30,103 nucleotides of DNA. It comes from a virus. A program made the translations under genes and the position numbers. This document shows, in pieces, positions 1 through 30,103 of the stretch (the first letter of the stretch is position 1; each line of letters starts with the position of its first letter). The stretch is taken from IMG/VR virus record IMGVR_UViG_3300024259_000111, positions 1 through 30,103 of that record; one strand, 5' to 3'. A model generated the notes under the pieces. The model worked only from the letters and a program-made list of their open reading frames with translations, searched no databases and was not told the origin of the DNA.

Positions 1-168
1 ATTACTAAATTAAAGGTTGTAATTTTTCAACCCCCCTACCTATTGTATTAATTTTCAAATAATTATATTCATTTTTTAAAAATAGCACCCCCCTTAAAAT
101 GTTTTTTATTTTCAAAAACCAGCGCCAGGAGGTAATTGTAATATAATGCACTGATATATTACAACTAG
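1..168. other. Noncoding junction upstream of terS, candidate packaging (cos/pac) region
   Basis: No ORF with coding character lies here. The stretch holds two C-rich tracts on an AT-rich background, a run of six C at about 31-36 and another at about 88-93 (G-runs on the strand that carries the genes). It also contains the inverted repeat listed separately. If the window is circular, this stretch plus the last 31 bases forms an intergenic region of about 200 bases directly upstream of terS, which is where packaging sites of HK97-type phages lie. That role is inferred from position only. The window ends may be the physical cos ends or an arbitrary assembly cut. Confidence 0.35.
136..164. repeat. 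Inverted repeat resembling a core site for a tyrosine recombinase
   Basis: TTGTAATATA (136-145) is repeated as its exact reverse complement TATATTACAA (155-164) around a 9-base centre. Read as 11-bp arms around a 7-bp spacer (147-153), one arm position mismatches. Arms of about 11 bp around a 6-8 bp centre are the usual form of Xer/dif-type core sites. The repeat ends five bases beyond the stop codon of the XerC-like gene. It could instead be a weak terminator, but the stem is AT-rich, the loop is long and no U-run follows on the gene strand. Function is inferred. Confidence 0.45.
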
Positions 169-1092
169 CTAATAATCTAAGCTTTTGATTATGTTTTTAT
201 TAAAAATCATTTCCTTTTCTTTTTGTCGTGTATATATTTGTGTGGTTGCAAAATTTGAGTGCCCCATGAATACCATTACATCGTACTCGTTTAAGCCGGA
301 TGCTAATAATATTGTGGCGGCTGTATGGCGTAAGCTGTGAGCCGTAACCATGGGGTGGTTAATACCGGAGGCAATTAAATGCCGCTTAATCATAACGCTT
401 ATATGGTGGGGTATTAACCTTTTATTTTTATTTCGGCGAGCGTACGATATAAATAACGGGTCGGTATCTTGCCAGTTACCAGGGCGGGCGAGTAAGTAAT
501 CTACTATGGCCTCCTCGGCTTTTGTTGATAATGGTATGGTGGCATCCTTCTCGGTTTTACCTTTGCGCTGTATTACTATTGCTTTTTGCTTGGGGTTGTA
601 ATCGATTATATCGCCCACATTCATGCGGGTAACTTCAATCTCACGCAAGCCGTTACGTAACATTAAATTAGTTATTGCATAATCGCGTTTACCGCCTGGG
701 GTTTTAAGATCGAATGTTTTTAATAGTGCGTTCGCCTGGTCCATACTTAGCGAGCGTTTACGAAACGTGCGGTATGTTCTGTTTATTCTTATGCTGGTGG
801 TTAGATCCTGGGTAATATCGTTAATGGCTAACCAACCGTAAAATAGTTTTAAGGTGGTCATATATGAGGCTACTGTTAAGTCGGTTTTGTTTTCATCTAA
901 TAAGCTTTGTTTATATTTAAGTACGTCGGATATACCGAGCTCGCCAAAGCTTTTACCCTGGAGCATTGCCCAGGTAACAAAGCGGTTAATATTAAACTCG
1001 TATTGCCGTTTACTTAGCTTTACGACGTCGCGCTCGGCTAAAAATTTCTTTATTAGTTTATATGGATCGGGGGGCGTGTTTATTTTTTCCAT
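169..1092 (-). CDS. XerC/XerD-like tyrosine recombinase
   Basis: A 307-aa site-specific recombinase that would cut and rejoin DNA through a covalent 3'-phosphotyrosine. Residues about 15-95 form the N-terminal SAM-like core-binding domain and about 115-300 the catalytic domain. The catalytic set is complete: R150 in GLREIEV, a Lys near 177-179, H252 and R255 in HSLRH, H278 in MGHSN and Y287 in IYTR. It lacks the N-terminal arm-binding domain of classical phage integrases, so it belongs with the simple Xer-like enzymes. Its ATG overlaps the end of the HNH gene by 13 bases, making it the last gene of the early operon. It is a second recombinase beside the integrase at 6212-7369. Dimer resolution, recircularisation or DNA inversion are possible roles, and the inverted repeat at 136-164 is a candidate target. 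Confidence 0.9.
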   Translation of the reverse strand: MEKINTPPDPYKLIKKFLAERDVVKLSKRQYEFNINRFVTWAMLQGKSFGELGISDVLKYKQSLLDENKTDLTVASYMTTLKLFYGWLAINDITQDLTTSIRINRTYRTFRKRSLSMDQANALLKTFDLKTPGGKRDYAITNLMLRNGLREIEVTRMNVGDIIDYNPKQKAIVIQRKGKTEKDATIPLSTKAEEAIVDYLLARPGNWQDTDPLFISYARRNKNKRLIPHHISVMIKRHLIASGINHPMVTAHSLRHTAATILLASGLNEYDVMVFMGHSNFATTQIYTRQKEKEMIFNKNIIKSLDY

Positions 1093-1412
1093 GTTTCTTT
1101 ACCTGATTTAACTGCGTGGTGGTGTGTGCAAAGTGTTTGCACGTTACTTTCATCCAATGGCTCGCCATAATGGCCAAAGGCTGTATTATATGCATCGGTG
1201 GGGTTTATTTGCCGTATATGGTCCACTACGTTACCGGTGCGGGTATTACCGAGCTGGTAACAATCAACACAAAGGGGGTGCGCTTTTATGTATGCATTGC
1301 GAAAATTACGCCATGCCGTGGTATGGTAAAATGGGTTGGTTACCTTACGGCCGGTTTGTGCTTTATGCTCGGGCACCCATGGGCGTTTTTTTGACTTTGG
1401 AAATGTTGGCAT
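1080..1412 (-). CDS. HNH endonuclease
   Basis: A 110-aa HNH nuclease of the kind encoded next to terS in many HK97-type phages, where it assists cos cleavage or packaging. A C48-x2-C51 pair and C95 with the His cluster 97-99 form the structural zinc site. D64-H65 in VVDHI provides the catalytic His, and N90 completes the motif. The N-terminus is basic (many Lys and Arg). If the window is circular, only the XerC-like gene separates it from terS (30072), which recreates the usual HNH-terS-terL order. It overlaps the recombinase gene by 13 bases. No truncation is seen. Confidence 0.88.
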   Translation of the reverse strand: MPTFPKSKKRPWVPEHKAQTGRKVTNPFYHTTAWRNFRNAYIKAHPLCVDCYQLGNTRTGNVVDHIRQINPTDAYNTAFGHYGEPLDESNVQTLCTHHHAVKSGKETWKK

Positions 1413-1417
1413 AGCTT

Positions 1418-1639
1418 TTATTTTGCTTTAAAATATTCGATGCGTTCGCGGCATTTTGTTATTAGCCGGGTATGGTATTTTATATTTGATTTTATAGTTT
1501 TCCATTTGAGTTTGTTAAATTCTTTATCGTAGCCAGTAAACTCTAAATTTCTTTTTAATTCCTTTTGATGGATATTTAAACGTGCCGCCCACATTTGTAA
1601 CCCTTTATTTTTTTGGGTGGCAATGCAAATATTATCCAT
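1418..1639 (-). CDS. Small basic protein of unknown function
   Basis: A 73-aa protein, strongly basic (about 18 Lys/Arg) and predicted mostly helical, with no recognised domain and no membrane segment. Its start overlaps the end of the preceding gene by 8 bases and its end is 5 bases from the HNH start, so it is co-translated within the early operon. A nucleic-acid-binding role would fit its charge and position but nothing specific shows it. Confidence 0.6.
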   Translation of the reverse strand: MDNICIATQKNKGLQMWAARLNIHQKELKRNLEFTGYDKEFNKLKWKTIKSNIKYHTRLITKCRERIEYFKAK

Positions 1640-2246
1640 GGTTCATTTTACTTTGTGGGTATAACCGTTGTAATTCTTTTATTTTTTCGGTGTTGGCATC
1701 CTGGGCGGCCTGGTCCTTTTGTTTTTGGGTTGGTTGTGGCTCGCGTGCTTTGGCTTTCATTTTGTCGTAAATTTTAAGGATCTTATTATTTACATCCTGG
1801 TTAATAGTATTGTGTTTATGCTGGTTGGTTTCTTTTATATGTTGATCGACGGCGTACTCTTGTTTGTCAATACTATATTGATCGAGTTCGTATATTAAGT
1901 TTTGCATTATTGGCTTGCCGTATGGGTTGTTTTTTACCAGGCGATCGGTTAATACGGTTAAATCGCTTATTGTATAACTATAATAATGCTGGAGGATATA
2001 ATTTACCATATACAAAACATGTTCCTTTTGCATATCGGCCTTTAGTAAATCAACCATTTTGCCTAGTTCGGTGGCTATAATTGATTTTACAACCTTTTCG
2101 CCAAGTTCTTTTTTTATCCGTATAAACGACGGTTCGACGCTATCCCACATTTTTGCCATGGTTGTGGCTCGGGCTGTTAATTCACTTACGTTATTAACCG
2201 TTAATATCGGCAAGTACTTCGCTAATGAGATTTTCTTTTTTTGCAT
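1632..2246 (-). CDS. Replication-module protein of unknown function
   Basis: A 204-aa soluble protein, helical throughout. About residues 20-130 look like a globular domain, followed by a Gln/Asn/Lys-rich linker and a charged C-terminus. It overlaps the end of the replication initiator-like gene by 53 bases. Its position right after that gene is where helicase loaders or other replication partners sit in many phages. The stretch around residues 70-120 (ILQHYYSYTISDLTVL followed by a KNNPYGK motif) recalls proteins found in other Bacteroidota mobile elements, with the form 'phase of helix - isdl - k.gkYG'. I see no Walker A motif, so an ATPase loader is not supported. Confidence 0.6.
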   Translation of the reverse strand: MQKKKISLAKYLPILTVNNVSELTARATTMAKMWDSVEPSFIRIKKELGEKVVKSIIATELGKMVDLLKADMQKEHVLYMVNYILQHYYSYTISDLTVLTDRLVKNNPYGKPIMQNLIYELDQYSIDKQEYAVDQHIKETNQHKHNTINQDVNNKILKIYDKMKAKAREPQPTQKQKDQAAQDANTEKIKELQRLYPQSKMNHG

Positions 2247-3009
2247 TTTTACCTATTTTTAACTTATTAAACTGGCTATCAATTATTGAAAGTGTGAGGC
2301 GGTCGGCTATCCATTCATCGGCCATTGCGCGGTTAAGTATATGCCGAAAGCCATCGAGTATTTGGGTATCGGTGGGCGCCGGGTTTTTCTTTGCTTTATA
2401 TGCGTGCTTTATTTTTTTTATTATGCTTTTAATTTTGGCCCCATCGCGGCCCTCAAAATAATATGCGGTATTTGTAAATTCTTTAAATTCATCTAAAAAT
2501 ATTTTTCTAATTTGATTGTATACCGTGCTTGCCTCGGTAACTTGTTTATTGGTTTGTTGGTTTATTGGTTTATTGTTTACTGGTTTATTTATACTGTCCT
2601 TGCTTTGCCCGGTGCTTTTACCTTGCTTTACCCCATGCTTTGCCCCATGCATTATAATTGCTTTATCCAATGCTTTGCCCACTGCTTTGCCGTTTTTTGG
2701 CATAGCACTTACAAGGCTAATTATATTTGCCGAGTATTGATTTTTCGATTTTTGTATAAGATCAAAAAACCCCCATTCAATTAACTCGTTAAAATGCTTT
2801 ATATAAGTTTGGTATTTTTTTACGCCGATGGCGTCCATGGTCATTTGTGAAGGAAAACCGTATTTTGTTTTCCAGCCCAGGCGGTTGCAATGTTCAATTG
2901 CAAAGCAATAAATGGCCGTATGTAATGGCTTTATAAGTTCGGGGTTTTCAAAACAAAAATCGAACCAGTTGCGCGTTAAATCGTAGCCGTTTAGTGTGGG
3001 GGTTGCCAT
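2194..3009 (-). CDS. Replication initiator-like protein (lambda O / DnaD-type layout)
   Basis: A 271-aa protein. The N-terminal about 105 residues look like a winged-helix DNA-binding domain (Y9-D10-L11 start, then an MDAIGVKKYQTYIKH helix-turn-helix and a WGFFDLI wing), as in phage initiators that bind their own origin. Residues about 105-160 are a low-complexity linker rich in Lys, Gly, Asn and Gln. The C-terminal part (about 160-271) is helical. The linker DNA carries two sets of short tandem repeats (2545-2591 and 2601-2692), the same arrangement as the lambda origin inside gene O. It is followed by a protein of unknown function and preceded by a DnaA domain IV-like protein, so this is the replication module. 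The exact family is not certain. Confidence 0.7.
   Translation of the reverse strand: MATPTLNGYDLTRNWFDFCFENPELIKPLHTAIYCFAIEHCNRLGWKTKYGFPSQMTMDAIGVKKYQTYIKHFNELIEWGFFDLIQKSKNQYSANIISLVSAMPKNGKAVGKALDKAIIMHGAKHGVKQGKSTGQSKDSINKPVNNKPINQQTNKQVTEASTVYNQIRKIFLDEFKEFTNTAYYFEGRDGAKIKSIIKKIKHAYKAKKNPAPTDTQILDGFRHILNRAMADEWIADRLTLSIIDSQFNKLKIGKNAKKENLISEVLADING
2545..2591. repeat. AT-rich 8-bp tandem repeats, candidate DNA unwinding element
   Basis: Six adjoining near-copies of TTTATTGG occur: starts at 2545, 2553, 2561, 2569, 2576 and 2584, spaced 8, 8, 8, 7 and 8 bases, with one to three substitutions in the later units. The unit length is not a multiple of three, so the pattern is not explained by a repeated peptide. 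It lies beside the GC-richer iteron set at 2601-2692 inside the replication gene. AT-rich repeats next to iterons are typical of melting regions in iteron-type origins. The function is inferred. Confidence 0.5.
2601..2692. other. Iteron array, candidate phage replication origin
   Basis: Copies of TGCTTTGCCC or close variants start at 2601, 2613, 2624, 2636, 2659, 2671 and 2683, with a degenerate copy at about 2648. The spacing is 11-12 bases, one helical turn, so all copies face the same side of the helix. Two of the spacings are 11 bases, which moves the repeat to another reading frame of the host gene. The conservation therefore acts on DNA rather than on the peptide. Position inside the initiator-like gene matches lambdoid origins. 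The protein that binds could be the one encoded here or the DnaA domain IV-like neighbour. Confidence 0.6.
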
Positions 3010-3020
3010 TTTATCTAATC

Positions 3021-3395
3021 TTAATAAATTGAAATTCGTTTTTTAACTGGGGTTACCTGGGGCGCGTGAGGGTACCGTACTTGGCCATATATTTTAGTTT
3101 GTATATCGTACATCATTTTTTTATATAGCTTATTATTAAGATCGTCGTTTACAGTTTTAACGCTATGCCGTATTGAGGCCCTATCGAAATTATATGCTCG
3201 CGCTATTATACTCCAGCCCACCACGTGGTATTTTTCCATGTATTCGTGGTGGTCCAACCAAATAGCTATTTGGCGAGGCATTAATATTTCACGTACGCGC
3301 GTTTTTTTTAATATAGATCCAGGGGGTAATTTAAAATAATTTTCAAGTGAGGTTATATTTACCGTAGCGGGTATGGCAAAAGGCGCGAGGATCAT
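3021..3395 (-). CDS. Stand-alone DnaA domain IV-like DNA-binding protein
   Basis: A 124-aa protein whose residues about 37-86 match the layout of the C-terminal DNA-binding domain of DnaA. RQIAIWL (41-47) corresponds to the RQxAMYL helix, WSIIARAYNFDRASIRHSV (61-79) to the helix-turn-helix with its signature (IGraFGgRDHTTVlHA in DnaA), and a final helix follows. The conserved Asp-His pair of the DnaA signature is replaced (D71-R72, and R76-H77 in place of V-H). No AAA+ domain is present, so it can bind but not melt DNA by itself. It lies 11 bases before the initiator-like gene that holds the iterons, which suggests that it binds the phage origin or competes with host DnaA. Confidence 0.68.
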   Translation of the reverse strand: MILAPFAIPATVNITSLENYFKLPPGSILKKTRVREILMPRQIAIWLDHHEYMEKYHVVGWSIIARAYNFDRASIRHSVKTVNDDLNNKLYKKMMYDIQTKIYGQVRYPHAPQVTPVKKRISIY

Positions 3396-3399
3396 AATT

Positions 3400-3636
3400 T
3401 TATGGGTTTGTTTCGATACCGGTTATTTTATTGCATTTTTCGCATTTCCATATTATACCGGTACTGCGTACGGTTTTAAATGGTTTTGGTATTGGGTTGT
3501 GTAAACAACTAGCCCGTTTAATTAGCCGCTCAATTTGGGCCACATGCTTAATTATTGCCGTGGCTGGTATATTATACTTGCGGGCATCACTTAATAACCT
3601 TTTTGTATGTGTAAGGTGGGTTAATAATATACTCAT
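3400..3636 (-). CDS. Small putative zinc-binding protein
   Basis: A 78-aa protein with a helical N-terminal half and a C-terminal half carrying C44-x-H46 and C65-x2-C68, which could form a zinc ribbon. Function unknown. Its ATG overlaps the stop of the HTH gene upstream by 4 bases, and the DnaA-like gene begins 4 bases after its end, so translation is tightly coupled within the early operon. Confidence 0.6.
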   Translation of the reverse strand: MSILLTHLTHTKRLLSDARKYNIPATAIIKHVAQIERLIKRASCLHNPIPKPFKTVRSTGIIWKCEKCNKITGIETNP

Positions 3637-3848
3637 ACCAAACTATATTGGGCAACGCGTTTGCCGCTGGTGGTTTTAATCATTTCGGTTTTAATGGCTA
3701 CGCCGGAGCTCCTTAAATCAGAAATACGGCCCTTATAATTAAGACAATTAAACCGGGTTAATATTTGCATACCGGTAAGGCTATCGCCACGCTCGAGGGC
3801 GCTTTTAATTCGATCGCATTGCGATGGTTTTTTTGTGGTTGTTTCCAT
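3633..3848 (-). CDS. Winged helix-turn-helix protein (HTH_39-like)
   Basis: A 71-aa protein that consists of one winged-helix domain. The pattern CDRIKSALERGDSLTGMQIL, then CLNYKGRISDLRSSG and finally a basic wing ending in VAQYSLV, is that of the small HTH_39 family (form: r-I-L-x-L-x-x-G-x-x-l-T...ri-x-dLR...G-Y/I). These proteins are common in phage early regions and probably act as regulators or adaptors to replication. It overlaps the upstream gene by 44 bases and the downstream one by 4. Confidence 0.78.
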   Translation of the reverse strand: METTTKKPSQCDRIKSALERGDSLTGMQILTRFNCLNYKGRISDLRSSGVAIKTEMIKTTSGKRVAQYSLV

Positions 3849-4014
3849 TTTCTTTTAACTTTTTAAGTGCTTTTTTAAACTCAATTGCCCGGGCACGCAT
3901 GCGCTTTTGGAGGGCGGTATGTTCCTTTAATATATCGATGGGCCGGCTACTAAATAGCGTGGGCATGGGCGGCGGTTTCGGTGCGGTTTGAATCGTTTTT
4001 AATACTTGCCTCAA
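3805..4014 (-). CDS. Small basic protein of unknown function
   Basis: A 69-aa protein with a proline-rich N-terminal part (TAPKPPPMPTLF) and a Lys/Arg-rich helical C-terminal part. No domain recognised. It overlaps the gene before it by 65 bases and the gene after it by 44 bases. Such long overlaps are unusual even here, but the chain of early-operon genes would otherwise leave a gap of about 100 bases. Moderately likely to be real. Confidence 0.5.
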   Translation of the reverse strand: MRQVLKTIQTAPKPPPMPTLFSSRPIDILKEHTALQKRMRARAIEFKKALKKLKENGNNHKKTIAMRSN

Positions 4015-4222
4015 TTAAAAACAAAATCATTTGTGTGTTTGGCTCCTTAATTAACCCACCTTTTGGGTGGCTCCTTTTATCGTTAATAAGGTTTTGGCGT
4101 ATCCGGCCCAGGGGGGCGCTCATGGCATCAATTGGCACCTGGTCGAATTTATCGAGTATTTGATTAATAGTTAATAACTCCGGCGGTGGCACGGTAACGG
4201 GCACCTTTTTTTTAGTTTCCAT
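3950..4222 (-). CDS. Hypothetical early protein
   Basis: A 90-aa soluble protein without a recognised domain. The middle part (QILDKFDQVPIDAM, then a Lys/Arg-rich stretch) is predicted helical, and the C-terminus is charged and His/Ala-rich. Its start overlaps the end of the HTH gene at 4212-4490 by 11 bases. Function unknown. Its place among small early genes suggests a regulatory or host-takeover role at most. Confidence 0.55.
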   Translation of the reverse strand: METKKKVPVTVPPPELLTINQILDKFDQVPIDAMSAPLGRIRQNLINDKRSHPKGGLIKEPNTQMILFLIEASIKNDSNRTETAAHAHAI

Positions 4223-4490
4223 TTTTACTAATTTTTTGGTTTATATAAATTTCTAAATCGGCCTCGCGCATTTTCCAGTGGCCATCTTTAAACATGCCAG
4301 CGGATACAAGGCCCTCTAATTTATTTTGAAACGATTGGTAACTCAAATTAAGGCGCTCACGTATTTGCATACTGTTAAGCACGCGGCTACTGGTATCGGC
4401 CTTGGTTGTAATAAGGCTCATAAGGGTGTCTATTTTAGAGTTAAGACTATCGGCCAGCTCGATAAAATCGGTTTTTGTTGCTACTTCCAT
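4212..4490 (-). CDS. HTH DNA-binding protein (excisionase/MerR-like fold)
   Basis: A 92-aa protein. Residues 8-32 form a short amphipathic, possibly coiled-coil, helix. Residues about 38-85 form a helix-turn-helix of the kind that begins with a winged-helix 'helicase/excisionase' motif (LNSMQIRERLNLSYQSFQNKL, then HWKMREADLEIYI). In Bacteroidota mobile elements such proteins act as excisionases or small regulators. It could be the recombination directionality factor for the integrase at 6212-7369, although it is not adjacent to it. The start lies 1 base after the upstream gene. Confidence 0.6.
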   Translation of the reverse strand: MEVATKTDFIELADSLNSKIDTLMSLITTKADTSSRVLNSMQIRERLNLSYQSFQNKLEGLVSAGMFKDGHWKMREADLEIYINQKISKNGN

Positions 4491-4491
4491 A

Positions 4492-4677
4492 TTATGGGGT
4501 TATTGGTATTTGTTCGCGTTTGGTGTAAAGGTATATTTCGGCCTTTGGGCCATATTTCTTTTTAAGCTCGGCAATTATTTCGGCCTCGGTTACATCCTTT
4601 TGGGTGTAATCAACTTCGCGGTTTATATCCACTTGTATATCGAGCATTACTCGAGCTTTGAAAAATTTAATTTTCAT
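4492..4677 (-). CDS. Hypothetical early protein
   Basis: A 61-aa protein of mixed charge with a beta-alpha pattern: an N-terminal strand (KIKFFKARVMLDIQV) and a C-terminal helix followed by a strand (IIAELKKKYGPKAEIYLY). No family recognised. It overlaps the LuxR-type gene upstream by 4 bases (ATGA junction), so it is translationally coupled to it. Confidence 0.58.
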   Translation of the reverse strand: MKIKFFKARVMLDIQVDINREVDYTQKDVTEAEIIAELKKKYGPKAEIYLYTKREQIPITP

Positions 4678-5069
4678 ATTGTGAGTGTATTATTTCGTTT
4701 TGCCCTGGCGCGGCGTGCCACCTTTGCCGTTTTAATCGAACGGGTACGGATCATGGGGCTATTAATTAACTCGCCAATAACAATTAATAATAAAAACACA
4801 CATACGGCCATTATACGGGCCAGTGTGGGGCGTATGCCAAAGCTTTGGGTGGTATGGGTTTCAAAATACCAGCGTGCCACATCGGCCAGGTTACGCGAGT
4901 TTGTTTTTATATTAATATTACCGTGGTGGGTTCGTACGGTGTGAGTTGATATATTAAGCTGGTGCGCTACTTCTTTATCAGAAAAGCCCCAAGCTAAATA
5001 ATATATTATTTCGAGCTCGCGAGGGCTTAATGCATTTTGGTGCATTTGTGGTATTGCGTTGGCTTGCAT
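4674..5069 (-). CDS. Membrane-anchored LuxR-type HTH regulator
   Basis: A 131-aa protein and the first gene of the leftward early operon. Residues 14-70 form a LuxR/FixJ-type HTH (LSPRELEIIYYLAWGFSDKE, then NISTHTVRTHHGNI, the standard recognition helix layout). Residues about 83-102 are one hydrophobic transmembrane helix (ARIMAVCVFLLLIVIGEL), followed by a very basic tail. There is no receiver or ligand-binding domain. It would therefore be a transcription factor tied to the inner membrane. The divergent repressor candidate is only 76 bases away, with both promoters in between, so it occupies the place of Cro in a lysis-lysogeny switch. The membrane segment could sense envelope state, which is inference. 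Confidence 0.75.
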   Translation of the reverse strand: MQANAIPQMHQNALSPRELEIIYYLAWGFSDKEVAHQLNISTHTVRTHHGNINIKTNSRNLADVARWYFETHTTQSFGIRPTLARIMAVCVFLLLIVIGELINSPMIRTRSIKTAKVARRARAKRNNTLTI

Positions 5070-5084
5070 TTATGTATATATTTG
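5054..5084 (+). promoter_or_regulatory. Promoter for the repressor gene (Bacteroidota type)
   Basis: TTG at 5054-5056, 20 bases, then TATATTTG at 5077-5084. This fits the Bacteroidota sigma consensus (TTTG, about 19-21 bases, TAnnTTTG). A start of transcription near 5091 would give a leader of about 55 bases before the ATG at 5146. The -33 element lies inside the start of the LuxR-type gene. Confidence 0.55.
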
Positions 5085-5108
5085 TACTAAATAAATATTA
5101 ACAAGCGG

Positions 5109-5139
5109 CAAATATAAACTATAAACACACATTTGTCAA
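5109..5139 (-). promoter_or_regulatory. Promoter for the leftward early operon (Bacteroidota type)
   Basis: Read on the minus strand: TTG at 5139-5137, 20 bases, then TATATTTG at 5116-5109. The same element and spacing occur in the divergent promoter, and the two -7 boxes form an inverted repeat centred near 5096. Transcription would begin near 5102, about 33 bases before the ATG of the LuxR-type gene at 5069. Confidence 0.58.
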
Positions 5140-5149
5140 GTAAAAATGT
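5129..5149. promoter_or_regulatory. Possible operator (short inverted repeat)
   Basis: ACATTT (5129-5134) and AAATGT (5144-5149) form an inverted repeat with a 9-base centre. It covers the -33 element of the early promoter and the repressor start codon. A protein bound here would block the early promoter. The arms are only 6 bp, so chance is a real alternative. Confidence 0.3.
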
Positions 5150-5538
5150 ATATTAAATGCATATTAATTTATAAAGTGCTGAATTATAACGAAATAAAAA
5201 GGGTGGCAAAAGGCAAGGGCATAAGCCTTGTCGATTTGGCCGAGCAAATTGGTTACTCGTATAATGGTTTTTTAAAGGCCATGAAACAAAACCGGCTAAA
5301 ACACACGGCCAGGGTTAAATTAAACGAGTTGCTCGATATACCCCTGGCCGAACCCAGTAATATATTAAGTGAGGGTACTGGCGAGTACTCAAAAATTACC
5401 GTGGCCGACGAATTAAGGCACATTAATAGCTTATTGCTGGAGCAAATAAGGGTAAAAGATCGCCAAATTGAAATGTTAACCGACTTATTAAAGACCGAAA
5501 AAAACAAAAGGAGTAATAATATACATAAAACCGGCTAG
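5146..5538 (+). CDS. HTH repressor candidate (lysogeny regulator)
   Basis: A 130-aa protein. Residues about 14-66 form an XRE/Cro-like HTH (ISLVDLAEQIGYSYNGFLKA, then KHTARVKLNELLDI) and residues about 85-120 a Leu-rich coiled coil likely to mediate dimerisation. No LexA-like peptidase domain is present, so RecA-stimulated self-cleavage is not expected. It is the first of three plus-strand genes and is divergent from the early operon across 76 bases. Position and domain make it the best candidate for the prophage repressor. No alternative ATG occurs before the HTH, so the start at 5146 is preferred, though its first about 12 residues may be dispensable. Confidence 0.72.
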   Translation: MYIKCILIYKVLNYNEIKRVAKGKGISLVDLAEQIGYSYNGFLKAMKQNRLKHTARVKLNELLDIPLAEPSNILSEGTGEYSKITVADELRHINSLLLEQIRVKDRQIEMLTDLLKTEKNKRSNNIHKTG

Positions 5539-5553
5539 TTGTTAAAAATTTGT

Positions 5554-5561
5554 TATTTTTG
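5554..5561 (+). promoter_or_regulatory. Possible -7 box for the Cys-rich gene
   Basis: TATTTTTG fits the TAnnTTTG consensus and lies 16 bases after the repressor stop codon. No convincing TTG element lies 19-21 bases upstream. A start near 5568 would place the ATG at 5610 behind a leader of about 40 bases and would exclude the ATG at 5550. Confidence 0.3.
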
Positions 5562-5609
5562 ACACAAACCGATACATTAATTTTATATATAAATTATAAA
5601 ACTTTTAAG

Positions 5610-5810
5610 ATGTATACGGTTTTTTATCAGAAACAAATTAAATTTTTAACGGATCAACTTAAAATAAAAGATAAACAATATAATACTTTATTAAGTTGTA
5701 TGAGTAATCAGGCCCACGGTTGCAACCTCTCAATAAGTTATCGCAAAATGTGTAATAAATGCGAAATGTGTAAATGTTCAAATAATTTAAACCAATGCAA
5801 AAGCGCGTAA
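5610..5810 (+). CDS. Cys-rich small protein, probably expressed in lysogens
   Basis: A protein of 66 aa if started at the ATG at 5610. An earlier in-frame ATG at 5550 would add 20 residues but sits on the presumed promoter. The N-terminal part (QKQIKFLTDQLKIKDKQ) is a coiled coil that resembles the C-terminal coil of the repressor next door (both contain QIxxLTDxLK and KDxQ elements). The C-terminal part holds seven Cys, including a CNKCEMCKC cluster that could bind zinc. The shared coil suggests that it could pair with, and modulate, the repressor. That is inference. Confidence 0.5.
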   Translation: MYTVFYQKQIKFLTDQLKIKDKQYNTLLSCMSNQAHGCNLSISYRKMCNKCEMCKCSNNLNQCKSA

Positions 5811-6217
5811 TATTATTTAATTTATTACTGTTTACTTTTATCTATTGTGGTGCCCAGGTTGCTAACCAGCCATTTAAAAAGTGTAATACCATTAAAGTTA
5901 TTGGTGGCGATTTACCCGAGCTTAAAACATTTTTAGTTAATAAGGGCATATTATCAGTGGATGCGCCACCCGAAATATTACGCACCACCCAGTTTAAAAT
6001 TTATAAATCGTATAATAATTATACTGGTAACCTGGAGGCATGGCAAAAAGATAACGAGCTCATGGTTTCGGGTAATGCTTTTTTTATGGCCGGATCTGAA
6101 AAAATGGCAAAACGTGGCGCCGGCCACATGGCCACCAAAGCATTTAATAAAGTTAACGAGCTTTGTATTGAGTATGCCAAAAAATACGGGTACACTTTAC
6201 AGTATTTAAAATTATAG
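5795..6217 (+). CDS. Secreted small protein, candidate lysogenic conversion gene
   Basis: A 140-aa protein with a Sec signal peptide (basic start, hydrophobic residues about 5-18, cleavage expected near CGAQ at 18-21; the residues before Cys do not match a lipobox). The mature part is a mixed alpha/beta domain with no family recognised. It overlaps the upstream gene by 16 bases and its last three codons overlap the tail end of the convergent integrase gene (stops at 6215-6217 and 6212-6214). Transcribed together with the repressor, it should be made in lysogens. Superinfection exclusion in the periplasm is a fair guess, not shown. Confidence 0.6.
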   Translation: MQKRVILFNLLLFTFIYCGAQVANQPFKKCNTIKVIGGDLPELKTFLVNKGILSVDAPPEILRTTQFKIYKSYNNYTGNLEAWQKDNELMVSGNAFFMAGSEKMAKRGAGHMATKAFNKVNELCIEYAKKYGYTLQYLKL

Positions 6218-7369
6218 CTCCTCGCTAAGATCGATATAAATTTGCGCCGTTTCAAATTTACTAATACCCATTGCTTTCATTACGTCGAAAATCGAGCCCG
6301 TTTGTTTTGCATACAATGTGCCGAAAGTGTGGCGCCCTACATGTGTGGTTATTTTTTTACGGACCCCTAATTTATCCTTTATTATGAGTAATGCGCCGTT
6401 CAATTCAGAATTGCCAACATATCGGCCAAAAAGATATTTAGGGGGTGGGGTAACTTCAATATATTTTTTAATTAGCCGCTGGGGCTTACCATCAAACATA
6501 TCCCAAAGCCTTAAAAATAGCCGCCGGTTTACTTTATACATCCTGGTTAATATAAGTGTTAAACCCTCGGGGCGTTGCTCAAAATCGGCGGCATTTAACC
6601 GGTGTACATCCGAGTACCTTAACCCGGTGTAACACTGAAATAAAAACATATCGCGTATAATTTCGATGCTTGGCACGCCCGATAAATCGGCCTCCTCAAT
6701 TTGCGCGAGCTCGGTGTAATTAAGGTATATATGTTTTTGCGGATCTTTAACCACTTTAAATTTACGATACGGGTATTTTGAAACATCCAAATAATCGTAA
6801 TTAATAGCCAGGTTAATATATTTTTTAACATCCTTATGTACCCGCCAAATGGTGCCAGTGGCATACCCCTCGCCCCGCAAATAAGTATCAAATGTATTAA
6901 TAAGCTGGTAATTAATATCGCTAAATTTAACCGTGCCGGCATGCGCTTTTAATAATTCCAGTGCTCGGCGTTGTGGGCGTTTACTAGCCGGCTGGAGGCT
7001 CATATCCTTTGTTAATGTATTATGCCAAAAAGCGGTAAACGTAAGCTCATTACCTTTGGCGGCAATATGCTGGCCTAATTTATCCATTGTAAAAGGCTTA
7101 CCGGTGTTTAATTGCTTAAGTTCGTAGGTTTCAATATCGTTAATACTGGTTTTTAAATTGAGGTTATAAGCTATATATTTATCATTTTTAGAGTTCACTA
7201 ATTGCCGCGATGTATCCCACTCGCTTGGATGCACCCATATTTTGGTACTAATATATTTTTTTTGTTTCGGGTTATGGTATACATATATCTCAATTAACCC
7301 CTTACCAGTTGCTTTAGCTTTCTTTTTACGATCGTATACCAGGCGATATCGCGCTTTTTTTTCTACCAA
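6212..7369 (-). CDS. int: Phage integrase, tyrosine recombinase with arm-binding domain
   Basis: A 385-aa integrase of the Bacteroidota type. It has an N-terminal arm-binding domain (about 1-85, with YVYHNPKQKKYIST typical), a SAM-like core-binding domain (about 100-195) and a catalytic domain (about 210-385). The catalytic residues are R251 (TGLRYSDV), K279, H343 and R346 (THVGRHTFG) and Y378 (IYID). The His or Trp expected before the Tyr (LGH) is Ile369 here (MGIS). This residue is the least conserved of the set, so activity is still likely. The gene sits directly beside the attP-like region upstream of its start, the usual arrangement, and it ends convergently on the secreted-protein gene. 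Confidence 0.92.
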   Translation of the reverse strand: MVEKKARYRLVYDRKKKAKATGKGLIEIYVYHNPKQKKYISTKIWVHPSEWDTSRQLVNSKNDKYIAYNLNLKTSINDIETYELKQLNTGKPFTMDKLGQHIAAKGNELTFTAFWHNTLTKDMSLQPASKRPQRRALELLKAHAGTVKFSDINYQLINTFDTYLRGEGYATGTIWRVHKDVKKYINLAINYDYLDVSKYPYRKFKVVKDPQKHIYLNYTELAQIEEADLSGVPSIEIIRDMFLFQCYTGLRYSDVHRLNAADFEQRPEGLTLILTRMYKVNRRLFLRLWDMFDGKPQRLIKKYIEVTPPPKYLFGRYVGNSELNGALLIIKDKLGVRKKITTHVGRHTFGTLYAKQTGSIFDVMKAMGISKFETAQIYIDLSEEL

Positions 7370-7400
7370 TTTATTCTACCTTTTGAGTTAATTTTGCGAA

Positions 7401-7418
7401 GGTAGGAAATAAGTAGCA
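7401..7418. repeat. Direct repeat, candidate integrase arm site (left copy)
   Basis: GGTAGGAAATAAGTAGCA, matched at 7608-7625 with one change. The two copies flank the tRNA-like core at 7556-7570 at distances of 138 and 38 bases. Such paired repeats around a core, next to int, are expected for arm-type binding sites. A shared TATATGTAT lies near both copies as well. Confidence 0.55.
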
Positions 7419-7528
7419 AAATATATGTATTTTTATGTATATTATTATATAGTTGGGCACGGTGGTTATATTAACAATATACCCAAAAGGTGGTATTTAT
7501 TAGGGCGTACAACTACAAAACCATAAAA

Positions 7529-7552
7529 AAAGCCCCAAAAACTTGGGGCTTT
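7529..7552 (-). terminator. Intrinsic terminator of the late operon
   Basis: A perfect 10-bp stem (AAAGCCCCAA at 7529-7538 with TTGGGGCTTT at 7543-7552) around a 4-base loop. On the minus strand it is followed by seven U, so it ends the late operon about 85 bases after the endolysin gene. It also directly follows the tRNA-like 3' end at 7556-7570, so it probably came along as the natural terminator of the host tRNA gene. Confidence 0.85.
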
Positions 7553-7555
7553 AAG

Positions 7556-7570
7556 TGATCCCGGCAGGAC
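7556..7570 (-). other. attP: attP core: 3' end of a host tRNA gene
   Basis: On the minus strand this reads as the end of a tRNA: GT of the T-loop, CCTGC (3' half of the T-stem), CGGGATC (3' half of the acceptor stem) and discriminator A. No matching 5' half, anticodon arm or complete T-loop follows, so it is not an intact tRNA. Integration into such a gene would restore it. The identity of the tRNA cannot be read from this piece. The core may extend through the terminator to about 7525. Because attP is intact and internal, the window represents free phage DNA and not an integrated prophage. Confidence 0.7.
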
Positions 7571-7607
7571 AAAAAACCCACCTAAGTATCAACACTATAT
7601 GTATAAT

Positions 7608-7625
7608 GGTAGAAAATAAGTAGCA
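7608..7625. repeat. Direct repeat, candidate integrase arm site (right copy)
   Basis: GGTAGAAAATAAGTAGCA, 17 of 18 identical to 7401-7418 and in the same orientation. It lies between the attP core and the stop codon of the endolysin gene. Confidence 0.55.
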
Positions 7626-7636
7626 TTTAACCCACC

Positions 7637-8023
7637 TTACACATTACGCTCCAGGTGGGGGCTATCGTAAAAATTTGTAAAATTGCCACCCCATCGGTTT
7701 GCCGTATCTAACCCCTCCCAGTATGCACCGAGCTCGGTAATTTTTGGGTGCTTATATGTGAGTTTACCATCGATAAAATAATTAAAATCGACGGCCAGGC
7801 GGCGAGGGTGGTTACCTTTTTTGGTTTTGGTTCGTTTTTTATCCGGTGCCAATTGTAAACCCGTTGGGGTTTCAACCACAACCGCACCAAAATAATATAA
7901 AAGTTGTTGGCTTTCGGTGCGGTGGGCCTCGCCAAAAGTTAAATTAATACCCATGGAGTTGGCCTTTAAAATAAAAAGCGCAATATGCTGGGTAAAAATT
8001 TGTTGCTGTACTGAAAGGCGCAT
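7637..8023 (-). CDS. M15-family peptidase, endolysin
   Basis: A 128-aa zinc peptidase that would cut the peptide stems of peptidoglycan at the end of the lytic cycle. The zinc ligands are visible in the usual M15 order: H72 and D79 (HPRRLAVD) and H123 in DSPHLE, with R35 in the AHRTESQQ turn. The C-terminal WGGNFTNFYDSPHLE is typical of phage L-alanyl-D-glutamate or D-Ala-D-Ala type enzymes. It has no signal peptide, so it needs the holin. Last gene of the late operon; its ATG directly abuts the stop codon of the preceding gene. Confidence 0.88.
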   Translation of the reverse strand: MRLSVQQQIFTQHIALFILKANSMGINLTFGEAHRTESQQLLYYFGAVVVETPTGLQLAPDKKRTKTKKGNHPRRLAVDFNYFIDGKLTYKHPKITELGAYWEGLDTANRWGGNFTNFYDSPHLERNV

Positions 8024-8377
8024 TTATTTTTTAGATAAAAAGCCTTGTATTATATTGCTTATGGCTGTAATAACTAATTTGTACGCCTCGAGTTCCTCCT
8101 CGGTACCATCGATTAGTGGCGTATTAATTAGCTCGGCCATAACGGTGGCCACCTGGTTTTCAACCGCGGGCCAATCTTCGGCCACTATGCTATTTATAAG
8201 CGCTTCAATGTCGTCGGTTAGATCGTCGGGTATTTTGTCGCCAAAGTTATTATTAGCGGCGTTTAATGCCATTTTTATGGCTGGGCCATCGGCCATTTCC
8301 CATATACCACCGAGTACAATTTTTGCATCGATCCAGTTGGCCAGGTTGTTAATTACTTCTTTTTTAATTTTTCCCAT
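8024..8377 (-). CDS. Hypothetical protein of the lysis region
   Basis: A 117-aa acidic, all-helical protein with no clear membrane segment (the C-terminal ITAISNIIQGFLSK is only weakly hydrophobic). No family recognised. It lies between the holin-like gene and the endolysin and touches the latter. It might be a lysis accessory or a late structural protein. Confidence 0.62.
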   Translation of the reverse strand: MGKIKKEVINNLANWIDAKIVLGGIWEMADGPAIKMALNAANNNFGDKIPDDLTDDIEALINSIVAEDWPAVENQVATVMAELINTPLIDGTEEELEAYKLVITAISNIIQGFLSKK

Positions 8378-8449
8378 TGCTTTGAGTTTAAAATATTAAT
8401 AATTGAGTTACGTATTGAGTGCCGGCCCTGGGTAAAATGTAAATGTGTA

Positions 8450-8728
8450 TTATTTACGCTTACTTTTAGCCGGATATATTTTATTATAGTCTTGTAAAAC
8501 CGTGGTTTTTTCATCGGTTGTTTTTAATTTCTCGTATGCCGAGGAGGTTGCGGCTACCAATGCAATGCCAACGGTGGCCCATACCGGTAACCCGGTTGGT
8601 ATTGCCAGGGTAACAAGTGCCCCGGCGCCAATTATGCCGAGCACGGTACTGGTTACCTTTGCCCCTTTTGGGGTTTTGGAGGTCCAGCGCCGTATAAGCA
8701 TTGCCAAAAGTTCGCCCGCTTTTTTCAT
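8450..8728 (-). CDS. Holin-like membrane protein
   Basis: A 92-aa protein with two predicted membrane helices (about 26-44, rich in Gly/Ala/Leu, and about 46-63) joined by a short turn (PTGLPVW), flanked by basic ends. Size, topology and location two genes before the endolysin fit a holin that opens the inner membrane for it. The region 8378-8449 after it has no gene and no clear signal. Confidence 0.68.
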   Translation of the reverse strand: MKKAGELLAMLIRRWTSKTPKGAKVTSTVLGIIGAGALVTLAIPTGLPVWATVGIALVAATSSAYEKLKTTDEKTTVLQDYNKIYPAKSKRK

Positions 8729-8729
8729 A

Positions 8730-9266
8730 TTATCGTATTGTTACGGTTGTGGTCCAGGGGTGGGCAATTACATAGGTGCCACCGATGTATAAATTTTGCA
8801 ATTGCTTTACGCCTTTTGGTTTATCAACTTTTATTGAGTGGTGTTTATCGCCGAGCTCAATAAAATAAAACCCATTTTCCCAACCCAGGCGCCCCATATA
8901 ACTTTTACCAATTATAAGGGTGTCTAAAATTCCCTTTTGCGCGGGGTTTTGTTGGGGCGAAATACCATTTATATAGTAATAATAACCAAGTACCCCGAGC
9001 GTATCCGATAGGCGGGTATAAACAACCCTTACACTATTTTTGTGGTTACTATTCCAGGCGATACCGGTTACTTTACTCCAGCCGTTTTTTACTGGTTTAT
9101 CCCATACCCAATTTGCATTGGTGGTAAACTGGTACCTTAATACATCCTTTTTTAATACACGTATTAAATTAGTTGAGCGGTGTTTACCCGCTGGCACTTT
9201 GTAATTAATTACTGTGTCGGTTGTGCATGCGGTAAAAAAAAATAGTATAATTATAAAATATTTCAT
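8730..9266 (-). CDS. Lipoprotein of the lysis/tail-fibre region
   Basis: A 178-aa lipoprotein: hydrophobic residues 3-12, then F11-T12-A13-C14, a Bacteroidota-like lipobox with C14 as the modified residue. The mature part is rich in beta strands (several Tyr/Trp-containing strands). It overlaps the preceding membrane protein gene by 4 bases and the holin-like gene begins 1 base after it. A coiled-coil membrane protein followed by an overlapping lipoprotein recalls two-component spanins, but 178 aa is large for an outer-membrane spanin subunit. A surface lipoprotein that blocks superinfection is an alternative. Confidence 0.6.
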   Translation of the reverse strand: MKYFIIILFFFTACTTDTVINYKVPAGKHRSTNLIRVLKKDVLRYQFTTNANWVWDKPVKNGWSKVTGIAWNSNHKNSVRVVYTRLSDTLGVLGYYYYINGISPQQNPAQKGILDTLIIGKSYMGRLGWENGFYFIELGDKHHSIKVDKPKGVKQLQNLYIGGTYVIAHPWTTTVTIR

Positions 9267-9538
9267 AGTTTTTTTAATAGTTCTTTTATATCCGCTTGCA
9301 TTGTTTTTTGACCATCTTTTAACTCTTGCATATCCTCGCGGTGCTCGTTATTCATTTCGGCTTTATCTACTTCGTGAGTCGACTCTATACGTGAAATATT
9401 AATTTTATTAGTTTCGATGGCGGCGGCATGTACATTATCATTACTATACATACCAATTAAACCTATTATGGCGGCCACTAATAACGTGGCCGCTATGCCA
9501 CCAAACCATTTTAAAAATCTACTTTCGGATTGGCTCAT
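9263..9538 (-). CDS. Membrane-anchored coiled-coil protein (i-spanin-like)
   Basis: A 91-aa protein with one N-terminal membrane helix (about 12-31) followed by a periplasmic, charged coiled coil (about 38-91). That is the topology of inner-membrane spanins and of some holin-type proteins. Its ATGA junction couples it to the lipoprotein gene that follows. Together they could disrupt the outer membrane after endolysin action. Identification rests on topology and neighbours only. Confidence 0.5.
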   Translation of the reverse strand: MSQSESRFLKWFGGIAATLLVAAIIGLIGMYSNDNVHAAAIETNKINISRIESTHEVDKAEMNNEHREDMQELKDGQKTMQADIKELLKKL

Positions 9539-9542
9539 TGTT

Positions 9543-9731
9543 TTATCCTTTTAACAAATCTTTCAACGATTGCCATTCAGCTAGTTCCGTTTGGTAACCG
9601 TCTATTTGACCTTATGCGTGGTTAATATCCCCTTCCAATAAAGCAATTTTACTATTGACTTGCTCGGCTGTATATTCAACCTCATTGGTTTCAATTACTT
9701 TACCGTCTTTTACTTTTAGTTTCTTTGGCAT
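9543..9731 (-). pseudogene. Small tail-fibre-associated gene broken by an in-frame stop
   Basis: From the ATG at 9731-9729 the frame runs 39 codons (MPKKLKVKDG...EGDINHA) to a TAA at 9614-9612. It then continues in the same frame for 22 more codons (GQIDGYQTELAEWQSLKDLL...) to a second TAA at 9545-9543, just 4 bases before the next gene starts. The part after the stop keeps the same amphipathic helical pattern, so the original protein was probably 62 aa. CAA or AAA to TAA would be a one-base change. The segment shares the unlike base composition of the tail fibre. A sequencing error or readthrough are alternatives. Confidence 0.6.
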
Positions 9732-12073
9732 TATTTTATCCTTATTAAGTTAAAATTACCGTGATTAATTGTCAAGTTTCCCGTGTTGTCCGCTTTGGCT
9801 CTTATGCAAACTTTGTTATTCGCTGCCAATACAACCATTCCCGTTCCGCCTACATTTCCTAAGTCACCTCCCGTTCCAATTTTACGTTCAGTTTCGATGT
9901 TTATAAATTCTGTATTTGTAGTTGAATTAAAAGCCGATATATGAACGACCGTGTTGTTGGTCGCGTGCGTGAAACTCATTGAGAAATTAATTAGATACGT
10001 TCCAGCTTGTTCGACTAAAATAGTGCTATCTGTGTCTAATGTTCCCGAAGTTACTTGTCCAGCAGTCCAACCTGACAAAGTATAATAGTTTGCTGTCGCT
10101 GTTGAAATTACTGTGCTTGGGTCGTATAGTTCGCCAAAGGAATTATCGCTTGTTAAACCACCAGTTACAACTGTTTCACCGCTTCCATTCGGGTCAATCT
10201 CTAAATCTTCGTTTGTTGCTCCCGTTGTTATGTGTGTGCCGCTGCCATCGTTTTGGAGTGATAGGGTTGCTTGAGTGTCGGTTGCGTTGTCGTTTATGAA
10301 ACTTAGTAAAGGGCGACTTCCTACTTCGGCAATGTCCCTATCAACTCTAAGACCGTAACCACTACTTAAATCTTGAGTAAGTCTTGCCGCATATTTACCA
10401 AAAGAATAAATTGATGGTTCACTTGTGGATTCACTATCAATATTTATTCCTCTTTGATTTCCATTCTGGTCAATACTAACCCCATACCCTGCCCCATCCT
10501 GCTGAACAAAAATACTTGGTTGAGTGTTGGAGGTGTGGTCGTTTATAAAGTTGGCTAAAGGCAAACTGCCCGCCTCATTTAGATTCCTTGCCACATATAA
10601 TCCTCTCCCATCTGCAATATCCTGAGTTATATTTGCAGCATACTTTCCAAAAACAGTCATCGCTGCTGTGCTTGTGCTTTCGCTATCTACATTTAAAGCA
10701 GTCGCATCATTATTCTGGTCAACCGTCAAAGCCGTATTCGCCCCGTCGGGTGTAATTGTTGTATTACCGTTTAAGGCGATTGAGTTAGTTGCTGCTTCGG
10801 TAAATGTTGCCATTTCTGTACCGCCTACCGTAACGCTCAACACATCGGCAGCGGATTCATTTATAAATGTATGTGAACCACCGTCGAAATAAAATCCTTT
10901 TATCGGGCTTACGTACACATTACCATCGGTAAAACTATAATCACCAGAAAACCCACTAAAGATAAGTTGGTCACTCGTATTAATAGCAATATTACCCGCA
11001 TCCCCGTCACTTGCTACAAAACTAAGTTGTCCGCTTGTGCCTCCGCTTAGACCGAGGGTGAGGGGTTGTGTTACCGCTCCAGTTCCCGTTATGGTTGTGT
11101 TGCCGTTTATTGTTAACGTCTGACTTGACGGTGTAGCATTAAATGTACCGTACATTAAAGCGCCTGCTTTATCTCCAGCCGTGTTTGTTCTGTCTAAAGC
11201 ATCAACATAAAATACACTATTTTCTACATTGTATTTCCCAGCAAATGCACCAACTGAAGTTGTGTTACTTGTATTAGCCGTTGAATTACTATAATATCCA
11301 AAATTTGAATTATAAGTACCACTCGTGATGTCATCTCCTGAATGAGTGGCATATAAAGCATTATAATTACCTGTATTAATAGTCGCCCCCGAAGAACTGC
11401 CATAAAGTGAATTATAAGCACCTGCACTAATACCAATCCCGCTATAATAGCCAACGGCTGTATTATATTGCCCACCAGCCAAAGAATTTAAAGCATACTC
11501 TCCAATTCCCACATCGCCAGCACCTGTTATACTCGCATTGCCAGCATTTGCCCCCAAAATTACTCCAGTAGTTGGGTGTAAAATATTCATACTCTCTATT
11601 GTTGTAACTGTCAAATCACCCGGAATATCAACCGCTCCGCCCGTTGTAATCGAAACGGGATTAGCAGTTTCGCCTAATGGATAAAGCCAAATTCCTTGGT
11701 CGGCATCGCTAAAGATCCAACGTGCTAAAGTGCCGCCGATTTGTTGATTTATCTGTACATCAATATCCTCGGTACCATCGCCGGTATCGGTGGCGCTGGC
11801 TTGTATACTTGCGTTAATATCGCCGGCGCTGGCGTCGGTATCTTTAAACTGGAGTACCGGCGCCGCGGTTTTTATTAGCATATCGCCGGCGGCTGTTATT
11901 ATACTAAAAAATGTTTTGGCGCCGTAAATGCTATCCGCACCCGTGGTTTGCACAAAGGCGGTATCTTGCTTGCCGTTAAATAAAAACGCGTTTACCGGCT
12001 CGCGCTTTACGGTTTGCCCAAACGTATAAACCGTGGTAAATAACAGTAATATTATTATTGTTAATGTTTTCAT
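9731..12073 (-). CDS. Tail fibre / adhesin-like protein with signal peptide
   Basis: A 780-aa protein likely to recognise the host surface. Residues 1-19 are a Sec-type signal peptide ending FGQ. Residues about 20-115 are Ala/Asp-rich. About 180-290 hold YadA-head-like repeats (GxNAGNASI, then QYNTAVGYYSG, AYNSLYGSSSG and similar), as in trimeric adhesins. Further on a unit of about 80 residues occurs twice (each with DSESTS, FGKYAA, TQD and FIND elements). The C-terminal about 130 residues are a compact beta domain rich in Thr, Val and Ile. From about residue 103 (nucleotide 11,770) downwards codon use shifts from GCC/GGC/TCG-type to A/T-rich choices, marking a transferred segment. A signal peptide on a virion protein is odd. 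Confidence 0.75.
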   Translation of the reverse strand: MKTLTIIILLLFTTVYTFGQTVKREPVNAFLFNGKQDTAFVQTTGADSIYGAKTFFSIITAAGDMLIKTAAPVLQFKDTDASAGDINASIQASATDTGDGTEDIDVQINQQIGGTLARWIFSDADQGIWLYPLGETANPVSITTGGAVDIPGDLTVTTIESMNILHPTTGVILGANAGNASITGAGDVGIGEYALNSLAGGQYNTAVGYYSGIGISAGAYNSLYGSSSGATINTGNYNALYATHSGDDITSGTYNSNFGYYSNSTANTSNTTSVGAFAGKYNVENSVFYVDALDRTNTAGDKAGALMYGTFNATPSSQTLTINGNTTITGTGAVTQPLTLGLSGGTSGQLSFVASDGDAGNIAINTSDQLIFSGFSGDYSFTDGNVYVSPIKGFYFDGGSHTFINESAADVLSVTVGGTEMATFTEAATNSIALNGNTTITPDGANTALTVDQNNDATALNVDSESTSTAAMTVFGKYAANITQDIADGRGLYVARNLNEAGSLPLANFINDHTSNTQPSIFVQQDGAGYGVSIDQNGNQRGINIDSESTSEPSIYSFGKYAARLTQDLSSGYGLRVDRDIAEVGSRPLLSFINDNATDTQATLSLQNDGSGTHITTGATNEDLEIDPNGSGETVVTGGLTSDNSFGELYDPSTVISTATANYYTLSGWTAGQVTSGTLDTDSTILVEQAGTYLINFSMSFTHATNNTVVHISAFNSTTNTEFINIETERKIGTGGDLGNVGGTGMVVLAANNKVCIRAKADNTGNLTINHGNFNLIRIK

Positions 12074-12086
12074 AGCTGTATGTTAT

Positions 12087-12488
12087 TTAATTTACGTGTA
12101 CTTTTAAGGTGAGCGTGGCGGTCATGGTTGGCACCATAAAAATTATAAATCCGGTTTCGGGTTCAGTGCCGGCCAGTGCCGCGCTTCCAGTTGAGCCGGT
12201 AATTGTAACCTGGTAAGTGCTATAATTATCGTACTCGAAAGTATTGGCGGCGTTGTCGTCGTTACTCAAATAAATAAACGCGGTATCGGAGCCGGTTACA
12301 CTGGTCCATACATACGTGGCGCTCCATGATCCTTTTGGCGCCACATATAATATACTTGTATCGGCGCTTAAGGTTGTTAGATCAACCGCGCTTAATAATG
12401 TGGTTGTGGTATTTGAGTTTAAACTACTTTGCCCCATCATGGTTATCGAGGCCAGTGTTACGAATGTTATTAAGATAATTTTTTTCAT
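12087..12488 (-). CDS. Exported tail-tip-region protein
   Basis: A 133-aa protein with a clear signal peptide (KK, hydrophobic about 4-17, cleavage near MMGQ at 17-20) followed by a Thr/Ser/Ala-rich all-beta domain of about 110 residues. No family recognised. It lies between the 754-aa tail protein and the fibre, 13 bases before the latter. It has the native base composition. It may be a fibre partner or a small receptor-binding domain, but the signal peptide predicts export through Sec. Confidence 0.65.
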   Translation of the reverse strand: MKKIILITFVTLASITMMGQSSLNSNTTTTLLSAVDLTTLSADTSILYVAPKGSWSATYVWTSVTGSDTAFIYLSNDDNAANTFEYDNYSTYQVTITGSTGSAALAGTEPETGFIIFMVPTMTATLTLKVHVN

Positions 12489-12504
12489 GGTATTTATATT
12501 TAAT

Positions 12505-14769
12505 TTATTTGCGTGCTGATTTAAAAATGGTTGCCCAGCCTATGCCGGTCATGCCCGTGTTATGTATTTGTATTGAGGTATCGGCGGCCAGGGTAAAATC
12601 GGATGCGGCCGCATTTATTTTGTCGCCACCCGCATCGCGGCCCACTGTTAACGAATTGGCGGCGCTTACGTTAACCATTATAATTGCGCGGTTCTCGGTT
12701 TCGGTAAATACGGGCAAAGTAATTGTTAACCCACCAATACCAGGGTTGGCATATATAATACTATCGGTATCGCTTACGGTGTGGTTGCCCACTAATAAAG
12801 TACGGTACCCATTAATATGGTTGGTTTTGGTTGTGCGGTTAATTTGCTCCTGGAGCCAGCCACCCATGTTACCCATGCCGAGGGTTTTGGGGTCGCCTTT
12901 TTTAAATGTGGTATCTTTTAGCGTGGTTATATTGGCACGATCAACATGTATTTGTACCCAGTCGCCACCCCATGTATTTGTATTTGCATTGTATTGGCCC
13001 GAACGTAATTGATATTTTTTACTATCGATTATAAGCACGGTAATGGCATGCAGTACCACGCCGTTGCCTATCATGGTGCCACTATAAACGCGCGTTGGTG
13101 CCTTTTGTGCGGCGATGGCCTCCTCGCAAAGTAGGGCATTTATATTTATACCACCGGATACGGCGCCGCTTACGGTCCATTCATCGTTTGAATTTTCCCA
13201 GGCACCGCCATGGGTGTAAATTTGTACGCGGCCATCGCTATAAAAGTGGGGGCCGTCGCCGGTAAGCATGTCAGGAAATTGTAATACGCTACTCGAATCG
13301 ACGGGGTTGCTCGCACCATCCTCGTTTGTACTGGTGTGCTCCTCCTCGCCGGCCTCGTAACTTTCGCCAATATGCTGGTGTATTGCAAAATCTTCGCATA
13401 TATGCGATGTGGTTGAGCCACCTGGTAAGGTTATTGTTGCGCCGGTGGTGTCCTGGATCTCGATAAAATCAAACTCAAAGGTACCCGCGCCGGAGGCTGG
13501 TACTGGGAGCGTTTCCAAGCCTATAACAAAGTAATACGTATATGTACCGGTAAACCCCCATAAATGCCACCACGGCGATAAAATGCGGTAACGGTCGGAG
13601 CTGGTGTTACTCCACTCGGGGTAACCGTTTGTATTTGTATAATACTTAGATCCAACTTGTATACGCATATCAAAAACCCATGCGTGTAAATCGTTAAGGG
13701 TGGCAACGCCCACGTTAAGCGTACAACGTACCACGCCGGCAAAAGTTAGGGTTTCATCCGAACCACCTTGCACATTACCAAAGCTTACCGCGGTTGAGTA
13801 CGATGTACCAGGGGGTAACATGTTCTCGGAATTTAGCGATTGTTTAAAATTATACTTTACCGAGGCCGAGTTTAACGCCGGTAAAAACATAAAGCTACCA
13901 GTGCGATCAAAATAAAAGCTCGTTAGCTTAAAATCGTCGGCGCTGTATGCTGTTAAATTTGATCCGTTTTTTCTATACGTACGGCTCGCAAAAGTACTTG
14001 GCCAAAGTGCATTGGTTTGTATAAAATGCCAAACGCCATTTGATAATAAAAGGGTGGCATGCCAACGGGTGCAAACTTGTACAAGTACATCGTAGCACGA
14101 AATTGCCACGGCATCGTCGTACTCGTCGAGCTCCATAAATGCATCGTTTAAAATACGGCTAACTATTAACGGGTCGAGGGTATAAGCTGGTGGCGATACC
14201 GCGAAATGTGAATCTTCGTACCAGTCGACGGCGGTTTTTAAAAATACATCGTATGTATCCCAAAACTGGAGTAAATCGGTTTGGCCGAGTATGGTAACTA
14301 AATACGTAATAAAAGTTTGAGCCAGCGCCCCGGTGGCTGGGTAATCAATATCTTTTAACCGGCCAAGGCCATCGGCGGCATGTAATTGGAATGGGTACGG
14401 CAATGCGGTATCTTCAATATTTATTAGCCCTTGTAATACCAGGCCGCACCAAAATAATTCATAACTCGCGCCATCATGTAAATATATAACTACAAAAAAC
14501 CTTTGTTCCTGGGCGCCAATTATATCGTCGATTAAGGTTTCAAACGCGGCATCTTCGGCCACGCAATTTATTACGCACTCGCTGGCTAATATTGGCGAAT
14601 ACCGCCCTTGGTTTTCGCCCGAGTAATCGAGTGTAAAACCGTCAAAGGTATCCATACCAATTTCGAGGCTATTGGTTACATCGTTATAATCAATATCAAT
14701 TAAATCAATACGATATAAATAACCATCCTCGCTGGTCCAGTCTGCCCTATATCGTATATTACTTGCCAT
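12505..14769 (-). CDS. Large tail-tip (baseplate) protein
   Basis: A 754-aa protein directly after the tape measure, the position of distal tail / tail-tip proteins in siphoviruses. The N-terminal part (about 1-150, starting IRYRADWTSEDGYLYRIDLI) looks like the beta-rich ring-forming part, with a DGLGRLKDIDY element that recalls tail-hub proteins. The middle is beta-rich with many aromatic residues. The last about 110 residues contain a lysine-poor beta domain (SIIYANPGIGGLTITLP, then a GGDKI element) resembling fibre-end domains. I do not recognise the family with certainty. No signal peptide is present, unlike its two downstream neighbours. Confidence 0.68.
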   Translation of the reverse strand: MASNIRYRADWTSEDGYLYRIDLIDIDYNDVTNSLEIGMDTFDGFTLDYSGENQGRYSPILASECVINCVAEDAAFETLIDDIIGAQEQRFFVVIYLHDGASYELFWCGLVLQGLINIEDTALPYPFQLHAADGLGRLKDIDYPATGALAQTFITYLVTILGQTDLLQFWDTYDVFLKTAVDWYEDSHFAVSPPAYTLDPLIVSRILNDAFMELDEYDDAVAISCYDVLVQVCTRWHATLLLSNGVWHFIQTNALWPSTFASRTYRKNGSNLTAYSADDFKLTSFYFDRTGSFMFLPALNSASVKYNFKQSLNSENMLPPGTSYSTAVSFGNVQGGSDETLTFAGVVRCTLNVGVATLNDLHAWVFDMRIQVGSKYYTNTNGYPEWSNTSSDRYRILSPWWHLWGFTGTYTYYFVIGLETLPVPASGAGTFEFDFIEIQDTTGATITLPGGSTTSHICEDFAIHQHIGESYEAGEEEHTSTNEDGASNPVDSSSVLQFPDMLTGDGPHFYSDGRVQIYTHGGAWENSNDEWTVSGAVSGGININALLCEEAIAAQKAPTRVYSGTMIGNGVVLHAITVLIIDSKKYQLRSGQYNANTNTWGGDWVQIHVDRANITTLKDTTFKKGDPKTLGMGNMGGWLQEQINRTTKTNHINGYRTLLVGNHTVSDTDSIIYANPGIGGLTITLPVFTETENRAIIMVNVSAANSLTVGRDAGGDKINAAASDFTLAADTSIQIHNTGMTGIGWATIFKSARK

Positions 14770-14795
14770 TTATTTTAATCGTTAATCGTTAGTTT

Positions 14796-16826
14796 TTAGT
14801 GGCCGCGTATTGCGGTGCGATCGCGCATTGCTTTATCAAATACAATTAGTAAATCTTTACCGCTTATGCGGCTGGTGCCGGTAAAATGCATACCATCCTC
14901 GCCCAAGCCGCCGGCTGTAAGTGGGAGGGCGGCGGGTATTACCCGCTCGCCGCTGGATAGTAAAGCGGGGTATGTATCGTTATTAAACCCCGGGGGTATT
15001 ATACCACCCTCGGCAAGTTTGGCGCCGGTGGGGCCTTTTTTAGTTGCGTTTGTTAATACCGTGGCGGCGGCAATGGCGGCAATACCCACAACAATGGCCG
15101 CGGCGGCGGTCCAGGGGTTTGAGCTTAATAGCGTAAACGCTAACATTAAAGCGCCGTAAGTAATAAGTGCGGTACCAATTTGTTTTAAAAAGCCGGCAAT
15201 AACGGCAACAACCTTTTCGCCAAAATTAGGATCTACGCCGCTAATCATATCGCCAAGGGCCTCGCCCAAAGTTGTGCCCAGGGCAACAATACCCTGAACC
15301 ATGGAGGCCTGGATACTATCCGTGGTTTGCTCCCAACTTTTAATAACAAACTCCTTATATATTTTAAATTCCTTGGCGGCATCGCCAGCGGCCTTACGTA
15401 GTTGCATTGTGAAAAAAGTAAATATATCGGGTTTTTTTGCTAGCTCGGTGTTTAAATCAGTAACGCGAGTTTTCATTTTTGTTATTTGTGGGAGGATACC
15501 CCGTATATTATCGGTTGAGGCTTTAGCCCCCGAGCTCATGGCGCCAAATGCCCAAGTACCCGATTTACCCATGAACCCCATGGCTTGCATGGCATCGCGC
15601 GTTATATCCTTAATGGTATCGCCAAAGCTTTTAAACTCGGTTTCTATTTCGGGTATTGGCCCCTTTAATTTTTCGAGCTCCTTAACTACGGGCGCAACAA
15701 AGTCGACGCCAAATAATTTTGTTAACTCGTTTAAAAAAAATGAGCTTACTTTGATAATACCTATAAATGCATCGATGGCGGCATTTTTAAGCCACTCCCA
15801 ATTTGTTAACCGTTCTTTAAATGCATCCCAGTTACCAACCACATAAACAAACGCGCCGGCAATGGCGGCGATGGCGGCAATTACTAACCCAATGGGGCCA
15901 AGCATGGCCGTAAAAGCGGCACCAATGGCGGGTAATACTGTAAGCATTGTACCAAATATTATAATAACCGGACCGATGGCGGCGGCAATACCGGCCATTA
16001 TTACAATGGTACGTTTGCCTCTATCGGTCATGCCTTGGAATACATTTATTACACTCCTCGCTTTTTCTATAAACGACTTTGCAATAGGTATTAATACCTT
16101 ACCAAATGTAATACCCAAATCTTTTAAATCTTCGGTAAGCTCGCGGCTTTGGTTTGCAAAACTACCTTGTGTTTTTGCATAATCGCCCCACGCGTTGCGG
16201 CTTTGTTTGGTGGCAATTTCTAAGGCCGTTAGGGCTTTTGCCTGGAGCATAGATACGCCCAAACTTTTCATTTTTTCGGCAACCAAATTTTTGTACTCGG
16301 GCGAGTTTTGCCGTATTACAATACCCAAGGCTTTGGCTTGTTCGCTTTCGCCTAATAATGCTTTTGTTAATGCCTCGCTTGCCTTTGCGGTACCCCCTTC
16401 AATATTTGTAAAACTCGCCAAATCGACGGCCAGTTTATTAACTTTAGTTGAAAGATCGAGAGCGGCCTCCTGGGTAAAACCAAAGCCGGTTAATAAATCG
16501 CCAGTATCGCCCATTAATTTTTTGGCGGCAATGGAGGACAACCCAAATGATTTATCGAGCTCGTTAGCCGAGGCCCGGGCCTTGCTTTGTATATTACTAA
16601 AAACCTGGTCAAATTTACTACTTACCTCCTCGGCATCGCCAGCGGCTTTTAACGATAACGCTCCCAGGGCTACAATTGGAGCGGTCATGTACAAACTCAT
16701 ACTTTTGCCCATGCGTTTCATATCGGCACCGGTTTTACGAATTGTATTACTAGCCTTACGCATATTCGTTTGAAACTGTTTTATGTTTGCTCCAAGCCTA
16801 AATGTTAACGATGCTAAATTGCCCAC
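14796..16826 (-). CDS. Tail tape measure protein
   Basis: A 676-aa protein that sets tail length and sits in the tube lumen. The start (SLTFRLGANIKQFQTNMRKA) and the following helix with MGKSMSLYMTAPIVALGALS are the classical phage tape-measure N-terminus. Residues about 270-345 are a hydrophobic, Ala/Ile/Gly-rich region with several membrane-crossing-length segments. The C-terminal GGIIPPGFNNDTYPALLSSG (about 607-626) is the common 'FAxGGxVpG...D.vpAmLSPGE' ending. At about 1.5 A per residue the tail would be roughly 100 nm. It comes right after the two chaperone frames, as expected. Confidence 0.92.
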   Translation of the reverse strand: MGNLASLTFRLGANIKQFQTNMRKASNTIRKTGADMKRMGKSMSLYMTAPIVALGALSLKAAGDAEEVSSKFDQVFSNIQSKARASANELDKSFGLSSIAAKKLMGDTGDLLTGFGFTQEAALDLSTKVNKLAVDLASFTNIEGGTAKASEALTKALLGESEQAKALGIVIRQNSPEYKNLVAEKMKSLGVSMLQAKALTALEIATKQSRNAWGDYAKTQGSFANQSRELTEDLKDLGITFGKVLIPIAKSFIEKARSVINVFQGMTDRGKRTIVIMAGIAAAIGPVIIIFGTMLTVLPAIGAAFTAMLGPIGLVIAAIAAIAGAFVYVVGNWDAFKERLTNWEWLKNAAIDAFIGIIKVSSFFLNELTKLFGVDFVAPVVKELEKLKGPIPEIETEFKSFGDTIKDITRDAMQAMGFMGKSGTWAFGAMSSGAKASTDNIRGILPQITKMKTRVTDLNTELAKKPDIFTFFTMQLRKAAGDAAKEFKIYKEFVIKSWEQTTDSIQASMVQGIVALGTTLGEALGDMISGVDPNFGEKVVAVIAGFLKQIGTALITYGALMLAFTLLSSNPWTAAAAIVVGIAAIAAATVLTNATKKGPTGAKLAEGGIIPPGFNNDTYPALLSSGERVIPAALPLTAGGLGEDGMHFTGTSRISGKDLLIVFDKAMRDRTAIRGH

Positions 16827-16862
16827 AATTGAAATTTTAAATTTTAAATTCTAAATATTAAA

Positions 16863-17126
16863 TTATTCGATAAAGTCCTCAAATTGTTTTTTAGTTAATT
16901 TTCTTTTTATTGTTTTTTTCTTTTTTCGGTTTTGAAATTCTGTTAATGTTTTTGCCTTCATATTGGCTTTAATATATGGGTTGTTAATTTCAATCATCCA
17001 CGCCAGGTAATCAAACCTTTGCCAATCATTTTTTTGCTTTTGTTGCTCCAGCTCGTAAAAGCCGGCCAGCTTATTTAAGAACGCGGCGAGGGTAATATCC
17101 TCGTAATCTTTAAGCGCCATACCCAT
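16863..17126 (-). CDS. Tail assembly chaperone, frameshift extension (T part)
   Basis: An 87-aa frame if started at the ATG at 17126, but the frame is open back to 17168, exactly where the A-AAA-AAG slippery site of the gene before it ends. Translated as a -1 extension it adds 14 residues (starting VISWAWIERQ) plus these 87. The region is basic and helical (RKKKKTIKRKLTKKQ near the end), as expected for the T domain that binds the tape measure. The tape measure gene begins 36 bases on. Independent translation from 17126 or 17120 cannot be excluded. Confidence 0.8.
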   Translation of the reverse strand: MGMALKDYEDITLAAFLNKLAGFYELEQQKQKNDWQRFDYLAWMIEINNPYIKANMKAKTLTEFQNRKKKKTIKRKLTKKQFEDFIE

Positions 17127-17164
17127 CGCGCCAAGCGCTTGCCGCTCAATCCACGCCCAGCTTA

Positions 17165-17533
17165 TTACTTTTTTTCATCGCTGGAGGTTTCGGCTTTGGG
17201 GTTTGGTTGTGTTTCGTCGGCCTCGCTTTCAACTGAATTTTGCAAAATGGTTTGTAATTTTGCAAACTCGGCGGGGTCGCCTTGCATCAAATCGAGTATA
17301 TCATCGGTATCAATACCGCACTCAATACCATCCTTTTTACAACCACGCTTAATACCAAGTAATAAAAGGGTTGCAATATCGTCGAGCATTTCGAGGTTAT
17401 TATCGGCGGCTTTTGTATACCAATCTTCAAATTCATCTAACGAAATAAAACCCTTATTACGGGCAAAGGCTCGTATTACCGAAAGGCCAAATTTTACGGG
17501 GTACGCTGTACCATCAATTTTAATTGTATCCAT
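17165..17533 (-). CDS. Tail assembly chaperone (G part)
   Basis: A 122-aa acidic, helical protein placed between the major tail protein and the tape measure, the position of lambda gpG. It would coat the tape measure during tube assembly. The start MDTIKIDGTAYPVKFGL is the typical beta turn of these proteins, followed by helices and a disordered acidic C-terminus ending DEKK. The last two codons before the stop form part of a canonical slippery heptamer, so a fraction of ribosomes would make a G-T fusion of about 223 residues. Confidence 0.85.
   Translation of the reverse strand: MDTIKIDGTAYPVKFGLSVIRAFARNKGFISLDEFEDWYTKAADNNLEMLDDIATLLLLGIKRGCKKDGIECGIDTDDILDLMQGDPAEFAKLQTILQNSVESEADETQPNPKAETSSDEKK
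17168..17174 (-). promoter_or_regulatory. -1 programmed frameshift site (A AAA AAG)
   Basis: On the minus strand the zero-frame codons read GAA AAA AAG TAA, so the heptamer A AAA AAG fits the X XXY YYZ rule and lies directly before the stop. The -1 frame continues GTA ATA AGC TGG GCG and stays open to 16863. A short stem (AAGCGC with GCGCTT) can form about 30-60 bases further on. The layout is that of the lambda gpG-gpGT frameshift. Confidence 0.85.
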
Positions 17534-17563
17534 TTACTTAATTTTTGGGTTAGGCTGGAGTAA

Positions 17564-17587
17564 GGCGCCCCGATGTATAGGGGTGCC
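17564..17587. other. Hairpin between major tail protein and chaperone genes
   Basis: GGCGCCCC (17564-17571) and GGGGTGCC (17580-17587) pair with one imperfect position around an 8-base loop. On the gene strand this lies after the major tail protein stop and before the chaperone start, without a U-run. It might be an mRNA end-stabilising or attenuating hairpin that favours the highly expressed tail protein. This is inferred from position. Confidence 0.35.
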
Positions 17588-17616
17588 AGGTTCCAACCAA
17601 TTTGTTTAACTAATTA

Positions 17617-18027
17617 TTACGAAACAGTTGTTTTTGCAATTGCTCCATTACCTTTAAAAGCGTATGAAAAATTTACATCCTCCTCAACTCCGGCGCTTAT
17701 ATCGAGTTTTGTAACCTGGGCCACGCCACTTAGGCGTACGTCGCCAGTTACCTCGGTACTAAATTGTAATGTTAGCTCGGTGCCGGCTATTAATGCATCA
17801 AAAAGTTCCTCCATACCTTGGGTGGCATCGTATTGCATTTCGCTTTCGCCGCTCATTTCCCAACTCTTTTTACCCGAGCGTGTGCCCTCCCATCCGGCTG
17901 AATCTTTATTTATTGATACGCGGGGGTCGTGTGAAATTGACAAATCGCAATTTAGTTGCACATCCATTTTAACGGCACCCACCCAAATAGCGAGGAGGGT
18001 TGCGTTTATTGTTCCAGTTGTTGCCAT
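17617..18027 (-). CDS. Major tail (tube) protein
   Basis: A 136-aa protein that forms the tail tube. The sequence is beta-rich with the pattern of TP901-1-like tube proteins: a start with NATLLAIWVGAVKM, the middle SWEMSGESEMQYDATQGMEELFDALIAG-type helix (about 57-80), and the closing LDISAGVEEDVNFSYAFKGNG strands. It stands between the tail completion proteins and the chaperones, as expected. A GC-rich palindromic repeat (18076-18097) lies 49 bases upstream. Confidence 0.85.
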   Translation of the reverse strand: MATTGTINATLLAIWVGAVKMDVQLNCDLSISHDPRVSINKDSAGWEGTRSGKKSWEMSGESEMQYDATQGMEELFDALIAGTELTLQFSTEVTGDVRLSGVAQVTKLDISAGVEEDVNFSYAFKGNGAIAKTTVS

Positions 18028-18075
18028 GATCTTGTTATTTTATTGATTAGTGTTTAATGTGTTTAATGTTAAACC

Positions 18076-18097
18076 CGCGAAACATTCGCGCGCTAGT
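18076..18097. repeat. GC-rich palindromic repeat, copy 1
   Basis: Contains CGCGAAACATTCGCG, an exact 6-bp inverted repeat around ACA, followed by CGCTAGT. Nearly identical copies lie at 20548-20569 and 24213-24234. This copy covers the stop codon of the 64-aa gene and lies upstream of the major tail protein gene. Confidence 0.8.
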
Positions 18098-18287
18098 CTT
18101 TTGGGTTGGATTGTTGTTTATCGAGGTACCCGCCGGCCTTTAGTTCGTCGGCAAAATAACCGGCTACAATTGGCGATTTACCCGCGCGTAATATCATACC
18201 ATTGGGGTAAACGTAATCTTTAGTTAATGTAACTTTTACGCCACCGGTTGCGCCGTCTTTGGTTGTTATCTTTTTTTTGCGTGCCAT
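18093..18287 (-). CDS. Small protein of the head-tail module
   Basis: A 64-aa protein with a basic start (ARKKKITTKDG) and a short beta-rich middle (VKVTLTKDYVYPNGMILRAG) that looks like a single small beta barrel element. No family recognised. Its stop codon lies within the palindromic repeat at 18076-18097. Located between a tail completion protein and the tube protein, so a small structural role is likely. Confidence 0.65.
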   Translation of the reverse strand: MARKKKITTKDGATGGVKVTLTKDYVYPNGMILRAGKSPIVAGYFADELKAGGYLDKQQSNPKD

Positions 18288-18313
18288 ATCTTTGGTTGTT
18301 AGTTTTTAGTTTT

Positions 18314-18358
18314 TTATCCGGCAATAGTGCCGCCTTTATTCCATCCCGTTGTATCCAT
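18314..18358 (-). CDS. Possible microprotein (14 aa)
   Basis: ATG at 18358-18356, then DTTGWNKGGTIAG and TAA. It starts 4 bases after the stop of the tail completion gene and occupies part of an otherwise empty 75-base gap. The tight spacing fits the gene packing of this operon, and the codons look native (GGC, GCC, ACG). A chance ORF of this size is common, so this is tentative. Confidence 0.3.
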   Translation of the reverse strand: MDTTGWNKGGTIAG

Positions 18359-18362
18359 GCCT

Positions 18363-18752
18363 CTAATTTTTAACTCGTATTAAATAATCTTGTTCTTTTC
18401 TATAAACTTTACTATCGGTTTCGTGCAAATCGTTTTCATCCTCAAAAGTTATAATGTCAATATTTATACTTTCAACGGTGCCGGTGTAATACGATAGTGC
18501 ACTATTAACGGCATCGGCCAAAGCGCTTACGGTTGTATTACTTATGGCAAAATTGTCGATCTGTACGCGTAGGGTTTCGATAGTTTTTTGCCGGCTTTTA
18601 TTTTTATTGGGTATGTGCGACAATTTAAAATATGTTATGTAAGGTAAATCGGTGCCATCGGGTGCGGCCAATGGAAATATATTAGTACCTACGATACCGG
18701 TTACGGTGGCATCGTTAGAAAGTATATTATATATTGCGTTGCCTATGTTCAT
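18363..18752 (-). CDS. Tail completion/terminator protein (DUF3168-like)
   Basis: A 129-aa protein with the layout of the DUF3168 family, which closes the head-proximal end of the tail tube. It starts NIGNAIYNILSNDATVTGIV, followed by the FPLAAPDGTDLPYITY segment (a hallmark 'P..vp.g...PyvvY'), then a VQIDNFAISN strand-turn and a helix of VSALADAVNSAL. It overlaps the upstream gp10-like gene by 4 bases. Confidence 0.85.
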   Translation of the reverse strand: MNIGNAIYNILSNDATVTGIVGTNIFPLAAPDGTDLPYITYFKLSHIPNKNKSRQKTIETLRVQIDNFAISNTTVSALADAVNSALSYYTGTVESINIDIITFEDENDLHETDSKVYRKEQDYLIRVKN

Positions 18753-19285
18753 ACCTTTTTGAGTAGTCTGTTAATTTGGGTTTGTAAATGATCCCTAAAA
18801 TTTTGGGTTACCAGTTTACCCACGTTATTTTTTTCGGCATCGATGGCCGGGCGCATAAATGGCTTTGGTGGTTGGTCGGCACGGTACCGCCCGCCTTTTG
18901 CTATGCCACCAACCCATGAGCCATATTGTACGTTTTTTTCGGTGCGAGCCCATGAGCGTGTGCCGGAGCTTTTACCTTTTAACCCGCTGGTGCCATATTC
19001 AACCCAATGGGCTATATATCCAATGGCGCCCCATTTTCCTTTTATCCTGGGGCCAACGTATATAATGGCGTTACGGCTTTTGGCTGTAATATTACCAATT
19101 GATTTTGCTAACTTTTTATATGCACTTCCATAAGCTAATAACCTGGACCGGGCCGAGCGTATCATTGGGCGAGTGCTACGGCGTAACATTGGCATAATGG
19201 CGCGCTTTTGGAATTTATCCGGTAACGCATCCAGCGCCCTAACGGCCTGGTCAAAACCTTGTATACTACTGGTTATTTGTACCAT
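18749..19285 (-). CDS. HK97 gp10-like tail component
   Basis: A 178-aa basic protein of the HK97-gp10 family of head-tail/tail completion proteins. The N-terminal helix (GFDQAVRALDALPDKFQKRA) is followed by a helix with many Arg (RRSTRPMIRSARSRLL), the beta part with a HWVEYGTSG motif that is diagnostic for the family, and the C-terminal PKPFMRPAIDAEKN. The middle holds extra Gly/Lys/Arg-rich sequence (KGKSSGTRSWARTEKN). Overlaps the next gene by 4 bases (ATGA). Confidence 0.88.
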   Translation of the reverse strand: MVQITSSIQGFDQAVRALDALPDKFQKRAIMPMLRRSTRPMIRSARSRLLAYGSAYKKLAKSIGNITAKSRNAIIYVGPRIKGKWGAIGYIAHWVEYGTSGLKGKSSGTRSWARTEKNVQYGSWVGGIAKGGRYRADQPPKPFMRPAIDAEKNNVGKLVTQNFRDHLQTQINRLLKKV

Positions 19286-19289
19286 GTTA

Positions 19290-19628
19290 TTAATAAGTGC
19301 TTTTTAACGAAAGCATTGTTTTTAAAATTTGATACCGGCGGCCCACTGGGGTAATGCCGGTTATTTCGTAATACAGTGAGTTATGTAATATTCGCATTTT
19401 AGTGGTTAGGTTTGCCAGGGTTCTAATACTAAACTCTAATACGCTTACATCGGTTTGGCGGTCGTTTTCCTCACGCTCGCCGGTACTGGTTGTATTAACG
19501 GCGGCCTTAACAGTTGCGAAAGTGGCCCATGTTTTTATGGGTTCGCCATCGTCGTTTTTGGCCACGGTAAAATTTTGGATTGTTACCGAGTAGTACATTT
19601 GCCCTATGTTGGGTTTTTTGTTCATCAA
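19290..19628 (-). CDS. Head closure / head-tail adaptor protein
   Basis: A 112-aa protein of the phage head-tail joining type (SPP1 gp16-like): start NIGQMYYSVTIQNFTVAKND, the GEPIKTWATFATVKAAV strand with the conserved W, the EREENDRQTDVSVLEFSIRT region and the closing YYEITGITPVGRRYQIL. It would seal the portal after packaging and dock the tail. Ends 4 bases before the next gene; its start directly abuts the stop of the connector gene. Confidence 0.88.
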   Translation of the reverse strand: MMNKKPNIGQMYYSVTIQNFTVAKNDDGEPIKTWATFATVKAAVNTTSTGEREENDRQTDVSVLEFSIRTLANLTTKMRILHNSLYYEITGITPVGRRYQILKTMLSLKSTY

Positions 19629-20189
19629 TCAAAATTGTATTACTTGGTAAGGATCTAATAAATTATTTATCGATTTGGGCATTGTACGGTGGCCTTCGTC
19701 GCCGCGGTTCTCATATAAAAAACCGACGATTAAAAGGATAGCCGACTTAATGGCATCGGGTACCAGGGCGGCACTACCATACCCCGCGGTAAATTTTACA
19801 ATTACGGCGTTTTCAATTGCTCGAGTACTTGGCCAGGCGGCGTCGTAAGTTGGTGCCAGGCGGGCGGGTTCGGTGGCTATGTCGATGGCGTAATTACCGG
19901 CGGTGGCCGTGGCGGCATTACCGTCGGTATCGGTATACCTAATATGCGAAATGGCAACGCTGGGCGATTTTTCCAAGCGTATTACATTGCTCGCAAATTC
20001 ATCTAAATAAAGCTCCCAGGTGGCTGGCATGAGTTGGCGGTTGGTGTAACTTTCAACATGCATGCGAGCCGCTTTTATTAGTGCCGCTATGAGGGTATCG
20101 TCATCACTTGTGCTAACTTGTAAATGCGCTTTTGCCTCACTTGCCGTTACCGGTTCGGATGTGGGAGCTGTATGTAATTTGTATGCCAC
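19629..20189 (-). CDS. Head-tail connector (gp6-like)
   Basis: A 186-aa protein of the HK97 gp6/SPP1 gp15-like connector type. The N-terminal pattern PTSEPVTASEAKAHLQVSTS, followed by DDTLIAALIKAARMHVESYT and RQLMPATW, is the typical start of this family. The beta insert is in the middle (about 70-130), and the C-terminal helix is AIKSAILLIVGFLYENRGDE. It sits below the portal and above the closure protein in the connector. Confidence 0.9.
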   Translation of the reverse strand: MAYKLHTAPTSEPVTASEAKAHLQVSTSDDDTLIAALIKAARMHVESYTNRQLMPATWELYLDEFASNVIRLEKSPSVAISHIRYTDTDGNAATATAGNYAIDIATEPARLAPTYDAAWPSTRAIENAVIVKFTAGYGSAALVPDAIKSAILLIVGFLYENRGDEGHRTMPKSINNLLDPYQVIQF

Positions 20190-20213
20190 TTTTTAAATGT
20201 TAAATTTTAAATG

Positions 20214-20528
20214 CTATATTTTAAAATACTCAACAATTTGAGCGGCGAGTACTTTGCCAATGCCGTTTATTTCGGTTAAGTCGGGCACGGCTTTAACGTC
20301 GGCTAGCGATGTAAAGCCAGCGGCTACAATCGCCTTGTAACCTGGTATATCTTTTGGTATTGGGGTTGTGGTTGTGTGGGCCGGGGGTTGAGTAGTTGGC
20401 TCGGTTACGTAACCCAGTTCTTTAAGATCGTTAAAACGATTTATAGGTAGCTCGGCGGTGTCGCCTTCAAAATATGCCATACCGATACCCATGGCGTTTT
20501 TAATAAATAAAGCGGTTTTTGTTTTCAT
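20214..20528 (-). CDS. Small head-region protein with C-terminal helix-hairpin-helix
   Basis: A 104-aa protein. The first about 45 residues resemble a small beta domain; residues about 45-60 are a Thr/Pro-rich linker (TEPTTQPPAHTTTTPIP); and residues about 60-104 form a helix-hairpin-helix element (LTEINGIGKVLAAQIVEYF). HhH domains bind DNA without sequence preference, which is unexpected for a gene between capsid and connector. It could help hold the DNA end at the portal, or be a decoration or head-tail spacer. A palindromic repeat (20548-20569) lies just upstream. Confidence 0.7.
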   Translation of the reverse strand: MKTKTALFIKNAMGIGMAYFEGDTAELPINRFNDLKELGYVTEPTTQPPAHTTTTPIPKDIPGYKAIVAAGFTSLADVKAVPDLTEINGIGKVLAAQIVEYFKI

Positions 20529-20547
20529 CGGTTTGTTGGTTAAAGCA

Positions 20548-20569
20548 CGCGAAACATTCGCGCGCCAGT
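20548..20569. repeat. GC-rich palindromic repeat, copy 2
   Basis: CGCGAAACATTCGCG core plus CGCCAGT, identical to copy 3 except one base in the tail. It is located 20 bases upstream of the HhH gene, in the 140-base gap after the major capsid gene. The palindrome gives a 9-bp stem with the flanking GC bases. Confidence 0.8.
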
Positions 20570-20593
20570 GAGTTGGTTTTTGTTTTAAAATAA

Positions 20594-20630
20594 GGCCCCG
20601 CCGCGCCGCGTGAGCGGGTTAGCGGAACCC
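20594..20630. other. GC-rich hairpin region after the capsid gene
   Basis: A strikingly GC-rich stretch in an AT-rich gap. CCCGC (20597-20601) can pair with GCGGG (20614-20618), with inner CGC/GCG pairs. It lies downstream of the major capsid stop (20669) on the gene strand. Without a U-run it is no standard terminator; a role in partial termination or mRNA stability is possible. Confidence 0.35.
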
Positions 20631-20668
20631 AAAATTTACAACCCAATGTAAAAGTTTAAATACTACTA

Positions 20669-22093
20669 TTAAGTAGTTAAGGCGTCGGCCATTGCGGCAA
20701 AGCTTTGGGCGTGGCGTACGCCAACATCCCACCAGCTATTTGCAACAACGCGCAACATATTAGTAGTTGCAAGGCTGTAAGGATCTACAACAATATCCAG
20801 GCCGCCCCATTGTGCTACAATTAAGTCGTTCCAATTACCGAAAATTATTGCGCTACAAACGCCGGTACTTGTACCTTTATCCAGTGTGCTAGGCACCTGG
20901 GTTGTAACTCCAGCTTTGTAGCCGAGTAATTCATCGCTTGCCGATGGCCATACAAATAAACCGGAGCCGCTGTCGAGTTCGGTTTGTTTTAGTTTCGCAC
21001 GTACCTTTGGGTTTGTCATAAATGCAAGGTTACCAATATCGGCATTATCTACGGATACCTCACGCTCGAGGTTAACCAGGTTGCCGAAAGTTGGGGCAAG
21101 TCCGTTTGTACCACCCGCAACGCTACCAATGCCGGATGTGTTTAATATACCGGTTGGTTGATCGCTGGAACCCGAGCCGTTAATCGCGGCCAAATCAATA
21201 GCCAATTGTATGGCCATAATTAAATCGTTACGCACAAAGTTTTCAACATCGATTGAGCTTTGTATAATTAGTTGTTTGCTTATTTCAGTATAACAACCAA
21301 GGCGGTTCGGTGTTAGTGAAAGCTCGCCAAATGTTTGTGATTGTTCGCTACCGGCGTCGACTTCGCCCTCCCATGCCGCGCTGGCGGCGGTGGCTTGTGT
21401 TGGCATGGATATATTACCCATTAAGCCGGTCATTACCTGGGCGCCATATTGAGTAACCAACATTTTAGCGCGTAGTGCCTCAATAAAACCAACCGTATCG
21501 GTGGGGCTTAAATAACCACCCTGGTTATCGGTACCCTCGGTTAAATCTCTTTTTTCGCTTAATACAATCGATGGTATACCAATACCAGTTATGGCAACGC
21601 CGTTTGTTGTGGCTTCGCGTTTAGCTTCCTGGTCCATTTCGGCCTCGAGCCCTTCGAGTGCTTTACCTTCGGCTTTTGAGCGGATGGCTTTAACAAACGA
21701 GTAACTACGTACTTCTTTTTGTTCTTGCTTTTTGGTTACACTGTTAATGTGAGTGTTCGCCATTTCGAGCGTGCGAGCTTCATGCTCCTCGGCTCGTTTA
21801 ATTTCTTTATCGAGCTCGCGCATTTCAGCAATTAAACCATCGTACTCGGTGTTTTGATCTTCGGTTAAATCGCGTTTTTCCTCTTTAGCGAGGGCGTGGA
21901 TAGCCTGGGCGCGTTCCCAAATGCCGGCCTTACTTTCCTTTAATTCTTTTGATGATTTAATACCACCAACCACCAAGGCAAATGCAGTTGTTACCGCGAG
22001 TGTTCCCTCGGCTGGGTTCGCGTCGAGCGTACCCGCAAACATTGTTAAAAATAACAATGTAACTAGTCCTAAAATAATTTTACGTGTTTTCAT
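20669..22093 (-). CDS. Major capsid protein (HK97 fold) with N-terminal signal-like sequence
   Basis: A 474-aa protein. After the first 45 residues it has the HK97 plan: a charged coiled-coil delta (scaffold) domain at about 46-125, a loop to about 185, and the HK97-fold body from GGYLSPTDT (193) to the end, with the E-loop in the LVTQYGAQVMTG part. The delta domain would be removed by the prohead protease gene just upstream. Unusually, residues 1-25 look like a Sec signal peptide (KTRK, hydrophobic 6-17, cleavage-like TLDA) and a second hydrophobic stretch lies at 32-45. Starting at M18 would remove the first of these, but the ATG at 22093 suits the spacing better. Confidence 0.9.
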   Translation of the reverse strand: MKTRKIILGLVTLLFLTMFAGTLDANPAEGTLAVTTAFALVVGGIKSSKELKESKAGIWERAQAIHALAKEEKRDLTEDQNTEYDGLIAEMRELDKEIKRAEEHEARTLEMANTHINSVTKKQEQKEVRSYSFVKAIRSKAEGKALEGLEAEMDQEAKREATTNGVAITGIGIPSIVLSEKRDLTEGTDNQGGYLSPTDTVGFIEALRAKMLVTQYGAQVMTGLMGNISMPTQATAASAAWEGEVDAGSEQSQTFGELSLTPNRLGCYTEISKQLIIQSSIDVENFVRNDLIMAIQLAIDLAAINGSGSSDQPTGILNTSGIGSVAGGTNGLAPTFGNLVNLEREVSVDNADIGNLAFMTNPKVRAKLKQTELDSGSGLFVWPSASDELLGYKAGVTTQVPSTLDKGTSTGVCSAIIFGNWNDLIVAQWGGLDIVVDPYSLATTNMLRVVANSWWDVGVRHAQSFAAMADALTT

Positions 22094-22134
22094 TTTTAAA
22101 GTATTTAATTGTAAAGTGTTTTATTGTGATTTAT

Positions 22135-22785
22135 TTATTTATATAATTCAAGTTCTTTTTCTCGTAAATTGCGTTGCCACTCACATGGCACGTTTGCGGG
22201 TTGTGGGGTTTCGCGTGGGTTGGCCTCCAGGTAACTATCGTAATCGCGTTTATCGGCCTCGGCGGTTGCATCGGGGTAAGCCGGAAATGTAACGGGGCCA
22301 ACATCAATTAAATTATCAATTTCCATTATGGTGCGGTCCTCCTCGATACCCTCCTCGGTTGACTTTGCCCATTGTGTTACCTTTGGTATAAACCGAAAGC
22401 TCGAGCCAATTACATCGCCGCGCTGGATAGCCTCGAGTACGTTATCGCCGTTTGGCGAGTTGGGGGCCTCAAACTCAAAACGCAAGCCGGTGGTGTCAAC
22501 CGAAAGCGTAAGCGTTTTTTTGTTGCGCGCCAGGATCAAATTATTATCATGGTTAAATACCGCCACCACGTCGTTTTGTAGTACGTTGTTAAATGCGGCC
22601 GGATCTATTTTTTCTCTAAACCAACCATCAAACCCGAGCGGGTTACTCCAGCGATTAAATACAGCGGCATAACCGGTTATTTTGCGCGAGGTTTCGCCAT
22701 CGTCGCGTTTTTCAATACCTATATTACCAGTGGCAAAACGGGCCAGTACTTTATTATCGGGCTTTGTGGTTTTAACTGTTTTCAT
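22135..22785 (-). CDS. Prohead protease (HK97 type)
   Basis: A 216-aa serine protease (U35/S78 type) that removes the delta domain of the capsid protein and itself during maturation. H79 (FNHDN), S128 or S129 (IGSSFRF) and E155 (TIMEID) form the likely triad, and VGPVTFPAYPDATA (162-175) is the typical ending of the domain. I take the ATG at 22785, where homologous sequence begins (the 63 residues that could precede it read from inside the portal gene in another frame). It overlaps the portal gene by 14 bases. Confidence 0.92.
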   Translation of the reverse strand: MKTVKTTKPDNKVLARFATGNIGIEKRDDGETSRKITGYAAVFNRWSNPLGFDGWFREKIDPAAFNNVLQNDVVAVFNHDNNLILARNKKTLTLSVDTTGLRFEFEAPNSPNGDNVLEAIQRGDVIGSSFRFIPKVTQWAKSTEEGIEEDRTIMEIDNLIDVGPVTFPAYPDATAEADKRDYDSYLEANPRETPQPANVPCEWQRNLREKELELYK

Positions 22786-24028
22786 TTTTCGGAGTATTAT
22801 TTTTGTTGTGTATATCCTGGAGCTTGTCGGCCTCGGCCATGTTACTTTGTAAGTAATATTTTTCGCCACCGGCAATTTTATTACGGTCCTCAAGTTGGCG
22901 TATTTCATCGCGCGAAAGTGCACCAATGTAAAACATATCTTTGTAATACTGGGCACGGGCCGCGGCATCGCCACGTAATAAACCTTCTAATGTAAACTTT
23001 GAGTAAAATGTATCTTTCTCGCGGTCAGGAAATAATTTGCGGTTTACTTCACTTTCCCAGGTTACGAGCCACGGGGTCATGGTGTATTTAATAAAATCGA
23101 GTGCGCGTTGCTCGGCGCTGGCATAAGTGGGGTTGTTATCGGTTGCCAATAGATCCATTATTAAACCAAAGTACCGGGCAATTTCGTTTACGCTAAACTC
23201 ACGCGAGCCAATAAATTGGGCGTCTTCGGGGTTCATGCCAATTTCTTGCACTTTAAAACCGGCATCAATTAACGCCACTTTGTTTAATTTGTCGGGGCCG
23301 CCGTATGTATTATTCCAACTATCGGTAATATTTTTACGTACGTTAGCATCTTTTACAACGGTGTCGTGCATAAGGGCCACACGTTTGGCACCGCCATTTT
23401 TAAAAATAGTGCCACCATACTTTTGCATTGCCAGGGCACTGCCTATACTTTCGCGGGCAACGCTTAATACTGATTTACCGGCGAGGCCATCAAAACCCAG
23501 GCCGCGTATATGGAAAATATCGGAGGCTAAAAAAGGTTTATCGTAACCTTGTATTTTATAATATAAATCGCCCTCAAACTCGTAAGGGGTTACATGATCG
23601 GGGTTTGATATTAGTTTTAACTCAACCGGGCGAAACATTGCATTGCGTTTTATAATTGAGTACGCATTGCCTTTAAGGGTTGCGTGGGCTTGCATTACCT
23701 GGCGCCATGTAAACGAGCTTTGTATTTGGTTGGGTTCGGAGTGTATAAGCCGGTGGCTGGCGTGGGTTGGGGTTCGGTGCTTTTCGCCATTGCTATCGGT
23801 TTTGTAAACGCCAAAGGGTAACATGGCCACGGTGTTGGAAATTATACGAACGCATGCCCACACGGCCGAAAAGGTTAGCGCGGTGTTTTGAGTTACGGCC
23901 ATGCCGGTGCTACTTTCGCCGCCCATTATATCAACGAGCCTGGAGCTTGGCGCTTTAAATGTACCAAGGTTACCACTGCGTTTTTCCCAAATTGGTATAC
24001 CTAAAAATCTGTATTTTACATTATCCAT
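22772..24028 (-). CDS. Portal protein (HK97 type)
   Basis: A 418-aa protein forming the dodecameric DNA gate. Typical segments: TLTFSAVWACVRIISNTVAM near residue 50, LRLIHSEPNQ-type helix then TWRQVMQAHATLKGNAYSI, the PDHVTPYEFEGDLYYKI strands, the ESIGSALAMQKYGG helix and GREFSVNEIARYFGLIMDLL before the crown helix. It follows the terminase after two small genes and precedes the protease, as in HK97. A 213-base gap upstream (24029-24241) holds a palindromic repeat and a possible promoter. Confidence 0.93.
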   Translation of the reverse strand: MDNVKYRFLGIPIWEKRSGNLGTFKAPSSRLVDIMGGESSTGMAVTQNTALTFSAVWACVRIISNTVAMLPFGVYKTDSNGEKHRTPTHASHRLIHSEPNQIQSSFTWRQVMQAHATLKGNAYSIIKRNAMFRPVELKLISNPDHVTPYEFEGDLYYKIQGYDKPFLASDIFHIRGLGFDGLAGKSVLSVARESIGSALAMQKYGGTIFKNGGAKRVALMHDTVVKDANVRKNITDSWNNTYGGPDKLNKVALIDAGFKVQEIGMNPEDAQFIGSREFSVNEIARYFGLIMDLLATDNNPTYASAEQRALDFIKYTMTPWLVTWESEVNRKLFPDREKDTFYSKFTLEGLLRGDAAARAQYYKDMFYIGALSRDEIRQLEDRNKIAGGEKYYLQSNMAEADKLQDIHNKNNTPKNENS

Positions 24029-24067
24029 GCATTTGAGTGGTTAATCGATTTTCGATAATCAAAGGGC

Positions 24068-24075
24068 CAAATGTA
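24068..24075 (-). promoter_or_regulatory. Possible -7 box upstream of the portal gene
   Basis: TACATTTG on the minus strand fits TAnnTTTG, and a start of transcription near 24061 would give a leader of about 33 bases. No TTG element at 19-21 bases upstream is seen (nearest at 28), so this is only suggestive. The rest of the 213-base gap 24029-24241 has no ORF of note, apart from the repeat at 24213-24234. Confidence 0.25.
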
Positions 24076-24212
24076 TGGCGAGGTATTAAAAAAATTGTGG
24101 TAACAATGTTACGTTTGTATTAACATGTTTTTATACGGTGGGGTGGTAATAAGTGGCTATGTTATTAAATGTTAATTAAATAAGGTTGTTAATTTTTGGG
24201 TTGAAATAAGCA

Positions 24213-24234
24213 CGCGAAACATTCGCGCGCTAGT
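24213..24234. repeat. GC-rich palindromic repeat, copy 3
   Basis: CGCGAAACATTCGCG core plus CGCTAGT. It lies 7 bases after the stop codon of the 170-aa gene and upstream of the portal gene. Preceded by GCA as in copy 2, which extends the stem to 9 bp with one G-U pair in RNA. Confidence 0.8.
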
Positions 24235-24241
24235 GGTGTGA

Positions 24242-24754
24242 TTAGTAGCCAGGTAAATAAAATGTTTCGGTTTTAACTTCATCGGTGTAACATTCATCTT
24301 GCATGCCCTCGAGTTGTACGGCGGTACCGATGGCTAAACTATACTCGATTTTTGTAAAATCGTTTGCCTCTTTATCAAATATTAAATAGTCGATAACTGA
24401 ACCATGGAAAAAAGGAAATGCAATATATCGGCTTTCAAATTTTATATTTTTAACTCGCTCGCGTAACTCGGGTATTAATGGTTTAGCGGTTTCGTATATT
24501 GCTTTTTGTAATTTATTCATGGGTTTGTTTTGTGGGGGTTCAAATGGTGGGCATTGGTTTAATATACCAGTTGGTTGCTTTGGGGTGGCGGTGCCGGCAA
24601 ATGTTAACTCCTCAATTTTAAAATAAATATTATATTCTAATCGGGTTTTTATCCCTGGCGCCTGGTCCTCGAGTTTTACCAGGTTATATATATCTTGTAA
24701 TAATTTTTGGTTTTCTTGTTTTAGTTTTTGGTACGAGGAAAGTTTTAATTTCAT
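24242..24754 (-). CDS. Hypothetical late protein
   Basis: A 170-aa protein with an N-terminal coiled-coil helix (SSYQKLKQENQKLLQDIYNL), a Pro-rich linker near residue 60-75 and a C-terminal alpha/beta part (AIYETAKPLIPELRERV, then a strand with SRYIAFPFFHGSVIDYL). No family recognised. Located between the terminase and portal genes. A head or packaging accessory is possible. Confidence 0.6.
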   Translation of the reverse strand: MKLKLSSYQKLKQENQKLLQDIYNLVKLEDQAPGIKTRLEYNIYFKIEELTFAGTATPKQPTGILNQCPPFEPPQNKPMNKLQKAIYETAKPLIPELRERVKNIKFESRYIAFPFFHGSVIDYLIFDKEANDFTKIEYSLAIGTAVQLEGMQDECYTDEVKTETFYLPGY

Positions 24755-24782
24755 GGGTGTAAATTTAAGTTATCAAATATAA

Positions 24783-25001
24783 TTATTTTCTTTTAAGTCG
24801 ATAGTTACGGGCGTGGCGGTAACTGGCAAAATTTGAGTAACGGCGGCGGCCAAAGTGTTTTATATATTCATCCTCGAGTTGATCGTAAGCGGCTTTTTGT
24901 GTTGGTATGCGTGGATCGCTTAACAGTGTTGTAAATGCTTTATCGTAACCCTTTACGGTTATGAGTGTTTTGGCGCGGGGTGTGAGGGGGTTGGCTTTCA
25001 T
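24783..25001 (-). CDS. Small basic late protein
   Basis: A 72-aa, very basic protein (about 17 Lys/Arg plus His), predicted helical, with a C-terminal RRRYSNFASYRHARNYRLKR segment. No family recognised. Between terL and portal genes. A DNA- or RNA-binding role would fit the charge. Confidence 0.6.
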   Translation of the reverse strand: MKANPLTPRAKTLITVKGYDKAFTTLLSDPRIPTQKAAYDQLEDEYIKHFGRRRYSNFASYRHARNYRLKRK

Positions 25002-25032
25002 TTATCATTTAGCTTTTAAAATTTAACATTTC

Positions 25033-26610
25033 CTAACTTGTTGCAAAGCCTTCGGTGGCAAATCGTTTATTAATATCCTCCTCCAGTGGGCGGCTCCAAA
25101 GGGCGGTAAGTGCTACAATTACGGCCATTATGCCATCAATTTTATCGGTGCTCGATTTTTTACTGGGGCGTATGTTTTCGTTTGTATCCTGGTATATCAT
25201 TACGTTGCTCAACATCCAGCGTAATACGGGGTGCCCGCCGTGGTTTATTGCTTTGTTTTTTATGAGTTTGTAAAAGCGCTTGGTGGGTTCGCTTAGGGTT
25301 CCTATATTCATTTCGACTTTATCGAATATTTCGCCATCGATATTATCGGCCAGGTTTATTATTAATTGGCTGGAGTTCCATTTATCAAACCCAATGCGTA
25401 CAATATTAAATTGCTCGTTTATATCGAGTATGGTTTTTTCAATTACGCGGTAATCGGTTACGTTGCCAGGGGTAACATGTAGTACGCCCTGGCTTTGCCA
25501 ATTAAAGTATAGCATATCGCCGCGAGCTTTACGCCGCTCGATCATTTCCTCGGGTACCCAAATGTATGGCATAATACCTATTGGTGTAAGGCCATCTAAA
25601 AATATTATGGCGAGGCTGGTTGTATCGTCGGTGCTGGCAAGGTCGAGGCCGAGCACAACATCGCACCCCTTAAAATCGTCGGGGTTTATTTCGCCCAGGT
25701 TGCACGCCATCCAGGTATGATCGGGCACCCATGAGTATATGGAGCTGGTCCACTGGTTTAAATGTAATTGCCTAAATGCGTTTTCGTTGTTTGGGTTGTT
25801 TTTTACTTTGTTGGCGGCGGCCCGTATGTAATCGGTTTTAACTATTGAGCCATACCCTGGGTTGGCGAGTTTCCAGGTGGTGGCGGCAAAAATATCGAGT
25901 TCTTTATCGGCCGAGTATATTACGGGTAAAAATGTATCGTCGATTATTATACCCTCCAGGACCTTGCGGGCGTATTCATGGAGTTCGTAACATATTGAGG
26001 TACGATCGTTACCGGCGGTGGTTAATAAAAGTATTACGGGTTGGCGGCGCGAGCCTACGGATGTGGTTAATACATCGTAAAGCGCGCGGGTTTTTTGTGT
26101 GTGAAATTCATCGAATACAATACCGTGGGCATTAAACCCGTGTTTGGTATGGGCGTCGGCACTTATGGCTTTATAAAATGAGCCGGTTTTTTCGTAGGTT
26201 ATTGAATTACGGTACGGGGTTGCACGCGAGGCCAGGGCTTTACGCTGGGTTACCATACGCTTTGCAATATCGAATATTATACCAGCCTGGCCACGCTCGG
26301 CGGCGGCGCTGTATATTTCGGCACCGGGTTCGCCATCGTTCATTAACAAGTATAAACCAATGCCACCGGCTAACGTACTTTTTGCATTTTTACGTGGTAT
26401 TTCTACGTATACGGTGCGGTACTTTCGGAGCTTTGTAATGTTATCCTTCCAACCAAATAAGGGGCGTACAATATCATTTTTTTGCCAGGGCTCGAGTATA
26501 AGGGGTTTACCCTGGTGCTCGCCTTTAACGTGGGTAATATATTTCTCAATCCAGGTTACGGCGCGATCGGCGGCGAATTTATCAAAGTGGTATTTGTGTT
26601 GGTTTGGCAA
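25033..26610 (-). CDS. terL: Terminase large subunit
   Basis: A 525-aa packaging motor of the HK97/P27-partner type. ATPase part: adenine-binding PWQK (41-44), Walker A-like PRKNAKST (72-79), Walker B IVFDE (164-168) and a coupling TTAG motif (near 200). Nuclease part: first acidic residue in GLDLAST (about 320), a last one in DKIDGIMAV near the C-terminus. The start is TTG at 26610-26608; no ATG or GTG lies in frame between the upstream stop (26671) and it, and no strong ribosome binding site is visible. A 48-aa gene ends 5 bases before, so translational coupling may supply initiation. Confidence 0.93.
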   Translation of the reverse strand: MPNQHKYHFDKFAADRAVTWIEKYITHVKGEHQGKPLILEPWQKNDIVRPLFGWKDNITKLRKYRTVYVEIPRKNAKSTLAGGIGLYLLMNDGEPGAEIYSAAAERGQAGIIFDIAKRMVTQRKALASRATPYRNSITYEKTGSFYKAISADAHTKHGFNAHGIVFDEFHTQKTRALYDVLTTSVGSRRQPVILLLTTAGNDRTSICYELHEYARKVLEGIIIDDTFLPVIYSADKELDIFAATTWKLANPGYGSIVKTDYIRAAANKVKNNPNNENAFRQLHLNQWTSSIYSWVPDHTWMACNLGEINPDDFKGCDVVLGLDLASTDDTTSLAIIFLDGLTPIGIMPYIWVPEEMIERRKARGDMLYFNWQSQGVLHVTPGNVTDYRVIEKTILDINEQFNIVRIGFDKWNSSQLIINLADNIDGEIFDKVEMNIGTLSEPTKRFYKLIKNKAINHGGHPVLRWMLSNVMIYQDTNENIRPSKKSSTDKIDGIMAVIVALTALWSRPLEEDINKRFATEGFATS

Positions 26611-26615
26611 GGGGG

Positions 26616-26762
26616 TTACGGTTTTTGGTTGTGGGGTTGGTTGTAAAAATGGTTCTGAGTGGTAAACTCTTTATCTGAGTTGTTGGGTTGGGGGGCGGCG
26701 CCACCAATTTCGATACCAGTTAAACCGGTAAGGTATTTGTTTGCTAGTTTAGAGTGGTTCAT
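26616..26762 (-). CDS. Small gene directly upstream of terL
   Basis: A 48-aa ORF (start NHSKLANKYLTGLTG, end YNQPHNQKP), rich in Asn and Gln. It starts 3 bases after the stop of the gene before and ends 5 bases before the terL TTG, so it fits the operon packing exactly. It has native codon usage. Function unknown. It may serve to deliver ribosomes to the weak terL start, or be joined to terL by a frameshift. Confidence 0.5.
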   Translation of the reverse strand: MNHSKLANKYLTGLTGIEIGGAAPQPNNSDKEFTTQNHFYNQPHNQKP

Positions 26763-26765
26763 TGG

Positions 26766-26999
26766 TTATTGTTTAGGGTTTAGGGTTTCGAGTTTGGCGG
26801 CCATCCTTTTTAACTTAATATTGAGCCGGTCGATAATATTACCATACGCGGTAATTAACCCAACGCGTTTATTGTGTATGGCTATGTGTGGGCTTTTGGG
26901 GTGGGCGTTTATTTCGGTTATTTTCTTTTCGCAATATGCGATCATTTCCTCGGCCATTACCCGGCGGCCGGTGCCATAAGATGTATCAATATTTTCCAT
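26766..26999 (-). CDS. Hypothetical late protein
   Basis: A 77-aa helical protein, slightly basic (INAHPKSPHIAIHNKRVGLI, then a Lys-rich C-terminal helix). No family recognised. It lies 10 bases after the sugar-transferase cassette and 3 bases before the small gene in front of terL. Confidence 0.58.
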   Translation of the reverse strand: MENIDTSYGTGRRVMAEEMIAYCEKKITEINAHPKSPHIAIHNKRVGLITAYGNIIDRLNIKLKRMAAKLETLNPKQ

Positions 27000-27009
27000 A
27001 TCTATAATG

Positions 27010-27687
27010 TTAAAGTCGGTTATAATTTCCCATTATACAATTAGGATATAATGGCGATTGTTCAACGTAACACTTTTTACCAAGGCCCAAAGCAATGGCC
27101 AGGGGTAAGCTTTGGTTACCAATAAAATGCGTGCACGCGTTAATTATCTCGGCAAGGTGCAAGGCGTCGCCGGGCACCTGGTATAAAAAATCTGTTATAC
27201 CGGTGCGGCTTTTAAAGGCTGTAATTTCGGCGAAGGTGCCCACAAATAAAAAATTTATATCCTTTAAAATAGTGGTGTAATCCACTTTATCGTCGTGGTG
27301 GTTATCGCTGTTTGCTACAATTGTATACACTTCAAACCCTTCTCGATTGCACGTTAACCACGGCGCGTATGGCGGTGGCTTTATACCCTGGGCAATAAAA
27401 TGGTTATCAACTATATTAACGGTATCGTATGCGGTTAGGTGGGTGGTATCCATATATTTATCGAGGTCCATATCGATGGGCTCGCCGTTGTGAATTTTTA
27501 CATCCTCGATATATGGCTGGGCTTTTATTAATGGCATAAGCCAATTAAATTGTTTTATCCAGTGCTCGGCCTGGCCTTCAAAATGTGTACTAACCGGATC
27601 TAAATAAAGCACGCCACCACCCAAATGTTTAATGAGTGGTAACGAGTAAATTGTATCGCCTAACTTTGGTTTATGTAAAAAGTTCAT
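27010..27687 (-). CDS. Heptosyltransferase-like (GT-B) protein
   Basis: A 225-aa protein with features of the GT9 heptosyltransferases. GDTIYSLPLIKHLGG (10-24) is the N-terminal 'GD.i.slPli..l' loop, TFAEITAFKSR (151-161) is part of the second half, and CTHFIGNQSLPLAIALGLG (185-203) is the typical nucleotide-sugar site (cf. 'a.l.ignDSgp.HlA.alG.P'). The key Asp and His of that site are replaced (NQS-L instead of NDSG-x-x-H), and it is shorter than the usual about 350 aa. It is the last of three coupled genes (4-base overlap with the methyltransferase). A sugar-transfer or sugar-binding role is likely; substrate unknown. Confidence 0.65.
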   Translation of the reverse strand: MNFLHKPKLGDTIYSLPLIKHLGGGVLYLDPVSTHFEGQAEHWIKQFNWLMPLIKAQPYIEDVKIHNGEPIDMDLDKYMDTTHLTAYDTVNIVDNHFIAQGIKPPPYAPWLTCNREGFEVYTIVANSDNHHDDKVDYTTILKDINFLFVGTFAEITAFKSRTGITDFLYQVPGDALHLAEIINACTHFIGNQSLPLAIALGLGKKCYVEQSPLYPNCIMGNYNRL

Positions 27688-28319
27688 GTTTTAAATATTA
27701 TTAAATTGTGAGGGCCTCGATCGCATAACTCGCGTTGGTGGCATAGCGCCGGGGTTGTGTAATTTTTTATATATACATCGGGGGTAATTTGGTTGGCGGC
27801 GAGCCAAGTGGCTTGCCATCCTGGTGCCTCGCTTTCGTGCTCCAGCATAAGCCACACGGCATTTTTTTTGCAGTGGCTTTTTATTGCGGTGGTAATGTCG
27901 TTAATGTTCATTACCTCGGGTGGTAACCGGTTTACAATATGTTGAAATACAAACGTAATTAATACCACATCGATGGTGTTAAAAAGAAAATCAAAATTGT
28001 TAGCGATGGTAACCCGGCGCTTAAATTTGAGTAAGTGTTTATTAACCACCCAAAAGTATTTAAGCATATCGGGGTTGGTATCAATACCGTAATAATGGGC
28101 GCGGGTGTTGTGCATTACCCAATGCAAATTACGGCCCACGCCGCACCCAAAATCAAGTACATTTTTTGCGGCCAGTATTTTTTTATTATACGGGTTGGCC
28201 TTAAATGTTAATTTGGTTGTTGGAAAATCGCCGGCCAAATTATCGTATGTAAAACTTTTGGCGTGCTCGGCATCGCGGTAACTTTGGTTTGCGACGCCGG
28301 CACCGGTTAATTTTTTCAT
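27684..28319 (-). CDS. Class I SAM-dependent methyltransferase
   Basis: A 211-aa protein with the Rossmann-type methyltransferase core: motif I VLDFGCGVGRN (54-64), an acidic residue at the end of strand 2 (YGIDTNPDM, D80), and the strand-4 region VVLITFVFQHI. There is no target-recognition part and no DPPY-type motif, so it is not a standard DNA adenine or cytosine methyltransferase. The overall plan resembles small-molecule or sugar O-methyltransferases. Both ends overlap neighbours by 4 bases (ATGA), placing it between two glycosyltransferase-like genes. It may methylate the transferred sugar. Confidence 0.8.
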   Translation of the reverse strand: MKKLTGAGVANQSYRDAEHAKSFTYDNLAGDFPTTKLTFKANPYNKKILAAKNVLDFGCGVGRNLHWVMHNTRAHYYGIDTNPDMLKYFWVVNKHLLKFKRRVTIANNFDFLFNTIDVVLITFVFQHIVNRLPPEVMNINDITTAIKSHCKKNAVWLMLEHESEAPGWQATWLAANQITPDVYIKNYTTPALCHQRELCDRGPHNLIIFKT

Positions 28320-29311
28320 ACTAACGAGTTTAATATTTCAATACGTTTTTTGTTTATTTTATTGAGTGGGTAAACGTCGTTAATGTACTCCCAGGCGGTA
28401 TCGTTATTTTCTTTTATCTTAACCCGGCCGTGGTAAATATCTTGTATGTGCTGGCTAAATTCGGCGGGGTTATCGTACTTTAAAGTACCAGGTATTTGCC
28501 ACTCCTCCCAGTTGGGTACAATGCAAACGGCCCCGGCAAATATACCCTCGAGCGCCGCAATGTTACTTTTGCAATGGTTAAATAAATGGTTGGCTAGTGG
28601 TACTATCATGGCCTTGGGTGCCACGTTGTGTATATTTTTATGATAGGGTACAACGTCGGCAACGGGCGAGTGGTATAAATTTTTAACATTTGGCGAGGCT
28701 AACATCCAAGGGTACCACCCACAAAAATGCCATTTCCAATTACTTAACTCGGCGATGCGCTCAACTAGTTGCACGGTGTGTGTCATTAAATCGAGTTGGT
28801 GGGTTTCGGAGCCGCGCCATAATACGGTATCATTTCGCTTTTTAATATCGCGGTAATTAAATAGATCCTGGTTAAAAGCATTTGGCACCACTTCAATGCG
28901 GGGGTTGTATTTATCGAAAGCCTTTTTTAACCCGTGAGTTGATACGGTTACAACGTCGGCCATGGCTAAAAAGCCGGTTACGTTTGCGATTATTGCCGGG
29001 TCTGAATATAGTACATATTGTTTATTGTCGGGTGGTACGGCTAGGAGGTTGTCGTCGTAGTCAATCCAAAGCGGTATGTTTAAATCTTTAATGTAAACGG
29101 CGAGGCGTTTAAAACTATCGTCGTAGGGGCGTTGCATTACCACCACATCGTATAACATAAGATCGGCCCACGATAGGCTCATATTTTTGTGATCCATTGA
29201 GGTAATGGAAATATTACCCTTGAGTTGTTTACTTAAATTACCAAATACGCCATTGGCGCGGTAAAAGCTGGTGGTGTCAAATTTGTTTTGTGCTAATAAT
29301 AAAATGTTCAT
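28316..29311 (-). CDS. Glycosyltransferase (GT-B fold, GT4-like)
   Basis: A 331-aa protein. The N-terminal half (1-150) has a Rossmann-like pattern with WIDYDDN (82-88), VVTVSTHGL (120-128) and VVPNAFN (141-147), which are typical steps of GT4-type enzymes. The C-terminal half holds VLWRGSETHQLDL (163-175), then KSNIAALEGIFAGAVCIVPN (248-267) with Lys248 and Glu255 in the nucleotide-sugar site. First gene of a translationally coupled trio with a methyltransferase and a heptosyltransferase-like gene. Donor and acceptor cannot be read from the sequence. Capsid or tail glycosylation, modification of the host surface, or DNA modification are possible. Confidence 0.82.
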   Translation of the reverse strand: MNILLLAQNKFDTTSFYRANGVFGNLSKQLKGNISITSMDHKNMSLSWADLMLYDVVVMQRPYDDSFKRLAVYIKDLNIPLWIDYDDNLLAVPPDNKQYVLYSDPAIIANVTGFLAMADVVTVSTHGLKKAFDKYNPRIEVVPNAFNQDLFNYRDIKKRNDTVLWRGSETHQLDLMTHTVQLVERIAELSNWKWHFCGWYPWMLASPNVKNLYHSPVADVVPYHKNIHNVAPKAMIVPLANHLFNHCKSNIAALEGIFAGAVCIVPNWEEWQIPGTLKYDNPAEFSQHIQDIYHGRVKIKENNDTAWEYINDVYPLNKINKKRIEILNSLV

Positions 29312-29334
29312 GTGTATATATTTAAAGGGTTTAA

Positions 29335-29535
29335 TTAATCTAGTAATAATGAGGGGTTCGCTTTTATTCTAGCTTTGGCGTTTTCCCAAAACAACCCCAT
29401 TAAATGCGCGGTATATTCGCCAAGCGCGGCCATGGTTTCGGCCTTTGTGCTTATGCCGGTTTCAAAATCATTTATAGTGCCCTCGCAAAACCTATTGGCG
29501 TGGGTTAATGTTTTTATATTTTGTACTTTCATCAT
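29335..29535 (-). CDS. Hypothetical protein next to terS
   Basis: A 66-aa helical protein (KVQNIKTLTHANRFCEGTIN, then AETMAALGEYTAHLMGLFWE). No family recognised. 9 bases after terS and 23 bases before the glycosyltransferase gene. Perhaps a terminase accessory; no direct sign of this. Confidence 0.6.
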   Translation of the reverse strand: MMKVQNIKTLTHANRFCEGTINDFETGISTKAETMAALGEYTAHLMGLFWENAKARIKANPSLLLD

Positions 29536-29544
29536 AATTTTTTA

Positions 29545-30072
29545 TTAATCAAAATCGTTATCGCCATCGTTATCGCCGGCGGGCATTGCTATTTTTGTAC
29601 GGGCACTGGGTGTAAAACCAAACTCGGAGGCTAATATTTTGGACCGCTCCCAACTTTCTTTATTAATTTTTTGTATTCTTTTTAAAATAAGATCCTCGCC
29701 AAACATTAATGCCTCCATTACATCGTCTTTTTTCTCGAGGGGTATACGCTCAAAATCTATTTTGGCGAGAAAATCGAGCGTATTATTAACGCCATAATTA
29801 TCGAGCTCGGCCGATGTATCTAAATAATTACCATACTCACGGCAAAAAGAAATGAATAACTCTAAATCGAGGATGGTTAAAAGGCTTAAATTTTGTAATT
29901 GTTTACCCTTGGCCCGGTAAATTTTACGGGCGTTTTTTTTAAACCACCTTGGCGCCGACGGTAATTTTATAAGTGGCGAGCCAACCAGTTCGTTTTTATT
30001 TTCTCGGCATGGTTGAGTGGTGCCCCTTAATTTTTTTAAAGCCGTTGGTGTTGGTTTCCTTCCTTTTGGCAT
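29545..30072 (-). CDS. terS: Terminase small subunit (P27 family)
   Basis: A 175-aa protein that recognises the packaging site. The N-terminal RKPTPTALKKLRGTTQP (5-21) is diagnostic for the P27/Terminase_4 family (form: grkPtp..lk.LrGnp). The middle (40-140) is helical and includes the APRWFKKNARKIYR start of the core and LDLELFISFCREYGNY. The C-terminal FGFTPSARTKI (152-162) is the common family ending, followed by an acidic tail. The ATG at 30072 is preceded by AGGA. First gene of the late operon; the XerC-like and HNH genes precede it if the ends join. Confidence 0.92.
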   Translation of the reverse strand: MPKGRKPTPTALKKLRGTTQPCRENKNELVGSPLIKLPSAPRWFKKNARKIYRAKGKQLQNLSLLTILDLELFISFCREYGNYLDTSAELDNYGVNNTLDFLAKIDFERIPLEKKDDVMEALMFGEDLILKRIQKINKESWERSKILASEFGFTPSARTKIAMPAGDNDGDNDFD

Positions 30073-30103
30073 TTTCCTAATTTTGCATATATAAAAAAAA
30101 GAC

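Follow-up and report, generated by a model that had tools for sequence, protein, structure and literature searches.

A glycosyltransferase and methyltransferase cassette within the packaging module of a probable Bacteroidota phage, and its possible role in virion decoration

Genes between terS and terL

We analysed a stretch of viral DNA of 30,103 nucleotides (positions 1 to 30,103 of IMG/VR record IMGVR_UViG_3300024259_000111, hereafter the window), in which a cassette of three genes lies between the genes for the small (terS) and large (terL) terminase subunits. The features of this region were as follows:

29545 to 30072, minus strand: terminase small subunit, terS (PF05119, E 3e-10; phrog_83, E 8e-26)
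29335 to 29535, minus strand: 66-aa ORF between terS and the GT4-like gene, no family match in Pfam or PHROGs
28316 to 29311, minus strand: GT4-fold (GT-B) glycosyltransferase, 331 aa, predicted, cassette gene 1 (phrog_7162, BshA fold match)
27684 to 28319, minus strand: class I SAM methyltransferase, 211 aa, cassette gene 2 (PF08242, PF13649, PF08241)
27010 to 27687, minus strand: GT9-like glycosyltransferase, 225 aa, predicted, cassette gene 3, with a GNQS donor site (fold match to WaaC and 3tov)
26766 to 26999, minus strand: 77-aa ORF downstream of the GT9-like gene, no family match in Pfam or PHROGs
26616 to 26762, minus strand: 48-aa relic of an IEIGG-type methyltransferase (aligned with the intact enzymes of L003, L038 and L008)
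25033 to 26610, minus strand: terminase large subunit, terL (PF20441, E 4e-37; phrog_9, E 8e-159; PF03354 also matched)

The three cassette ORFs are intact, start with ATG and are chained by 4-base ATGA overlaps at 28316-28319 and 27684-27687, with the 66-aa and 77-aa ORFs on their flanks. Both terminases were confirmed by Pfam and PHROGs, and the chain of three overlapping genes between terS and terL was found as originally described. The family or fold matches of the cassette proteins are well beyond chance level. No homolog of the 66-aa ORF was found among the fetched loci. The GC content of the trio was 41-43% vs 42% for the genome, so base composition gives no sign of a recent foreign origin. 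A promoter scan was uninformative on expression, with sites no more numerous than in shuffled sequence; the position of the trio and its overlaps suggest that it is co-expressed with the late genes.

A second contig (L002) was 100% identical to the window and circularly permuted across its junction, running from the integrase at the left end of the window (1-1092) directly into terS (29545-30103) and the cassette. As the same arrangement is present in this permuted contig, misassembly is an unlikely cause, and because the two ends of the window are joined there at 100% identity, the record probably represents a complete genome with circular permutation. A host from the Bacteroidota is supported by a tail protein of the window with matches to Cellulophaga phages and by one of the integrases, whose domain architecture is common in this phylum; the phage is temperate and tailed and probably infects Bacteroidota.

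Predicted functions of the cassette proteins

The first protein matched the phrog_7162 glycosyltransferase profile of PHROGs (E 3e-28, residues 54-330), and its AlphaFold model (pLDDT 93) matched BshA (6n1x; Z 26.4, rmsd 3.0, 306 residues aligned). These matches bear out the initial guess of a GT4-like enzyme, and on its modelled structure the product is a two-domain GT-B enzyme of GT4 type. It should be noted that only the second Glu of the EX7E motif of GT4 is kept (E255, invariant in alignment A4). Residue 247, eight before it, is Cys in the window and is not Glu in the relatives of alignment A1, and K248-S249 are conserved instead. Sequence searches of the PDB with the GT4-like and GT9-like profiles gave nothing meaningful.

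The second protein matched Methyltransf_12 (PF08242, E 6e-10) and was above the curated cut-off for PF08242, PF13649, PF08241, PF13489 and PF13847. Motif IV of DNA methyltransferases, (D/N/S)PP(Y/F/W) or PC, and a target-recognition domain were absent from the 211-aa sequence, and no DNA methyltransferase family was matched in the family scans, in agreement with the original description of a SAM methyltransferase without DNA target-recognition signs. No relatives of this protein were found in viral contigs other than the identical copy in L002.

A further methyltransferase was once part of the cassette. The ORF at 26616-26762, between the 77-aa ORF and terL, codes for MNHSKLANKYLTGLTGIEIGGAAPQPNN... 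and its product aligns with the beginning of the intact methyltransferases of L003, L038 and L008 with scores of 71, 71 and 68 (the best of 2000 shuffles against L003 scored 44). Going by this alignment, the ORF is a relic of a fourth cassette gene, an IEIGG-type methyltransferase of which the first part only has been kept. Intact methyltransferases of this type are found close to a GT9-like or GT4-like gene in L003, L038, L039 and L029, and in L003 the gene is directly 3' of the GT9-like gene.

The third protein had no HMM family match, including none to PF01075. Its model (pLDDT 87) matched WaaC (Z 15.1, rmsd 3.2, 202 residues) and the GT9 enzyme of Veillonella (3tov; Z 14.7), and a plant NDH-complex subunit also matched the fold. 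When its profile was compared with that of the E. coli GT9 enzymes (four sequences), the C-terminal domain matched (E 6e-7). The columns which are invariant in E. coli WaaC, WaaF, WaaQ and WaaU include G12, D13, K192, D261 and H266, and these motifs were placed on the GT9-like proteins by aligning the sequences with the fold match as a guide. The D13 position (D11 in the window) was Asp in all 56 distinct aligned relatives. The D261 position was Gln in 40 and Tyr in 14 of the 56, the H266 position was Thr in 40 and Ala in 14, and neither was ever Asp or His.

The original prediction of a GT9-like protein with an altered nucleotide-sugar site was therefore well founded, with the donor-site Asp/His in 0 of 56 relatives. 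It had also stated that the usual Asp and His were lacking, which is correct for the donor-site pair; the N-terminal catalytic-base Asp, however, is present. The GT9 heptosyltransferases WaaC, WaaF and TibC have in common with the window protein the GT-B fold and the Asp at the D13 position, but they are ~320 aa in length rather than 225 aa, and where they carry D261/H266 the GT9-like family has mostly Q/Y and T/A and no match to PF01075. Alignment and model together point to a family with the GT9 fold in which a putative catalytic-base Asp is kept and the donor-site Asp and His are replaced family-wide. Because the altered site is shared across the family, including members in Bacteroidota chromosomal glycan clusters, the window protein is a member of an uncatalogued subfamily and not a decayed gene.

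Relatives beside head genes and in bacterial chromosomes

Relatives of the GT4-like protein were gathered by iterated profiles over the fetched loci. We found that 35 of the 41 distinct copies lay at most four genes away from a TerS, TerL or portal gene that could be recognised, a count of related sequences and not of independent trials; the remaining six were on short or edge-cut contigs (L011, L019, L048) or lacked a recognisable packaging gene (L013, L040, L044). Packaging systems around these copies vary, with unrelated types of TerL (phrog_9, phrog_38 and phrog_2) and with portals of the HK97 and SPP1 types, and the following junctions were seen: TerS-TerL-glycosyltransferase (L024), TerL-glycosyltransferase (L041, L042), TerL-portal-glycosyltransferase-x-methyltransferase-protease (L038, L039), TerL-portal-glycosyltransferase (L006 and others) and glycosyltransferase-GT9-TerS-TerL (L015 and others). 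Among the GT9-like loci, 29 of 58 had a recognised packaging gene, which was at most five genes away in 27 of these 29; in the other half, approximately, no packaging gene was recognised, few TerL types being recognisable and many contigs being short. It should also be noted that a 72-aa gene downstream of terL in the window (24783-25001, minus strand) has homologs in L024, L041 and L042, where the GT4-like gene adjoins TerL.

The location inside the packaging module was originally held to be unusual, and this is supported by a further 35 contigs fetched by similarity to the window TerL (34-54% identical): none had a recognised cassette copy between TerS, TerL and portal, many of these contigs beginning near terL so that the terS side is visible in some only. 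Where the portal was visible it followed TerL directly or nearly so. The trio in its exact form is not conserved among the relatives, which have either a glycosyltransferase with the GT9-like protein or the GT9-like protein with another methyltransferase. Other genes accompany some relatives, including GT2 enzymes, a DegT aminotransferase (L006) and a GDP-mannose dehydratase (L013).

In L054 the gene order is GT11, DUF5672, methyltransferase, GT9-like, portal, protease and capsid. The GT9-like proteins of L054 and the window are 60% identical, whereas the portals, proteases and capsids are 24%, 33% and 26% identical respectively. Likewise, the GT9-like protein of L003 is 58% identical to that of the window, while its TerL has no significant match to the window TerL. 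The GT9-like gene therefore has a history separate from that of the head genes, and these comparisons indicate that it moves separately from them, yet in each case (L054, L003) it sits among them. Homing-endonuclease-like genes were seen inside two cassettes, at 5786-6697 of L006 (phrog_314) and at 5850-6242 of L039 (HNH-like by eye), and these may help the cassettes to move. We tentatively propose, as a possibility rather than a probability, that cassettes of phrog_7162 glycosyltransferases and uncatalogued GNQS-type GT9-like proteins form a mobile unit which has repeatedly entered the head-module junctions of unrelated phages, giving exchangeable virion sugar coats, with a donor not used by ordinary GT9 enzymes.

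Outside of the head-gene setting, the phrog_7162 glycosyltransferase of Phapecoctavirus (phAPEC8) belongs to the same protein family as the GT4-like protein, to which it is ~25% identical. Unlike the window gene it is not beside head genes, but in a four-gene glycosyltransferase cluster adjoining primase/helicase in a 148-kb E. coli phage. No function could be drawn from the literature on the glycosyltransferases of phAPEC8 and of Flavobacterium phages.

Both families were also sought by profile search in 395 whole genomes representing the phylum of a Bacteroidota metagenome bin. The GT4-like family was present in 3 of the 395, one of which was the starting genome, and the GT9-like family in 10, as proteins of ~300 aa; an earlier scan of the genome contigs with the GT9-like alignment had found none, probably due to a narrow peptide pattern. 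Four larger chromosomal regions were read, containing GNQS-type GT9-like proteins of ~300 aa in glycan clusters (L171 7978-8931, L172 7506-8408, L173 7348-8238 and L174 7420-9403). In all four, glycosyltransferase genes lie close to the GT9-like gene; two of the regions have a canonical GT9 in its vicinity, and one has an ABC exporter (Pfam-confirmed) nearby. These stretches are glycosyltransferase-rich, with canonical GT9, GT4 and ABC exporter genes confirmed in part by Pfam. Two of the chromosomal GT9-like relatives had no Pfam match, and the chromosomal GNQS-type proteins are a candidate new glycosyltransferase family; with its conserved altered donor site, the GT9-like family would add an uncatalogued enzyme family to Bacteroidota glycan clusters.

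Candidate targets of the cassette

On balance, we consider that the trio is probably a soluble, cytoplasmic glycan-building cassette within the head/packaging operon, whose products attach a methylated glycan to proteins of the virion. Drawing on the nucleotide-sugar pool of the host, the GT4-like and GT9-like enzymes would assemble a short glycan on a capsid or tail protein that has just been synthesised, and the methyltransferase would cap or tailor this glycan, so that a methylated sugar coat is added during assembly. We infer the virion-protein target, the order of the sugars and the methyl group on the glycan. The protein families and folds, the operon-like chaining, the position, the recurrence beside head genes of unrelated phages and the separate history of the GT9-like gene all favour this reading, as do the sugar-nucleotide-type genes which accompany some relatives (L013, L006). 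None of the three cassette proteins has membrane segments. The original prediction was that the trio, expressed with the head genes, decorates the virion or the host surface; this is still the best-supported role, with the virion as the favoured target.

A similar arrangement is found in the mycobacteriophage Corndog, where the portal and protease genes are separated by genes for an O-methyltransferase and three glycosyltransferases (PMC4351075), and gp38 is reported to be indispensable for glycosylating the capsid (PMC12363180, which cites Freeman 2023). Corndog (cluster O) gp35-gp38 are likened to the window trio by gene content and position, glycosyltransferases and a methyltransferase being inside the head operon in both as in a Corndog-type virion-glycosylation cassette. 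However, the window genes are between terS and terL rather than between portal and protease, and Corndog is an actinobacterial phage without an integrase whereas the window is a probable Bacteroidota temperate phage. This kind of cassette thus has a precedent, and the finding is somewhat more general than the original prediction recognised. Among the cases found in the literature, the phages reported to glycosylate their own particles are mycobacteriophages. If decoration of the virion is correct, sugar-coating of virions would be widespread among environmental phages, the genes responsible would be recognisable from their location next to packaging genes and would be exchanged separately from the head genes, and the role of the coats in adsorption, stability or shielding would be testable in laboratory phages.

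Several observations count against a virion target: soluble cytoplasmic glycosyltransferases could equally act on lipopolysaccharide, the chromosomal GT9-like relatives are in glycan clusters, the phAPEC8 members of phrog_7162 are beside primase/helicase, and about half of the GT9-like loci have no recognised packaging gene. The main rival is that the cassette changes the host surface, its cytoplasmic enzymes adding to or methylating the lipopolysaccharide core or O-antigen and so preventing superinfection or keeping progeny from adhering to debris. We regard this as possible but rather unlikely. The GT9-like family is found in 10 of the 395 Bacteroidota-phylum genomes, with its gene near glycosyltransferases in the four regions read, the type of setting in which surface glycans are made, and WaaC, its best fold match, acts on lipopolysaccharide at the cytoplasmic face. 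However, the trio is inside the head operon, while seroconversion genes are usually a separate unit beside the attachment site. The gtrABC seroconversion clusters also comprise phage-borne glycosyltransferases, but these are membrane-based and commonly located close to the attachment site, whereas the trio is soluble, without a membrane segment, and placed within the packaging module. The scan of window proteins, which covered the small ORFs in part, gave no flippase and no membrane glycosyltransferase.

A variant compatible with either a virion or a host-surface target is that the GT9-like protein binds sugars or the virion without being catalytic, with only the GT4-like enzyme and the methyltransferase being active. 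As noted, other residues take the place of the Asp and His at the donor site, and the plant NDH-complex subunit which shares the fold suggests that this fold may serve structurally. The original suggestion that the protein may bind sugars nevertheless seems improbable, and enzymatic activity the likelier, as the altered site is family-wide, the catalytic-base Asp is invariant (56 of 56) and the GNQS site is conserved, including in the ~300-aa chromosomal relatives in glycan clusters.

Modification of the phage DNA before packaging, by glycosylation or methylation, is very unlikely. In its favour, the trio is between terS and terL, the phAPEC8 phrog_7162 glycosyltransferases adjoin primase/helicase and virus-encoded glycosyltransferases can hypermodify DNA (Pyle 2024, cited in PMC12619734). 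Against it, no thymidylate-synthase-type enzyme (PF00303) was found in the window or in 19 related records, several of which may be fragments (phAPEC8 also has none, so this is not conclusive), the methyltransferase is without DPPY/PC-type motifs, and the folds matched those of glycosyltransferases that act on small molecules, lipids and proteins.

Elsewhere in the window, two different tyrosine recombinases were found in this one 30-kb phage (169-1092 and 6212-7369, both minus strand), the second having the Arm-DNA-bind_5/Phage_int_SAM_5 architecture. The predicted major capsid ORF (20669-22093, minus strand) has a hydrophobic, signal-peptide-like start, MKTRKIILGLVTLLFLTMFAG, before the capsid domain, and its true start may be further in. 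A putative tail protein of 780 aa (9731-12073, minus strand) has a secretion-signal-like start, MKTLTIIILLLFTTVYTFGQ, which is odd for a phage structural protein.
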